The position numbers and the translations under genes were made by a program. Source: Planctomycetota bacterium (lineage in GTDB: Bacteria > Planctomycetota > UBA1135 > UBA2386). From it: DNA of 64,000 nucleotides. Below are positions 1-64,000 of this stretch, piece after piece. The stretch is taken from the NCBI GenBank assembly GCA_016235155.1, contig JACRLW010000053.1:78358-142357 (forward strand). Reading direction: 5' to 3'. Under the pieces are notes generated by a model that had not been told where the DNA came from, made no database searches, and worked only from the letters and a program-made list of their open reading frames with translations. The stretch's first letter is position 1; every line of letters begins with the position of its first letter.

Positions 1-83
1 GAGAGGACGGCGGCGACGTCGGTCTCGATGCCGCGGCAAGCGGCGAAGGTGAACAGGAGCACGCAGGCGAGCGCGCGGAGCAT
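1..83 (-). CDS. Partial lipoprotein, N-terminus only (runs off the window)
   Basis: The minus strand opens an ATG at 83 and reads 27 codons to the window edge. The visible peptide starts MLRALACVLLFTFAAC, a short basic n-region and a hydrophobic core ending in a lipobox-like FAAC with the Cys at residue 16. It is therefore likely exported and lipidated. Nothing of the mature domain is visible beyond RGIETDVAAVL, so no function can be given. It is divergent from the phosphodiesterase gene at 142. A TATCCT hexamer sits six bases upstream of the ATG, which supports this start. Confidence 0.6.
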   Translation of the reverse strand, partial: MLRALACVLLFTFAACRGIETDVAAVL

Positions 84-89
84 GCGCGG

Positions 90-95
90 AGGATA
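90..95 (-). promoter_or_regulatory. Candidate -10 box for a leaderless transcript of the lipoprotein gene
   Basis: The minus strand reads TATCCT, then six bases, then the ATG at 83. Transcription normally begins about 6-7 nt after a -10 box, so the transcript would begin at or next to the start codon. No Shine-Dalgarno sequence is present. The same geometry recurs at other starts in the window. Confidence 0.4.
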
Positions 96-141
96 GGCGG
101 CGCGATGGACAGGCGCGCGCGCGCCGCCCACGATCGCGCCG

Positions 142-1500
142 ATGAAGTTGCTCGTCCTCGACGTCGTCGGACTGCGCGGCAAGGACCTGGCGCATGCGCC
201 GAGTTTGCGCGCGCTCGGCGAACGCGGCTTCGGAGCACCACTGCGCACCGTGTTTCCCGCGGTCACATGCACGGTGCAGGCGAGCTTCCTCACGGGCCGG
301 CTGCCGCGCGAACACGGGGTCGTCGCGAACGGTTGGTACTTCCGCGACCTGGCACAGGTCTGGCTCTGGCGCCAGGCCAACGGGCTCGTGCAGGGCGAGA
401 AGCTCTACGAGACGGCGAAGGCTCGCGACCCACGCTTCACCTGCGCGAAGCTGTTCTGGTGGTTCAACATGTACGCGGACGTCGCGTGGTCGGTGACGCC
501 GCGTCCGGAGTACCACGCGAACGGGCTGAAGAAACCCGGCCTCTACAGCGAGCCGCCGGACCTCCAGGCGGCGTTGCAGAGCGACCTCGGGCCGTTCCCG
601 CTGTTCCAGTTCTGGGGACCGGGCGCGGGCATCGCATCGACGCGATGGATCGCCGACGCCGCGCTCGAGGTGATCCGCCGTCACGACCCGACGCTGTGCA
701 TGGTCTACCTGCCGCACCTCGACTACGACCACCAGCGCTTCGGACCCGACGACCCGCGTTCGGTCGCGCAGGTCTCCGCCCTCGACGCCGAGGCCGGCAG
801 GCTGATCGATGCGGCTCGAGCGCGCGGGGCGGAGGTCATGGCGCTCGCGGAGTACGGCATCGAACGCGTGGAGCTGGCGATCCCGATCAACCGCGTGCTG
901 CACGAAAAGGGCTTCTTGCGGGTGCAGGAGACCGGCCACGGCCAGCTCCTCGATTGCGGCGCGTGCCGGGCGTTCGCCGTCGCGGATCACCAGTGCGCGC
1001 ACGTCTACGTCAAGGACGCGCGCGACCTCGCCGCCGTGAAGGCGCTGCTCGAAGCACAGACGGGCGTCGAGAGGGTGCTCGACCGCGCCGGGCAGCAAGC
1101 ACTCGGCATCGACCACGAACGCAGCGGTGAACTCGTGTGTGTCGCGGCGAAGGGCGCCTGGTTCGCCTACCACTACTGGCTCGACGAAGCACGCCGCCCC
1201 GACTTCGCCACGACGGTCGACATCCATCGCAAGCCGGGCTACGACCCGACCGAGCTGTTCGTCGACCCCGCGCTGCGCTTTCCGAAGTTGCGCGTCGCGA
1301 AGAACCTCGCCAGGAAACTGCTCGGCTTCCGCTACCTGATGGACGTGATCGGCACCGATCCGTCGATCGTGCGCGGCTCGCACGGGCGGATCTTCGAGGA
1401 AGCCGATGCCGGACCGGTGTTCCTGTGCTCGGACCGGCGCGACGCGGCGGACTTCGTCGACGCGACGGACGTCGCGCGGCGGATCCTCGCGTTGTTGTGA
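142..1500 (+). CDS. Alkaline phosphatase family protein (nucleotide pyrophosphatase/phosphodiesterase type)
   Basis: A 452-residue protein of the alkaline phosphatase superfamily, phosphodiesterase/NPP branch. It starts MKLLVLDVVG, giving the first metal-ligand Asp at position 7. The nucleophile region follows at about 38-53 (FPAVTCTVQASFLTG, with Thr42/Thr44 as candidate nucleophile), and a metal-binding stretch YLPHLDYDHQRFGPD lies near residue 190. A GSHG motif near residue 413 fits the last His ligand. These enzymes hydrolyse phosphomonoesters or phosphodiesters with two metal ions; the substrate cannot be read from sequence. No signal peptide is obvious, so it may be cytoplasmic. Length matches the bacterial members of the family. 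It is followed after 70 bp by the SlyD-like gene. Confidence 0.8.
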   Translation: MKLLVLDVVGLRGKDLAHAPSLRALGERGFGAPLRTVFPAVTCTVQASFLTGRLPREHGVVANGWYFRDLAQVWLWRQANGLVQGEKLYETAKARDPRFTCAKLFWWFNMYADVAWSVTPRPEYHANGLKKPGLYSEPPDLQAALQSDLGPFPLFQFWGPGAGIASTRWIADAALEVIRRHDPTLCMVYLPHLDYDHQRFGPDDPRSVAQVSALDAEAGRLIDAARARGAEVMALAEYGIERVELAIPINRVLHEKGFLRVQETGHGQLLDCGACRAFAVADHQCAHVYVKDARDLAAVKALLEAQTGVERVLDRAGQQALGIDHERSGELVCVAAKGAWFAYHYWLDEARRPDFATTVDIHRKPGYDPTELFVDPALRFPKLRVAKNLARKLLGFRYLMDVIGTDPSIVRGSHGRIFEEADAGPVFLCSDRRDAADFVDATDVARRILALL

Positions 1501-1558
1501 GGGCCCTGAGCCCGCGAGGAATCCGAGGCATGCCATCGGCAGCGGGCGCACGAGTTCC

Positions 1559-1564
1559 TACGCT
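1559..1564 (+). promoter_or_regulatory. Candidate -10 box, leaderless start of the FKBP gene
   Basis: TACGCT followed by six bases and the ATG at 1571. There is no Shine-Dalgarno sequence before that ATG. The spacing predicts transcription starting at the start codon, and this helped to choose 1571 over in-frame starts further upstream. Confidence 0.4.
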
Positions 1565-1570
1565 GCGCGG

Positions 1571-2071
1571 ATGCCGAGCACACCGACGGTCGCCGACGGC
1601 CGCGTCGTCACCCTTCACTACAAGCTGCAACTGCGCAGCGACGAGATCGTCGTCGACACGCAGGCCGAGGACGCCCCGATGAGCTACCTGCACGGTGCCT
1701 CGAACATCGTGCGCGGGCTCGAGGTCGCGCTCATGGGCAAGCGCGCGGGCGACGTGATCGCGGTCGTCGTCGAGCCAAAGGACGGCTACGGCGAGCGCGA
1801 CGAGGACGCGGTCGACGACGTGCCGCGCGACGTCTTCCCTGCCGACATCGAGCTCGCGGTCGGCCTTCAACTCACGGCGGAGGACGAGGACGGCATGGTC
1901 GTGCCGTGCGTCGTGCGGGAGATCCACAAGGACCACGTGGTGGTCGACATGAATCACCCGCTCGCGGGGGAGCGCCTGCGCTACGAGATCTTCGTGCTCG
2001 ACGTGCGCGACGCGACGCCGGAGGAACTCGAGCACGGCCATCCGCATGGCGAAGGTTGCGAGGACGAGTGA
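1571..2071 (+). CDS. slyD: SlyD-like FKBP-type peptidyl-prolyl cis-trans isomerase
   Basis: A 166-residue SlyD-type FKBP, which catalyses cis-trans isomerisation of X-Pro bonds and acts as a chaperone, usually in the cytoplasm. The N-terminal FKBP half carries VTLHYKLQLRSDE. The IF (insert-in-flap) region follows after GLEVALMGKRAGD, with the typical PKDGYGERD stretch. The C-terminal tail HGHPHGEGCEDE is His/Cys/acid-rich, like the metal-binding tails of SlyD proteins. An in-frame ATG lies further upstream at 1406, but it falls inside the previous gene, and homology starts only at 1571. The 3' end overlaps the start of the next gene by 26 bp, suggesting translational coupling. Confidence 0.85.
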   Translation: MPSTPTVADGRVVTLHYKLQLRSDEIVVDTQAEDAPMSYLHGASNIVRGLEVALMGKRAGDVIAVVVEPKDGYGERDEDAVDDVPRDVFPADIELAVGLQLTAEDEDGMVVPCVVREIHKDHVVVDMNHPLAGERLRYEIFVLDVRDATPEELEHGHPHGEGCEDE

Positions 2072-4760
2072 CGTCGTGCGAGTGACCCGCCTCGCGGTCG
2101 CCTGTGGCGTCGCGTTGGCGCTCGGCGCGTGCCGCGGCGATCCCGCGCCGCGCTCACCGCACGAGTTCGTCGGCCGCAAGCCCGACGGCCGAACGGTGAC
2201 TCCCGTCAACCAAACGCTTGCGCCGTTCGGAGGATTCGTCGACCTGCCCGGGCTGCGGCCGCAAGCGATCGGGTTCTCGCGCGACGGCGCGAAGCTCCTG
2301 GTGTCCGGCAAGACCGCCGAGCTGCTCGTGCTGGACGCGGACGACGGCGCCGTGCTGCAGCGCGTCGCCTTCCCGCACGACGATCGCCGCGAAGCGTCGG
2401 TCGAGCCGGTGTCGCCGAACATCCAAAAGCCCGACACGAAGGGTCAGCTCAGCTACACGGGCCTGCTGATCGCGGACGACGGCAAGCGCGTGTTCCTCAG
2501 CAACGTGCGCGGCTCGATCAAGGTCTTCGCGTTCGGCGACGACGGCGCGCTCGCGCCGTCGCACACGCTGCCCTTGCCGCCCGCGAACGCTCCGCGTCGT
2601 GACGAGGAGATCCCGACCGGTCTCGCGCTCTCGCGTGACGGTGGGACGCTCTGGGTCTGCGGCATGCTCGGCAACCGTCTGCTCGAACTCGACTCGAGCA
2701 CGGGCGACCTGCGGCGGACCATCGAGGTCGGCGTCGCGCCGTGGGACGTGGTCCTCGCCGGCGAACGGCTCTTCGTCAGCAACTTCGGCGGGCGGCGACC
2801 CGCGGCAGGCGATCTGGTCGGACCCGCGGGTCGTGGCACCACGGTGCGCGTCGATCCCGTGCGACACGTCGCGAGCGAGGGTTCGGTCAGCGTGATCGAC
2901 CTCGCGAGCGGAGCGGTCGTGCGCGAGACACCCACCGGCCTGCACGCCTGCGATCTCGCGCTCTCGCCCGACGGCCGTTTCGTCGTCTGCTGCAACGCGG
3001 GCAGCGACAACCTCAGCGTGCTCGACGCGCGCGACGGCACGCTGGTCGACACGATCTGGGCGAAGCCGTCCCCCGCGGACCTGCTCGGCGCGACTCCGAA
3101 CGCGCTCGCGTTCGCGCCGGACGGCGAGCGGCTCTACGTCGCGAATGGCACGCAGAACGCGATCGGCGTGATCGACTTCGACCCGGACGAGCGCGGTGAC
3201 AGCCGGTTGCGCGGACTGATCCCCGTCGGGTGGTTCCCCGGTGCGCTGCTCTTCGACGCCGCCCGCACGCGGGTCGTCGCCGCGAACGTGAAGGGCATCG
3301 GCTTCGGCCGCGAACGCCGCAGCGACGGCGAACCCGAGTTCAACTCGCACCAGTACCACGGCTCGGTCTCGCTCTGTCCTTTGCCGGACGACGAACTGCT
3401 CGAGCGACTCACCGTGCAGGTCGACGTCGGCTTGCGCCGGGATGCGATCGAGCATGCGCTCTTGCCGCCGCGCCCGGGCGTGCCGGCGCGCGCGATCCCC
3501 GAACGCGTCGGCGAGCCGAGCCTGATCCGGCACGTCGTCTACGTGATCAAGGAGAACCGCACCTACGACCAGGTGCTCGGCGACCTGCCGCAGGGACGCG
3601 GCGATCCGGAACTCTGCGTGTTCGGCGAGCGCATCACGCCGAACCAGCACGCGATCGCGCGGCAATTCGTCCTGCTCGACAACACCTACTGCGCGGGGAT
3701 CCTCTCGGCGGACGGCCACCAGTGGAGCACGACGGCGTTCGCCACCGACTACATGGAGAAGAGCTTTGCGGGCTTCCCGCGCAGCTACCCCGACGGCATG
3801 GGCGAGGACGAGGACGACGCGCTCGCATACTCACCCGCCGGCTTCATCTGGGACCACGCGTTGGCTCGGGGGATCACGCTGCGCAACTACGGCGAGTTCT
3901 GCGGGCCGAAGGTGCGCTGGCGCGATGCGTCGCGATCGGGCGAGCCCGACTTTTTGGCCTGCTGGAAGGCGTGGCAAGGGGAGACCGACGACGTCGTCTT
4001 CCAGTGCGCGCCGATGGTGCCTCCGCTCGAACCGCATTCGCCGCCGCACTACGTCGGTTGGAACATGTCCGTGCCCGACCAGTACCGCGCCGACGTCTTC
4101 CTGCGCGAGCTGGCGGAGTTCGAGAGCAGGGGCGAGTTCCCGCAACTCACGATCGTCTGCCTGCCGAACGATCACACCAGCGGCACCGACGAGGACTGTC
4201 CGACGCCCGCGGCATGCATGGCCGACAACGACCTCGCGTTCGGGCGCATCGTCGAGGGCCTGAGTCGTTCGCGCTTCTGGCCGAGGATGGCGATCTTTGG
4301 GATCGAAGACGACCCGCAGGCCGGTTGGGACCACGTGAGCGGCTATCGCACGACCTGCTACGTCGCCGGCCCGTACGTGAAGCGCGGCGTGACGGTCGGC
4401 ACGCAGTTCAACACGACGAGCGTGCTCCGCACGATCGAGCAGATCCTCGGCATCCCGCCGATGAACCAGTTCGACGCCAGCGCGACGCCGATGCACGACG
4501 CGTTCACCGACGTCGCGGACCTCACGCCGTTTTGCGCGCTGCCCGCGAACATCCGCCTCGACGAGATGAACCCGAAGGCCGGGTCCCTCCTCGACGCCGT
4601 GCTCCGCGACGACGCCCTCGCCTCCGCGTCGATCGACTTCTCGGCGGTCGACCGTGCGCCGGAGGACCTGCTCAATCGCATCCTGTGGCGCGCGATGCGC
4701 GGGACTGCGGTGCCGTATCCGGACTGGGCGGTGACGAAGGTCGCGGACGACGACGACTGA
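2046..4760 (+). CDS. YncE-like beta-propeller fused to a phosphoesterase/alkaline phosphatase domain, lipoprotein
   Basis: A 904-residue exported protein. The N-terminus (MAKVARTSDV...) leads into a hydrophobic stretch ending in the lipobox LGAC with Cys29, so a lipoprotein is likely. Residues about 50-460 are a YncE/surface-antigen-like propeller with repeated blades of the type LALSPDGRFVVCCNAGSDNL. From about 500 a PF04185-type phosphoesterase domain starts with VVYVIKENRTYDQVLGDL; further on, SADGHQWSTTAFATDY and the ED(D)PQAGWDHVSG region supply probable metal ligands. The pairing of propeller and phosphatase is a known bifunctional architecture. Start: ATG 2046 overlaps the FKBP gene by 26 bp; GTG codons at 2076 and 2082 would give a shorter, more typical signal peptide. 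It ends 9 bp before a convergent gene, leaving no room for a terminator. Confidence 0.85.
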   Translation: MAKVARTSDVVRVTRLAVACGVALALGACRGDPAPRSPHEFVGRKPDGRTVTPVNQTLAPFGGFVDLPGLRPQAIGFSRDGAKLLVSGKTAELLVLDADDGAVLQRVAFPHDDRREASVEPVSPNIQKPDTKGQLSYTGLLIADDGKRVFLSNVRGSIKVFAFGDDGALAPSHTLPLPPANAPRRDEEIPTGLALSRDGGTLWVCGMLGNRLLELDSSTGDLRRTIEVGVAPWDVVLAGERLFVSNFGGRRPAAGDLVGPAGRGTTVRVDPVRHVASEGSVSVIDLASGAVVRETPTGLHACDLALSPDGRFVVCCNAGSDNLSVLDARDGTLVDTIWAKPSPADLLGATPNALAFAPDGERLYVANGTQNAIGVIDFDPDERGDSRLRGLIPVGWFPGALLFDAARTRVVAANVKGIGFGRERRSDGEPEFNSHQYHGSVSLCPLPDDELLERLTVQVDVGLRRDAIEHALLPPRPGVPARAIPERVGEPSLIRHVVYVIKENRTYDQVLGDLPQGRGDPELCVFGERITPNQHAIARQFVLLDNTYCAGILSADGHQWSTTAFATDYMEKSFAGFPRSYPDGMGEDEDDALAYSPAGFIWDHALARGITLRNYGEFCGPKVRWRDASRSGEPDFLACWKAWQGETDDVVFQCAPMVPPLEPHSPPHYVGWNMSVPDQYRADVFLRELAEFESRGEFPQLTIVCLPNDHTSGTDEDCPTPAACMADNDLAFGRIVEGLSRSRFWPRMAIFGIEDDPQAGWDHVSGYRTTCYVAGPYVKRGVTVGTQFNTTSVLRTIEQILGIPPMNQFDASATPMHDAFTDVADLTPFCALPANIRLDEMNPKAGSLLDAVLRDDALASASIDFSAVDRAPEDLLNRILWRAMRGTAVPYPDWAVTKVADDDD

Positions 4761-4769
4761 GCGACGTCG

Positions 4770-6506
4770 TCACTTCACGGCGAGCGCCGTCATCCCCTCG
4801 CGCAGCTCCACCGCGCGCTTCTTCGCCTTCGCGTCGATCTCGACGAGCCACGAGCGGCGAGGGCGGGTGCGCGGGGCGTCGCCTTCTTTCGCTTCGCCTT
4901 CCGGCTTGTCGTCGGTCTTCTCCGCGTCGGACTGCTCTTGCGGCGAGAGCACCTTCAGGCCGATCTTCGAAAGGGTCTTCGCGTAGGGGAGCTCCTGCGT
5001 GCCGTCGACGTACTTGTCGAAGAACGAACCCATGCGCTTGCCGGCGACCTTCTCGCAGGCGCGTTCGAAGTCCGCGTCCTCGAAGCCCGCGCCGGAGGAC
5101 ATGCACTGCTCGTAGACGGCGCGCATGACGTCGTCGAGGGAGCGCTTGCCGTCGGTCGCGTCGCGGATCTCGACGTCGAGCAGGAGCCCGAGCAGCATGC
5201 CCTTGTTGTAGTAGTCGGGCGCGGTGCGACCGCGGCGCATGTAGGGCGCGTCCCAGACCGTCCAACTCGCGTCGGCGACGCTCATCTTGAGGCGGCCGGG
5301 GTTGTTCTGCAGGGTGCGGATCTCGCTCGCGATCGCGTCGAGCCAGAAGTGCTCGGCGTCCCAGATGCCCGCGCGCACGAGGAGGAGGTCGCCGTAGTAG
5401 CTCGTCACGCCTTCGCTGAGCCAGAGGAAGCGCGTGCGGTTCGGGCCGGCGTAGTCGAAGGGACCCAGCGCCTTCGGACGCAGGCGCTTCACGTTCCACG
5501 CGTGGAAGAACTCGTGGCTGGCGAGCGAATCCCACGCCGACGGGTCGTCGGGCCGAGAACCGCCCAGATCCATCATCCCCATGTCGCAGGAGTTGAGGTG
5601 CTCGAGGCCGCCGCCGCCGGGGAACGAGATGAGGAACACGTAGCGGTCGTACGCCGGCTTGCCCCACATCGCGTGGTGGGCACGGACCATCGTCGTGTAG
5701 CGGGCGACGATCGCGTCGCGGTCGTTGCGATCGTGCTCGAAGCCCGACCAGACGATCTCGTAGCGCGTGCCGTCCACGTCGAAGTCGCGCCGCTCGAACT
5801 CGCCGACGTGGAAGGGGCAGTCGGCGAAGACGTCGTAGTCGGACGACGCGAAGGCGAGTTGATCGGGTGCGGTGCGCGTCATGCCGGTCGCGACGTCCCA
5901 GCCCGCGGGCAGTTCGAAGCTGAGCTTGTGCGGGATGGCGATGCGACCGGGCACGTAGAGCCAGGTCGCGGGACCCTCGAAGCCGTAGGCGCGGAAGCGC
6001 GGCGGCGGCTTCTTCGGCGCGGTCTCGCCTTCACCGTCGGTCTTCGCTTCGCCGGCGGGCTCGTCGCCCTCCTTCGCGTCGCCTTCGGCCGGGTCACGGA
6101 CCGGGCGACCGAGGCCCTTGCCGAGGCTGAAGCCGGGGCCGAAGCCCGACGACGCGCGCGTGCGGAGCGAGTAGTCGATCACGATCGACCTTGCGCCCTT
6201 GGCGTGCACGTGCCAGGCGTTCGCGTCGTCGCCCTCGACCTTCAGCATCGCGCCGTTGCCGTCGGTCGCGCTGATCTCGGCGACGTTCTTCCCGAAGTCG
6301 TGGAGCGTGTAGGAGCCGGGCTTCCACGCGGGCATGGCGACGTCGAGGCGCTCGCCCTGGCAGCCGTCGTATCGGACCCTCACGTGCGCGAACTCTTCCC
6401 CGGGGCCGAAGCGCAGCCGGAACTCGGCGCTGGTCTGCGCCGGAGCGGATCCGGCGGAAAGGGCGACCCAGGACAAACACAGGATGGCTCGTGGCCTCGT
6501 CGTCAT
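4770..6506 (-). CDS. M61 family (glycyl aminopeptidase-like) metallopeptidase, exported
   Basis: 578 residues with a signal peptide (MTTRPRAILCLSWVALSAGS, cleavage near APAQ). The M61 catalytic domain is clear. Its substrate-binding loop GGGGLEH (297-303) replaces the GAMEN motif of M1 enzymes. The zinc motif HEFFHAWN is at 331-338, and the third ligand Glu365 lies in LSEGVTSYYGD. The N-terminal beta domain (about 25-250) is interrupted by a charged low-complexity insert at 135-165 (EGDAKEGDEPAGEAK type); a similar insert lies near 530-560. Most M61 proteins end in a PDZ domain; here the tail is short and I cannot recognise one. The ORF stays open upstream to 8255, but that part is only the complement of the FG-GAP gene. 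ATG 6506 gives the signal peptide, so it is preferred. Confidence 0.85.
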   Translation of the reverse strand: MTTRPRAILCLSWVALSAGSAPAQTSAEFRLRFGPGEEFAHVRVRYDGCQGERLDVAMPAWKPGSYTLHDFGKNVAEISATDGNGAMLKVEGDDANAWHVHAKGARSIVIDYSLRTRASSGFGPGFSLGKGLGRPVRDPAEGDAKEGDEPAGEAKTDGEGETAPKKPPPRFRAYGFEGPATWLYVPGRIAIPHKLSFELPAGWDVATGMTRTAPDQLAFASSDYDVFADCPFHVGEFERRDFDVDGTRYEIVWSGFEHDRNDRDAIVARYTTMVRAHHAMWGKPAYDRYVFLISFPGGGGLEHLNSCDMGMMDLGGSRPDDPSAWDSLASHEFFHAWNVKRLRPKALGPFDYAGPNRTRFLWLSEGVTSYYGDLLLVRAGIWDAEHFWLDAIASEIRTLQNNPGRLKMSVADASWTVWDAPYMRRGRTAPDYYNKGMLLGLLLDVEIRDATDGKRSLDDVMRAVYEQCMSSGAGFEDADFERACEKVAGKRMGSFFDKYVDGTQELPYAKTLSKIGLKVLSPQEQSDAEKTDDKPEGEAKEGDAPRTRPRRSWLVEIDAKAKKRAVELREGMTALAVK

Positions 6507-6579
6507 GGTGCGGAGCGATTCGTGGATCGTTCTCGGCGAGGCGCGATCGAGCGGCGCCTCACGGCCGGATGACGAGTCG

Positions 6580-6585
6580 TATCCT
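6580..6585 (+). promoter_or_regulatory. Candidate -10 box upstream of the FG-GAP gene
   Basis: TATCCT, 30 bases before the GTG at 6616. It lies between two divergent genes (4770-6506 minus and 6616-9195 plus), where a promoter is expected. No convincing -35 was found. Confidence 0.3.
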
Positions 6586-6615
6586 TCCCGACGGCCGCGA
6601 GTCGAGTGAGCGCGC

Positions 6616-9195
6616 GTGCGGAAATCGTCCTTCTTCATCTCCTTCGTGCTCCTGGTCGCGACGCCGAGCGTCGCGCAGGTCCGACCGATCCAGGCGCCGG
6701 CGGCGCTCGCGGATCCACGGACCCGTCTGCCCGGAGGGATGGGCGAGGCGGTGAGTTGCGCCGTCGCGGACTTCGACGGCGACGGCCGGGCGGACTTCGC
6801 TCGCGCCGCGGCCGATCGCGTGCGCGTGCTGTTCCAGGAGGCGTCGGGCGTCTTCGCGGAGAAAGCCGGGCAGGTGCCGATCGTCTTCGGCGCCCTGGCG
6901 CGCTGCCGAGCGATCGCGGCGGGCGACTTCGACGGCGATCTCGACGTCGACCTCGTCGTCGGCCTGCTGACCTCGGCCGACGTTCTGCTGATCAACGACG
7001 GCACCGGCACCTTCACGCGCGGGCCGGCCGGCGCGATCCCGCCGACGCCGTTCGTCGCGACGCTGCGCCTCGTGGTCGCGAACTTCGACGGCCGCGGGCC
7101 CGACGCCCTGCTGGTTCTCGCCGCGAACGCGCCGCCGCGGCTGCTGTACGCGAACTTCGGCGGCACGTTCTTCGACGCCTCGGGGTTCCTGCCGTCGGTC
7201 GCGCTGCAGGCGCGCGAGGTCGCCGCCGCCGGGGATCTCGATCGCGACGGCTTCCCCGACCTCGTGCTCGGCGGGACCGCGCTCGCGCCGACCTTGTTCC
7301 TCTTCAACGCCGGCAACGGGGACTTCACGCAAGGCGTGACGAACACGCCGTTCGCGCTCACGACGCGCGACGCGGTGATCACGGACGTCGACGGCACGCC
7401 GCCGAACGAGGTCGTGCTCGCGCCCGACGCCGGCGTCGCTTCGTCACCGGTCGTGTTGCGCGTGTCGCGCACGAACATCGTGAGGATCCCGCCGCAGGCC
7501 GGCGGCTTCGTGCTCCAAAGTTGGCAGCGCATCACGCTCGGTGACTTCGACGGCGACGCGCTCGCGGATCTGCTGGCGCTCGACGGCGACGGTGCGCTGT
7601 GGAGCGGTCGCGGGCTCGGCAACGGCAACTTCATGGCCGCGGTCGCGCTGCTCGACGCTGCGAATCGCCGCGGTCCGTGCGTCGCCGACTTCGAGCCCGA
7701 TGGCGACCTCGACGTGTGGGTGCCCGGTTCGACCCATCGCGACGCGATCCTGCTCGGCGGACCCGGCGGCGCGTTCACCGCGACCGAGGACTCGACGTCA
7801 CCGGATCGCGGTGCGTTCGCGGGATGGCGTACGGCGATCGTCGACGCCACCGGCGACGGCGATCTCGACGTGATGCTGTGTTCGTCCACCGGTCGCTTCG
7901 CGCTATGGGCGAACGACGGCGGCGCGCGCTTCGCCGCGAGTCCGCTCACGCCGCCTGACCAGACGGGGCTCGGTTCGATCGTCGCGTTGCTCGCGGGGCG
8001 ACTCGTGGCATCCGGAAGCGCGCGGGACCTGTTCGTCGTCGGGCAGCCCAATCCGCTGGCGCCGAGCGGTTTTGCGGTCTTCGGCCGTCCGAACGGCGGC
8101 GTCTGGGTCGATCGCAGCAGCATGATCGCCGGCACGCAGGCCGGTCGGGTGCTGACCGCGGCAACGCTTGCGACCTTCGGCGCGGCGACGAGCTCCGTCG
8201 CGCGCAGCGATCTCGTGCTGGGCGATGCGACCGGCAACGTGAGCGTGCACCACAACGACGGCTCGACGATCGCCGCGATCGCCGCCGCGATCCCGATCGT
8301 GCACTCGGGGAATGTGCTCGCCCTGTTGAGCGGCGACCTCGATCGCGACGGCGCGGCCGACGTCGTCGTGCTGCCGAGCGGCGGTCCGCCCGAGTTCCAT
8401 CGCGCGTTGCCGCCCGATCACCTGCACTTCGGGCATGTTCCCGGCGCGTTCCCGACCGCCGTCCCGGCGCTCGCGGGCGTGATCGACGACTTCGACGGCG
8501 ACGGCCGCAACGACCTGATCTTCGCCACGCCGGGCACGCCGCAGGGGCTGACGATGTTCCGCGGGGTCGCCGGAGGCTTCGTCGAGGTCACCTCGGCCGA
8601 ACTCGGTGCGGTGCCCGCGGTGCAGGACGTGCGCGCCCTCGCCGCGCTCGGTCCGCCGGACGCGCGCCGCGTGGTCGTCGGTCGCGGCACCGGCGACGAC
8701 CTCTTGATCGAGCGTCCGGCGGGGGGACCGTTCCGCCTCGTCGAAGCGCTGGCGGTTCACGGCAGCAACTCGACTCGCGAACTGCACGGCGCGGACCTCG
8801 ACACCGACGGTGACGATGATCTCATCGTTGCGCGCGCGGACGCCTCACCGCTCGTGCTGCTGCGCAGCGACGTCGGTCTCGCCGCGCGCGGTCCGGCGCA
8901 GGCCGGCAACGTGGTGCGGATCGACGGCACGGCGCCGGCCGGACGGTTGGCCTTCCTGCTGTTCAGCCCCTTCACGATGCGGGTCGAAGTCCCGCCCTTC
9001 GGCGTGCTGCGCCTGGTCTCGCCCGCGACCTTCCTCGGCACGGTCGTGCCGCCGAGCGGCGCGTTCGCGGTCGAACTGGTCGTGCCGGCGGCGCTCCAGC
9101 CGGGCCTGCTGCCGCTGCAGCTCGTCACGCTGGACCCGCTGAGCGCCGCGATCGAGCTCGGCAATCTCGAAGTCGTGGTCCTCACGCGCACGTAA
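6616..9195 (+). CDS. Secreted FG-GAP/VCBS repeat protein
   Basis: 859 residues, GTG start, signal peptide MRKSSFFISFVLLVATPSVAQ. The body holds about eleven FG-GAP/VCBS-type repeats with calcium-binding-like loops: DFDGDGRADF, DFDGDLDVDL, DLDRDGFPDL, DFDGDALADL, DLDRDGAADV, DFDGDGRNDL, DLDTDGDDDL and more degenerate forms. This predicts a beta-propeller that binds calcium and faces the periplasm or cell surface. The last 110 residues (from about GNVVRIDGTAPAGR) form a separate beta-rich domain ending in PLQLVTLDPLSAAIELGNLEV, which resembles the end domains of other secreted proteins in the window. The function is unknown; adhesion or surface display is usual speculation for such proteins. 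Divergent from the M61 peptidase gene. Confidence 0.75.
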   Translation: MRKSSFFISFVLLVATPSVAQVRPIQAPAALADPRTRLPGGMGEAVSCAVADFDGDGRADFARAAADRVRVLFQEASGVFAEKAGQVPIVFGALARCRAIAAGDFDGDLDVDLVVGLLTSADVLLINDGTGTFTRGPAGAIPPTPFVATLRLVVANFDGRGPDALLVLAANAPPRLLYANFGGTFFDASGFLPSVALQAREVAAAGDLDRDGFPDLVLGGTALAPTLFLFNAGNGDFTQGVTNTPFALTTRDAVITDVDGTPPNEVVLAPDAGVASSPVVLRVSRTNIVRIPPQAGGFVLQSWQRITLGDFDGDALADLLALDGDGALWSGRGLGNGNFMAAVALLDAANRRGPCVADFEPDGDLDVWVPGSTHRDAILLGGPGGAFTATEDSTSPDRGAFAGWRTAIVDATGDGDLDVMLCSSTGRFALWANDGGARFAASPLTPPDQTGLGSIVALLAGRLVASGSARDLFVVGQPNPLAPSGFAVFGRPNGGVWVDRSSMIAGTQAGRVLTAATLATFGAATSSVARSDLVLGDATGNVSVHHNDGSTIAAIAAAIPIVHSGNVLALLSGDLDRDGAADVVVLPSGGPPEFHRALPPDHLHFGHVPGAFPTAVPALAGVIDDFDGDGRNDLIFATPGTPQGLTMFRGVAGGFVEVTSAELGAVPAVQDVRALAALGPPDARRVVVGRGTGDDLLIERPAGGPFRLVEALAVHGSNSTRELHGADLDTDGDDDLIVARADASPLVLLRSDVGLAARGPAQAGNVVRIDGTAPAGRLAFLLFSPFTMRVEVPPFGVLRLVSPATFLGTVVPPSGAFAVELVVPAALQPGLLPLQLVTLDPLSAAIELGNLEVVVLTRT

Positions 9196-9299
9196 GCGTC
9201 CGCGGGATCGCACCTGCGCCTGCCATGCCGGTTCGGCGCAACACGTGAGCCCGATCGGACATGGCCCGAGGCGACCGGTCTCGACGACAATCGCGCGCC

Positions 9300-10490
9300 A
9301 TGTTCCGCCGAGTCGTCGCCCCGTTGCTCGCTCTCGCTCCGCTCGCCGCGCAGTCCACGTGGGTCGTCGACGCCGATGGCCGACCGGGCGCTCACTTCGC
9401 CGACCTGCCGGCGGCCGTCGGCGCGGCGCAGACGGGTGACACGCTGCTCGTGAGGGCCGCGTCGTTCCCGTACACCGCGTTCGCGACGGACAAAGGACTG
9501 CGGGTGCTGGGGGTCGGCGACCCCGTGCTCTACGCGCCGCGCTGGGTGCCGGTGGTCCGCGTGACGAATCTGCCGTCGACGGCGACCTTCGTCATCGACG
9601 GCTTCCACGTTCCGCCCGAGAGTTCGTTCGAGGTCGTGCTCGCCGCGAACGCGGGGCTCGTCGTGCTATCGCACCTGCGCGCGCTCGAATCGTGCAACTG
9701 CGGGCCGGGCGTCATGCTTCCGCCGGGGTTCGCGATCTCGGACTGCGCGCAGGTCGTCGTCGATTCGTGCGAGAACTTCGGCAAGCCCGCGATCGACGTG
9801 TTGCGCAGCGAGGTCGCGATCACGCGCACGCGACTCGGCATGAACGCGATCGGAGTCGGGTGGGGGAACTGCCTGCACGTCGACGGCGGTCGCGTGGACG
9901 TCGCCGAGTCCGAACTCGACGCGAGCCTCGCGATGGACGTCCTGGGCAACGCGCAGCCGGCGGTGCGATTGCGAGCGGGACGACTGCGCGTCGGCGCGAC
10001 GAACGCGAGCTACGTGCAAGGCAGCACGATCCGCGGCATGGCGTTCCTGCAACCTGCGATCGAAGTCGGCGGCGGCGACCTCGAACTCGACCTCGACGTG
10101 AGACTCAATCCGTTCGCCGGCGGCGGCATCCCGTTGCGCATGCTCGGTGGAACGCTCACGGTCCGTCAGACCGCGATGGCCGTCGTGCGATCGGCGGCGA
10201 TCGGCGGCGTTCTCTCGGCCGACGCGATCACCACCGCGCTCGCACCGGTCGTCCTGTTCGCCGGGCTGCCGATCGCGCCGACCCCGACCGCGCCGTTCGG
10301 CACGTTGTGGCTCGATCCGTCGGCGAGCCTCGTCTTGGGCTTCGGAACCGCGCCTGCGAGCGGGATCGTGAGCGGCGCGATCGCGCTCCCGAACGGGTTG
10401 CCGCCGGGGTTGATCGTGAGCTTGCAGTGCGTCGCGGACCTCGGAGCGGGGCTCGAGCTCTCGAGCCCGTCGCTCGTCACGCTGCGCTGA
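9300..10490 (+). CDS. Secreted protein of unknown function, possible right-handed beta-helix
   Basis: 396 residues. The start at ATG 9300 gives a clean signal peptide, MFRRVVAPLLALAPLAAQ; the in-frame ATG at 9261 would put a basic 13-residue tail in front of it. The mature N-terminus WVVDADGRPGAHFADLPAAV, followed by a statement-like GDTLLVRAASF, is the pattern seen at the start of right-handed beta-helix/pectate-lyase-like planctomycete proteins. The middle has weakly repeating short hydrophobic strands (VRLRAGRLRVG, LELDLDVRLNP). The C-terminus ends LPPGLIVSLQCVADLGAGLE, similar to other secreted proteins here. No catalytic residues can be identified. A weak -10-like GACAAT lies eight bases before the ATG. 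Confidence 0.6.
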   Translation: MFRRVVAPLLALAPLAAQSTWVVDADGRPGAHFADLPAAVGAAQTGDTLLVRAASFPYTAFATDKGLRVLGVGDPVLYAPRWVPVVRVTNLPSTATFVIDGFHVPPESSFEVVLAANAGLVVLSHLRALESCNCGPGVMLPPGFAISDCAQVVVDSCENFGKPAIDVLRSEVAITRTRLGMNAIGVGWGNCLHVDGGRVDVAESELDASLAMDVLGNAQPAVRLRAGRLRVGATNASYVQGSTIRGMAFLQPAIEVGGGDLELDLDVRLNPFAGGGIPLRMLGGTLTVRQTAMAVVRSAAIGGVLSADAITTALAPVVLFAGLPIAPTPTAPFGTLWLDPSASLVLGFGTAPASGIVSGAIALPNGLPPGLIVSLQCVADLGAGLELSSPSLVTLR

Positions 10491-10622
10491 CGCGCGGCAA
10501 CATCGTTCCGGGACGTCGCGGGCGCGGCCGTCGCATCGGGGGAACCGGGTCGTGACGAGGCGCCGTTGCGCGCCCCAGGCAGCTCGCTCCGCCGCATCCA
10601 GTTTGCGCTCCAGGGCTCGGTG

Positions 10623-10628
10623 TAGGGT
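10623..10628 (+). promoter_or_regulatory. Candidate -10 box upstream of the Cys-rich secreted protein gene
   Basis: TAGGGT, 35 bases before the ATG at 10664. A purine-rich GGAAGAA lies 5-12 nt before the ATG and may act as a ribosome binding site, so this would be a leadered transcript, unlike several others in the window. Confidence 0.35.
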
Positions 10629-10663
10629 TCTCGCCAACGAAGGACCACACCGGAAGAAACACC

Positions 10664-11524
10664 ATGAAGCGCTTCACCATCCTCCTCGCGACCCTGCTCC
10701 TCGCCGGCCTTGCCGCCGCGCAGACCCCGCAACTCCAGAGCTTCGAAGACATCGGCACCTACAGCGCCGATGCCGTCATCGACCTCAGCTTCTCGGGCCA
10801 GACCAACGACGGCGGCGAGACCGGCGGGCGGCATCCGCGCCGTCACTGCCGGCCCGGCTATCGCCGCCACCACAACGGCTGCAACACCTGCCGTCGCCCC
10901 GAGCCGCGCTGCATCGACATCCGCTGCCTGCCGATCGTGACCGACGAGTGCTTCACGATCAGCGGACGCTGCCTCGACTTGATCGACGAGGTTCGCTTCG
11001 GCAGCCGTGTCCTCGCCGAGGGCGGCACGCTCGGTGACGGCGGTTGGGCCGTCTCGGAAGACGGACGCGAACTCGAAGTCTGTCCGCCGCAGTGCCTGCG
11101 TGCCGGCTGCTACGTGATCTCGTTGAAGCGGCGTGGCTGCGTGGTCGCGCGATTCGGCGTCAACCTGTTCGAGCCCCGCCGGCCGGCGATCGCGTGCGAC
11201 GAAGAACTGAGCGTCGGCGAGACCCAGTGCATCTACGTCCACGACGGCGGCCAGGCCCGGCCGAACCGCATGTTCATCCTCATCAGCCCGGACAACACGC
11301 CGTCGGTCATCCCCGGCCTCGTCGAACTCGGCCTCGGCAACAACTTCACCAACTACTACTGCGGCGTCGCGCTCGACGGCCCCTGCGCGGTCGAGTGCAT
11401 CGGCATCGTCCCGCCGGACTTCGTCGGCTTCCGCCTCTACTTCCAGATGGTCGTGCTGAACACGAGCGGCCAGTTCCTGCCGCTGCCCGTGACCGAGGTC
11501 TGCTCGACGCGCTACGTGCGCTGA
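10664..11524 (+). CDS. Secreted Cys-rich protein of unknown function
   Basis: 286 residues with a signal peptide MKRFTILLATLLLAGLAAAQ. The mature protein has a His/Arg/Cys-rich linker at about 47-80 (GGRHPRRHCRPGYRRHHNGC). A beta-sandwich-like domain with an IPT/TIG flavour follows (FTISGRCLDLIDEVRFGSRV), rich in paired cysteines that probably form disulfides. The C-terminal region (GFRLYFQMVVLNTSGQFLPL) resembles the terminal beta domain of other secreted proteins in this window. I recognise no enzyme motif. An overlapping ribosome-binding-like GGAAGAA before the ATG supports the start. The gene ends just before a bidirectional hairpin. Confidence 0.6.
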   Translation: MKRFTILLATLLLAGLAAAQTPQLQSFEDIGTYSADAVIDLSFSGQTNDGGETGGRHPRRHCRPGYRRHHNGCNTCRRPEPRCIDIRCLPIVTDECFTISGRCLDLIDEVRFGSRVLAEGGTLGDGGWAVSEDGRELEVCPPQCLRAGCYVISLKRRGCVVARFGVNLFEPRRPAIACDEELSVGETQCIYVHDGGQARPNRMFILISPDNTPSVIPGLVELGLGNNFTNYYCGVALDGPCAVECIGIVPPDFVGFRLYFQMVVLNTSGQFLPLPVTEVCSTRYVR

Positions 11525-11550
11525 TCGAACCGGCGATGGACCCGGAAACG

Positions 11551-11589
11551 CGAAGGCCGCGCCACCCGCAGGGGTGGGCGCGGCCTTCG
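11551..11589. terminator. Bidirectional hairpin terminator between the secreted protein and groEL
   Basis: Left arm CGAAGGCCGCGCCACCC pairs with GGGTGGGCGCGGCCTTCG, about 17 bp with a single bulged base and a short loop. It lies 26 bp after the stop at 11524 and 24 bp after the groEL stop on the other strand, so it can serve both convergent genes. There is no clear T-run on either side. Confidence 0.65.
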
Positions 11590-11613
11590 TCGTTCATGCG
11601 GCGTTCGTGCCGA

Positions 11614-13254
<1,641 letters not shown>

Positions 13255-13297
13255 GGGTCGTGTTCCTGTTGCTTGCGGGTGCGACTGTCCGTGGGGA

Positions 13298-13606
13298 TCA
13301 GCTGACGATGCCGAGGATCTCGTCCTCGGAGAGGATCACGTATTCCTCGCCGTCGACCTTCACCTCGGTGCCGGCGTAGGAGGAGAAGAGGACGCGATCG
13401 TTGGCCTTCACGCTGAATGGCGCGCGGTCGCCGTTCTTCAGCAGCTTGCCGGTGCCGAGCGCGAGCACGATGCCCTCGCGCGGCTTCTCCTTCGCGGAGT
13501 CGGGCAGGATGATCCCGCCCTTTGTGGTCTCCTCGGCGGCGACGCGCTTGATCACGACGCGGTCACCGATCGGAACGATCTTGGTCGCGGACTTGGTCTT
13601 TGCCAT
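13298..13606 (-). CDS. groS: GroES co-chaperonin
   Basis: 102 residues, the usual GroES length. It contains the conserved [19 protein letters not shown] followed by [11 protein letters not shown], which spans the mobile loop, and the GDRVLF-like [21 protein letters not shown] near the end. It forms the seven-membered lid on GroEL in the cytoplasm. It is the first gene of a groES-groEL pair; groEL starts 43 bp downstream. I searched the 114 bp upstream for a CIRCE inverted repeat and saw none, so HrcA control is not supported by this sequence. Confidence 0.95.
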
Positions 13607-13720
13607 GGCTGTCTACGGGGGGCGGCACTGCGGCACGCCAGGGGAAGTGAGAGGTTCGGAATCGGTCTCGTTCGACCCGAGGGCGGATCGACGAACGGCA
13701 CTCGGACCGGGGGCCGACGC

Positions 13721-14200
13721 TCAGCGGAGCGGACGGCGACGCGGGCGGGGCCAGAGGTCTTCGAGCCGTGCGGGCAGTTCGCTCGCCGCTCCGGGTGACG
13801 TCGCGGGTCCACCGGGGAACCCGGTGGCGTGGATGCGACGGACCAGGGCGTCGAGCGCGAGCCGCAGCCGATTCAGGTCCAGGGGTTTGCGAAGGAACTC
13901 GACCACGCCGAGTTCGAAGGCCCGGCGGGCCTCCTCGCGGCTCGCCTCTCCGGACATGAGGATCGAAGGCACCGGTCGGATCTCGGCGGAGATCCGGCGG
14001 TAGACCTCGAGGCCGCTCAGGCCGGGGAGGTGGAGATCGAGGATCGAGAAGTCGATCCGGATCCGGCGTGCCATCTCGAGCGCCTCGTCGCCGCGGCTCG
14101 CGGCGTGGACGTCCCAACCGCGCTGGCGCAGGAGCTCGAAAAGCACCGCGCGCAGCGGGTCGTCGTCTTCGACGAGAAGCACGGAGAACGGACTCGTCAT
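13721..14200 (-). CDS. Single-domain response regulator (receiver only, short C-terminal tail)
   Basis: 159 residues. ATG 14200 starts MTSPFSVLLVEDDDPLR, the first beta-strand and acidic pocket of a receiver domain. The predicted phosphorylated residue is Asp55 in SILDLHLPGLSG, with Ser83 (ILMSG) and Lys105 (FLRKPLD) at the switch positions. After the receiver (about 1-120) there are only about 40 residues, Arg-rich at the end, with no DNA-binding or enzymatic output domain. It therefore probably signals through protein contacts, CheY/Spo0F style. No histidine kinase gene is adjacent. It sits 114 bp upstream of groES on the same strand, and co-transcription is possible. The ORF extends to 14299, but the extension is low-complexity and unlikely to be translated. 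Confidence 0.85.
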   Translation of the reverse strand: MTSPFSVLLVEDDDPLRAVLFELLRQRGWDVHAASRGDEALEMARRIRIDFSILDLHLPGLSGLEVYRRISAEIRPVPSILMSGEASREEARRAFELGVVEFLRKPLDLNRLRLALDALVRRIHATGFPGGPATSPGAASELPARLEDLWPRPRRRPLR

Positions 14201-14464
14201 GATCGGCCGGACTCTCGGGGGGGCGCCCGCGAAAGCAAGCCCCGTGCCGGTAGCAGCGGGGGAGATCGCGGCCTTGGCCGAAGGCGCGGCCGGGGCCATC
14301 CTGGTCGCGGCAGCTGCGCTCCTACCGCGGAGCTCGTGAGTCGGGACCTCGGCTCGGTCGACCTCGCCGGCACCGCTTCGCTGTCAGCGTGTCAGGCGAC
14401 CCGAGGGCGTGCTGTCAGGATGACACGGGGCCGGCGTTGAGCATCGGCGCGGTTCGCACCGCGC

Positions 14465-14833
14465 TCACTCTTCCTCCTCGTCCTCGTCCTCATCCTCATC
14501 CTCGTCTTCTTCTTCCTCGGCGTCGTCCCAGTCGTCGGCCTCCTCGTCTTCGTCTTCGTCCTCGTCTTCGTCCTCGTCGTCCTCGACGACTTCCTCTTCG
14601 TCGGCCTTCTTGTCGTCCTCTTCGTCGGCGGCTTCCTCGTCCTCGTCCTCATCGTCGACTTCGTCCGCAGCGTCATCCTCTTCCTCGTACGACGCGAGGA
14701 TGCGGTCCCAGTCGGAGACCTCGATGGGATTGTTGCAGACGAAACAGACTCCGTCGTTGTCGCGGAGGTCATCGATCCGGTCGATCGACTTGTAGACCTC
14801 GCCGCATTCCGGGCACCGGATGGCTTTTCCCAT
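14465..14833 (-). CDS. Zinc-ribbon-like protein with a long acidic tail
   Basis: 122 residues. Residues 1-45 hold two CxxC pairs (Cys7/Cys10 and Cys30/Cys33: CPEC and CFVC), a zinc-ribbon-like fold. From about residue 50 to the end it is almost entirely Asp and Glu with a few Ala, Lys and Val. The DNA for this tail is an imperfect GAG/GAC triplet repeat, so its length is likely to vary between strains. I do not recognise a family. The acidic tail could bind cations or basic proteins, or mimic nucleic acid; all of that is inference. A possible Shine-Dalgarno AGGAG lies 12 bases before the ATG. Confidence 0.65.
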   Translation of the reverse strand: MGKAIRCPECGEVYKSIDRIDDLRDNDGVCFVCNNPIEVSDWDRILASYEEEDDAADEVDDEDEDEEAADEEDDKKADEEEVVEDDEDEDEDEDEDEEADDWDDAEEEEDEDEDEDEDEEEE

Positions 14834-15129
14834 GGCAGTGCGTGGCTCCTGAGTGGTGGTCGTGCGTCGGTGGTGTGCGCCCTAGGGCGGCCTTGGCCCG
14901 CAGGCTGGCGGAGCGTCGGGGGACGCGACGAACCGCTGGGCGTAGGGCCCCGGCAAGCTGAACTACCGCGGTCTCTTCGGTCGTCGCGGGGGCGACGACG
15001 CACAACCATCGGTTGCGACCTCGGCTGCGATGGGTTCCTACCACGTCACTTTCGGCACGCAAGGGGAGGCTGGGGAAAAAACCTGAGGCGACGCCACCCT
15101 CGCGCGGGTCCCTGCCGATAGGGTCCGGC
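14834..15129. other. Divergent intergenic region, no gene seen
   Basis: About 300 bp between the divergent zinc-ribbon gene and the membrane protein gene at 15130. It contains a 10-bp palindrome GCCCTAGGGC near 14880 and TAGGGC/TAGGGT-type hexamers that could be promoters for either side. No convincing small ORF or RNA structure was seen. Confidence 0.4.
15119..15124 (+). promoter_or_regulatory. Candidate -10 box, leaderless start at GTG 15130
   Basis: TAGGGT followed by five bases and a GTG. The reading frame downstream starts with a transmembrane segment, which agrees with translation from this GTG rather than from the upstream in-frame ATG at 15013. Confidence 0.4.
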
Positions 15130-15621
15130 GTGGGTCGCACGAACTGGATCCTCGTCGCACTGGGCCTCATCGCCTGCCTGGCGCTCACGCTGTTGATGCA
15201 GCAGGCGCTCCAGGTCCGCAAGGAACGGGTCGCCGATCCCGTCGCGACGGAGATCCAGAAAGTGCTCGGCAGTCGCCTCACCGGTGCGGCGCGTTGGCGC
15301 ATTCGTGACGGCCATGGCGGCGAGAAGACCGGAACGCTGACGCTCCAGCCGACGATCGGCCTGCGCGAGGACAACCTCGCGCGCGACGCAGGGGATGTCG
15401 TCTGGCGGCGCATGCGGAATCAGATCGGCAGCCTGATCGTGATCTGCGACGCCGGTCTCGGTGCGGCGAGCGCCTTCGCGGTTCCGCCGCCGTGGGAGCC
15501 AGGGCGCCCACTCGTGCGGATCGAGTCGACGGCGGACGGCGGCAAGGTGCAGGAGCCGCCGCCGCCACGCTCGGGTCCCGCGACTGCGCCGGGAACCGTG
15601 CGCCCGTCCGCGCCGCGCTGA
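15130..15621 (+). CDS. Membrane-anchored protein of unknown function
   Basis: 163 residues from GTG 15130. Residues 5-23 (NWILVALGLIACLALTLLM) form one transmembrane helix with a very short N-terminus, so the bulk is probably periplasmic. The soluble part (about 25-135) has a mixed alpha/beta character (RWRIRDGHGGEKTGTLTLQP, then a hydrophobic strand SLIVICDAGLGAASAF). It ends in a Pro-rich tail. I recognise no family. The chosen start removes a 39-residue basic leader with no support. The next gene follows after 52 bp on the same strand. Confidence 0.55.
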   Translation: MGRTNWILVALGLIACLALTLLMQQALQVRKERVADPVATEIQKVLGSRLTGAARWRIRDGHGGEKTGTLTLQPTIGLREDNLARDAGDVVWRRMRNQIGSLIVICDAGLGAASAFAVPPPWEPGRPLVRIESTADGGKVQEPPPPRSGPATAPGTVRPSAPR

Positions 15622-15673
15622 TCCGCCGCCCGACGGAGTTCGGCACGCGCGATCGCGCCGCCGCTCCGGTTGA

Positions 15674-17647
15674 ATGCCCGCGTTGTTCCTCGTCGCCATC
15701 ATGCTCGTCGCGCTCGTCGCGGCCGTGCAGGATCCGCAGGCCGTCATCCATGTCGGCGCGGCCGCGCCGCGCTTGGGTATCGCGCGGGTCGTCGTGCCGT
15801 GGCCACGCGGGCGACACCGCGAAGTCCTCGCCCTTCGCGTCGAGAATGACGTCGCGCCGTGCGTCACGCTGCTGCGGTGGCCCGACGGCTCGGTCGCGGT
15901 CTCGCAGGCGCACGCGCGCGTCGCCGTTCCCGGCGCGAGCGAACGGGAGATCGCGGTCGCGGTCGTTGCGCCCGCGGACCCCCTTCCGGTCGAACCGGCG
16001 TTCTCCTTCGACGGACCGATGCCGCTGCGGACGATCCTCGAGGATGCGTACGGTAGGCGCTTCGTCGCCGAACCGACTCCCGACCCGGCGGGGGCGATCG
16101 ACGGCGACCTGTCGTCGAAGCGCGTGCGCGTGCGCCGATTCCGCAGCGTGCACGCGAGGGCCGCGGAGCGGGGCGTCGAGGTCCTGCTCGCGACGCAGAT
16201 CTGGCTCGTCGAGTTCGCCGGCGAAGCGCGCGCCGAACTCACGCTCGTGCTCGACAACGACCCGCGCGACGGCGAACTCGTCGCCGGACCGGTGCGCTTC
16301 ACGTCGTTCGCGGTCGAGACGACTCGCGGCGACGTCGAACTGTCCGTCCGTCATTCCGCGGTCCAGCGGATCCGCCCCGCGGTCGTGGTGCCCGACGGCA
16401 CGACGCGTCAGGAGTTGATCGGCCCAGCCGAGTTGCCGTACCTCGGTGATCGCTCGGGCAAGACCTTCCGCATCGACCTCGTCCTCAGGTCTGCCGAGCC
16501 AGACGCCGTCCGCGACGCACGCGTGGCGCCGTCGACGCCGATCGTCGCGTTTCCCGATCTCGGCTACGTGCGCTCGACGCGGGCCTTCGGTGCGTTCGGC
16601 GGGCCGGCCCCGCGCTCGACCGCGCTCGAGCCGGACCCCCGCGATCGCCTGATCGCATGGCAGGACCGCAACGGCCGCGCCGGTCCATTTGCGCCCTTCG
16701 GCGACGTGCTCGATCCGTTGCGCGATCCGTCGCGCACGGCGCCCGCGGCGTTGCACGACGTGTTGCGCTGGCGATCCGTCGCGTTGCTCGACTTCGCGAT
16801 GCTCGCGGTGTCGCAGCAGACCCTGCGACCGACGCCGGGCAACGTCGCGCGCGAACCTGAAGGGTTCGAACACCTGCGTGTGGGCCTCGGCCCGCGTGCG
16901 ACGAGGCGACCGCACGGCTGGTGGCCGCTCGAGTACGAGTCGCTCGGCGTCGAGCTGCTCTACGACGCGTTCTGGCTCACCGGTGATCCGCTGGCACGCC
17001 GCGAACTCGCACGCATCGGTACGGCGTTGCCCGCGATCCTCAGGGCGGCGCCGTTCCGGACCTCTCGCGGCGAAGGACTCGCTCTGCGCTCAGGTGCCTT
17101 GATCGCGCGGGCGACGAACGACGCCGCCCTGCTCGCGGTGCTCGTCGACCACGCGAGGGCTTCGATCGTGCCGGCGATCGCCGCGGCGCCGCGCGGAACC
17201 TGTTTCCCGCAACCACCGCATCGACGGGTGTTCGGCGAGCCCGAGTCGTTCGACGCCGGCGAGCAGATGGCGTTGCTCGCGCTCGGCCTCGCCGCGCTCG
17301 GCGACGCCGCCGACGCCGCCGACCTGCGCGCGGCCGCGGTCGACGTCGCCGTCCGCATCGCGCGCGACGCTTGGATCGACGGGAGCGGGCCGGCGGCATG
17401 GGTTGCGGCGCGCGACTCTCGGGTTCGCGCGGCGCCGCGAACCGAGGCGGAACGCGCTGGTCTTTGCGGCGCGTTGTGCAGTGCGTTCGTCATCGCCCAT
17501 GGGATCGCGGAGTCCGAGGACGACAGGAGACTCCTCGCGCGACGGGTCGAAGAGTTGGTCCAGGATCCCGCGGTGCCGCCGAGAGAAGCGGTTCTCCAGG
17601 ATCCGTGGTTCCAACTCGTGTTCGACCGACGGCCGCCGATCCGGTGA
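15674..17647 (+). CDS. Secreted protein of unknown function with an alpha-rich C-terminal half
   Basis: 657 residues with a signal peptide or N-terminal anchor MPALFLVAIMLVALVAAVQ. The N-terminal half (about 20-300) is beta-rich with IARVVVPWPRGRHREVLALR and paired Arg/Asp strands. The C-terminal half (about 400-640) consists of helices rich in Ala/Leu/Arg, with GWWPLEYESLGVELLYDAFW and SFDAGEQMALLALGLAALGD. That pattern fits an alpha/alpha-toroid of the kind found in polysaccharide-active enzymes, but I see no diagnostic catalytic residues. Its stop overlaps the next gene's GTG by four bases, so the two are translationally coupled. Confidence 0.6.
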   Translation: MPALFLVAIMLVALVAAVQDPQAVIHVGAAAPRLGIARVVVPWPRGRHREVLALRVENDVAPCVTLLRWPDGSVAVSQAHARVAVPGASEREIAVAVVAPADPLPVEPAFSFDGPMPLRTILEDAYGRRFVAEPTPDPAGAIDGDLSSKRVRVRRFRSVHARAAERGVEVLLATQIWLVEFAGEARAELTLVLDNDPRDGELVAGPVRFTSFAVETTRGDVELSVRHSAVQRIRPAVVVPDGTTRQELIGPAELPYLGDRSGKTFRIDLVLRSAEPDAVRDARVAPSTPIVAFPDLGYVRSTRAFGAFGGPAPRSTALEPDPRDRLIAWQDRNGRAGPFAPFGDVLDPLRDPSRTAPAALHDVLRWRSVALLDFAMLAVSQQTLRPTPGNVAREPEGFEHLRVGLGPRATRRPHGWWPLEYESLGVELLYDAFWLTGDPLARRELARIGTALPAILRAAPFRTSRGEGLALRSGALIARATNDAALLAVLVDHARASIVPAIAAAPRGTCFPQPPHRRVFGEPESFDAGEQMALLALGLAALGDAADAADLRAAAVDVAVRIARDAWIDGSGPAAWVAARDSRVRAAPRTEAERAGLCGALCSAFVIAHGIAESEDDRRLLARRVEELVQDPAVPPREAVLQDPWFQLVFDRRPPIR

Positions 17648-19377
17648 GCTGCATCGTCTACACCTTCGCAACGGCGCCGGACCTCGATCCGCTGCCGGAT
17701 GCGGCACCTTGGCCGGTGCTCGCGCGGCAATTGCCGCGGCAGTTGGTCGTCTGCCTGAACGGTGAAGCCGATCGCGGGGCTCGGTTCGTCCCGCTGATCG
17801 GGGTGATGGATGGTCGGCGTCGCTTTCTCGAGCCGGTCGGGCCGATGCCGCGCGAGTTCCTCCAACGGATCGCCGTCGAGGGTTCGACGGGATTCGTCGT
17901 CGCGGGCGAACTCGACGCCGACCGTCTCGTGGTCCACGTCTACGAGAAGCCGGGCTTCGGCGAACGGCTCGAACTCGCGCTCACGTTCGATCCCCGCGAA
18001 CCATGGTCGGCGATGCGTCGCGCGGCCTTCGAGATCGGCGAGGCCTTCGGCGTGCGGGATCCACGTCACGGCGCGCCGCCGCTCGGTGGCTTCGCGTTGG
18101 CGCGTTGGTTCGAGGCACGCGACGCGTTGCTCGGGCTCGAGGCGAAACTCGTCGGCGTCGACGCGCGGCGTGCGATCGAGGCGGTCCGTGTCGCCCTCGA
18201 AGCGGCGCCCGCTGTCCGAGAGGTCCAAGAGGTCTTTCGCGATGTCGTGCGGCAGGTGGCGCGCAACGGCCTGCTCGACACCCAGGCCGCGCGCGAGATC
18301 GAGACGGCGCTCTATGCCACCGCGGCCCCGCTGGAACTCGTCGCGGATGCGGCGCGCCACGTCGAGGGGTCGCTCGGTCCCGGCACGGCCGGCGACCTCT
18401 GGCAGCGCGTTGCGCTCGGTTCGATCGACGACGCCGGGACCCTCGCCGAGGCCTCGTCGTCGCTGTTCACCGCCGGTCGGGTCGAACTCGTGCGAGATCT
18501 GCTGCGCAGCGCGGTCGAGCGGGGATGCCGCGATCCGAACCTCCGCGCACAACTCGCGGCGGTGGAGGACGTCGGCGGCGATCCACTGCGTCGCGATCAC
18601 CTGCTCGGCGAGCTGTGGAACGAATCGGCCAAGGGACTGCCGCCGCGCGTCGCACGACTCGTCGCGTCGTGGCTCGTCGATCGTGACCATGCGGCGGAGG
18701 CGCTCGCGTTGATCGAGCGATCGTCGGATTCGGGAACGGCCGTGCCGGGGATCTGGCTCGAGCGGGGTCGTGCGCTGGTGGCGCTCGGTCGCGTCGACGA
18801 TGCGCAAGAGGCTCTCGAACGATCGCTCGCGCTCGGGCCGAGCCCGGAGGCCGGTGCGGAGTGCCGCCGCCTCCTCGCGTTGTGCGCGACCGGCGAGCTC
18901 GTGCCGATGCTGCTGTCGATCGAGCGCCTGCTCCACGCCGGTGATCGCGCGATGGCGCTCGATCACGCGCGCCGACTCGTGCGCCGTCACGGGCGGGTTC
19001 CCGAAGCTTGGGTGATGCTGGGTGTCACGCGCCATGCGATCGGACATCGGCGGCGGGCCTTGCGCGCGTTCCGGCGCGCGCTCGCTCTCGATCCCCGGTC
19101 GGCTGACGCGCACGGGAGGATCGGCGCATCGCTCGTCGAACGCGGCCGTCCCGAGGAAGGGCTCACGCATTTGCGCCACGCCGTCGAACTCTCGCCCCAC
19201 GACCCCGGCAACTGGCTCCATCTCGCCATGGCGCTGGCGATGCTCGGCCGCCGCGACGAAGCGCTCGCGGCCGTGTCGCGCGCGGAGAAGGAAGGTGCAA
19301 CGGCCGAAGAAGTTTCGAGAGCCACCCACGCCATCGGTCCGAGCCTCGGTTCAAGTTCTCTCGACGGCGCGGAGTGA
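17644..19377 (+). CDS. TPR-repeat protein, coupled to the preceding secreted protein gene
   Basis: 577 residues from GTG 17644, which overlaps the preceding TGA (GTGA). An ATG exists in frame at 17371, but it lies inside the previous gene. Residues 1-200 form a domain I cannot assign (CIVYTFATAPDLDPLPD, then LVVCLNGEADRGARFVPLIG). Residues about 360-570 contain tetratricopeptide-like repeats, clearest at AWVMLGVTRHAIGHRRRALR, AHGRIGASLVERGRPEEGL and NWLHLAMALAMLGRRDEALA. No signal peptide or membrane segment is visible, so it should be cytoplasmic. TPRs usually mediate protein contacts; the partner is unknown. Confidence 0.65.
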   Translation: MSCIVYTFATAPDLDPLPDAAPWPVLARQLPRQLVVCLNGEADRGARFVPLIGVMDGRRRFLEPVGPMPREFLQRIAVEGSTGFVVAGELDADRLVVHVYEKPGFGERLELALTFDPREPWSAMRRAAFEIGEAFGVRDPRHGAPPLGGFALARWFEARDALLGLEAKLVGVDARRAIEAVRVALEAAPAVREVQEVFRDVVRQVARNGLLDTQAAREIETALYATAAPLELVADAARHVEGSLGPGTAGDLWQRVALGSIDDAGTLAEASSSLFTAGRVELVRDLLRSAVERGCRDPNLRAQLAAVEDVGGDPLRRDHLLGELWNESAKGLPPRVARLVASWLVDRDHAAEALALIERSSDSGTAVPGIWLERGRALVALGRVDDAQEALERSLALGPSPEAGAECRRLLALCATGELVPMLLSIERLLHAGDRAMALDHARRLVRRHGRVPEAWVMLGVTRHAIGHRRRALRAFRRALALDPRSADAHGRIGASLVERGRPEEGLTHLRHAVELSPHDPGNWLHLAMALAMLGRRDEALAAVSRAEKEGATAEEVSRATHAIGPSLGSSSLDGAE

Positions 19378-19682
19378 TCTGCAGCCCGCGGCGCGGCACC
19401 ACGGGTGGCGATGCGTCGAGCCGGATTCGCCGAACCTCGCCGAGGGAACGCGCTGTGGTCCGGATCCGTCCAAGTCCAGGATCCCGGCAATCGGCACGCA
19501 ACAGCCTTGGCGAGGGTGGCTCGATCGCCTACCCCGACAGGCGGCGGAATCGCGACTTCCGGTCACGTTCCACGCTGCGCAACACGAACTAGGCTGTCCA
19601 TGGCAAACTCCGAGGCCGGGGCTCCTGCACTCTCCAACCCCGGCAACTCTCCAAGCCGACCCCCTCTGTGACGAATCTCGCC
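19378..19682. other. Intergenic region with a candidate promoter and a small hairpin
   Basis: About 305 bp. TAGGCT at 19590-19595 is a possible -10 box and would give a leader of roughly 80 nt for the FG-GAP gene. Within that leader, GCCGGGG (19615-19621) pairs perfectly with CCCCGGC (19638-19644) around a 16-nt loop. I see no credible small ORF and no known riboswitch. Confidence 0.4.
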
Positions 19683-21377
19683 ATGCGCTCGCTCCTCACG
19701 ACAGTGTCTGCGTTCGCGGCGTTGAGCTTGCCGCTCGCCGCTCAGACCACATTCCAGCGACTCGACGGCCTCGGTGCCGACAACGCCTACGGACGCTCGG
19801 TCGCTTCGATCGGCGACATCAATGGCGACCAGTTCGACGACTTCATGGTCGGCGCGGATTGGGTCGACTCGAACTCGCAGAACAGCGGCACGGTCTACGT
19901 CTACTCCGGCGCGACGCGCAGTCTGCTGTTCTCGATCGACGGCGATTCGATCGGCGACTTCTTCGGCTTCAGTGTCGCGGGCGGCGGCGACGTCGACGGC
20001 GACGGTGTTCCCGATCTCATCGTCGGCGCCTACGGCGATGAGCCGCTCAACAACCTCGACACCGGAGCGGTCTATGTCTTCTCGGGTCGCACGCAGGCCC
20101 TGATCCATCAGTTCCAGGGAGCCGGGATCGAGTCTCGCCTCGGCTACAGCGTCGGGGGTGCAGGCGACGTCAACGCGGACGGCTACGCGGACATCATCGG
20201 CGGTGCGTACTCCGACAACACCGCGGCGGGTGCCGCGGGACAGGCGATCGTCTGGTCGGGCAAGGACGGCAGCGTGCTGTGGACTTTCAACGGCCTGCTC
20301 GCCGGCCACTACCTCGGCTTCGGTGTGGACGGCGCCGGCGACGTCGATCGCGACGGCTTCGACGACCTGATCGTCGGAGCAGTCGGTGACCCCGCGAACG
20401 GATTCCTCTCGGGCACCGCGTTGATCTACTCGGGCCGCACCGGCGCGCAGAGCTGGCGATTCGACGGCCAAGGCCAGGACCTCCAGGGTGCGAGCGTCGC
20501 CGGCGCGGGCGATGTCGACGGCGACGGCCACGCGGACGTCATCGTCGGCGCGCCCTTCGCCGACGACGGCGGGCTCGACTTCGGTTCGGCACGCGTCTAC
20601 TCGGGTCGCACGGGTGCCTTGCTCTACACGCTGACGCACGGCTCGGTGCCGGGTCTGTTGTTCGGCTATCCGGTCGCCGCAGCGGGCGACGTCGACGGCG
20701 ACGGTCGCGCGGACGTGATGGTCACCGCGTTGCTGGGAACGGTGGGCGCGACGCCGGTGACCGGTGGCGTGTACGTCTACTCGGGTGCGACCGGCGGACT
20801 GATCCAGTCGCTCGGCCTCGGCGGCATCGCCGACGCCTTCGGTTGGGGTCTCGCGAGCGCGGGCGACGTCGATCGCGACGGCTTCGCGGAGATCCTCGTC
20901 GGTGCTCCCTTCGCCGACTTCACCGGCGCACAGGCCGGTTCGGCCTACGTCATCGACCTCAACAACGTCGGCACGCCGCCGCGCTGCTACGAGTTCGGAA
21001 AAGCCTGCCCGGGCAGCAACGGCAAGCTCCCGCACATCGGCTATCGCGGACGTCCAGGGCTCGGCGAGACACTCGAGATCACGCTGCGTGGCGCCCTCTC
21101 CAACGCGCCGGTCGTGATCAACCTCGGCCAGGTCGCGAACCTGCCGCTCGATCCCTACGGCTTCACGAACTGCACGCTCTACGCGACGAACGACGGCTTC
21201 GTGGTCGTCCGCCAGGCCGATCCGCTCGGGCTCTTGAACTTCGATCCGCTCGTCGTTCCGAACAGCCCGATCTTCATCGGCCAGTCGATCTTCGCGCAGT
21301 GGATCTGTCTCGACCCGCTCGCGAATCCGGCCGGCTACGCGTTCTCGAACGCGATGGAGTTCGCGTTCGGCAACTGA
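19683..21377 (+). CDS. Secreted seven-repeat FG-GAP (integrin-alpha-like) protein with CPGSNG C-terminal domain
   Basis: 564 residues with a signal peptide MRSLLTTVSAFAALSLPLAAQ. Seven regular FG-GAP repeats of about 60 residues follow, each with a calcium-loop motif such as DVDGDGVPDLIVGA, DVNADGYADI, DVDRDGFDDLIVGA and DVDGDGHADVIVGAPFAD. Seven repeats match a complete integrin-alpha-type beta-propeller. From about residue 435 a separate 125-residue domain begins KACPGSNGKLPHIGYRGRPG and ends SIFAQWICLDPLANPAGYAF plus SNAMEF. The same end domain occurs in the SBBP protein at 42883-46503. Likely a surface or periplasmic protein; ligand unknown. An in-frame GTG at 19668 is an alternative start; ATG 19683 gives the better signal peptide. 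Confidence 0.75.
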   Translation: MRSLLTTVSAFAALSLPLAAQTTFQRLDGLGADNAYGRSVASIGDINGDQFDDFMVGADWVDSNSQNSGTVYVYSGATRSLLFSIDGDSIGDFFGFSVAGGGDVDGDGVPDLIVGAYGDEPLNNLDTGAVYVFSGRTQALIHQFQGAGIESRLGYSVGGAGDVNADGYADIIGGAYSDNTAAGAAGQAIVWSGKDGSVLWTFNGLLAGHYLGFGVDGAGDVDRDGFDDLIVGAVGDPANGFLSGTALIYSGRTGAQSWRFDGQGQDLQGASVAGAGDVDGDGHADVIVGAPFADDGGLDFGSARVYSGRTGALLYTLTHGSVPGLLFGYPVAAAGDVDGDGRADVMVTALLGTVGATPVTGGVYVYSGATGGLIQSLGLGGIADAFGWGLASAGDVDRDGFAEILVGAPFADFTGAQAGSAYVIDLNNVGTPPRCYEFGKACPGSNGKLPHIGYRGRPGLGETLEITLRGALSNAPVVINLGQVANLPLDPYGFTNCTLYATNDGFVVVRQADPLGLLNFDPLVVPNSPIFIGQSIFAQWICLDPLANPAGYAFSNAMEFAFGN

Positions 21378-21410
21378 GCTTCGTCGACGACGCGTCGGGG
21401 GCCCGGATTC

Positions 21411-21438
21411 CGTGCGCGCGCTACGCTCCGCGCGCACG
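21411..21438. promoter_or_regulatory. Perfect 10-bp inverted repeat around a TACGCT -10-like box
   Basis: CGTGCGCGCG (21411-21420) and CGCGCGCACG (21429-21438) are exact reverse complements around an 8-nt loop that contains TACGCT (21422-21427). It lies 33 bp after the FG-GAP stop and 7 bp before the ATG of the kynureninase-like gene. It could be an intrinsic terminator for the upstream gene, an operator covering the promoter of the downstream gene, or both. Confidence 0.5.
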
Positions 21439-21444
21439 ACGCAC

Positions 21445-22647
21445 ATGGATCCGACCATCGACGACCCTCTGCTCGCCTGGCGCTCGGAGTTCCCGATCGT
21501 CGAGCGGACGAACTACCAGATCAGCAACTCGCTCGGCGCGATGCCGCGCCGCGCCCGTGCGCGCCTGACGGAGTACGCGGACTCGTGGGAGGAGCAGGGG
21601 GTGCGCGCATGGGGCGATCGCTGGTGGAACCTCCAGTTCGAGTTCGCCGCCGAGATCGAGAAGATCCTCGGCGTCGCGCCGCGCACGGTGTCGATGCACC
21701 AGAACGTGGCGATGGCGTCACAGGCGATCCTGTCCTGCTTCGACTTCGCCGCGCCGCGCAACCGCATCGTCTACAGCGAACTGAACTTCCCGTCCGTGAT
21801 GTACCTGTACGAGCAACAGGTCCGTCACGGCGCGGAGATCGTGCGCGTGCCGTCGGATGACGGCATCACGATCGACACGCAGCGCATGGTCGACGCGATC
21901 GACGAGCGCACGCTGCTGGTCCCGATCAGTCACGTCCTGTTCCGCAGCGGCTACGTGCAGGACGTGCGCGCGATCGTCGCGAAGGCACGCCGCGTCGGTG
22001 CGTTCGTCGTCCTCGACGTGTTCCAGTCGATCGGAGCACTCCCGCTCACGCTCGCGGACCAGGGTGTGCACGCGGTGGTCGGCGGCGCACTCAAGTACCT
22101 GTGCGGCGGTCCGGGCAACTGCTTCCTCTACGTCCATGAAGACGAGCGACGTTCGCTACGCCCGGGCTTCACGGGCTGGGCGGCCCACAAGGACCCCTTC
22201 GCGTTCTCGACCGCGGGCCAGGACTTCCGCGACGACGGCGGCCGCTTCCTCAACGGCACGCCGAACGTGCCGGCCCTGTTCGCCGGCATCGAAGGCGTGC
22301 GCATCGTCGCCGAGATCGGTCCGACGGCGATCCGACAGAAGAGCCTGCGCATGACCAAGAAGATGATCGAGCGCTGCGACCGACACGGCTTCACGCTCCG
22401 CTCGCCACGCCCCGCGGAGCAGCGCGGCAACCACGTCTCCGTCGACGTTCCGCACGGCTACGAGGTCTGCCAGGCCCTCAACGCGCGCGACGTCGTCTGC
22501 GACTACCGACCGGGCGCCGGAATCCGCTTCTCGCCGCACTTCTACACGCGCGACGCCGAGGCAGTCGCCGCGGTGGACGCGGTCGCCGAGATCATCGAGT
22601 CGGGCGCCCATCGGCCATGGATCGGTCAGCCGAAGAAGCCCGGCTGA
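21445..22647 (+). CDS. Kynureninase-like PLP enzyme (aminotransferase class V fold)
   Basis: 400 residues. The fold is aminotransferase class V: Asp191 in VVLDVFQSIG would contact the PLP nitrogen, and Lys217 in GGALKYLCGGPG is the Schiff-base lysine. The N-terminus NYQISNSLGAMP (23-34) and the GVRAWGDRWW region (52-61) resemble kynureninases, which cleave kynurenine to anthranilate and alanine. The presence of a kynurenine formamidase gene 0.75 kb downstream supports that role. A cysteine desulfurase-like or other class V lyase activity is the alternative. The ORF is open upstream to GTG 21412, but that stretch is inside the inverted repeat; ATG 21445 is preferred. Cytoplasmic; no signal peptide. 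Confidence 0.75.
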   Translation: MDPTIDDPLLAWRSEFPIVERTNYQISNSLGAMPRRARARLTEYADSWEEQGVRAWGDRWWNLQFEFAAEIEKILGVAPRTVSMHQNVAMASQAILSCFDFAAPRNRIVYSELNFPSVMYLYEQQVRHGAEIVRVPSDDGITIDTQRMVDAIDERTLLVPISHVLFRSGYVQDVRAIVAKARRVGAFVVLDVFQSIGALPLTLADQGVHAVVGGALKYLCGGPGNCFLYVHEDERRSLRPGFTGWAAHKDPFAFSTAGQDFRDDGGRFLNGTPNVPALFAGIEGVRIVAEIGPTAIRQKSLRMTKKMIERCDRHGFTLRSPRPAEQRGNHVSVDVPHGYEVCQALNARDVVCDYRPGAGIRFSPHFYTRDAEAVAAVDAVAEIIESGAHRPWIGQPKKPG

Positions 22648-23004
22648 GGCGACTTCCCCGGTCCGACGCCGTCGCTAGAATCCGCCCCGTTCCCGGTCGT
22701 GCGAAGCGACGGCAGGGACCCGCGATGCGGGGCCTTCCCATCCGATCCGCCGAGATGGACGACACGAGCCAAGATCACGACCGACGTCGCATGGATCCCG
22801 ATCCGTGCAGCCGAGAGTCGGGCGCCGGACCGGGCAGCGCCGAAACCACGACCTTCCGGGAGCGCGCTTGGCGGCGACGCGCACCCTTCGTTCGCAGTGC
22901 GGGTGATCCGGCGCGTGCCCGATCCCCGGCGAGCCGCGCGGACCGGGTCGAAGCGGACATCGTGCCGCTCGGCGATCGCGGTCCATCCCTCGCGAGAAAG
23001 ACCC
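22648..23004 (+). other. Long leader of the RRM gene with a consensus-like -10 box
   Basis: 357 bp without a credible gene. TAGAAT at 22676-22681 is the best -10 match in the window, with a weak ACTTCC about 18 bp upstream. It would give the RRM protein a transcript leader of roughly 315 nt. The in-frame ATG at 22699 would make a basic, low-complexity extension with no similarity to RRM proteins, so the leader is more likely untranslated. I could not identify a known RNA element in it. Confidence 0.45.
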
Positions 23005-23370
23005 ATGGGAAAGCGACTCTTCGTCGGCAACCTCTCCTACGACACGACTGAAGACACCCTGCTCGAGCACTTCCAGAAGGACGGGCGGCAGGTGGCGAGC
23101 TGCAAGATCATGACGGACCGCGACACCGGCCGTTCGCGCGGCTTCGCGTTCGTCGAGTTCGCGACCGACGAGGAGGCGGCCGCAGCGATCACCGCGATGA
23201 ACGGCGTCGAAATCGACGGCCGGCCGATGCGCGTGAACGAAGCCCAGGATCGTCCCGCGCGTCCCGCAGGTGGCGGCGGTGGTGGCGGCGGCGGTGGCCG
23301 GCGCGGCGGTGGCGGTGGTGGCGGCGGCGGACATCGCGATCGCGGTAGCCGCGACTCCGAGAAGTGGTGA
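23005..23370 (+). CDS. RRM-domain RNA-binding protein with a Gly-rich tail
   Basis: 121 residues. One RNA recognition motif fills residues 3-80: RNP2 is LFVGNL (5-10) and RNP1 is RGFAFVEF (45-52), with the aromatic residues needed to stack on RNA bases. The tail (about 88-121) is Gly runs broken by Arg pairs and ends HRDRGSRDSEKW. This is the standard bacterial/cyanobacterial Rbp architecture, about the usual length. Such proteins bind single-stranded RNA in the cytoplasm and are often cold- or stress-induced. AGAAAG seven bases before the ATG may be a weak ribosome-binding site. The Gly tail is coded by GGT/GGC triplet repeats prone to length change. Confidence 0.9.
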   Translation: MGKRLFVGNLSYDTTEDTLLEHFQKDGRQVASCKIMTDRDTGRSRGFAFVEFATDEEAAAAITAMNGVEIDGRPMRVNEAQDRPARPAGGGGGGGGGGRRGGGGGGGGGHRDRGSRDSEKW

Positions 23371-23384
23371 CCGCCGCGCGCGCG

Positions 23385-23390
23385 TAGCAT
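23385..23390 (+). promoter_or_regulatory. Candidate -10 box, near-leaderless start of kynB
   Basis: TAGCAT, ten bases before the ATG at 23401 and 14 bp after the RRM stop. No Shine-Dalgarno precedes the ATG. If used, kynB has its own promoter and is not only read through from the RRM gene. Confidence 0.4.
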
Positions 23391-23400
23391 CGCGCCGCCG

Positions 23401-24045
23401 ATGACTCGCCGCATCTGGGACATCTCCGAGCCGATCTCGCCCGCGACCGCCGTCTTCCCCGGCGACACACCCTTCTCTTCGGAGTGGGTGCTTCGCATGG
23501 ATGCCGGCGCTTCGTGCAACGTGTCGACGATCCGGATGTCCGCGCATTGCGGCACCCACACCGACGCACCCTTGCACTTCGCCTCGGGCGCGCCGTCGAT
23601 CGCCGAGGTCGGTCTCGAGCGCTACGTCGGGCCGTGCCGCGTGATCGCGGTCGCGGGTCGTGGTGATCCGCCGCTCGTCCCGGCCGAAGCGTTGGGCGAC
23701 CGAGAGCTGCGCGGCGCCGAGCGCGTGCTGCTGAAGACCCGCGATCGCCACGACCACACGGTCTTCGTGCCGGCGTTCACCGCTCTCGGGCCCGACGCCG
23801 CGCGCCGGCTCGCGCAGGCCGGGGTGAAGCTCGTCGGTCTCGACACGCCGAGCATGGATCACGCGACGTCGAAGGAACTCGCCGCGCATCACGTGCTGTT
23901 CACGGGCGGCGTCGCGATCCTCGAGAACCTCGATCTGTCCGCCGTGCCGCCCGGCGACTACGAACTGATCGCGTTGCCGCTGCGGATCGTCGGCGGCGAC
24001 TCGTCTCCCGTACGCGCGATCCTGCGTGAGTTGCCCGAGCGATGA
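23401..24045 (+). CDS. kynB: Kynurenine formamidase (arylformamidase, cyclase family)
   Basis: 214 residues, matching the usual KynB length. It opens with the signature WDISEPISPATAVFPGDTPF (6-25) and carries the metal motif HCGTHTDAPLH (49-59), which supplies the zinc/manganese ligands of the cyclase-family hydrolases. KynB hydrolyses N-formylkynurenine to kynurenine and formate in tryptophan breakdown. The kynureninase-like gene just upstream would take the next step to anthranilate. No tryptophan 2,3-dioxygenase gene is visible in this window, so the first step must be encoded elsewhere or the substrate is imported. It overlaps the following gene by four bases (ATGA). Confidence 0.8.
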   Translation: MTRRIWDISEPISPATAVFPGDTPFSSEWVLRMDAGASCNVSTIRMSAHCGTHTDAPLHFASGAPSIAEVGLERYVGPCRVIAVAGRGDPPLVPAEALGDRELRGAERVLLKTRDRHDHTVFVPAFTALGPDAARRLAQAGVKLVGLDTPSMDHATSKELAAHHVLFTGGVAILENLDLSAVPPGDYELIALPLRIVGGDSSPVRAILRELPER

Positions 24046-25124
24046 CCCGACTGCTCGCTTCCACCGTCCCGTTCCTCGTCGCGTCGCTCGCCGTTGCCTG
24101 TCATCTGCGGCAGGAGAATGGCGAGACGACCCGAACCTCCCTGCTGCCGATCGCCCAGAGCGCACCGGGCACGGAACTGACGTTCGCGTTCTGGAACGTC
24201 GAAAACCTCTTCGACTCCGAAGACGACCCGTCGAACGCGGGCGACGACGAGTACCTCCCCGCGCGCGAATGGACGCCCGAGCGGTACGCGCTCAAGCTCG
24301 ACCACGTGGCGGGGGAGATCAAGGAAGTGGCGCCGCACGTGATCGGCTTCGCCGAGGTCGAGAACCAGCGCGTGCTCGACGACCTCGTCGCACAGCCTGC
24401 TCTCGCGGGCCAGAGCTTCACCGTCGTCCACCGTGAGTCGCCCGACCCGCGGGGCATCGACGTCGCGCTCGCCTTCCGCGCGCCCTTCGAACTCGACGGC
24501 GGTGACGACGCCGTCGTCCTCCATCCCGTGCGACGCGCGAGCGGGCCATCACGCAGCGTGCTCGAGGTCCGCCTGCGCGCGGGCGATGCGCGACTCGTGG
24601 TGTTCGTCAACCACTGGCCGTCGCGCGGCAGCGATCGCGACGGTTCCTTCCGCGCCGTCGCGGGAGCGGTCTGCAAGGCCGCGGCCCTCGCGGCCATCGA
24701 ACGCGAGAAGGCCGCCGGCCGCGACGCCGACGTGCTGATCGTCGGCGACTTCAACGACGACCCCTGGGATGCCTCGATCGTCACGGCACTCGGAGCGGTC
24801 CGCAGTCGCAACGCCGCGCTGAATCGCCGCGACGGCACGCCGCTCTGGAACGCGTCCTGGCCGCTGCTCGCAACGCCCGATCTCGGCACCCTCTACTACA
24901 ACCCCGAGTGGACCTGGAACGTCTTCGACCAATGCATCCTCTCGCGCGGGATGCTCGACGCGACGGGCTTCACGTACGTCGACGGTTCGCTCCACGTGCA
25001 CGCGCCGGACAAGTTGCGCGACGACTTGCGTCGCCCGAAGTGGTTCCGCCGCGGACGCGGCGGCAAGTGGGACGAGGGCTACAGCGATCACTTCATGATC
25101 GCGGGGCGCTTGATCACGAAGTGA
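24042..25124 (+). CDS. Endonuclease/exonuclease/phosphatase family lipoprotein
   Basis: 360 residues. The signal sequence ends at LAVAC, making Cys20 the likely lipidated residue. The EEP (DNase I-like) fold is shown by FAFWNVENLFDSEDDP (N-terminal metal Asn), GFAEVENQRVLDDL (catalytic Glu), FVNHWPSRGSDRDGSF (the NHxxS motif), IVGDFNDDPWD (the GDFN motif) and GYSDHFMI (final Asp-His). All active-site motifs are present. Members cut phosphodiester or phosphomonoester bonds in DNA, lipids or inositol phosphates; the substrate here is unknown. ATG 24042 overlaps the kynB stop by four bases, so it is co-translated with kynB. The 3' end overlaps convergent rsmB by 11 bp. Confidence 0.85.
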   Translation: MTRLLASTVPFLVASLAVACHLRQENGETTRTSLLPIAQSAPGTELTFAFWNVENLFDSEDDPSNAGDDEYLPAREWTPERYALKLDHVAGEIKEVAPHVIGFAEVENQRVLDDLVAQPALAGQSFTVVHRESPDPRGIDVALAFRAPFELDGGDDAVVLHPVRRASGPSRSVLEVRLRAGDARLVVFVNHWPSRGSDRDGSFRAVAGAVCKAAALAAIEREKAAGRDADVLIVGDFNDDPWDASIVTALGAVRSRNAALNRRDGTPLWNASWPLLATPDLGTLYYNPEWTWNVFDQCILSRGMLDATGFTYVDGSLHVHAPDKLRDDLRRPKWFRRGRGGKWDEGYSDHFMIAGRLITK

Positions 25125-26436
25125 CCGAGCGCCGGCGGATGACGGCGGCGAAGAAGCCGTCCATTCCGTGCACGTGCGGTCTCAACCGCAGGAAGGTCCC
25201 GCTCGGATCGGTGATCGGCGCCGCGGCTTCCTTGCCGAGGATCTCCTTGACGCGCACGAGCTCGAGGCCCGGATCGCGTGCGAGCACGCGCTCGACCTGC
25301 CGTTCGTTCTCCGCCGCGAACAGCGTGCAGGTCGAGTAGATCACGCGCGCGCCGACCTGGAGGTGCGCGAGCGCACGGTCGAGCAGCATCGCCTGCGTCG
25401 CCTGCAAGTTCGGAAACGCGACGGTGCGCAACGACCAGCGCGCATCGGGACGGCGCCGCCACGAGCCGATGCCCGTGCACGGCACGTCGAGCAGGATGCG
25501 ATCGGCGCTACGGGCGAACGCGGCGACCTCTTCCGGCCAGCCGTCCTCGGCGACGACGAGCGATCGCACGTTCGACGTCCCCGCGCGCCGCCGCCGCTCG
25601 ACCAGGCTCGCGATGCGTTGGTCGTGCGGATCGACGGCGAGCACCTCGCCCTGGTTCTTCAGCGCGGCGGCGAGCGCGAGCGTCTTGCCGCCGGCGCCGG
25701 CGCAGGCGTCCAGCACGCGCCCGCGCGGAGGCGGTGCGACGACGTGGCACACCAGCTGGCTCGCCTCGTCCTGTTGTTCGAAGCTGCCGTCCTGGAACGC
25801 CTTGCTCGAGAACAGCGAGAGCGCGCCCGCGACGACCAGCCCGTGCGGCGCGTGTGGCGTCGGCCGCGTGGCGACGCCTTCGTCCGCCAGCCGCCGCGCG
25901 AGTTCGTCGCGGTCTTTGACCTTCAGCGTGTTCGCCCGCAGTGTCAGCGGCGGCTCCTCGTTCAGGCTCTTCGCGATCGCCGCGGCTTCGTCCGCGAACT
26001 CCTCGCGGAATCGCGCGGCAATCCAGTCATGCATCGACCAGGTCAGGCCGAAGCGCGTGTCGGGGTCGCGTGCGCGCGCGATGCGCGCATCGACGCTCGT
26101 CACGAACTGCCAGTCGATGCGCGGCAGGCGACGGCTCGCCTCGGGGACATCGATCTCCAAGTCGAGCAACATCGCGCACACGTGGCGCGCAGGCTCGACG
26201 AGTGCTTCCGGCATCACGCGCTGCTCGCCGCGCCCGCGCAACGCGCCGTCGAGTGCGAAGTCGAGGCGTCGCTCCTGCTGGAGCACGCGGTAGCAGCGGC
26301 GTGCGACGAGCCGTCGATCCTCGGCGGACAGTCCGAGCGCCGGCAACGCGTCGCCGAGGACTTCGCGCAATCGCCGATCCTCGCGCTGGCTCCTCAGCCG
26401 CAGCTCGACGGCGAGCTCATCCAGGCGCGCGTCCAA
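25114..26436 (-). CDS. rsmB: 16S rRNA m5C967 methyltransferase RsmB (Sun/Fmu)
   Basis: About 440 residues. It has an N-terminal NusB-like helical domain (SAEDRRLVARRCYRVLQQER) and a C-terminal Rossmann methyltransferase domain. SAM motif I is VLDACAGAGGKTLALAA. The Pro-Cys motif is LLDVPCTGIGSWRRRPDARW, and the catalytic Thr-Cys is in IYSTCTLFAAENERQVE; both Cys residues typical of RNA m5C methyltransferases are present. RsmB methylates cytosine 967 of 16S rRNA. The start is uncertain: no ATG or GTG lies in the expected place, and TTG 26436 comes one base after the stop of the upstream protease gene (TGA-C-TTG), which suggests coupled translation. The in-frame ATG at 26595 lies inside the protease gene and adds unrelated sequence. 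Confidence 0.85.
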   Translation of the reverse strand: MDARLDELAVELRLRSQREDRRLREVLGDALPALGLSAEDRRLVARRCYRVLQQERRLDFALDGALRGRGEQRVMPEALVEPARHVCAMLLDLEIDVPEASRRLPRIDWQFVTSVDARIARARDPDTRFGLTWSMHDWIAARFREEFADEAAAIAKSLNEEPPLTLRANTLKVKDRDELARRLADEGVATRPTPHAPHGLVVAGALSLFSSKAFQDGSFEQQDEASQLVCHVVAPPPRGRVLDACAGAGGKTLALAAALKNQGEVLAVDPHDQRIASLVERRRRAGTSNVRSLVVAEDGWPEEVAAFARSADRILLDVPCTGIGSWRRRPDARWSLRTVAFPNLQATQAMLLDRALAHLQVGARVIYSTCTLFAAENERQVERVLARDPGLELVRVKEILGKEAAAPITDPSGTFLRLRPHVHGMDGFFAAVIRRRSVTS

Positions 26437-26437
26437 G

Positions 26438-29005
26438 TCAGCGCAGGCGGCGGAAGCCGGAAGCCCGCACGCGGCTGATCTGCTGCATCGGCTCGAGCGC
26501 GAAGTCGAGTCCTTGCAGATTCGTCGCGTCCGACGCGACGTCGACCAGCGCGGGCGAGTCGGAGTTGGGCCAGATCCCGAACAACTCGCCGTCATCGCCG
26601 ATGAGGCCGTCGTTGTCGCGGTCGGTGCCGGCGACGAGCAGGTAGCTCCCGACGGCGATCAGCGACTGCGACGACGACTGCATGGTGAACGCGAAGCTCT
26701 GTGCCGCCGCGGTCTGGGTCTGGAAGACCGTGTCGAGCGTGTCGAAGTCGACGAGCAGCACGTAGACCGTGTCGGTGTTCGACGCCGTGCCGACCGACAT
26801 CGACACCGTCACGCGCTTGCCCGTCGCGTTGGTCGACGCGACGTCGAGGAAGGCGTGGTACTCGCCCGCGGGCAACGAGCCGCGCGTCGCGACGAGGTCG
26901 ACGCGATCGTGGGTGATCGGACCGCCGCCCGCCGCCGCGACGAAGGTCGCCGCGAGCCAACCGGTCGGCTCACCGGCCGCGTAGCCGATCGCGCTCGTGC
27001 CGACCGAGACCGCGAGCGTGCCCGTGCCGTCGTTGAACAAGCCGACCTGCGTGGCACTCGTCGTCGCGCCGAGGTTCACGCCGCTGGGGCTCGCGCGGAG
27101 CAGGGGTCCGATCGGAAACGAGTTCGCGGCATCGCGGAGCGCCGCGACCGGATCGATGAGACCGAAGCCGAAGGTGTTGTCGCGGCCGGCCGCGCCGAGG
27201 TCCTTCGCGTTGGTCGTGATCAGGGCTTCGAGCTGCGCCGGCGTGAACGTGCCGTCGATCGCGAGCAACAACGACGCGAGCCCCGCGACGTGCGGGCACG
27301 CCATCGACGTGCCGTTCTCGAACACGAAGATCGGGTTGCGGTTCACGTCGACGGAGCACGACAGCACGCCGTCGGGGTAGTTGTCCCCGTTCTGGTCGAC
27401 GCTCATGTCGCCGCCCGGCGCGACGACGTCCACCGTCGGCCCGGTGTTGGAGTACGGCGCGAGCTGTTCGTCGAAGCGCACGGCGCCGACCGAGAGGTTG
27501 CTGGGATACGAAGCGGGGTACCCGGGCGTGCTGGTCGCGTCGTTGCCCGCCGCGCAGACGACGAACAAGCCGGCGTTGCGCGCATCGGCGTAGACCTGCT
27601 GCTCCACCGAACTGCTCGACGGCCCGCCGAGGCTCATGTTCAAGACGTCGGCGCGGCCGCGCGGTACCGCGGGTGCTTGCGGTGTCGTGCCCGATGCGTT
27701 GGGCAGACCCGCCGCGTACTTCACCGCCTCCATGATGTCGGCGGAGGTCCCGCCGCCTTGCCCCAGCGCGCGCAGCGCCATCAGCTTGCAGTTCCAATCC
27801 ATGCCGGCGACGCCGCTGCCGTTGTTGCTGCGCGCGCCGATGGTCCCCGCGACGTGCGTGCCGTGCCAACTGCTGTTCGGCGGTTGCGCGAGATCGCCGG
27901 CATCTTCGGGATCGTTGTCGATGCCGTTGCCGTCGCGCGCGCGCGTCGCCGAGCTGATGAAGTCGAAACCCTGCACGAGCCGTCCCGAGAACTCGGGATG
28001 CGAACTGACGATGCCGGTGTCGATGATCGCGACGACGACGGACGAACTGCCGGTCGTCTCGTTCCAGGCCTGATCCATGCGGAGCTGCGCGTAGTGCCAC
28101 TGCAGGCGGTAGTGCGGATCGTTCGGCTCGAGCGATGCGGCGGCGAAGCGCAGCCAGTTCGGACTCGCGGCGCGCACGCCGGGCCGAGCCTCGGCACGCA
28201 GCGCGGCGAGGCAGGTCTCCATCTCGAGGCTCCACTCGAGCGGTGCACCGCTCGTCACGCTCTGCAGCGCCGCGGATCCGACGACGCGGTGCACGCTGAT
28301 CTCGCTCGCTCCGCACGGTGAGACCGGCTCGGACTCGAGACCCGCGGCCGCGAACTCGACGGGATCGATGGCCACGGCCGCGATGCGGCGCATCACGACG
28401 ACCTCACCGCTTGCCATCGGGTGTTGGGCTCCGAGCCATGCGGCTTGCGCGGCATCGCGCCGTTCGCGCGTGTTCGCGGGCACCGGCACTTCGATCGCGG
28501 CGCCGTCGATCGCGCCGGCATCCGTGGCGAGAGCGTCGATCGACCATCGCGCCGCCGTCGGGCCGCCCGCGACGCAGAGATCGAGTTCCATCGCCTCACC
28601 GACCGCGAGCACGCAGGTCGCCCCCGGAGCGAGCCGCGCCGCGAGACGTCCGGTCGCGGTCTCGAGCAGGAACAGCGCCGAGCCGTCCCCCGCGTCGAAC
28701 GCGATACGCAACCAACTTGGCGCGAGCGTGACGCGTCGTACGTCGCGCGGATCGTCGCCGCCGACCACGCCCTCGAGGTGACGCAGTGCGACCAGGGCAC
28801 CGGCGTCTACGGCATGGGCGCGATCGTCGTCGCCGCGCTCGTCCAGGACCTGCCACCCGCCGCTGCCGCTCTGCGGGATCGTGAGCGTGCCCGACAGCCG
28901 CGGGCCCGACGGTCCGCCGCCGCCGCCGCCACCTCCGCAGCCGGCGAGGACGACGCAGGACAACGTCGCGGCGAGGAACGAAGCGAAGGGCAGTGTGGGG
29001 CGCAT
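26438..29005 (-). CDS. Subtilisin-like (S8) serine protease, lipoprotein
   Basis: 855 residues. The signal peptide ends in the lipobox LAGC (Cys23), followed by an unusual Gly run. Residues about 35-300 form a propeptide-like region of beta strands. The S8 domain has the full triad: Asp329 (VVVAIIDTGIVSSHPEF), His381 (SSWHGTHVAGTIGA) and Ser567 (NGTSMACPHVAGLASLL), with the oxyanion Asn in the CAAGND region (about 488). The last ~240 residues (FPIGPLLRASPSGVNLG, then TNATGKRVTVSMSVG) are beta-sandwich domains that may anchor or display the enzyme. It is probably a periplasmic or surface endopeptidase that matures by propeptide removal. ATG 29005 is chosen because it gives the lipobox; the frame is open to 29197. 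RsmB follows directly. Confidence 0.9.
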   Translation of the reverse strand: MRPTLPFASFLAATLSCVVLAGCGGGGGGGGPSGPRLSGTLTIPQSGSGGWQVLDERGDDDRAHAVDAGALVALRHLEGVVGGDDPRDVRRVTLAPSWLRIAFDAGDGSALFLLETATGRLAARLAPGATCVLAVGEAMELDLCVAGGPTAARWSIDALATDAGAIDGAAIEVPVPANTRERRDAAQAAWLGAQHPMASGEVVVMRRIAAVAIDPVEFAAAGLESEPVSPCGASEISVHRVVGSAALQSVTSGAPLEWSLEMETCLAALRAEARPGVRAASPNWLRFAAASLEPNDPHYRLQWHYAQLRMDQAWNETTGSSSVVVAIIDTGIVSSHPEFSGRLVQGFDFISSATRARDGNGIDNDPEDAGDLAQPPNSSWHGTHVAGTIGARSNNGSGVAGMDWNCKLMALRALGQGGGTSADIMEAVKYAAGLPNASGTTPQAPAVPRGRADVLNMSLGGPSSSSVEQQVYADARNAGLFVVCAAGNDATSTPGYPASYPSNLSVGAVRFDEQLAPYSNTGPTVDVVAPGGDMSVDQNGDNYPDGVLSCSVDVNRNPIFVFENGTSMACPHVAGLASLLLAIDGTFTPAQLEALITTNAKDLGAAGRDNTFGFGLIDPVAALRDAANSFPIGPLLRASPSGVNLGATTSATQVGLFNDGTGTLAVSVGTSAIGYAAGEPTGWLAATFVAAAGGGPITHDRVDLVATRGSLPAGEYHAFLDVASTNATGKRVTVSMSVGTASNTDTVYVLLVDFDTLDTVFQTQTAAAQSFAFTMQSSSQSLIAVGSYLLVAGTDRDNDGLIGDDGELFGIWPNSDSPALVDVASDATNLQGLDFALEPMQQISRVRASGFRRLR

Positions 29006-29108
29006 GGTCGAGTTCCCGTCGGGAGCGACGCGGCATTCAAGCGCGCGCGTCCCGAGTCGTCGACCGCCGCCTTGCCGCGGCACCTTCGCTCGCGCACGCT
29101 TCGCGGGC

Positions 29109-29513
29109 ATGAAGCGTCCGATCAACCCCGGCGAACTCTGCAAGCCGAGCGGCTTCCAGCACGGCTGGCTCGTCGAGAGCGGCGGCGGCGCGCGCACGCT
29201 CTATCTCGCCGGTCAATGCGACTACGACCAGGCGGGCGCCGTGCGTCGTCGCGGCGACCTCGCCGGCCAGGTCCGCGGCGCGATGGAGAACATCGGCTTC
29301 GTCCTGCGCGACGCCGGCATGGCCTTCGACGACGTCGTGCAGCTCAATCTCTACGTGCGCAGTCGCGACGACTACGTCACCGCGCGCCGCGAGATCGGCG
29401 CCGCCTGGAAGCAGATCTGCGGTCGCCACTACCCGGCGATGGCGCTGTTCATGGTGATGTCGCTGCTCGATCCCGACGCGTTGGTCGAGATCCAGGGCAT
29501 CGCGGCCCAGTGA
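29109..29513 (+). CDS. RidA/YjgF family protein (enamine/imine deaminase type)
   Basis: 134 residues, the normal length for the RidA superfamily. It has TLYLAGQCDYDQAGAVRRRG near the N-terminus, QVRGAMENIGFVLRDAG in the first helix, and DDVVQLNLYVRSRDDY. RidA proteins hydrolyse reactive 2-aminoacrylate-type enamines formed by PLP enzymes. The canonical catalytic Arg (about position 105 in RidA) is not obvious near the C-terminus (YPAMALFMVMSLLDPDALVE), so it may belong to a YjgF subgroup with another role. Start ATG 29109 is chosen because homology begins there; the frame is open further upstream in low-complexity sequence. Divergent from the S8 protease and convergent with the SGNH gene (4 bp apart). 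Confidence 0.8.
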   Translation: MKRPINPGELCKPSGFQHGWLVESGGGARTLYLAGQCDYDQAGAVRRRGDLAGQVRGAMENIGFVLRDAGMAFDDVVQLNLYVRSRDDYVTARREIGAAWKQICGRHYPAMALFMVMSLLDPDALVEIQGIAAQ

Positions 29514-29517
29514 ACCG

Positions 29518-31203
29518 TCACGGCCGCAGGCCGATCGCCGTCGCGCTGAGGACGCCGCGTGAGCGATCCGAGGGATCGACGATCAGCGCCTGGACCAGCC
29601 ACTGCTCCGGCACGTTCGCCGTCGCCGCAGGATCCAGATCGTGTCGGATCTCGAAGCGGCCGTCCGCGCGGACCGTCGCTTCGAGTCGCGGCAGGTCGAG
29701 CAGGTCCAGGCGCAGCGGCATCCATGCGCGATCGGCGAGCTGCAGCGGTCGATCGTGCGCCAGCTCGAAGTGACCGTAGCGGGTCGGCAGCGGCGCCGAC
29801 GTGCGCACGGCGCCGAGCCATGCGAACACGCGCCACCCCGGGACGCCTCGACCCTCGACCACAAGGCACGCGCCACCGGCCCGGGGCTCGAGATGCGTGA
29901 CGAGTTCGGGTCCCGCGATGGTCACCCGTCCCGCGACAAGGCGGCCGAAGTCGCCGAGGACCACCAACTCGTGTTCGCCCGGCGCCGTGCACGCCGGGAT
30001 CGCGATCGTCGCGCGGTCGTGTGATCGGGCCGCGACGTCGACCTCGACGGAATCCAACCGGGCGCGGTCGATCCGTTCGAGTCCCCGACCCACCAGCGCG
30101 ACTTCGCCCCCGGCGAGCGACGGGATGCGCATCGGGAACACCGAGGCGACGACCGGGACCTCGTCCTCACCGTCTGCGGCGCCGCGCCCACCGATCCGTT
30201 CGCGCGCGATCGCGAGCACCCGGGCCGCGATGAGCGAATGGCCGTGCGGCGTCGGGTGGACGCCGTCCGCGAAGCAGTGCGTGCGATCCCCGGGCGGCAC
30301 GGGCTCGACGCGCGCGAGGGCATCGTCCTCCTCGTCGAACGTCGCCCGCGCATCGATCACGCGGGCGCCGGCGCTCGCGGCGAGTTGGACCAGGGCGTCG
30401 CGGTACTCGTCGCCGATCGGGTACTTCGCGCGCATCCCTCGCTCGATCGGCGGGATGACCACGCAGATCGCCCCGCCGAGTCGCGTCACCGCGTCGAACA
30501 TGGCGAGCAGGTTCTCGCGGAACTCGAACGGCGACACGCGTCGTCCGTCGGGCGCCTCGCCGCGTTCGAACGCCGCGACGTAGCTCGCGCGATCCGCGCG
30601 CGCATGTCCTTCGATCAGCCGACCGAGTCGCGAGCCGCCGTGATCTCGGCGCTGAGTCCGTTCGCGGTCGGAGGTTCCGATCGCGGGGACGTAGTCGTTC
30701 CAGGCGCCGACGTAGAACACGGTCAGGTCCGGCGCGAAGCGCGTCGCCTCGCGCTCGAGCAGTCGCCGGTCCTGCCACGTCGACCAACCCGGCAGCGCGG
30801 CGACGATCGCCGCGACGCGACGCCGCGGCGTTTCGTCCTGGAGCGAGCGTTCGAGCACGCGCGGCCACGACTCCTCCTCGCGCACGCCGATCCCGAACGT
30901 CGAGGAGTCGCCGACACACAGCACGCGGAAGTCGCCGGCAGACTTCGCGCCGCGAGGGAGCGCACCGCGGAGACCGAGCTCGTTCACGCGCAGACCGGTT
31001 GCGCCGGCGCGGAGCCGCCAGAACAGCTCGTCGTCCGTCTCGAAGACGTCGGCCAACCCGAGTTCCGGCCCGAGGAACTCGAGTTCCGCCGCATCGGCCG
31101 GGATTCCCAGTCCGAGCAGCACGATCTCCGCCGCGCCGAGCGCAGCGACGAACCCGCCCAGTGCGAGCACCGCGCGTTTCACGGATCGGGAGAGCGACGA
31201 CAT
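29518..31203 (-). CDS. SGNH/GDSL hydrolase with C-terminal beta domains, membrane-anchored
   Basis: 561 residues. An N-terminal hydrophobic segment (about 10-33, AVLALGGFVAALGAAEIVLL) acts as signal anchor. The segment LFWRLRAGATGLRVNELGLR comes before the catalytic domain, as in many planctomycete SGNH proteins. The nucleophile is Ser100 in VLCVGDSSTFGIG, and the Asp/His pair is Asp313/His316 in FADGVHPTPHGH. An Asn in the WND motif (YVGAWNDY, about 169) fits block III. After the hydrolase (about 345 on) there are beta domains, one IPT-like (VALVGRGLERIDRARLDSVE). SGNH enzymes are esterases, lipases or acetyl-esterases of polysaccharides; the substrate is unknown. The stop is 4 bp from the RidA stop, so no terminator fits between them. 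Confidence 0.8.
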   Translation of the reverse strand: MSSLSRSVKRAVLALGGFVAALGAAEIVLLGLGIPADAAELEFLGPELGLADVFETDDELFWRLRAGATGLRVNELGLRGALPRGAKSAGDFRVLCVGDSSTFGIGVREEESWPRVLERSLQDETPRRRVAAIVAALPGWSTWQDRRLLEREATRFAPDLTVFYVGAWNDYVPAIGTSDRERTQRRDHGGSRLGRLIEGHARADRASYVAAFERGEAPDGRRVSPFEFRENLLAMFDAVTRLGGAICVVIPPIERGMRAKYPIGDEYRDALVQLAASAGARVIDARATFDEEDDALARVEPVPPGDRTHCFADGVHPTPHGHSLIAARVLAIARERIGGRGAADGEDEVPVVASVFPMRIPSLAGGEVALVGRGLERIDRARLDSVEVDVAARSHDRATIAIPACTAPGEHELVVLGDFGRLVAGRVTIAGPELVTHLEPRAGGACLVVEGRGVPGWRVFAWLGAVRTSAPLPTRYGHFELAHDRPLQLADRAWMPLRLDLLDLPRLEATVRADGRFEIRHDLDPAATANVPEQWLVQALIVDPSDRSRGVLSATAIGLRP

Positions 31204-31328
31204 CGCCGGATGGCTGGCTCCCTGCCGCGCTACGGCGAGCTTCCTAACGCTTCTTGTGTGAGTGCGTCAATCGCGTGCGTCGGACGTGTACCCGAACCCC
31301 CGATGCCATGCCGAGGCAGGACTGGGGT

Positions 31329-32759
31329 TCACCGCCGCGGCACGAGGTCGATCGCCCCGTCGAGCGCGGGCGCGAACGGCTCGAACTCCAGCGTGCGCAG
31401 CCAGCGCGTCTCGTCCGGCTTGCTCAGGTCGCCGAGCGGCAGATCGCCGATCCGGACCGTGACGCGCACCGACTCGCTCGCACGGATCGCGGCGAACGCA
31501 TCGCCGTCGATCGTCCAGGGTGCGCCCGTGCGCGCGTCGACTGCGCCGCCGTGGACGATCGCGCGCGCGACTTCGCGCCAGTCGCCGGACTCGCCGCGGA
31601 CGTCGACGCGGTACTCCGCCATCTCCCAGTTCGCGTCGCGCGGTTCCTCCATCCAGACCGAGAGCTGCCATTGCGCGCCGTCGCCCGCTCCGCGCGGCCG
31701 CAGCTTCGTGCGGAAGCGGCCCTGCTCGATGCGCGAGCGCGTCTCGAACGGACTGAGCGCCGGGTTGCGGATCCGCGCGCCCGCGATCACGAGGCCCTGA
31801 GCCGCATAGAGCGCGTGGTAGTCCCAGCCGACGACGAAGTAGCCGCGATCGCCCCACTCCGCGCCCCACGAGTTCTTCGCGAGGAAGCCGCGCTCGTCGT
31901 AGCCGCAGAGGATCACCGCGTGACCGCCGTACTCGTCGTCGGCCCCGAGCTTGCTCGTCACGAGCTCACCGCTCCGCACCGCGTCGACGAACGACTCGCC
32001 GCGTTGCGCGCAGTCGACCAACGCGTCGGCGTAGCTCTTCGCCTCCTCGCCGGCGCGCGCGAAGCGGAACATCATCCCGGGGTGGACGATCACCCGTTTG
32101 CCGTCGCCCGCGTGGTTGCCGTGTTCTCCGATCTTCGACCAGGTCGGTCCGTAGACCGCGTAGCCGACGGGGATCGCGACGTTGCCCGCGGCGAGCAGCG
32201 CCTTCAGGTGTTCGGCGTCGCGCACCGTCGCCGCGTCGAGCACCGTGCAGTCGCTCGCCGCGAAGCCGTACTTGCCGAAGCCGTCGCGCAGCGTCTCGAG
32301 GTCAGCCGGCGCCACGTGCGCGAGCTCGAGGTAGCGCTTCAGTTCGTCGGGCACCGAGTCGCCTGCGCGCTTCGGGTCGGGGTCGTAGGGGAGGAACGAC
32401 TCGCAGCAGGTCCCGATCAGCTCGAAGAGCGGCGCGTAGACGTCGAAGAGATCGCCCTCCCCGATCTTCGCCTCGACGCCGAGCGTCCTCGACCACTGCA
32501 CCACCTCCTTCTGGTGCAGCTTCACCGTCGCGTAGAGCAGTTGCTCGCTGAGGTCCCCCGGGATGCCGGGGAAGGTCTCGAGCGCCCCGCAGATCGCGAA
32601 CGCCGCGCAGGTCCCGCGATGCCCCTGGTTCTTCACCGGCGACTGCGCGTCTCGCCAGTCGATGGCAGGAGGTTCGCTCCGAGCAGCGGCCTCTTGACCG
32701 GACGCGGGACCGAGGAGCGTGAGAGCGGTGGTGAACGATGCAAGTGCGACGCGGGTCAT
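31329..32759 (-). CDS. Papain-like (C1) cysteine protease, secreted
   Basis: 476 residues with a signal peptide MTRVALASFTTALTLLGPASG. The C1 catalytic residues are all visible. Cys51 is in NQGHRGTCAAFAICGALE, which replaces the usual QG-CGSCW, so the Trp after the catalytic Cys region differs from papain. His280 is in GGHAVILCGYDE, and Asn296 is in KNSWGAEWGDRGYF. There is almost no propeptide: the mature domain starts directly after the signal, at IDWRDAQSPVKNQG. A C-terminal beta domain (about 330-476) holds PWTIDGDAFAAIRASESVRV. Bacterial C1 proteases of this kind are exported and may process surface proteins. ATG 32759 is chosen for the signal peptide; the frame is open upstream but unsupported. 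Divergent from the MoxR operon. Confidence 0.85.
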   Translation of the reverse strand: MTRVALASFTTALTLLGPASGQEAAARSEPPAIDWRDAQSPVKNQGHRGTCAAFAICGALETFPGIPGDLSEQLLYATVKLHQKEVVQWSRTLGVEAKIGEGDLFDVYAPLFELIGTCCESFLPYDPDPKRAGDSVPDELKRYLELAHVAPADLETLRDGFGKYGFAASDCTVLDAATVRDAEHLKALLAAGNVAIPVGYAVYGPTWSKIGEHGNHAGDGKRVIVHPGMMFRFARAGEEAKSYADALVDCAQRGESFVDAVRSGELVTSKLGADDEYGGHAVILCGYDERGFLAKNSWGAEWGDRGYFVVGWDYHALYAAQGLVIAGARIRNPALSPFETRSRIEQGRFRTKLRPRGAGDGAQWQLSVWMEEPRDANWEMAEYRVDVRGESGDWREVARAIVHGGAVDARTGAPWTIDGDAFAAIRASESVRVTVRIGDLPLGDLSKPDETRWLRTLEFEPFAPALDGAIDLVPRR

Positions 32760-32798
32760 GGAGTCATGATCACCGTGCCTGACTGCGCAATCGATGGG

Positions 32799-32804
32799 TA
32801 GACT
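32799..32804 (+). promoter_or_regulatory. Candidate -10 box of the MoxR/Bat operon
   Basis: TAGACT in the 120-bp divergent region between the papain-like protease and the MoxR gene, 75 bp before the ATG at 32880. TGCCTG about 17 bp upstream is a weak -35. Confidence 0.4.
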
Positions 32805-32879
32805 CCCGCGCCCGGCCGCGTCCGCTCCCCGACGCGCGCCGAGCACCTTGGCGCGCCGACCGCGAACCCGCAGCTCCGC

Positions 32880-33887
32880 ATGTCCGATCCGAAGCCAAGC
32901 ACAGGCTCGTCCCGTTTCCAGGAGACCGCCCACTTCCTCGAAGCCGTGCGCGAGCGCGTCGCGCGCGTGGTGGTGGGGCAGGACGTCGTCGTCGAGCGCA
33001 TCCTGATCGCGCTGCTGACCTCGGGGCACTTGCTGCTGCAAGGGGTGCCCGGTCTGGCGAAGACGCTGCTTGTCGCGGCGATCAGCAAGACGATCCACCT
33101 CGCGTTCGCGCGCGTGCAGTTCACGATCGACCTGTTGCCGTCAGACATCCTCGGCTCGGAGATCCTCGACCAGCGGACCAGCGAGTTCCGGACGCACAAG
33201 GGTCCGGTCTTCACCAATCTCCTGCTCGCCGACGAGATCAACCGCGCCGCGCCCAAGGTGCAAAGTGCCCTGCTCGAAGCGATGCAGGAGCGCAAGGTCA
33301 CGATCGGCAACACGACCTACAAGCTGCCGGCGCCGTTTCTCGTCATCGCGACGCAGAACCCGGTCGAGCAGTCGGGCACCTTCGAACTGCCCGAGGCGCA
33401 GCTCGACCGCTTCATGCTGCTCCACCGGCTCGAGTATCTGAAGCCGGAGGAGGAGAAGGAGGTGCTGCGGCGCAACGCGGCGCTCGGCATCAAGCGCGAC
33501 GGCGGCGGCGCGGTGGCGCGCACCGAGTTCGACGTCATCGACGACGAGCCGGTCGGCAACATCGAGGACCTCGCCCAGGCGATGGAACGCGTGCAGGACG
33601 TCTTCGTGAGCGAGACCTTCCTCGATCACGTCGTCGAGATCGTGAACCGCACGCGGCGGCATCCCGCGCTCGATCTCGGCTGCAGCCCGCGCGCGGGGAT
33701 CGCCTTGCTCAAGGCGTCGCGTGCGCGGGCATTGATCCACGGCCGCAACCACGTCGTGCCCGAGGACCTCTACGCGTTGGCCGAAGACGTCATGCTGCAC
33801 CGCATGCGGCCCACCTACGAAGCGCTCGCCGAAGGCCAGACGACGGCGGGCGTGCTCGAAGAGATCCTCGGCGAGGTGCACGCGTAG
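32880..33887 (+). CDS. MoxR-type AAA+ ATPase
   Basis: 335 residues, the family's normal size. Walker A is GVPGLAKT (55-62) and Walker B is LLLADE (114-119), followed by INRAAPKVQSALLEAMQE and sensor 1 in ATQNPVEQSGTFELPEAQLDR; all are MoxR signatures. MoxR ATPases are chaperone-like and act with vWA-domain proteins to assemble or insert protein complexes or metal cofactors. It is the first gene of a row of six on one strand: MoxR, DUF58, BatD-like, vWA, vWA and TPR, most with 4-bp overlaps. That layout is the Bat aerotolerance operon type. Cytoplasmic. Confidence 0.95.
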   Translation: MSDPKPSTGSSRFQETAHFLEAVRERVARVVVGQDVVVERILIALLTSGHLLLQGVPGLAKTLLVAAISKTIHLAFARVQFTIDLLPSDILGSEILDQRTSEFRTHKGPVFTNLLLADEINRAAPKVQSALLEAMQERKVTIGNTTYKLPAPFLVIATQNPVEQSGTFELPEAQLDRFMLLHRLEYLKPEEEKEVLRRNAALGIKRDGGGAVARTEFDVIDDEPVGNIEDLAQAMERVQDVFVSETFLDHVVEIVNRTRRHPALDLGCSPRAGIALLKASRARALIHGRNHVVPEDLYALAEDVMLHRMRPTYEALAEGQTTAGVLEEILGEVHA

Positions 33888-33896
33888 GCGCGCGCC

Positions 33897-34757
33897 ATGG
33901 AGGGACGGCTCGACGCTCTCGAACCGCTCGACGCCCGGCAGTTCGTCATCGCCGTGCGCCGTCTCGCCGATTCGTTGAACTACGGCACCGACCACTCGCG
34001 CTTCCTCGGCAGCGGGATCGAGTACGTCCAGTCGCGCGGCTACCAGTACGGCGATCCGGTGCGCTCGATCGATTGGCGCATCACCGCGCGCACCGGTCGC
34101 GTGCACGTGAAGGAGTACGACACACCCAAGACGATCCCGTGCTGGCTGCTGATCGACACGTCGGCGTCGATGACGATCGGATCGGCACCGCGCACCAAGT
34201 ACGCGATCGCGCTGCAACTCGCCGGCGGGATCGCGCTCGCCTGCCTCGACCGCGTCAGTCCGGTCGGCGTGCTCGCGGTCGGCGGCCGCGAGTTCCGCGT
34301 CGACCCGACCTTGTCCAAGCCGCGCATCTTCCAGTGGCTGCTGCAACTGCGGCACTTCCGCTACGACGAGCCGACGACGCTCGGCCGTCGCATCCAGGAG
34401 CTCGTGCCGACGCTCAGGAACCGTGCACTCGTGATCGTGCTGAGCGATCTGCACGACGCCGACGCACTGCCGCGCATCGAACTGCTCGCGCAAGTCCACG
34501 ACTGCGTGGTGCTCCAACTGCGCGACCCGGCGGAGGACGGCTTGCGCGGCGCGGGGCTCGTGCGCGCGCGTGAGCCCGAGACCGGCCGCCGCTTCGCGAC
34601 GACCGGCCGCAAGAGCTGGACGGATCAGGCGACGGTGACCGCGCGCCTGCGCCGTGCCGGCGTCGATCACCTCGTCGTCCCGGTCGAGAAGCCCTTCCTG
34701 CACCGCGTGCGCGACTTCCTCGAATCACGCGGCGTGCTGTCGCGGGGGGCTCGATGA
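33897..34757 (+). CDS. DUF58 (vWA-like) protein
   Basis: 286 residues. It carries the DUF58 core: RGYQYGDPVRSIDWRITAR (47-65), then the vWA-like beta strand WLLIDTSASM, in which Asp87, Ser89 and Ser91 form a MIDAS-type metal site. This is the standard second gene after MoxR and is thought to be its vWA-type partner. It starts 9 bp after the MoxR stop and overlaps the next gene by four bases. No membrane segment is visible. Confidence 0.9.
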   Translation: MEGRLDALEPLDARQFVIAVRRLADSLNYGTDHSRFLGSGIEYVQSRGYQYGDPVRSIDWRITARTGRVHVKEYDTPKTIPCWLLIDTSASMTIGSAPRTKYAIALQLAGGIALACLDRVSPVGVLAVGGREFRVDPTLSKPRIFQWLLQLRHFRYDEPTTLGRRIQELVPTLRNRALVIVLSDLHDADALPRIELLAQVHDCVVLQLRDPAEDGLRGAGLVRAREPETGRRFATTGRKSWTDQATVTARLRRAGVDHLVVPVEKPFLHRVRDFLESRGVLSRGAR

Positions 34758-35578
34758 GGCGTCTTGCGATCGCGCTGGGGATGGCGGCCTTGCTCGCCGC
34801 GCCGGTGAATGCCCAGAAGCGCGACGAACGCGAGGCCAACGTCGGCATGCGTGCGCGCATCGAGCAGCTCGTGTTGCCCGGTCCCGAGCTGATCGCGAAG
34901 CCCGTCGACGATCCCAAGGCGCCGATCCTCTTGCGCGTCGTCGCGACTTGGCCCCACGGCGACGCCTTCCGCTACGACCTCGAGTACACCGGCTTCGTCG
35001 CCGGACGCCACGACCTGCGCGAGTGGTTCGTGCGCGCCGACGGTTCACCCGCGGAAGGACTGCCGGAGATCCAGGTCAAGATCACTTCGGTGCTGACTCC
35101 GCTGTCGATCCGTCCGCACGAGCTCGAACCCGTCGAACCGCCCGCGGTCGGTGGCTACCGCAGCTTGCTCGTCGCGGCGGGCATCGCGTGGTTGATCGGG
35201 TTGGGCGCGCTCCTGTTCTTCCGTCGCCGTCGCGCCGCGGCGATCGCGGACGCGACCGTGCCGCCGCCGACGCTCGCCGACCGCCTGCGGCCGATGGTCG
35301 AGGCCGCTCTGCACGGCCGACTCGACGACGCGCGCCGCGCGGAGCTCGAGCGACTCCTGCTCGCGCACTGGCGCGAGCGGCTCGCGCTGCGCGAGATGCG
35401 CCCGGCCCAGGCGATCGCGACGCTGCGCGAGCATGACGAAGCCGGCGCCCTCCTGCGCCAGCTCGAGCAGTGGCTGCACGCGCCGCCGTCCGACGCCGCG
35501 CGCGCCGACGTCGACGTTCAACGCCTGCTCGCGCCGTACCGCGACGTCCACGATCCGCTCGACGGTGCCTCGCGTTGA
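34754..35578 (+). CDS. BatD-like membrane protein (signal peptide, one TM, cytoplasmic tail)
   Basis: 274 residues. A signal peptide (MRRLAIALGMAALLAAPVNA) leads into a periplasmic beta domain of about 110 residues. A transmembrane helix follows at about 137-156 (SLLVAAGIAWLIGLGALLFF), with Arg-rich RRRR right after it. The remaining tail of about 115 residues is helical and cytoplasmic (ARRAELERLLLAHWRERLAL). The position between DUF58 and the vWA genes, and this topology, are what BatD-type proteins show. Sequence identity to a known BatD cannot be judged by eye. Coupled on both sides: ATGA overlap with DUF58 and TTGA overlap with the vWA gene. Confidence 0.65.
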   Translation: MRRLAIALGMAALLAAPVNAQKRDEREANVGMRARIEQLVLPGPELIAKPVDDPKAPILLRVVATWPHGDAFRYDLEYTGFVAGRHDLREWFVRADGSPAEGLPEIQVKITSVLTPLSIRPHELEPVEPPAVGGYRSLLVAAGIAWLIGLGALLFFRRRRAAAIADATVPPPTLADRLRPMVEAALHGRLDDARRAELERLLLAHWRERLALREMRPAQAIATLREHDEAGALLRQLEQWLHAPPSDAARADVDVQRLLAPYRDVHDPLDGASR

Positions 35579-36492
35579 CCTTCGCGCAGCCGCTCTTCCT
35601 CGTGCTGCTGGTCCTGCCGGCACTCGTGCTCCTCGCGCTCTGGCAGCGCGAGCGACCGGCGATCGCAGTGCCCTTCGACCATGGCCGTGCCGGCACCGGG
35701 CGCTGGCTCGCGGTCCTGCTGCGCATCGGCGAGTCGTTGCCCGCGCTGCTGCTGTGCGTCGCGATCGTGATGCTCGCGAACCCGCAGCGTCTCAGCGTGC
35801 CGCGCACCAAGCGCGCGCTGACCAACATCCAGTTCTGCTTCGACGTGTCGGGCAGCATGACGGCGAAGTTCGGCGAGGGCAGCCGTCACGACGCCGCGAT
35901 GAAGGCGATCGACCGATTCCTCGACCTGCGCAAGGGCGACGCATTCGGCCTGACCTTCTTCAGCGACCAGGTCCTCAACTGGGTGCCGCTCACCAGCGAT
36001 CCCTCGGCGTTCCGCTGCGCGCCCGCGCTGATGCGTCCCGAGTTCCGTCTGCCGGGTTTCGGGTCGGGCACGCAGATCGGCAAGGCGCTGCTCGCCTGCC
36101 GCGAGATGCTCGTCTCGCGCGAGGGCGGCGACCGCATGATCGTCCTGGTCAGCGACGGCCAGAGTTCCGACCTCCACAGCGGCCGCGCGCAAGAGATCGC
36201 GAGCAGGTTCCGCAGCGAGGGCATCGCCGTGTGGGCCGTGCACATCGCCGAGCCGCCGATCCCCGACGACATCATCGACATCACGCGCGGCACCGGCGGC
36301 GACGCCTTCAACCCCGAGGACCAGGCTGGTCTCGACGCGGTGTTCGCGCAGATCGACAAGATGCAGGAGGCGAAGCTCGAGCAGATCTCGGGCGAGTTCC
36401 TCGACGACTTCGCGCCGTGGTGCATCGCCGGACTCGTGGTCCTCGGCCTCGGCGTGATCGTCCTCTTCACCGCGAGGCCGACGCCGTGGTGA
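35575..36492 (+). CDS. BatA-like vWA-domain membrane protein
   Basis: 305 residues from TTG 35575, which overlaps the preceding stop (TTGA). The frame is open to an ATG at 35470 in the previous gene, but only the TTG start gives the typical MTFAQPLFLVLLVLPALVLL beginning of BatA proteins. There are TM helices at about 5-22 and 52-68; a vWA domain with the MIDAS DVSGSM (90-95), Thr in GSGTQIG and Asp in VLVSDGQSSD; and a final TM (WCIAGLVVLGLGVIVLF). The vWA domain faces the periplasm or cytoplasm next to the membrane and should bind divalent metal and a partner protein. It is coupled to the next vWA gene by a GTGA overlap. Confidence 0.85.
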   Translation: MTFAQPLFLVLLVLPALVLLALWQRERPAIAVPFDHGRAGTGRWLAVLLRIGESLPALLLCVAIVMLANPQRLSVPRTKRALTNIQFCFDVSGSMTAKFGEGSRHDAAMKAIDRFLDLRKGDAFGLTFFSDQVLNWVPLTSDPSAFRCAPALMRPEFRLPGFGSGTQIGKALLACREMLVSREGGDRMIVLVSDGQSSDLHSGRAQEIASRFRSEGIAVWAVHIAEPPIPDDIIDITRGTGGDAFNPEDQAGLDAVFAQIDKMQEAKLEQISGEFLDDFAPWCIAGLVVLGLGVIVLFTARPTPW

Positions 36493-37553
36493 CGACCGCC
36501 ACCGGGCTCGCGGTCGCCGCCGCGTTCGTCCTCGTGCTCGCCGCCGAGTTGCTGCACGCGCGGCGCATCCGGAAGGTCGCGCGCCTCGCGTTCGGACCGC
36601 AGGGCCGTCCGGCGGCGTGGGTGCGCGGCCTGCCGGCGTTGCGCGCGCTCGGGGCAGCGCTCGCGGTCTTCGGCCTCGCGACCCTGCTCCAGATCGAACC
36701 GAAGGTGCACGCGAGCAAGGGCGAGCGCGAGCGCGACCCGCGGCACCTCGTCGTGCTGCTCGACGTCTCGCCGAGCATGCGCCTCGACGACGCCGGCCCG
36801 GCGCGCAAGCAGCGCCGCAACGAGCGCAGCAAGGAACTGCTCGAGTCGATGTTCCAACGCGTGTCGATCGGCGACTACGCCGTCACGATCGTCGCGTTCG
36901 CGAACGGCGCGAAGCCCGTGGTGATCGACACGCACGACGCGGGCGTGATCGACAACATCCTCGGCGACCTGCCGCTGTATCAGGCGTTCCAACCCGGGAA
37001 GACCCGGCTCTTCGACGGCCTCGTCGAAGTGGCGCGCATCGCGCATGACTGGCGACCGGAGAGCGCGATCCTCGTGGTGATGAGCGACGGCGACACCGTG
37101 CCCGCGACAGGCATGCCGAAGATGCCGCCGTCGATCGGTTCCACCCTCGTCGTCGGCGTCGGCGATCCCGTCGCGGGGCGCTTCATCGACGGCAAGCAAT
37201 CGCGGCAGGACGTCGCGACCCTGTCCCAGGTCGCGGTGCGTCTCGGCGGTCGCTACCACGACGGCAACGAGCACCACGTGCCGACCGACACCGTGCGCGC
37301 GTTGACCGCGGGCGCCGTCGACGAGAAGCGCGAGAAGCTCACGTTGCGGGAATACGCCCTGCTGGCCTTGGCGCTGGGGGCCGCGCTCCTGGTCGCGTTG
37401 CCGCTGCTCCTTCAGGCATTCGGGACGGCGTGGCGACCCGGCCTCAGCGCGCCGAACACGTCGCCCTTGCCGCGGGCAGACGAGGCACCAGACGAGGGAC
37501 GAGACGAGGGGCGAGACGAGGGACTGCTGCCCGGCGCCGCCGAAGTTCGATAG
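36489..37553 (+). CDS. BatB-like vWA-domain membrane protein
   Basis: 354 residues from GTG 36489 (GTGA overlap; GTG 36486 is an equal alternative). There is a TM near the N-terminus (LAVAAAFVLVLAAELL) and a second at about 52-67. A vWA domain follows, with the MIDAS as DVSPSM (Asp92, Ser94, Ser96), the central FANGAKPVVIDT and the third-position LVVMSDGDTVP. A C-terminal TM is YALLALALGAALLVALPLLL. The extreme C-terminus is an acidic DEGRDEG repeat coded by a short tandem repeat. Together with the preceding gene it forms the vWA pair expected downstream of MoxR and DUF58. The last stop codon (TAG) is also part of TAGGAT, a possible -10 for the next gene. Confidence 0.85.
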   Translation: MTTATGLAVAAAFVLVLAAELLHARRIRKVARLAFGPQGRPAAWVRGLPALRALGAALAVFGLATLLQIEPKVHASKGERERDPRHLVVLLDVSPSMRLDDAGPARKQRRNERSKELLESMFQRVSIGDYAVTIVAFANGAKPVVIDTHDAGVIDNILGDLPLYQAFQPGKTRLFDGLVEVARIAHDWRPESAILVVMSDGDTVPATGMPKMPPSIGSTLVVGVGDPVAGRFIDGKQSRQDVATLSQVAVRLGGRYHDGNEHHVPTDTVRALTAGAVDEKREKLTLREYALLALALGAALLVALPLLLQAFGTAWRPGLSAPNTSPLPRADEAPDEGRDEGRDEGLLPGAAEVR

Positions 37554-37619
37554 GATCCCGGCCCGTCACGCGCCGCGATCCACGCGGCCGGCACGACGAC
37601 GCCCCCTCGGAGACACCCG

Positions 37620-38210
37620 ATGCGGAAAGCCCTCCTGGCACTCTGGATCCTCCTCCCGGTCGGAGGCTGGGCCTACCACGAAGGTCCCGGTCAGGACCGA
37701 CTGCGACTCGACGCCGTCGATGGACTCGTGGCGACGGCGCATGCCGCGGCGATCGCCGGTGATCACGCGACGGCGGCGGGCAAGTACGACGAAGCGCTCG
37801 CGAAGCTGCCGTCGGGGAACGACCCGATCGCGCGCGCGATGCGGCTCGAGCGCGCGAAGGCGTGGATGCAGTCGGAGAAGCTGCCGGACGCACGCGCGGA
37901 TCTCGAGCGGCTCGTCGGCGAACTCGAGAAGGACGGCACCGACGCCACGATGCTCGCCGGTGCACGGCGCTCGCTCGCCAACGCGCGTTACTACTTCACC
38001 TGGTTGATGCGCCTCGAGGGTCTGCCGCGCGAGACCTGGGAACCCGAGATCGACGGTTCGCGCCAGCTCTACCGCTTGCTCGCGGAAGCGTCCGCCGGCG
38101 GCGACGACCAGAAGGCGCTGCGACGAAGCGAGCAGGATCTCGAAGCGGCGATCCTGCTCGAACGCCTCGCACTCTCCGACCTGCAGGGCCTGCCCCTGCC
38201 CAGTCAGTGA
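37620..38210 (+). CDS. Small exported TPR-like protein, last gene of the Bat operon
   Basis: 196 residues with a hydrophobic N-terminus (MRKALLALWILLPVGGWAYH), either a signal peptide or an anchor. The rest is helical, with TPR-like pairs: VATAHAAAIAGDHATAAGKY and IARAMRLERAKAWMQSEKLP. Bat operons often end in TPR proteins (BatC/BatE type), so a role as scaffold for the vWA proteins is inferred. It is separated by 66 bp from the previous gene and is followed by a strong hairpin, so it probably closes the operon. Confidence 0.7.
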   Translation: MRKALLALWILLPVGGWAYHEGPGQDRLRLDAVDGLVATAHAAAIAGDHATAAGKYDEALAKLPSGNDPIARAMRLERAKAWMQSEKLPDARADLERLVGELEKDGTDATMLAGARRSLANARYYFTWLMRLEGLPRETWEPEIDGSRQLYRLLAEASAGGDDQKALRRSEQDLEAAILLERLALSDLQGLPLPSQ

Positions 38211-38346
38211 GAAGGTTGCGGAACCGGCCGCGGTCGCGGTCGAAAGCCCAACCAAGGCAAGCAGCCGAAGGATGCACGCGGCGCCGGACTCGGCGCGTTG
38301 CCCGACGGCGCAGGTTCGTGAACGCGAACCGCGTGTGATGCACGGC

Positions 38347-38372
38347 GAACGGGAGGCAATGGCCTCCCGTTC
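38347..38372 (+). terminator. Perfect 11-bp hairpin after the Bat operon
   Basis: GAACGGGAGGC pairs exactly with GCCTCCCGTTC around a 4-nt AATG loop. It sits between the TPR gene stop (38210) and the ATG at 38402, 29 bp before the latter. There is no T-run, but the stem is strong. It could be a terminator, or an attenuator or operator in the leader of the large gene that follows. Confidence 0.6.
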
Positions 38373-38401
38373 TCGTCTCTGGATCTCGACTCGATCGCCC
38401 C

Positions 38402-41400
38402 ATGGTCGCCCGTTGCCCCTCGTGTCTCCTCGCACTCGCGTTCGCCTCGACGGTAGCCGCGCAGGTGCCGTCCACGCGGATCCGGCTCGTCGCTCCCGAG
38501 CCTGGGCCTGACGACGCCGCGTTGTCGCCGGCGCTCGTGCAAGCGCAGGATCCGAGCAAGCCCGCGCAGCCGGGCACCGCTCCGACGGTGCCGACTCCAC
38601 CGAGCCCGCGATTCGCGAGCTTCAAGCAACAGGTCTTCGATCGCCGGTCGTCGGCGACCTTGAAGGCCTGGGCTGCGACGGAACTCGAAGTGATCCCGCC
38701 GGAGCCGGCTCCGGCTGAGCAAGCAGCGCCAGCGGGGCAACCAGCGCAACCGCCGCAGCCGGTCGATCCGAGCGCGCCGCCGCCTGCCCCCGACCCGGCG
38801 GCCGCGGCAGCCGCGGCGACCCAGGCCGCGGAGAAGCAGGCGCGCGAGCAGAAACGTCTCGTGCGCGAGATCGAGATCGTGCAACGCGACGTCACGCTCG
38901 GTCGCTGGGAGAAGGTCGGTGCGTGGATCGCGACGCTGCCCGAGCCCGAGCGGATGAACGCGTGGGAGCATCTCGTCCGGGTGCTGCCGAACACGCCGCC
39001 GGAGCAGAATCAGAACAACGGCGTGCCGTCGAACCTTCGCGAGCAGAACCGCTTCGCGTTCGACGACCTGCTCGCGGTGTGGGCGGCGGCGCCGAAACCG
39101 CCCGAACGCAAGCAGATCGAGCTGCTCGCCGGGATCGCGCGCAAGGCACTGGACGCCGGCCACGTCGTCGAGGAACTCGTGCGCATGCTGCGCGCGCGCA
39201 CGCAGGTCCCGGCCGATCAGGGTGGACTGCCGCAACGCGGTGCGGCGTGGCTGTTGGCCGCGCTCGGTTTCGACTTCGAGCTCGACGGTTTCCTGCCGTC
39301 GCTCGACGCGGCGGTCGCCGCGAACGACCGTGACGCCCTCAACCTCATGGCGCGCCGCGAGCTCGCGGCGTGGAACCAGGAGAAGCAGCCCGCGCATCTC
39401 GAGTCGGCATGGCTCGTCACGCAGGCCGCGCTCGCGATCGGCGAGGTGAGCGAGGACGCCAAGGCGGAGGCGCTGCGTCGCGCCGTCGAACTCGCGCCGA
39501 AGGTGAAGGACGAGTTCGGCGGGGCGTGGCTCGCGGAGAGCTTCACCACGCGGCCCGAACGCGGCATGGAAGTCATCGCCACGATCGGCGGGCAGTCCGC
39601 GCGCGGTTTCGCCGAGCGGATGGGCGATCCCGAGTTCCGTCGTACGGGACTCGAACTCCAGAAGACGGCGGTCGACGCGCTGCTCGCCGCCGCTCCCGAA
39701 CGCGCCGACGGTTGGCGCAGGAGCCTCGCGATCCTCGCGGAGAACTGGCTCGCCGAAGCGCAGCACGCCTACGAGTACTCCACGTCGAGTTCGCGAGGGC
39801 CGCTGATGCGCCGCGACTCGTTCGGCAACATCTACTGGGTCGACACCGGCGGTTATCAGCGCACGCCGGTGCAACCGATCGAGCCAGGCAAGCTCCTCGA
39901 GCTCGCACCCGGCGGACGCTGGCTCGAACTCCTCGACGATGCACTCAAGCCCCGCTTCTCGACGGTCGTCGCCAAGCTCTGGCTGAAGGTCAACGAAGAG
40001 GAGAAGGCCTTCCCCTACATCGAGCAGTTCGCCGCGACCTTGCCGCGCAACGCGAAGGAACTCGCCGCGGAGTTCCTGCGGGTGTGGATCAAGAACCACA
40101 ACCCGAACGCGGCACAGCAGAACACCGACGCCTACATGTTCATGTATGGCTTCGACCAACGCTCGGCGGGCATCCCGCTGACGCGTTCGCAGCAGGAGCG
40201 CAACCTGAAGGACCTCGCCAGGTGGGTGACGCGCCTGCGGGCGTTGCCCGGCGAGATCGTCGACTCGCGCCAGCTCGCGCAGGCCTTCACGGCGGCGCAC
40301 AGCACGGCGGAGGTCTATCGCATCGAGTCGATCGAGTCGGTGTTCGGCAAGCTCGACGCACAGGAGCCCGCGATGCTGGCGAGCCTCGTGCAGGGCATGC
40401 GCGCCAACCTCGGCAACGTGTGGCGGAAGCCAAGCACGCAGGAGGACAAGAAGACCAATCGGCGGCAGAAGGACATCGAGCGCGAGGTGATGCGGGGCTA
40501 CGCGGTCGCGCGCGAGGTCGTCGAGACGGCGCTGAAAGGGGGGAAGGACGGCGCGAAGGGCGGCGCGGAGGACTGGAGCCTGGTGCTCGCCCACGCCGCG
40601 GTGCTCCACGACGAGAACGGCTTCCGCCAGGAGGTCGAGAAGGACACCGGCTTCGCCGCGCGCCGCACCGAGGCGATGGAGCGTTTCGCGCGCGCCGCGG
40701 AGCTCTACGCGAACAAGGCGCCGTCGCTGGCACTCGACGAGGAGAGCACCGAACCGTTCGAGATCTGGTTCTACGCGGCGCTCGGCGCGAGCGACCTGCC
40801 CGCGGTGAGTCAGGACACGCAGCTCGACGAGCGGCAGCTGGTCAAGATCCAGCGTGCGATCGAGGGGCTCGGCGGCGATCGCAAGGAGCGGCACCTGTCC
40901 CGCTTCGCGAACCTGCTCTTCAACCGGATGAGCGCCGTCAACCCCGCGGTGAAGTCGCGCTACCTCGAAGGCGGCTTCGCGATCGTCGGCGATCACCCTC
41001 AGGCCGGCGAAGCGCGCAAGGTCTGGTCGTACTACAAGGACCTCGTCACCGAGATCCGGCTCGTCGCGGAGATCGACGGCGACGCGACCGTCGGCACGAA
41101 GCCCTTCGGAGTGCGCGTGAACCTCGTGCACACCAAAGACATCGAGCGCGAGGCGGGGGGCTTCGCGAAGTACCTGCAGAACCAGACCAACCAGTACTAC
41201 GCCTACAACTACGGTCGCCCGCTGGAGAACTACCGCGACAAGTTCCAGGAGGCGGCGCAGAAGGCGCTGCAGGAGCAGTTCGAGGTGATGTCGGTGACGT
41301 TCAACGCCGCCGACGTGAACAGCAAGGCGACGGCGGAGTACGGCTGGCGCGTGACGCCGTACGTCTACATCCTGCTGCGCGCGCGCGGCCCGCAGGTCGA

Positions 41401-42217
41401 CAAGCTGCCGCAGCTCCGCTTCGACCTCGACTTCCTCGACACCTCGGGCTACGCGGTCCTGCCGATCGTGTCGGCCTACGTGCCGATCGACGCGTCGAAG
41501 GAGCCGGGCGAAGCGCGTCCGTACCGCGATCTGGAGATCACGCAGATCCTCGACGAACGCCAGAGCAAGACCGGCAAGCTCGTCCTCGAGATCAAGGCGC
41601 AGGGCAAGGGCCTCGTGCCGGACCTCGGCGAGATCCTCGACGTGCAGCCGGCCGACTTCGAGATCACGTCGACCGACGACCCTGGTGTCGCCGTCTCGTC
41701 GTTCGACGACGACCGCGAGCAGATCGTGTCGGAGCGTCGCTGGACGATCGCGATGGCCGCGAAGGCAGACTTGCCCGAACGGCCGGAGACCTTCCGCTTC
41801 GCGTCGGCGAAGGACGGCAGCGCCAAACTCACGCGCCAGCGATGCGTCGACGCCGACCTGATCGAAGCGGCGGAACTCGTCACGCTCGGCGAACGCTACG
41901 GCGAGCCGGCGTTCCCGTGGCTCACCGTCGCGCTGCCGCTCGCGATCGTCGTGCTCGGCGCGAGCACTTGGTGGTTCGTGCGGCGTCGCGGTCCGCACGT
42001 CGTGGCCCTCGGCCGCCGCCTGCCCGCGCGGCTCACGCCGTTCACGGTGCTCGGGCTGCTGCGCGACATCGCGGGAAGCGAATCGCTCGACCAGCGCTCT
42101 CGCACCGAACTCGGTGAAGTGATCGCGCGGATCGAGGCCTTCTACTTCGCGCGTCCCGACGGCGCGGAGCCGGACCTCCGCCGCATCGCCGAGGACTGGC
42201 TCACCCGCGCGGGATGA
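38402..42217 (+). CDS. 1271-residue single-pass membrane protein of unknown function
   Basis: A signal peptide (MVARCPSCLLALAFASTVAA) is followed by a Pro/Ala-rich linker (about 90-145). A very long helical region comes next (about 150-830; RYLEGGFAIVGDHPQAGEAR near 850). A beta-rich domain follows (about 880-1160; VRVNLVHTKDIEREAGGFA), with repeated strands such as LVLEIKAQGKGLVPDLG. A single TM lies at about 1177-1195 (LTVALPLAIVVLGASTWWFV), then RRRG and a cytoplasmic tail of about 75 residues. This gross topology (exported body, one TM, short helical tail) is the same as in the BatD-like protein at 34754-35578, but four times longer. No known family is recognised. It lies directly after the Bat operon on the same strand, and functional association is inferred. 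Confidence 0.65.
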   Translation: MVARCPSCLLALAFASTVAAQVPSTRIRLVAPEPGPDDAALSPALVQAQDPSKPAQPGTAPTVPTPPSPRFASFKQQVFDRRSSATLKAWAATELEVIPPEPAPAEQAAPAGQPAQPPQPVDPSAPPPAPDPAAAAAAATQAAEKQAREQKRLVREIEIVQRDVTLGRWEKVGAWIATLPEPERMNAWEHLVRVLPNTPPEQNQNNGVPSNLREQNRFAFDDLLAVWAAAPKPPERKQIELLAGIARKALDAGHVVEELVRMLRARTQVPADQGGLPQRGAAWLLAALGFDFELDGFLPSLDAAVAANDRDALNLMARRELAAWNQEKQPAHLESAWLVTQAALAIGEVSEDAKAEALRRAVELAPKVKDEFGGAWLAESFTTRPERGMEVIATIGGQSARGFAERMGDPEFRRTGLELQKTAVDALLAAAPERADGWRRSLAILAENWLAEAQHAYEYSTSSSRGPLMRRDSFGNIYWVDTGGYQRTPVQPIEPGKLLELAPGGRWLELLDDALKPRFSTVVAKLWLKVNEEEKAFPYIEQFAATLPRNAKELAAEFLRVWIKNHNPNAAQQNTDAYMFMYGFDQRSAGIPLTRSQQERNLKDLARWVTRLRALPGEIVDSRQLAQAFTAAHSTAEVYRIESIESVFGKLDAQEPAMLASLVQGMRANLGNVWRKPSTQEDKKTNRRQKDIEREVMRGYAVAREVVETALKGGKDGAKGGAEDWSLVLAHAAVLHDENGFRQEVEKDTGFAARRTEAMERFARAAELYANKAPSLALDEESTEPFEIWFYAALGASDLPAVSQDTQLDERQLVKIQRAIEGLGGDRKERHLSRFANLLFNRMSAVNPAVKSRYLEGGFAIVGDHPQAGEARKVWSYYKDLVTEIRLVAEIDGDATVGTKPFGVRVNLVHTKDIEREAGGFAKYLQNQTNQYYAYNYGRPLENYRDKFQEAAQKALQEQFEVMSVTFNAADVNSKATAEYGWRVTPYVYILLRARGPQVDKLPQLRFDLDFLDTSGYAVLPIVSAYVPIDASKEPGEARPYRDLEITQILDERQSKTGKLVLEIKAQGKGLVPDLGEILDVQPADFEITSTDDPGVAVSSFDDDREQIVSERRWTIAMAAKADLPERPETFRFASAKDGSAKLTRQRCVDADLIEAAELVTLGERYGEPAFPWLTVALPLAIVVLGASTWWFVRRRGPHVVALGRRLPARLTPFTVLGLLRDIAGSESLDQRSRTELGEVIARIEAFYFARPDGAEPDLRRIAEDWLTRAG

Positions 42218-42241
42218 GGTCGCTCGGGTGGGGCGGCGCGC

Positions 42242-42838
42242 TCAGAACTGCACGCCGCCGCCGAGCGTGAGGAAGCCGCCGGTGCCGACGGTCTCCGTCG
42301 GCCAGCCCCACAGGTATGCGCCGATCGCGATCTCGCCGATGGCATGTTTCGCGACTTCGATGCCGAGGACGGCGCGGCCGATCGCGAGCGCGCCACCGGT
42401 GTCGCGCACCGCGGAGTCGAAGTCGAAGATCGCCGCGCCGACGCCGGCTCCGAAGCGCGGCGTGAGCGCGAACGCGTCGCCGCCGATGCGCACGCCGATC
42501 GAAGCCATTCCGCCGAGCAGGTGCGTGTCGACTCCCGCGCCGGTGAAGGCGTCGGTGTGACTCGTCGTCGCGTAGAAGGGCTCGACGGCATAGAGCACGG
42601 CGTCCTCGTCCTCCTCTTCGGTTCCTTCGAGCCGCGCGGAGATCCAGATGCCGTCGCCGGCGTCGAGGTCCGCGTCGAACTCGATCCCACCGTTCAGCTC
42701 GAACTCGTCGATGTCGGCCTCGGCGCTCAGCGCCGGGATCCAGGCGACGGTGATCGCGTGGCGGTCGAAGCCCGTCGCGCAGGCCCCGAGCGGCAGGACG
42801 ATGGCGCAGAGAAGACCGCCGGCGGCGACGCGGGACAT
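42242..42838 (-). CDS. Outer-membrane-type lipoprotein, beta-barrel-like
   Basis: 198 residues. The signal peptide ends in the lipobox LGAC (Cys20). The mature protein is made of alternating strands with Gly-rich turns (GVDTHLLGGMASIGVRIGGD, then LTPRFGAGVGAAIFDFDSAV), and it ends with aromatic Phe (GGFLTLGGGVQF), the usual C-terminal signature of outer-membrane barrels. A small barrel carrying a lipid anchor is unusual, so either the lipobox or the barrel may be misread. There are acidic patches (EEEDEDAV) in the first third. Function unknown. It converges with the 1271-residue protein gene. Confidence 0.6.
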   Translation of the reverse strand: MSRVAAGGLLCAIVLPLGACATGFDRHAITVAWIPALSAEADIDEFELNGGIEFDADLDAGDGIWISARLEGTEEEDEDAVLYAVEPFYATTSHTDAFTGAGVDTHLLGGMASIGVRIGGDAFALTPRFGAGVGAAIFDFDSAVRDTGGALAIGRAVLGIEVAKHAIGEIAIGAYLWGWPTETVGTGGFLTLGGGVQF

Positions 42839-42882
42839 GCGCGCACGTTCGCGGGCTGCCGCGACCGCCGCAAGCGCGCGCG

Positions 42883-45800
42883 TCAGAGGATCCGCACCTC
42901 GAGCCCGTTGCTCGCGCTGATCGCGCCGCTCGGTGCGGCGGGATCGGCGCAGACCACCTGGACGAACAACGATCCGGCGGCCAGCGAGGGCGGGAGAGCG
43001 AAGGTGAGCCGCGCGCGGCCGTCGGCGGCGAGCGCGAAGCCGGCGCTGAGAGGTGACTGCACGAGCAGGTTGCAGGCGCCGAGGATCGGCGTCTGCGCGG
43101 CCGCGGTGCCGAGCAGCAGGATCGAACTCGCGCCCGCGGCGCCATCACCGACGACGAGCGCGAAGGTCTCGCCCGCGGCGGGCCGGCCCTCGCCGGCGAG
43201 GATCGGCGTGCGACCGTTGCCGCCGGGACAGCCCTGCCCGTAGCGGACCGTCGCGACGGGATCGAGGCGGAAGGCGACTGCGGTCGTGCCGTCCGCCGAG
43301 CGACCGGTCCCGACGATCTGACCGTGGTCGTTGATCGCGCGCGCTTCTTCGAGCGTCCAACCCAGCACATCCGCGGGTTCGATCATCGCCGCGAGTTCCT
43401 GCATGCCGCGCGTCGGAGTGTGCAGGACCGCGCGCTTGCCGACGGCGCCGCGCCGCGCGGAGAACCCGACCGACTGGCCGTGATCGTTGATGCCGAACGC
43501 GAGGCTGTGCACGTCGCCGGGCAAGGCACCGAGGTCGACCATCGTGCTGCCGTCGACGCGGAACGCGTGCGGCGCGGAGAACCCGGTGTCCGCCGAGATG
43601 CCGCAGATCTGACCGTGCTCGTTGATGTCGTAGGCCGTCGACCACGCGTGCCCCGACAGCACCCCGAGGTCGCGCATGGCCGTGCCCGCCTGCCAGACGA
43701 AGGCGCGTCGGCCGGCGCTGGCGACGAACGAATCGCCGACGACCACTCCGCGCCCGTTGATCGCGTACCCGTAGCTCGCCGAGCCGCCGAGGAGCGTGCC
43801 GAGGTTGACCATGCCCCCGGACTGCGTCCACACGTACGCGCGCCCGTAGCCGAGAGTCGAGTAGCGCGTCGTCGTGCCCACGACCTGGCCGAGGTCGTTC
43901 ACGCCTGCGGCCGTCGAACTCGTGAACCGTGACTGCGGCACGCCGGTGTACGGGACGAGATAGACCTCTTCGTAGTTGATGCCGCCGGTGATCAGGCCCG
44001 ATGGACTGATCGCCGTGACGTCGTTCGCGGCGAGCACGCGCTGGAAGCCCGCGTAGTCGGAATGGAAGAACGCGCCGCCGACGTTGCCGACCGCGATGCC
44101 GTCGTCGTTGATGTCGCTCACCGTCACCGACGAGTACGGCGCGGTGCCGATCACACGCAGCGCGTAGGTCGGACCAGCCCAGACCTGGAAAGTCGCCGTC
44201 TCGCTTCCGACGCTCGACGTCGCCTGCACGGTGACGGTGCCGTCGGGTGCGGTTCGCGCCACCGTGATCGGGAACGCCGCATGCAGCGAGCCGGGCGGGA
44301 TGAACACCGTCGCGGGGACCGTCGCCGACCCGTTCGGGGTCGCACTCAGCACGACCAGCACGCCGCTCGCGGGAGCCGGTCCGTCGACGGTGATCGTCGC
44401 CGTGTGCGACGTGCCGCGCCGCGCGCGCGTGACGCCGAGTCCGAGGTACGCGAGCCCGCTGAAGGCGTCGTCGACGCGTACGACGAAGCCGTCGCTCAGG
44501 GCGCTCTTGATCGGTTGATAGGCACCGGGCGTCGGGGTGATCGCGGAAGCGGACGAAGCGCCACCCGCCATCCACGCGGAACCGGTGGAGTCGATCGCGA
44601 GACCCGCGAGCGCATGCGAGCCGATCGCGAGCACCTGCTCGCTGCACCAGGCACGACCGTCCGGCGCCATCCTCACGACGCGCGATCCGTTCTGCGTCGT
44701 TCCGCCAGGCAGTCGTCCGGCGTGCAACAGCACCGGATAGCCGGCGGCATCGACGCGCATGTCGACGATCCCGTCGCCGAGGTTGGCGACTCCGACCAAC
44801 GTGCTCCAACGCAGGGTCGAGAGCGTGAAGTCGAGTCGCGTGAGGAAGCCCTCCGCGTCGGCGGAGGTGTCGCTCGCGCCCGGCCAGTTCCAGACCATCG
44901 CGTCGGGCGTCCGCGGGAAGTCCTTCCGCCGCGTGCCGCCCGCGACGTAGACGTCGCCGCCCGTGCTCGCGAACGCGACCGCATTCGGCACCGACGGGAA
45001 GCGCGTCGAGGCGAGGATCGACGACAACGCCGGGTCGAAGATCGTCACGTAGCCCTGGTCGGCGAGCGTCGTGTCGAACGCGCCCGGCGTGACCGGGTGG
45101 TCCGGCGAACTCGTGAGGCCGCCGACGAGCACGAAGCCGATCGGATCGAGACACAGGGATTCGGCGTGGTCGCTGCCCGTGCCGCCGAAGTAGCTCAGGG
45201 TCTGCAGGACACCGGTCGGTCCGTACTTCGCGATGTAGGCGTCGTCGTAGCCGCCGAGCGACGTCTGCATCGCATTGAGCACCGGCAGGTCCGTCGACAA
45301 CGTCGAGCCGATCACGATCGCCTGACTCGAGCCGTCGAGCGCGATGTCACCGCCGAACGCGAGGTTTCCCGAGAGTCCGCTCCACAGCTCGCGACCCGAG
45401 CCGCCGAGGTAGGTCGAGAAGACGAAGCCGCTGCCGCTCGCGTTCAACCGGCAGACGAATGCGTCGTAGTTGCCGCCGATCGCGGGCTGCGCGGCGTTCG
45501 CGGTGACCGGGAAGTCGGTCGCGTCGGTGTAGCCGGTGATCACCGGCTCCTGCGCGCCGTCGACCGCGACCGCGACGACCGCCTCGAACTGGTTGTAGAC
45601 CGCGCCCGAGCCGCCGAGGTATGCGGACCAGACCAGCGCACTGCCCGACGGATCGAGCTTGGCGACGAATGCGTCGTAGACCCCGTTGATCGCGCGCCCG
45701 AGTCCGCCCTGCTGCGGAAAGTCGAGCGACGCCGTCTGCCCGACGACGTACGCATTGCGCTGCGGATCGACCGCGATGTCGAGCACGTAGTCCCAGTTGC

Positions 45801-46503
45801 TTCCGCCGAGCCAGGTCGCGTAGCCGACGACCGGATCGATCACGAGTGGGAGCGCCGGATCGACTGCCCCGAGCGCGAAGCCGAAGGCGTGTTCGCCGCG
45901 GAGTTCGTAGCGCGCCGCGACCGGGATGCGCCGGTCGCCGTCGGGCTGATACGCGATCGGTGGAGCCTGCTCGACGACCCCGTGCGCCGTGACGATCTGC
46001 AGCGCGCCGTCCGCAAGGCGCAGCACGCCGCCGTCGACGTCGATCGTGATCGAGTCCGGCGAAGCGCCGCGGGCGAGTTCGAAGTCGTACTCCGCGCAAC
46101 CATCGCCGTCGCGGAGCACGAGGTCGACGCCGGGATACACCTCGTCCCAACGCAAACGCGCGCAACGCGGGACGTCGCGGACCCAGGCTGTCGGGTCGCT
46201 GCCGCGCAGGTAGTGCGCGACCCCCGCGAGCGCGGACTCCTCGATCGGCGCGCCATGCCGGCCGTCGCGCGGCGAGAAGCGCAGCACGCTCGTGTTCTCG
46301 CCGGAGGTTCGCACCGTGAAGCCGTCGCGCGCGGCGAACATCGCGTAGCCCGGCGCCCGCGCGACGTGCGTCCAGTGCGCATCGGTCTGCCCGAGGTTGC
46401 GCTCGAACGCGAGCGGGATGCGGACGACCTGCGACTCCTGAGCGGAGGGCAAGGCGGCGAGGAGCACGGCGAAGGTCGGCGCGAACAGGGGGCGTGCGGT
46501 CAT
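42883..46503 (-). CDS. 1206-residue secreted SBBP/HAF-repeat protein with CPGGNG C-terminal domain
   Basis: Signal peptide MTARPLFAPTFAVLLAALPSA. The N-terminal ~230 residues begin IPLAFERNLGQTDAHWTHVA, typical of the domain preceding SBBP repeats. SBBP-type propeller blades follow (YATWLGGSNWDYVLDIAVDP, YDAFVAKLDPSGSALVWSAY and similar, at least five). After an Ig-like beta domain (about 690-790) come HAF repeats: GVNDLGQVVGTTTRYS, INEHGQICGI, INDHGQSVGFS and INDHGQIVGTG. The end domain (about 1095-1206) begins GQGCPGGNGRTPILAGEGRP and ends FVQVVCADPAAPSGAISASN; it matches the end of the FG-GAP protein at 19683-21377. Probably cell-surface; ligand unknown. ATG 46503 is chosen because it starts the signal peptide; the frame is open to 46566. 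Confidence 0.75.
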   Translation of the reverse strand: MTARPLFAPTFAVLLAALPSAQESQVVRIPLAFERNLGQTDAHWTHVARAPGYAMFAARDGFTVRTSGENTSVLRFSPRDGRHGAPIEESALAGVAHYLRGSDPTAWVRDVPRCARLRWDEVYPGVDLVLRDGDGCAEYDFELARGASPDSITIDVDGGVLRLADGALQIVTAHGVVEQAPPIAYQPDGDRRIPVAARYELRGEHAFGFALGAVDPALPLVIDPVVGYATWLGGSNWDYVLDIAVDPQRNAYVVGQTASLDFPQQGGLGRAINGVYDAFVAKLDPSGSALVWSAYLGGSGAVYNQFEAVVAVAVDGAQEPVITGYTDATDFPVTANAAQPAIGGNYDAFVCRLNASGSGFVFSTYLGGSGRELWSGLSGNLAFGGDIALDGSSQAIVIGSTLSTDLPVLNAMQTSLGGYDDAYIAKYGPTGVLQTLSYFGGTGSDHAESLCLDPIGFVLVGGLTSSPDHPVTPGAFDTTLADQGYVTIFDPALSSILASTRFPSVPNAVAFASTGGDVYVAGGTRRKDFPRTPDAMVWNWPGASDTSADAEGFLTRLDFTLSTLRWSTLVGVANLGDGIVDMRVDAAGYPVLLHAGRLPGGTTQNGSRVVRMAPDGRAWCSEQVLAIGSHALAGLAIDSTGSAWMAGGASSASAITPTPGAYQPIKSALSDGFVVRVDDAFSGLAYLGLGVTRARRGTSHTATITVDGPAPASGVLVVLSATPNGSATVPATVFIPPGSLHAAFPITVARTAPDGTVTVQATSSVGSETATFQVWAGPTYALRVIGTAPYSSVTVSDINDDGIAVGNVGGAFFHSDYAGFQRVLAANDVTAISPSGLITGGINYEEVYLVPYTGVPQSRFTSSTAAGVNDLGQVVGTTTRYSTLGYGRAYVWTQSGGMVNLGTLLGGSASYGYAINGRGVVVGDSFVASAGRRAFVWQAGTAMRDLGVLSGHAWSTAYDINEHGQICGISADTGFSAPHAFRVDGSTMVDLGALPGDVHSLAFGINDHGQSVGFSARRGAVGKRAVLHTPTRGMQELAAMIEPADVLGWTLEEARAINDHGQIVGTGRSADGTTAVAFRLDPVATVRYGQGCPGGNGRTPILAGEGRPAAGETFALVVGDGAAGASSILLLGTAAAQTPILGACNLLVQSPLSAGFALAADGRARLTFALPPSLAAGSLFVQVVCADPAAPSGAISASNGLEVRIL

Positions 46504-46645
46504 GGTGTTGGGGCGGCGCCGAGCGCAACGCGCGTGCCCCTCGCTCGCGGGCGCGATCTCCGGCAAGGACTCCGCGATCTACGTGCGGCGAGCGGGCAGG
46601 GGCCGTGCGCAACCCGCACGCCCCGGTCCCGACACGGCCGCGGGC

Positions 46646-46651
46646 TACCAT
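46646..46651 (+). promoter_or_regulatory. Candidate -10 box upstream of the exported protein at 46677
   Basis: TACCAT in the divergent region next to the SBBP gene. It overlaps an in-frame ATG (46650), which would then lie upstream of the transcript start; this favours ATG 46677 as the real start. Confidence 0.35.
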
Positions 46652-46676
46652 GCGCCGCCGCCTCGAACCGCATCGC

Positions 46677-47798
46677 ATGTCCGCGCGTCGCCCCGCATCC
46701 CTCGCCTTCGCGAACATCGTCGTGTTCGTCGCGAGCGCACGCGCGCATGTCCCGCAGGAGCCCGCGATCGCCGTGCGCGAGGTCACGCGCATTCGCGCGA
46801 TCGAGACTCCTGCCGGTGAGCTGCGCTTCTCCATCGGCGACGAGCTCCCTGATCCGACCGCGCACGACCCCGCTCGGCCGTGGCTGACGACGCTCGACCG
46901 CTTTCTCGACGGAGCCAACGAACTGCCGCCGCCGCCGATGATCCTCGCGATCGCGAGCGGCGGGCCGACGGCACGCTCGGCCGTGCACCTCGCGCGCGAA
47001 CTCGATCTCGACGCGTCCGCGCGCGGCGTCTTCCGCGCACTCGCTCGCGCCGGCGAGTTGTCGGTCATGCGCCGCGAGCTCCTGATGCGCGTCGCGGCGG
47101 AGCAGGACCTCGTATCGGCCTTGCTGCGGCTGCCGGATCTCGATCTCCATCAGTTCGAACCGCACGCGCCTCGGACCGTGCCCACGCTCCCCGGCCGTCC
47201 GATCGACGCGACGCGGTGGATTCGCATTCGCATCGGGGATCCGGTCGCCGTCCGGACGCTCGCCGATGCGTGGGTCGACTCGCGCGCTCGGTTCGTCGAG
47301 TTGATCCATCGCCGCGGTGCCGCGTCGGTTTCGCCGGCGGAGGTCGCCGAACCGGCAGCCCAGGCGGTCGCGCCCGACGCGTTGGCGTGGCGGCTCTGCA
47401 CCGAACTCGGGACCTGGAAGCTCGCGGAGGCGCTGCGCTCCGCGATGGAGACCAGGCGCGAGGTACTCGAGCCGTTCGAGACGAGTGCGGAGGACGACGG
47501 AGCCGCGCTGCGGATCACCTTCGCGGACGAACGCGCGGAGAGCGGCCAAGGGTTTCGCGCATTCGGACTGGCGCTCGAGCCCGCGAGCCAGCGGGCCTCG
47601 ATCGAGTTCGGCTTCGACGCCAAGGACCGCGCCGTTGCACTCGAGGAGCGGCTCGAAGAGGTCGGCGGATGGGAGCTCGGTGCCGGATCCTCGTCACGAT
47701 GGACGCACGTCTCGGAGTCGCTCGCCTGGGTCCGCGGCCGTGCCTCGCTGCGCGCGATCAGCGACGCGCTCGTGCAGTTGGAGCTGCGATCGCGGTGA
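46677..47798 (+). CDS. Exported protein of unknown function
   Basis: 373 residues from ATG 46677, with a signal peptide (MSARRPASLAFANIVVFVASARAHV). The mature part is mixed alpha/beta with no recognisable catalytic motif. It contains a Lys/Asp-poor, Arg-rich helical region (RRELLMRVAAEQDLVSALLR) and two long acidic helices near the end (VALEERLEEVGGWELG). In-frame upstream starts exist (46494, 46650) but add a basic leader. The gene ends in a GTGA overlap with a small membrane protein, suggesting the two products work together. Confidence 0.55.
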   Translation: MSARRPASLAFANIVVFVASARAHVPQEPAIAVREVTRIRAIETPAGELRFSIGDELPDPTAHDPARPWLTTLDRFLDGANELPPPPMILAIASGGPTARSAVHLARELDLDASARGVFRALARAGELSVMRRELLMRVAAEQDLVSALLRLPDLDLHQFEPHAPRTVPTLPGRPIDATRWIRIRIGDPVAVRTLADAWVDSRARFVELIHRRGAASVSPAEVAEPAAQAVAPDALAWRLCTELGTWKLAEALRSAMETRREVLEPFETSAEDDGAALRITFADERAESGQGFRAFGLALEPASQRASIEFGFDAKDRAVALEERLEEVGGWELGAGSSSRWTHVSESLAWVRGRASLRAISDALVQLELRSR

Positions 47799-48184
47799 GC
47801 TCACCCGAATGGAAGCCGATCTCTCGGCCCTCGCTCATGCGGTACCGGCCGAGCGGGTGGGCGACGTTGTGGTCATGGGCTGCCTGGCTCCTCGGACCGG
47901 GGAGTGTCGTCGTGGTCTGGACCGGGTGGCTGCGGGGCGGGTTGGAGATCCTCGCGCTCCTCTTCTGGTCCCAAATGTTCGCGGCCGTCGCGTTCCTCGC
48001 GTTCGTCCTGTCGCACCGCGAGTGGCGCCGGAGTCCCGCGTTCTGGTCACTCGGCGCCTACGGAGTGGTGTCCGTCCTCGGATGGATGGGGCTCAAGGCC
48101 TGGCCGCCGTGGAGCGCATGGTTCCTCGTCGCCTTGCTGGCATTCCCTGCGACCACGCTCGTTCGCCTCGCGCGGCGAAGGTAG
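47795..48184 (+). CDS. Small membrane protein, probably four TM helices
   Basis: 129 residues from GTG 47795 (overlapping the previous TGA by four bases). Four hydrophobic stretches of 17-20 residues can be drawn (WSWAAWLLGPGSVVVVW, ILALLFWSQMFAAVAFLAFV, WSLGAYGVVSVLGWMG, WFLVALLAFPATTLV), separated by short basic loops and ending in RRR. No family is recognised. It is translationally coupled to the exported protein gene and converges with the MYG1 gene (21 bp apart). Confidence 0.6.
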   Translation: MSSPEWKPISRPSLMRYRPSGWATLWSWAAWLLGPGSVVVVWTGWLRGGLEILALLFWSQMFAAVAFLAFVLSHREWRRSPAFWSLGAYGVVSVLGWMGLKAWPPWSAWFLVALLAFPATTLVRLARRR

Positions 48185-48205
48185 CACGGCTCGGCGCCCG
48201 CCAGC

Positions 48206-49069
48206 CTACGTGCCCAGTCCGAAGCGCCGCATCGCCTCTAGGGCCCCCTCGCGCGTCGCGAACACCGCTACGAAGCGGTTCTTGTGGCAGAAGCGCGCGC
48301 CCTTCACGCCGACGACTTCTTCCAACGCGGCGTCGACCAGGCCTGCCCAGCTCGCGGGCAGAGGGACCTTCTGGCCGAAGCTGCCGGGTTCGGGGGGGAT
48401 GGCGACGATCCGCCAAGCGCCTTCGACCGGCATGAGGACGAAGTCGGTCGGGTGTTCGTCGCCGCCGTGTTCGAAGTAGGCGCTCTTCCACGGCAGGAAC
48501 TCGTCGAAGAAGAGCGTGCGGCGGCCGGCGACGCGCGCGTCGTCCATCGCGGCGTGCACGATGCGGCGGGCGCGGCGCTCGCGATCGTGACCGGCGCGGA
48601 TGCCGCGGACGTAGCGCGAGGCGAAGGCGACCGCGTCGCGGTAGCGGGCGTCGAAGTCGCGGGACGCATCGGGATCGTCGTTCATGGCGCCGACGATCGA
48701 GGTGAAACAGGGGACGTCGTGGGCCGGTGCCCGCCGTCCGTTGTCGATCGCGTCGACGTGATCGACGAGCTGTTCGCGAAGTCGATCGGCGAGTGCCGGA
48801 TCGACGTCGCCGCGTGCCGTGAGCCACTCGAGCACCATGCCCGCGGAACTCAGTTCGCCGCGGTACTCGACCTGGTGGTGGTCGAAGCGGCCGCGTGACG
48901 GGTCGAACTCGCCGCCGACGTCGAACACGACGTCGCAGCGGGCGAGCAGGGCGAGGTCACGGGTGCGGACGATGCTCGCGTCGCGGTCGAGGAACTCGCG
49001 GATCAGGGCGAGCGCGAGAACGTCGTCGGCATGGAAGCCGCCGGAATGGGTACCGCAGAGGAGGGGCAT
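48206..49069 (-). CDS. MYG1 family protein (DHH-like predicted metal-dependent hydrolase)
   Basis: 287 residues, near the family's normal length. The MYG1 start motif is THSGGFHADDVLALALI (7-23), followed by DVGGEFDPSRGRFDHHQ, which contains the DHH (63-65), and later DFDARYRDAVAFASRYV and FFDEFLPWKSAYFEHG. The His/Asp residues would bind metal ions as in DHH phosphoesterases; eukaryotic MYG1 has been reported as an RNA exonuclease. Bacterial function is unknown. ATG 49069 begins the motif region; the frame is open to 49891, only as the complement of the next gene. Divergent from the gene at 49125. Confidence 0.85.
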   Translation of the reverse strand: MPLLCGTHSGGFHADDVLALALIREFLDRDASIVRTRDLALLARCDVVFDVGGEFDPSRGRFDHHQVEYRGELSSAGMVLEWLTARGDVDPALADRLREQLVDHVDAIDNGRRAPAHDVPCFTSIVGAMNDDPDASRDFDARYRDAVAFASRYVRGIRAGHDRERRARRIVHAAMDDARVAGRRTLFFDEFLPWKSAYFEHGGDEHPTDFVLMPVEGAWRIVAIPPEPGSFGQKVPLPASWAGLVDAALEEVVGVKGARFCHKNRFVAVFATREGALEAMRRFGLGT

Positions 49070-49108
49070 TCGTCGTGGTGCGCCCGTTCCGGAGCGCGAA
49101 GGGCGCGC

Positions 49109-49114
49109 TATTCT
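49109..49114 (+). promoter_or_regulatory. Candidate -10 box, near-leaderless start at 49125
   Basis: TATTCT, ten bases before the ATG at 49125, within the 55-bp divergent region next to the MYG1 gene. There is no Shine-Dalgarno before the ATG. Confidence 0.4.
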
Positions 49115-49124
49115 GCCGGCCCCG

Positions 49125-52100
49125 ATGCGTTGCGCCTCCGCCGTCGCGCTGTTCTTGTCGTCGTTCGGCGTCGCGCAGGCGCCGCTCGGTTCGCCTGCAG
49201 CGATCCGGCTCGACGTCGCCGGCGCGGATCCCGCCCCCGATTCCCCGGGCGCGACCCGTCTCGAGGTCGGCGAACGCGCGATGGCCGCCGGTCGCGCGGC
49301 CGACGCACTGGGCGACTTCCTCGCGGCGCTCGAACTGCATCCCGCGTCGCCGGCGATCCTGCGCGCGATGTTTCGCGCCTCCGCTGCCGACAACGATGCC
49401 GACGCCGACGCGCGCGCGGTGTTCGGCGCGTGGCTCGCGCTCGCGACGCTCGACGACAAGGGTCGCCCGCAACCCGACCGCGACGACAAGGACCTCCTGT
49501 TGCAAAAGGACACCGCGCCGGCGCGCATCGCCGCCGCGCAGTCCGCGGCGTTCGACGAACTCGCGCGCGAACTCGGCAAGCTCGAGGCCAACGGTCGCAA
49601 CGCGCTGGGCAACGGGCTCGTCGCGCGCTGGCTCGCCGATCTGGCGCTCGAACTCGGTCGCGACATGCCGCACGTGCTCGCTGCCCGCGCGGCGGAGATC
49701 GACGGCTCGCTGGCCCGGCACGCGGCGGACCACGCGACCGTGTTCGCCGCGCTGCAGCGGACCTTCGATCTGCGCGCGGGTCCGACCTCCACCGGCACCC
49801 CGGCCGCAGACGTCCGTCGCCAGGCGATCGAGAAGTCGATGCGGGCGACGCGCATCGCGCTCGGGCTCGCCGCGCAGGTCGGCTTCGGCAAGGATCTCTA
49901 CGGCCCAGAGCCGCCGGATCTCGGCACGCTGCCGCGCGACGCGCGCGAGGCGATCGACGGGTTGCGTCGCGAGGTCGGCGAGCTCGCCGGCGAACCGTGG
50001 ACCGTCGAGAAGCTGCGCGCGCTGAGCCCCGTCGAGCGCGAGGAGTTCACCGCCGCGCACTCGACGTGGGCGAACCCGGGCATCGCGATCAGTCCGAAGG
50101 GCCGCTATCGCATCGAAACGGTCTGCGGCTTCCAGACCCTGCTCGGCGCGGCGGAGACCGTCGAGAAGCACCACGCGCGGCTGGTCGCGTGGTACGGCGT
50201 CGATCCCTTCCTCGAGCGGCCCGGTCTCGTACGCATCGAGCCCGAACACGTCGGGCTCGAGAGCAACGGCGCGCCGTTCTGGTGGGCCGGCGGGTTCCAG
50301 GGCGGCGACGTCACCACGCTGCGCTTCGCGTGGGGATCGATCCCCGGACTCGGGCGCGGTCTCACGCACGAACTCACGCATCGCTTCGACGGCACGCTGA
50401 TCCCGTTCCAGTCGGCGTGGTCCGTCGAAGGTCGCGCGGTGTGGACCGGCGCCAGCTACGGGCGCATCGGCGACCCGAGCTTCGCCGAGGACCACCTCTC
50501 GCCGTGGTCGATCCAGACGCCGTTCGTGAAGGGCTACGGCGGCGTCGACAAGCTGACCAAGCTGCTCGACGGCACCATCGAGGACTACCGCGACAACTAC
50601 TCGGCGGGTTACGCGCTCTTCGTCTATCTGCGGGGCTGGCTCGGCCCCGACGGCAAGCCGATGTTCGCGAGTCGCCTCGACAAGTTCTTCAAGAACGCGC
50701 GCGGCGGTCGAACGGAGCCTGTCGCGTACTTCACCGACCACTTCGCCGACGGCAAGGAGGGCCGACCCGAAGGACTCCCCGCGTTCGCCGACGGCTTCCG
50801 CGAGTTCATGCACCAGTGCTATCGCTGGTGCTGGAACGAACGCGACGCAGCGAATGCCTGGATCGGTCGCTACCGCCTCGGCCTACCGGGCGACGAGGGC
50901 TACGGCATGGTCACCGATGCGCCGAGTCTCGGTTGGTCCCGCGGTCGGGCGGAGCCGTGGTTCGGGCAGGGTCACGCGGGCGAAGCGGCGCGGCTCTTCG
51001 AGGAACTCGGCGACGTACGTGCGGCGGCGGCCGCCGCGTGCTGGTCGCTGCTCGTCGACGGCCCCGACGTCGAGCGCTTCGATCGCGCCGCGCGCATGCT
51101 CGACCTCGCGCAACGCAAGGACGCGGCGTGGGTGGCGCGGCTCGAGGGTGCGCTGCGCTTCGCGTCGTTGCCCCTGCCCGCCGATGCGCCGCCGATCACG
51201 GCGCGGCTCTCGAAGACGCGCAAGCTGCTCGACGTCCTGCGCGACGTCGCCGCGGAACAACGCACGGCGGAGCGCCCGCTCGCCGCGGCGACCTTTGCGG
51301 AGCGTCGCGATCGCCTCGCGCTGCGGCTCGGTCTGGGGGTGTACGCGGACGACGCTCCCGCCGCATCGCCGTCGCGCCTGCCGCGTCTCGAACCGCCGCA
51401 CGTGCTGGGCGCCTTCGGCTGGGTCGAGGACGGTCTCACCGGCTACGAGGAACGCCGCGTGCCGAACCTCTGGTTCGAGACCGCGTACGGCGACGTGCAC
51501 GTCGGTCGCGAGAAGCCGCGCGACGACACCGGCCTGACCGATCGCGCGGCGCACCAGCGTCATGCGTTCACGCGGAGCGCGGAGTGGCTCGCACCCGGGC
51601 GTTACGTCGTTCGCATGCGCGTCCACTTCACGACCTCCTTCGTGTCGGGCGCCGTCGTCGTCGGCTACACGCGGCGCGACCGCAACCTGCGGGTGAACTT
51701 CAGCGCCGGCGACTTCCTCTACTCGATCGGGCGCAAGGAGGAAGACGGCAAGACCAAGGCGGTGAACCTCTCGCTCGACGGCACCTTCGAGCGCGAGGGT
51801 CATCTGCCGCGCTCGATGCAGGCCGACAAGGTCGAGTTCGACAACCCGTCGTCGTTCCTCGATCTCGAGCTGCATGTCGACGGTCCCACGCTCGACGTCT
51901 ACGCGATGGGCAAGCTGAAGCTCCGCCACACGACGACCGACCTCGCGCCGATCGAGGGTGCGATCGGCTTCGCGATGGGTCAGGGCGCGGTGCGCATGCA
52001 GACGCCCACGGTGCAACGCCTCGACCGCGGGGCACTCACGCCGCCGTCGCAACCCGCGGCGACTTTCGGCGACCTGTTGCACCGGCCCTTGCACGGCGTG

Positions 52101-52487
52101 CCGCTCTCGCCGGTGGGAACGCTGGTGCTCTGGGTGCCGCGGAGCGACGACCCGGTCTGGCTCGGCGACCACGTCGCGCACTGGTTGCGCACCCTGAGCA
52201 AGGCGATGCGCGACGCGCTCACGTACCCGCAGCCGTGGGTGCTGATGGTCCCGCCGAAGCTCCCGGCTGAGACGCTCACCAAGATCCAATCGGTCGCTCG
52301 CGAGACCTACGGCAAGGAGCTGCTCGTCGTCGTCGATCCCCGCAGCGACGCGCCGGAGGACGACGTGCACGTCCTGTTCGTCGACGCGCGCGGTGCCTTG
52401 CGCGCGGCGGGCAGCGGCGGGGAGATGGCGCTGCCGGGCGAGGTCGCGACCTGGGCGCGTCTCTCGCGTCCGCCGCGGCGGGAGTAG
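49125..52487 (+). CDS. 1120-residue exported protein with an HExxH motif (putative metallopeptidase)
   Basis: Signal peptide MRCASAVALFLSSFGVAQAP. Residues about 45-330 include TPR-like helices (GERAMAAGRAADALGDFLAALELHP in the translation near 49-73). At 415-419 lies HELTH in GLGRGLTHELTHRFDGTLIP, a gluzincin-type zinc motif; the third ligand may be in the downstream WSVEGRAVW (Glu about 436), which follows at the usual spacing. Downstream are beta domains: one with RYVVRMRVHFTTSFVSGAVVV, another (about 900-990) resembling a carbohydrate-binding or concanavalin-like fold (LDLELHVDGPTLDVYAMGKL). No named family is recognised. Secreted or periplasmic metalloprotease is the best guess. The frame is open upstream to 48819, inside the MYG1 gene. 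A class V aminotransferase gene follows after 36 bp. Confidence 0.65.
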   Translation: MRCASAVALFLSSFGVAQAPLGSPAAIRLDVAGADPAPDSPGATRLEVGERAMAAGRAADALGDFLAALELHPASPAILRAMFRASAADNDADADARAVFGAWLALATLDDKGRPQPDRDDKDLLLQKDTAPARIAAAQSAAFDELARELGKLEANGRNALGNGLVARWLADLALELGRDMPHVLAARAAEIDGSLARHAADHATVFAALQRTFDLRAGPTSTGTPAADVRRQAIEKSMRATRIALGLAAQVGFGKDLYGPEPPDLGTLPRDAREAIDGLRREVGELAGEPWTVEKLRALSPVEREEFTAAHSTWANPGIAISPKGRYRIETVCGFQTLLGAAETVEKHHARLVAWYGVDPFLERPGLVRIEPEHVGLESNGAPFWWAGGFQGGDVTTLRFAWGSIPGLGRGLTHELTHRFDGTLIPFQSAWSVEGRAVWTGASYGRIGDPSFAEDHLSPWSIQTPFVKGYGGVDKLTKLLDGTIEDYRDNYSAGYALFVYLRGWLGPDGKPMFASRLDKFFKNARGGRTEPVAYFTDHFADGKEGRPEGLPAFADGFREFMHQCYRWCWNERDAANAWIGRYRLGLPGDEGYGMVTDAPSLGWSRGRAEPWFGQGHAGEAARLFEELGDVRAAAAAACWSLLVDGPDVERFDRAARMLDLAQRKDAAWVARLEGALRFASLPLPADAPPITARLSKTRKLLDVLRDVAAEQRTAERPLAAATFAERRDRLALRLGLGVYADDAPAASPSRLPRLEPPHVLGAFGWVEDGLTGYEERRVPNLWFETAYGDVHVGREKPRDDTGLTDRAAHQRHAFTRSAEWLAPGRYVVRMRVHFTTSFVSGAVVVGYTRRDRNLRVNFSAGDFLYSIGRKEEDGKTKAVNLSLDGTFEREGHLPRSMQADKVEFDNPSSFLDLELHVDGPTLDVYAMGKLKLRHTTTDLAPIEGAIGFAMGQGAVRMQTPTVQRLDRGALTPPSQPAATFGDLLHRPLHGVPLSPVGTLVLWVPRSDDPVWLGDHVAHWLRTLSKAMRDALTYPQPWVLMVPPKLPAETLTKIQSVARETYGKELLVVVDPRSDAPEDDVHVLFVDARGALRAAGSGGEMALPGEVATWARLSRPPRRE

Positions 52488-52523
52488 AGTCGGCGCCCCT
52501 TCGCTCACCGCACGGACGATGCC

Positions 52524-53801
52524 ATGACCACGCGACGTGACTTCCTCGGCGCCCTCGCACTCCCGGCACTCGCTCCGGGCCTCCGATCGACGTCCCGCCC
52601 GCGAGAGCTCCCCGCGCCGGACGGCACCCCCGACGAAGTCGCGCGCGACGAGGACTTCTGGACCGCGGTGGCCGCCGAGTTCGACGTCGATCGCAGCATC
52701 GTCAACTTCAACAACGGCGGCGTGAGTCCGGCGCCGCGACCGGTGACCGCGGCGCTCGCGCGACACCTGCAGGCCGCGAACGAGGCGCCGGCCTACGTGA
52801 TGTGGCGGCATCAGGCGCCGAATCGCGAAGCGGTGCGCGCAAAGCTGGCGCGCTTCCTGAACGTCGACGCGGAGGAACTCGCGTTCACGCGCAACGCGTC
52901 GGAGAGCCTGGAGATCTGCCAGTTCGGGATCGATCTCGCGCGCGGCGACGAGATCGTCTGCTGCGACCAGGACTACCCGCGGATGCTGACCACGTTCCGC
53001 CAGCGGGTCGCGCGCGAGGGCCTCGTGTTGAACCTCCTGCGCATCCCCGTGCCGTGCGAGGAGCCGCAGAAGATCGTCGACGCCTACCGCGAGCGCATCA
53101 CCGAGCGCACCAAACTGATCCTGTGCAGCCACGTGATCAACCTCACCGGGCAGGTCGTGCCGGTGAAGGAGATCACCGCGCTGGGGCGCGAGCGCGGCAT
53201 CCCGGTGATCGTCGATGGCGCGCACGCGTTTGCGAACCTCGAGTTCGACCTGCGCGAGCTCGACTGCGACTACTACGCGACGAGCCTGCACAAGTGGTTG
53301 TTCGCGCCGATCGGCACCGGGTTGCTCTTCGTGAAGCGCGACAAGATCCTCCCGACCTGGCCGCTGATGGCGTGCGACACCAAGCAGGACGCCGACATCC
53401 GCAAGTTCGAGGAGATCGGCACGCACCCCGCCGGCTACGCGCTGTCCGTCTCCGACGCGCTGAGCTTCCACGAGCGACTCGGCCCGGCGCGCAAGGCGGC
53501 GCGGCTGCGCTATCTGCGCGAGCGGTGGGTGACGCCACTCGCGCGCCATCCGCGCTTCAAACTGAACACGTCGCTGAAGCCGGGTCTCAGCAACAGCCTG
53601 TGCAACTTCGCGATCGAAGGAGTGGACTCGACGGCGCTCGCCGCGCATCTGTTCGAAAAGCACCGGATCTTCGTCGTCGCGATCGGCCATGCCGATTGCA
53701 CGGGCATCCGCGTGTCGCCGAGCGTCTACACGTCGCTCGAGGAGATCGATCGCTTCCGCGACGCGCTCGACGCGGTCGCAGCGAACGGCCTGCCGGGATG
53801 A
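52524..53801 (+). CDS. Tat-exported aminotransferase class V-fold protein (isopenicillin-N epimerase-like)
   Basis: 425 residues. The N-terminus MTTRRDFLGALALPALAPGL has a twin-arginine signal (TRRDFLG), so the folded, PLP-loaded protein is probably exported by Tat. Class V fold residues are present: Asp231 (PVIVDGAHAFANLEFDL) and Lys257 (YATSLHKWLFAPIGTG). The N-terminal NFNNGGVSPAPRPV and the AYVMWRHQAPNREAVRAKLA region are like isopenicillin-N-epimerase-type proteins. The actual reaction is unknown. It is different in sequence from the kynureninase-like enzyme at 21445. Its stop overlaps the next gene's ATG by four bases. TAGAGT just after the previous gene is a possible -10. Confidence 0.85.
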   Translation: MTTRRDFLGALALPALAPGLRSTSRPRELPAPDGTPDEVARDEDFWTAVAAEFDVDRSIVNFNNGGVSPAPRPVTAALARHLQAANEAPAYVMWRHQAPNREAVRAKLARFLNVDAEELAFTRNASESLEICQFGIDLARGDEIVCCDQDYPRMLTTFRQRVAREGLVLNLLRIPVPCEEPQKIVDAYRERITERTKLILCSHVINLTGQVVPVKEITALGRERGIPVIVDGAHAFANLEFDLRELDCDYYATSLHKWLFAPIGTGLLFVKRDKILPTWPLMACDTKQDADIRKFEEIGTHPAGYALSVSDALSFHERLGPARKAARLRYLRERWVTPLARHPRFKLNTSLKPGLSNSLCNFAIEGVDSTALAAHLFEKHRIFVVAIGHADCTGIRVSPSVYTSLEEIDRFRDALDAVAANGLPG

Positions 53802-55090
53802 GCCCCGCCGCGCGCACGGGGATCACCGCGCTCGGCGTCGTCGTCCTCGCGATCGCCGCGTTCCTCCTTCTCGACCTCGCTCCATCCGGCGACGAACCGC
53901 AGGACGCTCCGCGTGACGCGCCACCGGCCGCGACCAGATCGCCCGCGCCGCGCGAACGGAGTGCATCGCGCTTTGCGCTGCGCGTCGTGGTGCTTCGCGA
54001 CGACTGGTGCACGGCATTCGCGGGCGCGACGCTCCGCGCATTCCGCTTCGACCCGCGGCGCATGGAACTGCCGAAGAACCCCGTCTTCCTGCGCGCAGGC
54101 GACGACGGGGTCGCGGTCTTCGAGGATGCCCCGGACGGTCCGTGGTTGATCGTCGCGCCCGGGGCCGAGCCGGGAGATCCCGCGCCCGCGACGGCACGCG
54201 CGACGACATCGCGCGACGCAGAATCACCGCTCGTCACCGTCGCCGCGGTCGCACCGGCGATCGAGGTGCGCTTCGACGTGCTCGCGCGGTTCGCGCCGCG
54301 CGACGGCTTCAGCACGCGCCTCGTGCTCGTGCGCGAGGACGACTTCTCCCGCCGCGAGTATCCGTTCCCGCGCGTCGTCGAACCCGGCTCGAACCAGGTC
54401 GTGCTGCGCGTGCCCGCCGGTCGCTACGAGGTGACGACGCGTCCGCTCGGCGATCTCGTCGTGCGCGACGACGAACGGCTCGTGAACCTCGCCGAATCGA
54501 GCGGACCGCAGACGCTCCACCTCGACGAGAACCAAGGACGCATCACCGTCGTCCTCGAAGGTCTGCCCGACGACGAACTGCCGGCGCGCGTCGTTCCGTC
54601 CGCCGTCGATCGCGTGCTCGACGATCGTCCGACCGACGTGTGGTGGGGCCCCTTCCGCTGGCATGCCCGCACGATGGTCGTGTCCACGCTCCGCGGAACC
54701 CATCGCCTCGCGGTCCACGGTCGCACGCGCACCTACCTCTCGCGCGACGCCGCCCGACTCGACGGCGAGAAGCTCGTCGTCCAGCTCGTTCCCGCCGTCC
54801 GCCTCCTGGTCGACGTCGGCACATGGCAGAGCGCCCGCGACTCCGGCGCGACGATCGACGTCACCGCCGGCGATGAACGTTTCACGCGGATGCTCGTGCC
54901 GGTCTTCGGCCCCGAACGACCCGATCTCCCCGCGCCCGTGCTCGGCGGCGAACTCGTCGTGCCCGCGGGCGCGAACCTGACTATCGAATGCGTGCGCGCC
55001 GACGGTTCCGCGGCCTGGACGAGGACCGTCGCGGCCGACACCGACCCGCTGCGCGTGCGAGTGGAGGCGATGGACGCGGCGAGGAACTGA
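53798..55090 (+). CDS. Membrane-anchored protein of unknown function coupled to the Tat-exported PLP protein
   Basis: 430 residues from ATG 53798 (ATGA overlap). A single N-terminal TM (about 9-27, ITALGVVVLAIAAFLLLDLA) is followed by a Pro/Ala/Asp-rich linker. Then come repeated beta domains of about 90-100 residues, e.g. SRFALRVVVLRDDWCTAFAG, EVRFDVLARFAPRDGFSTRL and LVVQLVPAVRLLVDVGTWQS, each with a carboxypeptidase-regulatory-like (Ig-like) look. A membrane-tethered periplasmic protein is the likely topology. No enzymatic motif is visible. Coupling to the exported PLP enzyme suggests that they act in the same compartment. Confidence 0.55.
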   Translation: MSPAARTGITALGVVVLAIAAFLLLDLAPSGDEPQDAPRDAPPAATRSPAPRERSASRFALRVVVLRDDWCTAFAGATLRAFRFDPRRMELPKNPVFLRAGDDGVAVFEDAPDGPWLIVAPGAEPGDPAPATARATTSRDAESPLVTVAAVAPAIEVRFDVLARFAPRDGFSTRLVLVREDDFSRREYPFPRVVEPGSNQVVLRVPAGRYEVTTRPLGDLVVRDDERLVNLAESSGPQTLHLDENQGRITVVLEGLPDDELPARVVPSAVDRVLDDRPTDVWWGPFRWHARTMVVSTLRGTHRLAVHGRTRTYLSRDAARLDGEKLVVQLVPAVRLLVDVGTWQSARDSGATIDVTAGDERFTRMLVPVFGPERPDLPAPVLGGELVVPAGANLTIECVRADGSAAWTRTVAADTDPLRVRVEAMDAARN

Positions 55091-55251
55091 GACCCGCGCT
55101 CGCGGATGCGGCCCAGTACCCGGTCATCGGCCGCAGAAGGCACGAAGCGCTGCGCGGGCCGTCGTGTGCGTCCGGCACGCTGTCGGACAAGCCGAAGAGG
55201 TACGGCCACGTGCGGCTCGACCTGTGGGCCTGCTGGCCGTGGACCGACCGC

Positions 55252-57441
55252 CTACGAACCAAGCGCATCCGCCAGTCTTGAGCGGTCGCGGCAACCCTGG
55301 GCCTCCGGTGCGATGTCCCGGTTGGTGGGCTGCTGCGGCGACACGAACCAACACGGAACTGCCTTTCCGGTCGCCGCGCCTTCGTTCAGGCGCATCGTCA
55401 CTTCGGGTTCGTTGTGGCTCGTGCGAACGCCGAGTTGCAGTGTGATCGGGTATCCCCACTGTGCCTGATCCTCGCCGGGCACCGGATTCGGCAACTCGGG
55501 CACGAAGCGCACAGGCACGTCGGTCATGCCATCGGGTGGCCACGCGACATGCCAGCTGTCCTGGCGCGACGCCACCATCGAGCCCGAGTCCAGCACGACC
55601 ACGTCGCGCGACTGGCCCAGCCCAACGCGCACGAGGCCTGGGTCGAGCAGTAGCAGCCGGTGGTAGAAGGTGCCCATCCACGAGTGAAGCGCGGTCGCGC
55701 CATTCTTCGCGCCACACGCGATCACGGAGTGCCCGCCGGCCCAGGCTCCAGCGGCGCTCCAATCCGCATGATCCGGATTCTCCTCATGTACGTCGGGCCA
55801 TCGCGCGGACTGTTCGGGGTGTCTCACGAGGTAGGCCGCATGGGCTTGGCAGCCGCGACTCAGTTCGGCGTCGAACGAGATCGGCGGCACCGGGTTGAGC
55901 CACGCGCTGGCGGCACCAAAGGCGTTGGCCCGCAGGGCATCGAGGGCCTGAAGTGTCGACTGCACCTCGCGGTCCAGCTCCGTGGGCTTCTGCTGGAGGC
56001 GTTGGACCAGTCCGGGCGGCAGTCCCACGAGCCAGGTTCGCCATCGTTCTTCGAAGCTGGCGAGCGGTTCGTCCAGCGCCGTGCCGACGATCTCGGGCAG
56101 AGTTCCCGCGGTTCCGACCTTGAGCAAGCTGTCGTTCAAGGCGAGCAAGCGCCCTTCCTCGACCAGGAACTCGGCGACGAACGTTGCCTTCAGCAGATTC
56201 TCGCCCTGGATCTGCCCGAGCTTGGGCAGCAAGCCGGCAGACCACGGTGGGTCCTCACGCCGTGCGGCGAGATAGCGCAGGTACGCGCGACCGCCGGCCA
56301 AGCCGGCCTCGCTGAGCCGCCGGAACTCCTCGCGTTCGGCCGCCGCGCGCCCATCCTGGGCGGACGTGCGCGCCAAGTTGTCGGGTTCGTACTTCACATC
56401 GTCCCACACGTAAGTCGGGATGGGTGTGCCGAGCACCGCCTTGCACACCCAGTTGAGATGCCCGGCCGTAAGTGCTTCCTGGCACAGACGCTGGCGGTCG
56501 ATTGCCACCAGCAGCGCCGATTCGGCCTGCGACTCAGTGATCCCGTGGTCGACCAGCGCGCCGCTCGTCAAATAGAAAGCACCGAGCTTCCGCGCTTCGT
56601 TGGCGTCATCGAGAGCGAGCCAGCCACGCTGAGCAGCGACCTCGATGCACCGTTCGTAGACGATGCGGCTGTCGACGATCACGGTCTGGAGCGGCGCCAG
56701 CGCGGGGATCTCGAGCTTGCCGTCGAGTGCGAAGCGAGCGAACGCATGCGCGCGCAGCGTTTGCACAACGATTCGCCGCGTCTGCTCAGCGCTGCGTGAG
56801 CTGTGAACCGTGAGATTGTCGAACGTGACCTTCACGACCGGGCGCCCGAGCACCGCAGCCAGCAGCGCGGCGCCGGTCCGCTGCGCATCGGCTTCGTCGC
56901 CCTTGCTCTCGCTCATTCCCACCGCCACCGGCCGTCGGCGCACGTCCTGCAACGTGCGTTGGATCGCGTCGCGCTTCGCCTTGCGCGCCATCTCTTCGGC
57001 CACGACCCAGTGGGTACCGATGCGCGCGTGACCGAGCGCGACGTTTGCCGCTTCGATGTCTGCATCGAGCGCCAACAGCTGCCGTGCGAAGTGAGCAGCC
57101 GGCTCTCCTGTCGCCACCTGCGGCAACCGCGACGCCAGCAAGGTGGCCGCCTCGCGCAGCGCCTTGGCGGGCCGCGACCCGTCCTCGAGCGGCTTCTTCT
57201 GCTGCGCGAGGGACTTCTCGCCCGCTGCCCGGAGTTTCGCGAGGTCCTTGCCCGGCATTCCGAGTTGGGCGAGCACAGCGATCAGGTCGCTCCACTCTTC
57301 GGGACGGCCGGATCTCGCGAGCTCCACGGCGGCGTGCTCGAGACCGCGCAAATCGGCGCGAGGAACCAGCGGTTCCTGCGCGGGCAGCAAACCACCGCAG
57401 ACCAGCGCTGCCGTTGTCCGCATGGCTTCCGAAACCTTCAT
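55252..57441 (-). CDS. Exported protein with a C-terminal CAP/SCP-like domain
   Basis: About 729 residues. Start candidates are ATG 57441 and ATG 57423; both precede a hydrophobic stretch (AMRTTAALVCGGLLPAQ) that acts as a signal peptide. The central ~450 residues are helical, with no known domain. From about 540 a CAP-like domain is suggested by ISFDAELSRGCQAHAAYLVR, then RWPDVHEENPDHADWS and GGHSVIACG, and HRLLLLDPGLVRVGLGQSRD near the end. CAP proteins are extracellular and bind lipids or other proteins, or act as proteases. The frame is open to 58380 on this strand, but that extension is the complement of the sialidase-like gene. The identification of the CAP domain rests on pattern only. 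Confidence 0.6.
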   Translation of the reverse strand: MKVSEAMRTTAALVCGGLLPAQEPLVPRADLRGLEHAAVELARSGRPEEWSDLIAVLAQLGMPGKDLAKLRAAGEKSLAQQKKPLEDGSRPAKALREAATLLASRLPQVATGEPAAHFARQLLALDADIEAANVALGHARIGTHWVVAEEMARKAKRDAIQRTLQDVRRRPVAVGMSESKGDEADAQRTGAALLAAVLGRPVVKVTFDNLTVHSSRSAEQTRRIVVQTLRAHAFARFALDGKLEIPALAPLQTVIVDSRIVYERCIEVAAQRGWLALDDANEARKLGAFYLTSGALVDHGITESQAESALLVAIDRQRLCQEALTAGHLNWVCKAVLGTPIPTYVWDDVKYEPDNLARTSAQDGRAAAEREEFRRLSEAGLAGGRAYLRYLAARREDPPWSAGLLPKLGQIQGENLLKATFVAEFLVEEGRLLALNDSLLKVGTAGTLPEIVGTALDEPLASFEERWRTWLVGLPPGLVQRLQQKPTELDREVQSTLQALDALRANAFGAASAWLNPVPPISFDAELSRGCQAHAAYLVRHPEQSARWPDVHEENPDHADWSAAGAWAGGHSVIACGAKNGATALHSWMGTFYHRLLLLDPGLVRVGLGQSRDVVVLDSGSMVASRQDSWHVAWPPDGMTDVPVRFVPELPNPVPGEDQAQWGYPITLQLGVRTSHNEPEVTMRLNEGAATGKAVPCWFVSPQQPTNRDIAPEAQGCRDRSRLADALGS

Positions 57442-57661
57442 GCAGCAATGTGAACACCGGCGCCTGCGCTGCGCCAGCCATGAGCATGGAGCGTTGAGCG
57501 AGCGCTTGGCCACCCTGCGTGGAACTGCGATGGACTTGCGTCTGTGGGGTCCCGAAAGACCGGCGTGCCTAGGCGAATCGTGGTCGCGCTGCCTGCAGTA
57601 GCGCCGGCGCGCCGGCGCGCGTCGGGTGGACGCGCAAGCGTGGGACGTGCATCCTGCGGCC

Positions 57662-58777
57662 ATGCTGCATCGTGCGCTCCTGCTCGTGGCGCTGTCGCTG
57701 GCCTCGTCACTGACCGCGCAGGTCTTGTTCGAGGGGCTCGGCGCTGCGCTCGAACAGCCGCAGCTCGCGGTGCGCGACGACGGTGCGCTCGCGCTGGTAT
57801 TCGTGCAGGATCGACGCACGATCCGCATTGCAGTGCGACCGTCGGGCGGCGACTGGGGTGAGCCGAGAAAGGTGTGCGACGCACCCGACGTCGCCGTCGG
57901 CATGCGTCGCGGACCGCGCGTCGCCTGGTCGGGCGACGTGCTCGTCGTGTCGATGATCGAGTCGCGCTTCGATGCGAAGGCGCGCAAGGCGCTCGGCAGC
58001 GGCAACCTGCTCGTGCGACGCTCGGCCGACGGCGGCAGGCGCTGGTCGAAGCCGGTCCGCGTCAACGGGGAGGACGGCAGTGCGCGCGAAGGACTGCACG
58101 CGCTCGCGGCGCGCGGGGAGCACGTCGCGCTGATCTGGCTCGATCCGCGCGGCGACACGCCCGGAACCAGGTTGTTCGCGGCATGGTCGTCCGATGCCGG
58201 CCGGAGCTTCGGAGCGGACGCAGCCGTCCACGAGTCGCCGTCCGGTTCGATCTGCCCGTGCTGCCATCCATCGCTCTGCCTCGATCGCGATGGGCGCGCT
58301 GTCGCGCTGTGGCGCGACGCCATCGAGGGGGACCGCGACATGTTCGCCGGAGTCCTCGACCCGGCGGGGGAGCGGATCACGGATCCCGCGCCGGTGGGCG
58401 AGGGCCACTGGAAGCTCGACGCTTGCCCGATGGACGGCGGCGGTCTCGCGCTGGACTCCGACGATCGGCTGATGAGCGTCTGGCGGCGCGACGACTCCGT
58501 CTACTGGTCGCTCGGTCGTGGGAACGAGCGACGACTCGGGCGCGGCAGCAACCCGTCCGTCGCGGTCTCGGGAGCGACGGCGCTCGCCGTGTGGCAACGC
58601 GACGAGAGTCTGGTCGCCTCGCGCCTGCCGCTCGACGGCGCGTCCACGGCGCCCGAGGTCCGCGTGCTCGGCGCGGGTGGCTACGCATCGATCGCGGCTT
58701 CGTCCGGAGGGCGCTTCGTCGTCGTCGGCGAACGGCGTGACGGCGATCGGTGCACGCTCGTCGCCTTCGAACTCTGA
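57662..58777 (+). CDS. Secreted sialidase/BNR-fold protein of unknown function
   Basis: 371 residues with a signal peptide (MLHRALLLVALSLASSLTAQ). The body is a six-bladed sialidase-like propeller. An Asp-box-type motif is present in SADGGRRWSKPVRVNGEDG (about 131-149), and a degenerate one in SSDAGRSFGADAAV. Also seen are CPCCHPSLCLDRDGRAVALW, repeated DDGALALVFV and LDSDDRLMSVWRRD. A catalytic sialidase triad of Arg residues cannot be confirmed. A CPCC motif suggests a disulfide or metal site. An in-frame ATG lies upstream at 57626; ATG 57662 starts the signal peptide and has a CATCCT hexamer six bases in front. Divergent from the CAP gene. Confidence 0.65.
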   Translation: MLHRALLLVALSLASSLTAQVLFEGLGAALEQPQLAVRDDGALALVFVQDRRTIRIAVRPSGGDWGEPRKVCDAPDVAVGMRRGPRVAWSGDVLVVSMIESRFDAKARKALGSGNLLVRRSADGGRRWSKPVRVNGEDGSAREGLHALAARGEHVALIWLDPRGDTPGTRLFAAWSSDAGRSFGADAAVHESPSGSICPCCHPSLCLDRDGRAVALWRDAIEGDRDMFAGVLDPAGERITDPAPVGEGHWKLDACPMDGGGLALDSDDRLMSVWRRDDSVYWSLGRGNERRLGRGSNPSVAVSGATALAVWQRDESLVASRLPLDGASTAPEVRVLGAGGYASIAASSGGRFVVVGERRDGDRCTLVAFEL

Positions 58778-58778
58778 C

Positions 58779-58800
58779 GTGTGCGCGGATCCGCGCGCAC
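58779..58800. terminator. Hairpin directly after the sialidase-like gene
   Basis: GTGTGCGCGG pairs with CCGCGCGCAC (one G-T pair) around two bases, starting 2 bp after the stop at 58777. No T-run follows. It marks the last feature of the ordinary gene block before the atypical segment. Confidence 0.45.
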
Positions 58801-58833
58801 GGCCAGCGCCCATTGCCCGCCGCGCCGGGAGAG

Positions 58834-58850
58834 CCCGAGGAAGTCGGCCG
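58834..58850 (+). repeat. 17-bp direct repeat, left copy
   Basis: CCCGAGGAAGTCGGCCG, identical to 60607-60623. The two copies bracket a segment of about 1.76 kb with an ATPase gene and atypical base composition. They may be a target duplication, a recombination product, or the ends of a duplicated stretch. Confidence 0.6.
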
Positions 58851-58930
58851 GCGCCCGCCACCTCCTCGATTCCGACGGGACCATCCACCGCATGGACGAC
58901 AGGCACGTGATCACCAACGGCCTGCTTGGT
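58848..58930 (+). pseudogene. Fragment of an SMP-30/gluconolactonase gene
   Basis: The frame at 58859 reads HLLDSDGTIHRMDD then RHVITNGLLG. The intact lactonase at 61448-62320 has YRLDPDRTVHRMDD then GYVITNGP at the matching place (about residues 127-148). The similarity covers roughly 70 bp, with the same frame and gap-free, and is bounded by no start or stop of its own. It is a remnant of a second or duplicated SMP-30 gene, cut at its right side before the repeats at 58957. Confidence 0.65.
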
Positions 58931-58956
58931 CGGTGCAGATGTGCCTCGCCTCGATA

Positions 58957-58996
58957 GGCCAGACTTCCCGGAATCGAGCGGCCAGACTTCCCGGAA
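58957..58996 (+). repeat. Two tandem copies of a 17-bp motif, 23-bp period
   Basis: GGCCAGACTTCCCGGAA occurs at 58957-58973 and again at 58980-58996. Only two copies are present, with a 6-nt spacer. They lie 75 bp before the AT-richer stretch and the ATPase gene. They might be the end of a mobile element or a protein-binding site. Confidence 0.6.
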
Positions 58997-59070
58997 CCCA
59001 CCTCCGCGGGGACCTCGCAAGCGTGCCTGTTATTGCCCTAGAAAACGACTCGACTCAGGTCAAAAAACAA

Positions 59071-59076
59071 TAGTCT
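59071..59076 (+). promoter_or_regulatory. Candidate -10 box, leaderless start of the ATPase gene
   Basis: TAGTCT followed by seven bases and GTG 59084. It lies in the AT-richest stretch of the window (about 59030-59076), which includes CAAAAAACAA just before the box. There is no Shine-Dalgarno in front of the GTG. Confidence 0.4.
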
Positions 59077-59083
59077 TCCAGAC

Positions 59084-60466
59084 GTGTTCCGACTCGCCGA
59101 AGACCAGCTCGCCACCTGGGCGAGCCGACCCGACCGCCTGCCCTTGGTGCTGCGAGGTGCCCGCCAGACCGGCAAGTCCTGGCTGATCCAACACTTCGGC
59201 GAGCGCTTCGAGGACAACGTCGCCGTCGCCAACCTGGAGCGAGAGCCAGGACTCGCGGCCTGCTTCGCCTCGAACGACCCGGCCGCAGTCGTCGCCCTGC
59301 TGGAGGCCCGCCTCCGGCGCAGCATCGCCCCAGGCCGGAGCCTCTTGTTCCTCGATGAGATCCAAGCGGCACCCGAGCTCCTCGCGAAGCTGCGTTGGTT
59401 CGCCGAGGACCTGCCGGCGCTGCATGTCGCCGCGGCGGGTTCGCTGCTCGACTTCGCGCTCGCCGACCACAACTTCTCGATGCCCGTGGGCCGGATCACC
59501 TACGGGCATCTGGAGCCGATGACGTTTGCCGAGTTCCTGCTCGCGTGTGGCGAGGACCGTCTGTTGGCCGCCATTGCCGCCTGCACGCCGGCGGTCGGTG
59601 TGGCGGCGGCGCTGCATCCGCGTCTGGCAGAACTGGCGCGCACCTACGCCTTGGTCGGCGGCATGCCGGCCGCGGTCGCCGACTGGGCCGAGCACCGCTC
59701 CTTCGTCCGCATCGCCAACCTTCACCGGGACCTGCTGCAGACGATTCGCGACGACTTCGGCAAGTACCGTCGCGGAGTCGACACCGCTCGGGTTGCGAAG
59801 GTGTTCGCGGCCCTGCCGCGTCTGGTCGGGCGCAAGTTCCAGCCCTCCGCGATCGACCGCGAGGAGAAGAGCCGGTCGCTGAAGGACGTTTTCCGCCTGC
59901 TGTCCCTGGCCCGCATCGTGACCCCGGTTCGGCGTACGACTGCCAATGGCGTTCCGCTCGGGGCCGAGGTCGACGAGCGCTACCAGAAGGTCTGCCTCCT
60001 CGACACGGGGTTGTATGCCACCATGGTGGGTGTCGATGCAGCAGCGGTGACGAACCTCGGCGACCTGACGCTGGTCAACGAGGGGCAGCTCGCAGAGCAG
60101 CTGGTGGGGCAGGAGCTGCGCGCCAGCCGCCCCTTCAATCAGGAACCGGGCTTGTTAACGTGGGTCCGCGAGGCCCGGAACAGCAACGCCGAAGTGGACT
60201 ACGTCCTGCAGGTCGGCACGCGGGTCGTACCGGTCGACGTGAAGGCCGGCGCGACCGGCACCCTGCGCAGTCTGCACATGATGGTCTTGGAGAAGGGGCT
60301 CGACCTCGCGGTGCGCGTCAACTCCGAGCCGCTCTCGCTGAGCACGGTGACGACGTCGCTACCGGTCGGAGAGCAGCGCAGCTTCCGCTTGCTCTCGGTG
60401 CCGTTCTATCTGGTCGGCGAACTGCCGCGTCTGGTTCGGGAGCTCGACAGCAGCGGCGGTCGCTGA
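59084..60466 (+). CDS. AAA ATPase with C-terminal DUF4143
   Basis: 460 residues from GTG 59084. Walker A is GARQTGKS (25-32) and Walker B is LLFLDEIQ (87-94). DUF4143 follows, with HLEPMTFAEFLLACGEDRLL and, near the end, NAEVDYVLQVGTRVVPVDVK, a nuclease-like E-x-D-x-K-like strand (EVDY...VDVK). This architecture (AAA_14 plus DUF4143) is common in bacteria and archaea and is spread by horizontal transfer; its biological role is unsettled. There are no functional partners next to it. The surrounding AT-richer patch, the SMP-30 remnant and the bracketing 17-bp repeats suggest that it was inserted here. No transposase is present, so the mechanism is unknown. Confidence 0.9.
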   Translation: MFRLAEDQLATWASRPDRLPLVLRGARQTGKSWLIQHFGERFEDNVAVANLEREPGLAACFASNDPAAVVALLEARLRRSIAPGRSLLFLDEIQAAPELLAKLRWFAEDLPALHVAAAGSLLDFALADHNFSMPVGRITYGHLEPMTFAEFLLACGEDRLLAAIAACTPAVGVAAALHPRLAELARTYALVGGMPAAVADWAEHRSFVRIANLHRDLLQTIRDDFGKYRRGVDTARVAKVFAALPRLVGRKFQPSAIDREEKSRSLKDVFRLLSLARIVTPVRRTTANGVPLGAEVDERYQKVCLLDTGLYATMVGVDAAAVTNLGDLTLVNEGQLAEQLVGQELRASRPFNQEPGLLTWVREARNSNAEVDYVLQVGTRVVPVDVKAGATGTLRSLHMMVLEKGLDLAVRVNSEPLSLSTVTTSLPVGEQRSFRLLSVPFYLVGELPRLVRELDSSGGR

Positions 60467-60606
60467 TGCGCGCGGCGATCGTGATCCGCGATGCAGGCAG
60501 GACGGCACGTCGTTGCTCGACCCGGAAGCCGCCGACGAGGGCTTCGCGTGGCGGTGAGACGCTTCCCTCGTTGACATCAAGCGTCGATGGTTCTTGCGCG
60601 CGACGC

Positions 60607-60623
60607 CCCGAGGAAGTCGGCCG
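60607..60623 (+). repeat. 17-bp direct repeat, right copy
   Basis: Identical to 58834-58850. It lies 36 bp before the chosen ATG of the SDR gene and within the open frame that extends upstream from it. Confidence 0.6.
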
Positions 60624-60658
60624 CGATGTCGAGTATGAACACGCCACTCCGGCACACG

Positions 60659-61441
60659 ATGAGCTCCCCTCCGACCGATCCGACGGCGACCTACCCGAGC
60701 TTGCGGGGCCGCGCTGTTCTCGTCACCGGCGGCGGCTCCGGGATCGGCGCCGCGGTCGTCCGCGCGTTCGCGCGCCAGCACAGCAAGGTTGCGTTCCTCG
60801 ACATCGACGACGATGCGTCGAAGAAGCTCGTCGCGGAACTGGCCGGCAAGGACTGGCCGAGGCCTCTCCATGTGAACTGCGATCTCCAAGACATCGGTGC
60901 GCTGCGCGCCGCGATCGCTCAGGTCGAGGGTCGGCTCGGACCGATCGACGTGCTCGTCAACAACGCCGCGAGCGACGAGCGGCACGAGATCGACGCCGTC
61001 GAGCCCGCGTATTTCGACGACCGCATCGCGGTCAATCTGCGCCACTACTTCTTCGCGATCCAGGCCGTGCGCGCAGCGATGGCGAAGAACGGCGGCGGCT
61101 CGATCGTCAACCTCGGTTCGATCGTCTGGCGGCTGCCTTTGCCCGAAGTCGCGGTCTACGCCACGGCCAAGGCCGCGATCGCGGGGATGACGAAGATCCT
61201 GGCGGCCGAACTCGGTCCGCAGCGCATCCGGATCAACTGCGTCGAGCCGGGCTTCGTCGCCACCGAGCGCCAGAAGAAGCTGTGGCTGACGCCGGAGCTC
61301 GAGTCGCGGGTCCGCGCCGGACAGTGCCTACCGGACCTGATCGAACCCGACTCGATCGCCGACCTCGTGTTGTTCCTCGCCTCCGACGCCGGCCGGATGT
61401 GCACGCGCCAGACCTTCGTCGTCGACGGCGGCTGGACCTGA
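60659..61441 (+). CDS. Short-chain dehydrogenase/reductase (probable sugar 1-dehydrogenase)
   Basis: 260 residues. Cofactor motif TGGGSGIG (23-30), then FLDIDDDA (Asp48/Asp50 after beta-2 favour NAD over NADP). NNAAS is at 101-105. The active-site set is Ser154, Tyr167 and Lys171 (YATAK). The C-terminus RQTFVVDGGWT is the classical SDR end. It is followed by an SMP-30 lactonase and an IlvD/Edd dehydratase, the gene order of non-phosphorylating pentose/hexose oxidation, so aldose to lactone is the likely reaction. In-frame starts also exist at 60587, 60626 and 60635. ATG 60659 is preferred because homology begins soon after it; the upstream part may derive from the inserted segment. Confidence 0.8.
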   Translation: MSSPPTDPTATYPSLRGRAVLVTGGGSGIGAAVVRAFARQHSKVAFLDIDDDASKKLVAELAGKDWPRPLHVNCDLQDIGALRAAIAQVEGRLGPIDVLVNNAASDERHEIDAVEPAYFDDRIAVNLRHYFFAIQAVRAAMAKNGGGSIVNLGSIVWRLPLPEVAVYATAKAAIAGMTKILAAELGPQRIRINCVEPGFVATERQKKLWLTPELESRVRAGQCLPDLIEPDSIADLVLFLASDAGRMCTRQTFVVDGGWT

Positions 61442-61447
61442 GCCGAC

Positions 61448-62320
61448 ATGAGCGAGACCCGATGCGTCTGGAAGGCGGAAGCGAAGCTCGGCGAAGGGCC
61501 GGTGTGGCACGCGGGTGAGCGCGCCCTCTACTTCGTCGACATCGAGCGACCGGCGATCCTCCGCTTCGCGATCGAGGACGGTCGCACCGACGAGTACCTC
61601 ATGCCCGAGAAGATCGGTTGCATCGCGTTCCGCGAGCGGGGCGGGCTGGTCGCCGGTTGCAAGTCGGGCTTCGCGTTCGTCGACCTCGAACGCCGGGAAA
61701 CGACGCCGATCGCCGATCCCGAGGCGGACCTGCCGGGCAACCGCTTCAACGACGGCAAGTGCGACGCGCGCGGCCGGTTCTGGGCCGGAACGATGGACGC
61801 TGCGTGCCGGCAGCCGACCGGCGTCCTCTACCGCCTCGATCCCGACCGGACCGTCCACCGCATGGACGACGGCTACGTGATCACCAATGGCCCGGCCTGG
61901 TCACCCGACGGCAGGACGCTCTACCACAACGACACGATGCAGCGCACGGTGTTCGCGTTCGACTGCGATCCAAGCACCGGCTCCATCGACAACAAGCGGG
62001 TGTTCGTGCGCATCCCCGATGCGGACGGCTACCCCGATGGAATGAGCGTCGACAGCGACGGCGGCCTCTGGCTCGCGCACTGGGGCGGTTCTCGCGTGAC
62101 GCGTTTCACGCCAAAGGGTCGCGTTGATCGGGTCGTGCGCCTGCCCGCGTCCCAGGTGACGAGCTGCACGTTCGGCGGATCCGAGCTGCGCACGCTGTAC
62201 ATCACGACGGCCCGCATCGGCCTCGACGCCGCGACCCTCCTCGACGAGCCGCTCGCCGGTGGCCTGTTCGCGGTCGACGTCGACATACCCGGGCTGCCGG
62301 CCCACCGCTTCGGAGGATGA
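61448..62320 (+). CDS. SMP-30/gluconolactonase family lactonase
   Basis: 290 residues, the usual length. The metal ligand Glu16 is in LGEGPVWHA; Asn and Asp ligands are predicted in VITNGPAWSPDG and in YPDGMSVDSDGGLWLAHWGG. NRFNDGKCDARGRFWAGTMD is the diagnostic middle motif. Members hydrolyse sugar lactones with a divalent metal. Six bp after the SDR stop and overlapping the next gene by 4 bp (ATGA), it forms one operon with both. A truncated relative of this gene lies at 58848-58930. Confidence 0.9.
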   Translation: MSETRCVWKAEAKLGEGPVWHAGERALYFVDIERPAILRFAIEDGRTDEYLMPEKIGCIAFRERGGLVAGCKSGFAFVDLERRETTPIADPEADLPGNRFNDGKCDARGRFWAGTMDAACRQPTGVLYRLDPDRTVHRMDDGYVITNGPAWSPDGRTLYHNDTMQRTVFAFDCDPSTGSIDNKRVFVRIPDADGYPDGMSVDSDGGLWLAHWGGSRVTRFTPKGRVDRVVRLPASQVTSCTFGGSELRTLYITTARIGLDAATLLDEPLAGGLFAVDVDIPGLPAHRFGG

Positions 62321-64000
62321 CGACGATGAACGAGTCAGGTCGCCCGCACCGCTCGACCGCGTGGTTCGGCGGCAAGGACAAGGACGGCTTCATCCACCGC
62401 AGTTGGATGCGCAACCAGGGCCTGCCGCCGCATTTGTTCGACGGCCGGCCGGTGATCGGCATCTGCAACACCTTCTCCGAGCTGACGCCGTGCAATGCGC
62501 ACTTCCGTGAGCTGGCCGAGCGCGTCAAGCGCGGCGTGTACGAAGCCGGCGGGCTGCCCCTCGAGTTCCCGGTGTTCTCGCTCGGCGAGACCAACCTGCG
62601 CCCCACCGCGATGCTGTTCCGCAACCTCGCGAGCATGGACGTGGAGGAGTCGATCCGCGGCAACCCGATCGACGGCGTCGTGCTCCTGTGCGGTTGCGAC
62701 AAGACGACGCCCGCGTTGCTCATGGGTGCCGCGAGTTGCGACCTGCCCACTGCCGTCGTCTCCGGCGGACCGATGCTGAACGGCAAGTTCCGCGGCGGCG
62801 ACATCGGTTCGGGCACGCACGTGTGGAAGATCGACGCGGAGGTGCGGGCCGGCAAGATGTCGATCGCCGAGTTCATGGACGCGGAGGCGTGCATGTCGCG
62901 ATCGGTCGGCCACTGCATGTCGATGGGCACCGCGTCGACAATGGCTTGCGTCGTCGAGTCACTCGGCATGGCGTTGCCCGGCAACGCCGCGATCCCCGCG
63001 GTCGACGCGCGCCGCAACGTGCTCGCCCACATGACCGGCCGGCGCATCGTCGAGATGGTGCGCGAGGACCTGCGCATGTCGAAGGTCGTCACCCGGGACT
63101 CGCTCGCCAATGCGGTGCGCGCGGTTGCGGCGATCGGTGGCTCGACCAATGCCGTGCTCCACGTCCTCGCTCTCGCCGGTCGACTGGAGATCCCGTTCAC
63201 GCTGAACGACTGGGACGAGATCGGCGCGAACCTGCCCACCCTCGTCGACCTGATGCCGGCCGGTCGCTTCCTGATGGAGGACTTCTATTACGCCGGCGGT
63301 CTGCCCCCCGTGCTCCGCGTGCTCGACGAGCACGGGTTGCTCGACGGCGACGCGCGGACGATCTCCGGCACGACGCTTCGACAGCAGAATGCCGGCGCCG
63401 AGATCTTCGACGACCGCGTGATCCGACCCTTCGACCAACCTCTGCACGAGAACGGCGGGATCGCGGTCCTGCGCGGCAACCTCGCCCCGCGCGGGGCGGT
63501 GATCAAGCCGGCGGCCGCCACCGCCGAACTGATGCAGCACCGCGGCCGCGCCGTCGTGTTCGACAGCATCGAGCAGTACCGCGAACGGATCGCCGATCCC
63601 GCGCTCGCGGTCGAGCCGTCGTCGGTCCTGGTTCTGCGCGGTTGTGGACCGAAGGGCTACCCGGGGATGCCGGAGCTCGGCAACTTCGGGTTGCCGCAGA
63701 AGCTGCTCGAGCAGGGCGTGCGCGACATGGTGCGCATCTCCGATGCGCGTATGAGCGGCACCGCGTACGGCACGGCGGTGTTGCACGTCGCCCCGGAGTC
63801 AGCCGACGGCGGCACGCTCGCGCTCGTGCGCGACGGCGACGAAATCGAACTCGACGTCGCCGGCCGCCGCCTCCAACTCTTTGTCGACGACCGCGAACTC
63901 GCGCGGCGCCGCGCGCTCTGGCAGCCGCCGCCGCCACGGATGGCGAGCGGTTACCAGCGCCTCTACCACGATCACGTGCAGCAGGCGGACTCCGGCTGCG
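62317..64000 (+). CDS. IlvD/Edd-family dehydratase, L-arabinonate dehydratase type (3' end beyond the window)
   Basis: 561 codons visible, still open at the edge; homologues are about 580 residues, so little is missing. Start ATG 62317 overlaps the lactonase stop (ATGA). With this start the cluster cysteines fall at Cys59 (SELTPCNAH), Cys127 (LCGCDKTTP) and Cys200 (RSVGHCMSMG), with Lys129 beside the magnesium site and Ser480 (ISDARMSGTAYG). These are the positions I recall for L-arabinonate dehydratase of Rhizobium, which carries a [2Fe-2S] cluster; dihydroxyacid dehydratase differs at some of these points. The reaction is a sugar acid losing water to a 2-keto-3-deoxy acid. The third step after SDR and lactonase fits. 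Substrate (arabinonate, xylonate, fuconate or other) is not fixed by sequence alone. Confidence 0.9.
   Translation, partial: MTTMNESGRPHRSTAWFGGKDKDGFIHRSWMRNQGLPPHLFDGRPVIGICNTFSELTPCNAHFRELAERVKRGVYEAGGLPLEFPVFSLGETNLRPTAMLFRNLASMDVEESIRGNPIDGVVLLCGCDKTTPALLMGAASCDLPTAVVSGGPMLNGKFRGGDIGSGTHVWKIDAEVRAGKMSIAEFMDAEACMSRSVGHCMSMGTASTMACVVESLGMALPGNAAIPAVDARRNVLAHMTGRRIVEMVREDLRMSKVVTRDSLANAVRAVAAIGGSTNAVLHVLALAGRLEIPFTLNDWDEIGANLPTLVDLMPAGRFLMEDFYYAGGLPPVLRVLDEHGLLDGDARTISGTTLRQQNAGAEIFDDRVIRPFDQPLHENGGIAVLRGNLAPRGAVIKPAAATAELMQHRGRAVVFDSIEQYRERIADPALAVEPSSVLVLRGCGPKGYPGMPELGNFGLPQKLLEQGVRDMVRISDARMSGTAYGTAVLHVAPESADGGTLALVRDGDEIELDVAGRRLQLFVDDRELARRRALWQPPPPRMASGYQRLYHDHVQQADSGC

What the first reader, a model, noticed from the sequence alone, without database searches (positions are those of the whole stretch)
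58834..60623. Atypical ATPase segment between two identical 17-bp direct repeats
CCCGAGGAAGTCGGCCG occurs at 58834 and 60607. Between them lie an SMP-30 gene fragment, a tandem repeat, the AT-richest stretch of the window, and an AAA/DUF4143 ATPase. The left repeat touches the SMP-30 fragment, and the right one lies just before the sugar-oxidation operon. This looks like an insertion next to, or a rearrangement of, the operon, without a transposase. DUF4143 ATPases are frequently transferred.
Basis: partly seen in the sequence, partly recalled or inferred. Interest (0 to 1): 0.5.

Follow-up and report, generated by a model that had tools for sequence, protein, structure and literature searches.

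The report
Defence-type ATPase beside insertion-sequence scar
The segment is a scar made of a gene fragment and the end of a lost insertion sequence next to an acquired candidate phage-defence ATPase; the 17-base repeats look incidental, but relatives of the ATPase carry an apparently undescribed array of 33-base-spaced repeats just before the gene.

Summary
The 17-mer occurs at 58834 and 60607 and nowhere else in the genome, but a pair this close is expected about 0.3-0.5 times per window by chance. No integrase, tRNA or relative supports it as an element boundary. Between the copies lie: (1) an 84-nt decayed copy of the downstream SMP-30 gene; (2) two 23-bp repeats at 58951-59001, the terminal repeats of an IS21-family element (other copies in this genome, four in a genus mate, one directly after an IstB tail in another genome), with the element body gone; (3) a gene of normal composition for an AAA+ / winged-helix / PD-(D/E)XK protein, a strong match to PADLOC's candidate defence family PDC-S01. 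The AT-richest stretch is the promoter-proximal element of this ATPase. It is shared with 68-75% identical relatives at other loci, one labelled Deltaproteobacteria. Following it up showed that PDC-S01 genes in general have upstream direct repeats at exactly 33-bp pitch: 29 of 68 non-redundant homologs, against at most 1 at lags outside 32-34, with flat controls. Repeat sequence follows protein clade. The window's copy has only one palindrome-like site. Most likely role: binding site for autoregulation.

The parts
57662..58777 (+). Upstream neighbour: BNR-repeat-like protein gene
   Evidence: PF13088 E=1.2e-6, slightly below its curated cut-off; ORF 57626-58777
58834..58850 (+). Left copy of the 17-bp direct repeat (probably incidental)
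58839..58922 (+). Decayed fragment of the SMP-30/gluconolactonase gene (copy of 61809-61892); up to about 58932 against relatives' genes
   Evidence: 83% identity over 84 nt; differences 9/3/2 at codon positions 1/2/3, so no third-position bias; 67-69% to genes in G026/G008
58951..59001 (+). Terminal repeats (2 x 23 bp, GGCCAGACTTCCCGGAA core) of a lost IS21-family element; element interior to the left, outer edge at about 59000-59001
59028..59077 (.). AT-richest 50 bp of the window (38% GC)
59058..59083 (+). Promoter-proximal cis-element that is shared with ATPase relatives at other loci (AAAATACNATAGTATTC-like; here palindrome-like AAAACAATAGTCTT at 59064-59077, centred 13 nt before the start codon)
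   Evidence: L054 DNA alignment starts at 59058; upstream comparison
59084..60466 (+). PDC-S01-type ATPase, 460 aa: Walker A (G25ARQTGKS), Walker B (LFLDE to E92), predicted winged helix (about 234-305), PD-(D/E)XK site (E370, D372, D385-x-K387)
   Evidence: Pfam, PADLOC PDC-S01 E=1.4e-136, alignment, AlphaFold2 pLDDT 91, Foldseek
60607..60623 (+). Right copy of the 17-bp direct repeat, 5' region of the SDR gene
60629..61441 (+). SDR dehydrogenase gene, first gene of the sugar-oxidation operon (start codon uncertain; ORF opens at 60587)
   Evidence: PF13561 E=1e-55; best NCBIfam match D-xylose 1-dehydrogenase, below its cut-off
61448..62320 (+). Intact SMP-30/gluconolactonase gene
   Evidence: PF08450 E=3e-93
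62326..64000 (+). IlvD/EDD-family sugar-acid dehydratase gene (runs to the window edge, which is the contig end)
   Evidence: PF00920 E=4e-108; NF004784; contig length

Best explanation
The segment is a composite scar plus an acquired gene. An IS21-family element once lay between a partial copy of the SMP-30 gene and the DNA to its right; the element body has been deleted, leaving one set of terminal repeats (58951-59001) joined to an 84-nt SMP-30 fragment. To the right sits a horizontally acquired PDC-S01-type gene (AAA+ ATPase, winged helix, PD-(D/E)XK nuclease-like domain), which came with its own short AT-rich cis-element (59058-59083). I infer that the ATPase binds this element through its winged helix and so controls its own expression: a single-gene system that carries its own operator. 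In many sampled relatives the operator is an array of sites at 33-bp pitch (about three helical turns), which suits an oligomeric AAA+ protein that binds cooperatively, much as archaeal Orc1/Cdc6 binds repeated boxes beside its own gene. Loss of repression on invasion followed by nuclease attack on DNA is a further, untested step. Shown: anatomy, IS-end identity, family, fold model, the shared cis-element and the family-wide 33-bp array. Inferred: the order of events, self-binding and function. The 17-bp repeats play no role.
For: IS21 end: same repeats at three other places in the genome; in genus mate G001 three contigs share a near-identical 79-bp interior that ends at these repeats and continues into three different flanks; in G189 the repeats directly follow an IstB tail (PF01695 E=2.7e-7; 2.3e-15). 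Acquired ATPase: 75% identical in L054, 69% in another genus, 9 of 61 relatives have any match, unrelated neighbours. PDC-S01: PADLOC E=1.4e-136. Cis-element: DNA shared with L054 starts 26 nt before the gene. Array: 29 of 68 homologs reach 12/14 matches at lag 33, 7 at lag 32, at most 1 at other lags, z=9.4; far-upstream, downstream, shuffled and SDR/SMP-30 controls flat. Motif follows the protein: one genome (G017) has three paralogs with three different motifs; pairs of 48-90% protein identity share 12-mers at -70..0 in 17-28% of cases and in none at -170..-100; a blind scan of 392 genomes for the paired clade-A motif hit three loci, all directly upstream of a PDC-S01 gene. Fold model pLDDT 91; PDB matches include DNA-bound Orc1/Cdc6.
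Against: The window's own copy and its two nearest relatives show no 33-bp array (best 8 of 14), and the window's palindrome has lost symmetry at both third arm positions. 19 of 68 homologs score 8 or less at lag 33. Binding by the ATPase itself is not shown; a host factor is not fully excluded. No TSD or second IS end was found, so the order of events is inferred. Defence activity of PDC-S01 is unproven. No sigma-70-like promoter was found near the element.
Confidence: 0.62

Rival explanations
1. One reading: the segment is one mobile insertion bounded by the 17-bp repeats (att site or target-site duplication), with the recombinase lost or supplied in trans.
For: Exact 17-mers found only here in the genome; they enclose the fragment, the IS end and the ATPase.
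Against: 0.3-0.5 such close pairs expected by chance per window; left copy overlaps the SMP-30 fragment; an IS edge lies inside; no integrase or tRNA; ATPase homology ends do not coincide with the repeats.
Confidence: 0.08
2. The upstream element of the ATPase (and the 33-bp arrays of its relatives) is the end or target site of a mobile ATPase cassette rather than an operator.
For: The element travels with the gene between phyla and loci; PDC-S01 is often on plasmids and viral contigs.
Against: No copy of the motif at the downstream flank in either orientation above control; arrays sit at a fixed register to the start codon (about -22, -55, -88 in clade A), as expected of regulation.
Confidence: 0.15
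3. The upstream sites are bound by a host regulator, not by the ATPase.
For: The sites lie in the promoter region; some lone copies look like ordinary palindromic operators.
Against: Motif type follows protein clade across genera and phyla, and three paralogs in one genome have three different motifs.
Confidence: 0.17

Closest known systems
PDC-S01 candidate phage-defence ATPase (PADLOC; AAA_14 plus DUF4143)
   Same: Whole-length profile match, E=1.4e-136; ATPase fused to a PD-(D/E)XK domain, as described in PMC12988326
   Different: No published mechanism or upstream array found in the searched library; this copy has Asp in place of the usual Glu at residue 385 and only one upstream site
IS21 family insertion sequences (IstA/IstB, multiple terminal repeats)
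   Same: Tandem terminal repeats of the type that follows IstB in G189 and G001
   Different: Only one end left; no istA or istB in the segment
Archaeal Orc1/Cdc6 initiators with ORB repeats beside their gene
   Same: AAA+ plus winged-helix fold (Foldseek 2qby E=9.7e-6); repeated sites next to the gene in relatives of the ATPase
   Different: Low TM-score (0.30); extra PD-(D/E)XK domain; no evidence of origin function; likeness to ORB arrangement is from general knowledge
Archaeal ATPases SSO1545 and PABY2304 (PDB 2fna, 2qen)
   Same: Best fold matches (E=1.8e-7 and 7e-8)
   Different: 14-16% identity, shorter chains

Membership tests
PDC-S01 / AAA_14-DUF4143 | Full-length match to the family profile | tested here: met
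   PDLC04788 residues 2-453, E=1.4e-136; Pfam above cut-off
PDC-S01 / AAA_14-DUF4143 | Walker A/B and PD-(D/E)XK residues | tested here: met
   G30, K31, D91, E92, E370, K387 invariant in 32 homologs; residue 385 is D here, E in at least 90%
PDC-S01 / AAA_14-DUF4143 | 33-bp-pitch upstream repeats (feature proposed here, not part of the published definition) | tested here: not met
   8/14 at lag 33 in the window copy; 29 of 68 homologs meet 12/14
PDC-S01 / AAA_14-DUF4143 | Protection against phage | not testable with these tools
   Validation still pending in the literature (PMC12988326)
IS21 family element | Multiple terminal repeats like those beside IstB | tested here: met
IS21 family element | istA and istB genes present | tested here: not met
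   No such ORF in 58834-60623: a remnant, not an element
IS21 family element | Target-site duplication and second end | tested here: inconclusive
   Only one end visible; inner side deleted
Integrative element bounded by att repeats | Integrase and attachment repeats at its edges | tested here: not met
   No integrase ORF, no tRNA; 17-mers near chance level
Orc1/Cdc6 initiators | Sequence-level family membership | tested here: not met
   Profile search of PDB gives no Orc1/Cdc6 hit; fold likeness only

The most novel reading that the evidence does not exclude
PDC-S01 (AAA_14-DUF4143), one of the most widespread unvalidated defence candidates, is a self-contained regulatory unit: each gene carries a clade-specific array of binding sites at exactly 33-bp pitch directly before its start codon, on which its own AAA+/winged-helix protein assembles, and this array is moved with the gene between phyla.
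Probability: 0.45. Interest if true: 0.8.

Novelty: new variant of a known kind. Interest (0 to 1): 0.52.

Why it matters
The locus itself is an ordinary insertion-sequence scar next to an acquired gene. It led to a feature that I could not find in the searched library: regularly phased repeats before PDC-S01 genes. PDC-S01 is reported as the fourth most common defence-type system in prokaryotes and has no known mechanism (PMC12988326). A fixed 33-bp pitch, with repeat sequences that track the protein, gives a concrete DNA ligand to test for a family with no sequence-detectable relative of known structure.

Tried and rejected
Direct repeats as att sites or TSD: rejected as the main reading. 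ATPase as compositionally foreign: rejected. Empty-site comparison: not possible; the genus mate G001 has no close copy of the SDR, SMP-30 or BNR genes, and the nearest operons (G026, G008) have SMP-30 plus IlvD with other genes upstream and no SDR or ATPase. Viral-contig scans for the motifs: 45 contigs, none next to an ATPase. The one paired-motif viral hit (L196) is a 51-bp repeat inside a coding region. Window operator motif (AAAATACNATAGTATTC) in viral contigs: 37 scattered hits, uninformative. Structure from three sequences failed (pLDDT 33); 19 sequences gave pLDDT 91. A weak tblastn match of the IstB tail to 58844-59002 (E=6e-4) comes from the repeats read in frame plus the SMP-30 stretch, so I do not count it. 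Motif as transposon end: no downstream partner.

Full report
Observation. The 17-mer occurs nowhere else in the 5.3 Mb assembly with 0-1 mismatch, but close exact pairs of this length are expected 0.3-0.5 times per window under Markov models, and the window holds 22 exact direct pairs of 17 or more at all distances. The left copy overlaps the SMP-30 homology by 12 nt.

SMP-30 fragment. 58839-58922 matches 61809-61892 of the intact gene at 83%, higher than its match to the same gene in two other genomes of the family (67-69%). So it is a copy made in this lineage or a close one. The 14 differences fall 9/3/2 on codon positions 1/2/3, which is no pattern of purifying selection.

IS21 remnant. 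The tandem repeat (GGCCAGACTTCCCGGAA, 23-bp period) has relatives in the same genome at C38 (26/27 identical), C126 and C101. A pattern scan of 199 genomes found the motif in four, with four sites in the genus mate G001. Three of these sit 79-80 bp from contig ends, share a near-identical interior and continue into three different flanks, which is how a multi-copy mobile element end looks in an assembly. In G189 the repeats follow directly after an IstB C-terminus (PF01695 E=2.7e-7; 2.3e-15). In G001:C192 a truncated IstB is followed by the same kind of repeats. The interior of the element therefore lay to the left, and its outer edge is at about 59000-59001. No istA or istB remains.

ATPase. 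The 460-aa protein matches AAA_14 and DUF4143 and PADLOC PDC-S01 at E=1.4e-136. Its GC and GC3 are ordinary for the window. Nine of 61 genomes (own included) have any match, one other at 69%. A 75% copy is in a contig labelled Deltaproteobacteria, at a locus with other neighbours. DNA similarity to that copy runs from 59058 to 60435, that is, the gene and 26 nt before it. A model from 19 sequences has pLDDT 91. Its closest solved folds are archaeal ATPases 2qen and 2fna, then DNA-bound Cdc6/Orc1, ORC, RuvB, a plant NLR and MuB. The secondary structure fits AAA+, then a winged helix (about 234-305), then PD-(D/E)XK with E370, D372, D385 and K387; the domain reading is mine.

Cis-element. The AT-richest stretch of the window is the region just before the ATPase start. 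The nearest relatives have AAAATACNATAGTATTC at the same distance from the start; the window has the weakened form AAAACAATAGTCTT. Comparison of upstream regions across the family showed other, clade-specific palindromes, such as AACAACGCGTTGTT centred 20-23 nt before the start and repeated at exact 33-bp steps. A systematic autocorrelation over 68 homologs of less than 85% identity, from genomes, plasmids and viral contigs, gives 29 with at least 12 of 14 matches at lag 33 and 7 at lag 32; other lags have at most 1 (z=9.4). Regions further upstream, downstream regions, shuffled sequences and the upstream regions of SDR and SMP-30 genes show nothing. Some arrays have six units (L242, L280). 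The upstream 50 bp are AT-rich family-wide (37% GC against 54% further up). A blind search for the paired clade-A motif in 392 genomes hit only three loci, each directly before a PDC-S01 gene found independently. The motif is not shared with the downstream flank. The window copy, L054 and L057 do not have the array.

Mechanism. Because the repeat sequence follows the protein clade, and one genome (G017) carries three paralogs with three different motifs, the binding factor most likely is the ATPase itself. With an AAA+ plus winged-helix fold, the simplest model is cooperative binding to phased sites over its own promoter. What releases it and what the nuclease cuts are open. Published surveys list PDC-S01 as very common and unvalidated (PMC12988326 and PMC13356809). 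Searches of the open literature for DUF4143, PF13173 and related terms returned no description of the array; subscription papers are not covered.

Verdict. The locus is a scar plus an acquired gene, and the 17-bp repeats are probably incidental. The family-wide 33-bp array is the result worth following, with the caveat that the window's own copy carries only a single, weakened site.

Noticed in passing
L242:1270-1500, L280, L246:1335-1470, L190 (upstream of PDC-S01 homologs): Arrays of 4-6 repeats at exact 33-bp pitch before PDC-S01 genes, with repeat cores that differ by clade.
   Followed up: yes
G017: C148, C64, C119 (L057, L058, L049): One genome carries three PDC-S01 paralogs, each with a different upstream motif.
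   Followed up: yes
L132 (G001:C192): An IS21-type istB appears interrupted by an ISL3-like transposase gene (by eye), with terminal repeats further downstream.
   Followed up: partly
L128, L129 (G026, G008): The SMP-30 plus IlvD pair is conserved in two other genomes without the SDR gene, so the SDR may be a later addition in this lineage.
   Followed up: partly
G000:C126:33466-33525: A second degenerate IS21-end remnant with some likeness to the window's flank beyond the end (CTCCGCGG..GACCTCGC).
   Followed up: no
window:59064-59077: Both differences from the relatives' palindrome (AATAC..GTATT) fall on the symmetrical third arm position.
   Followed up: no
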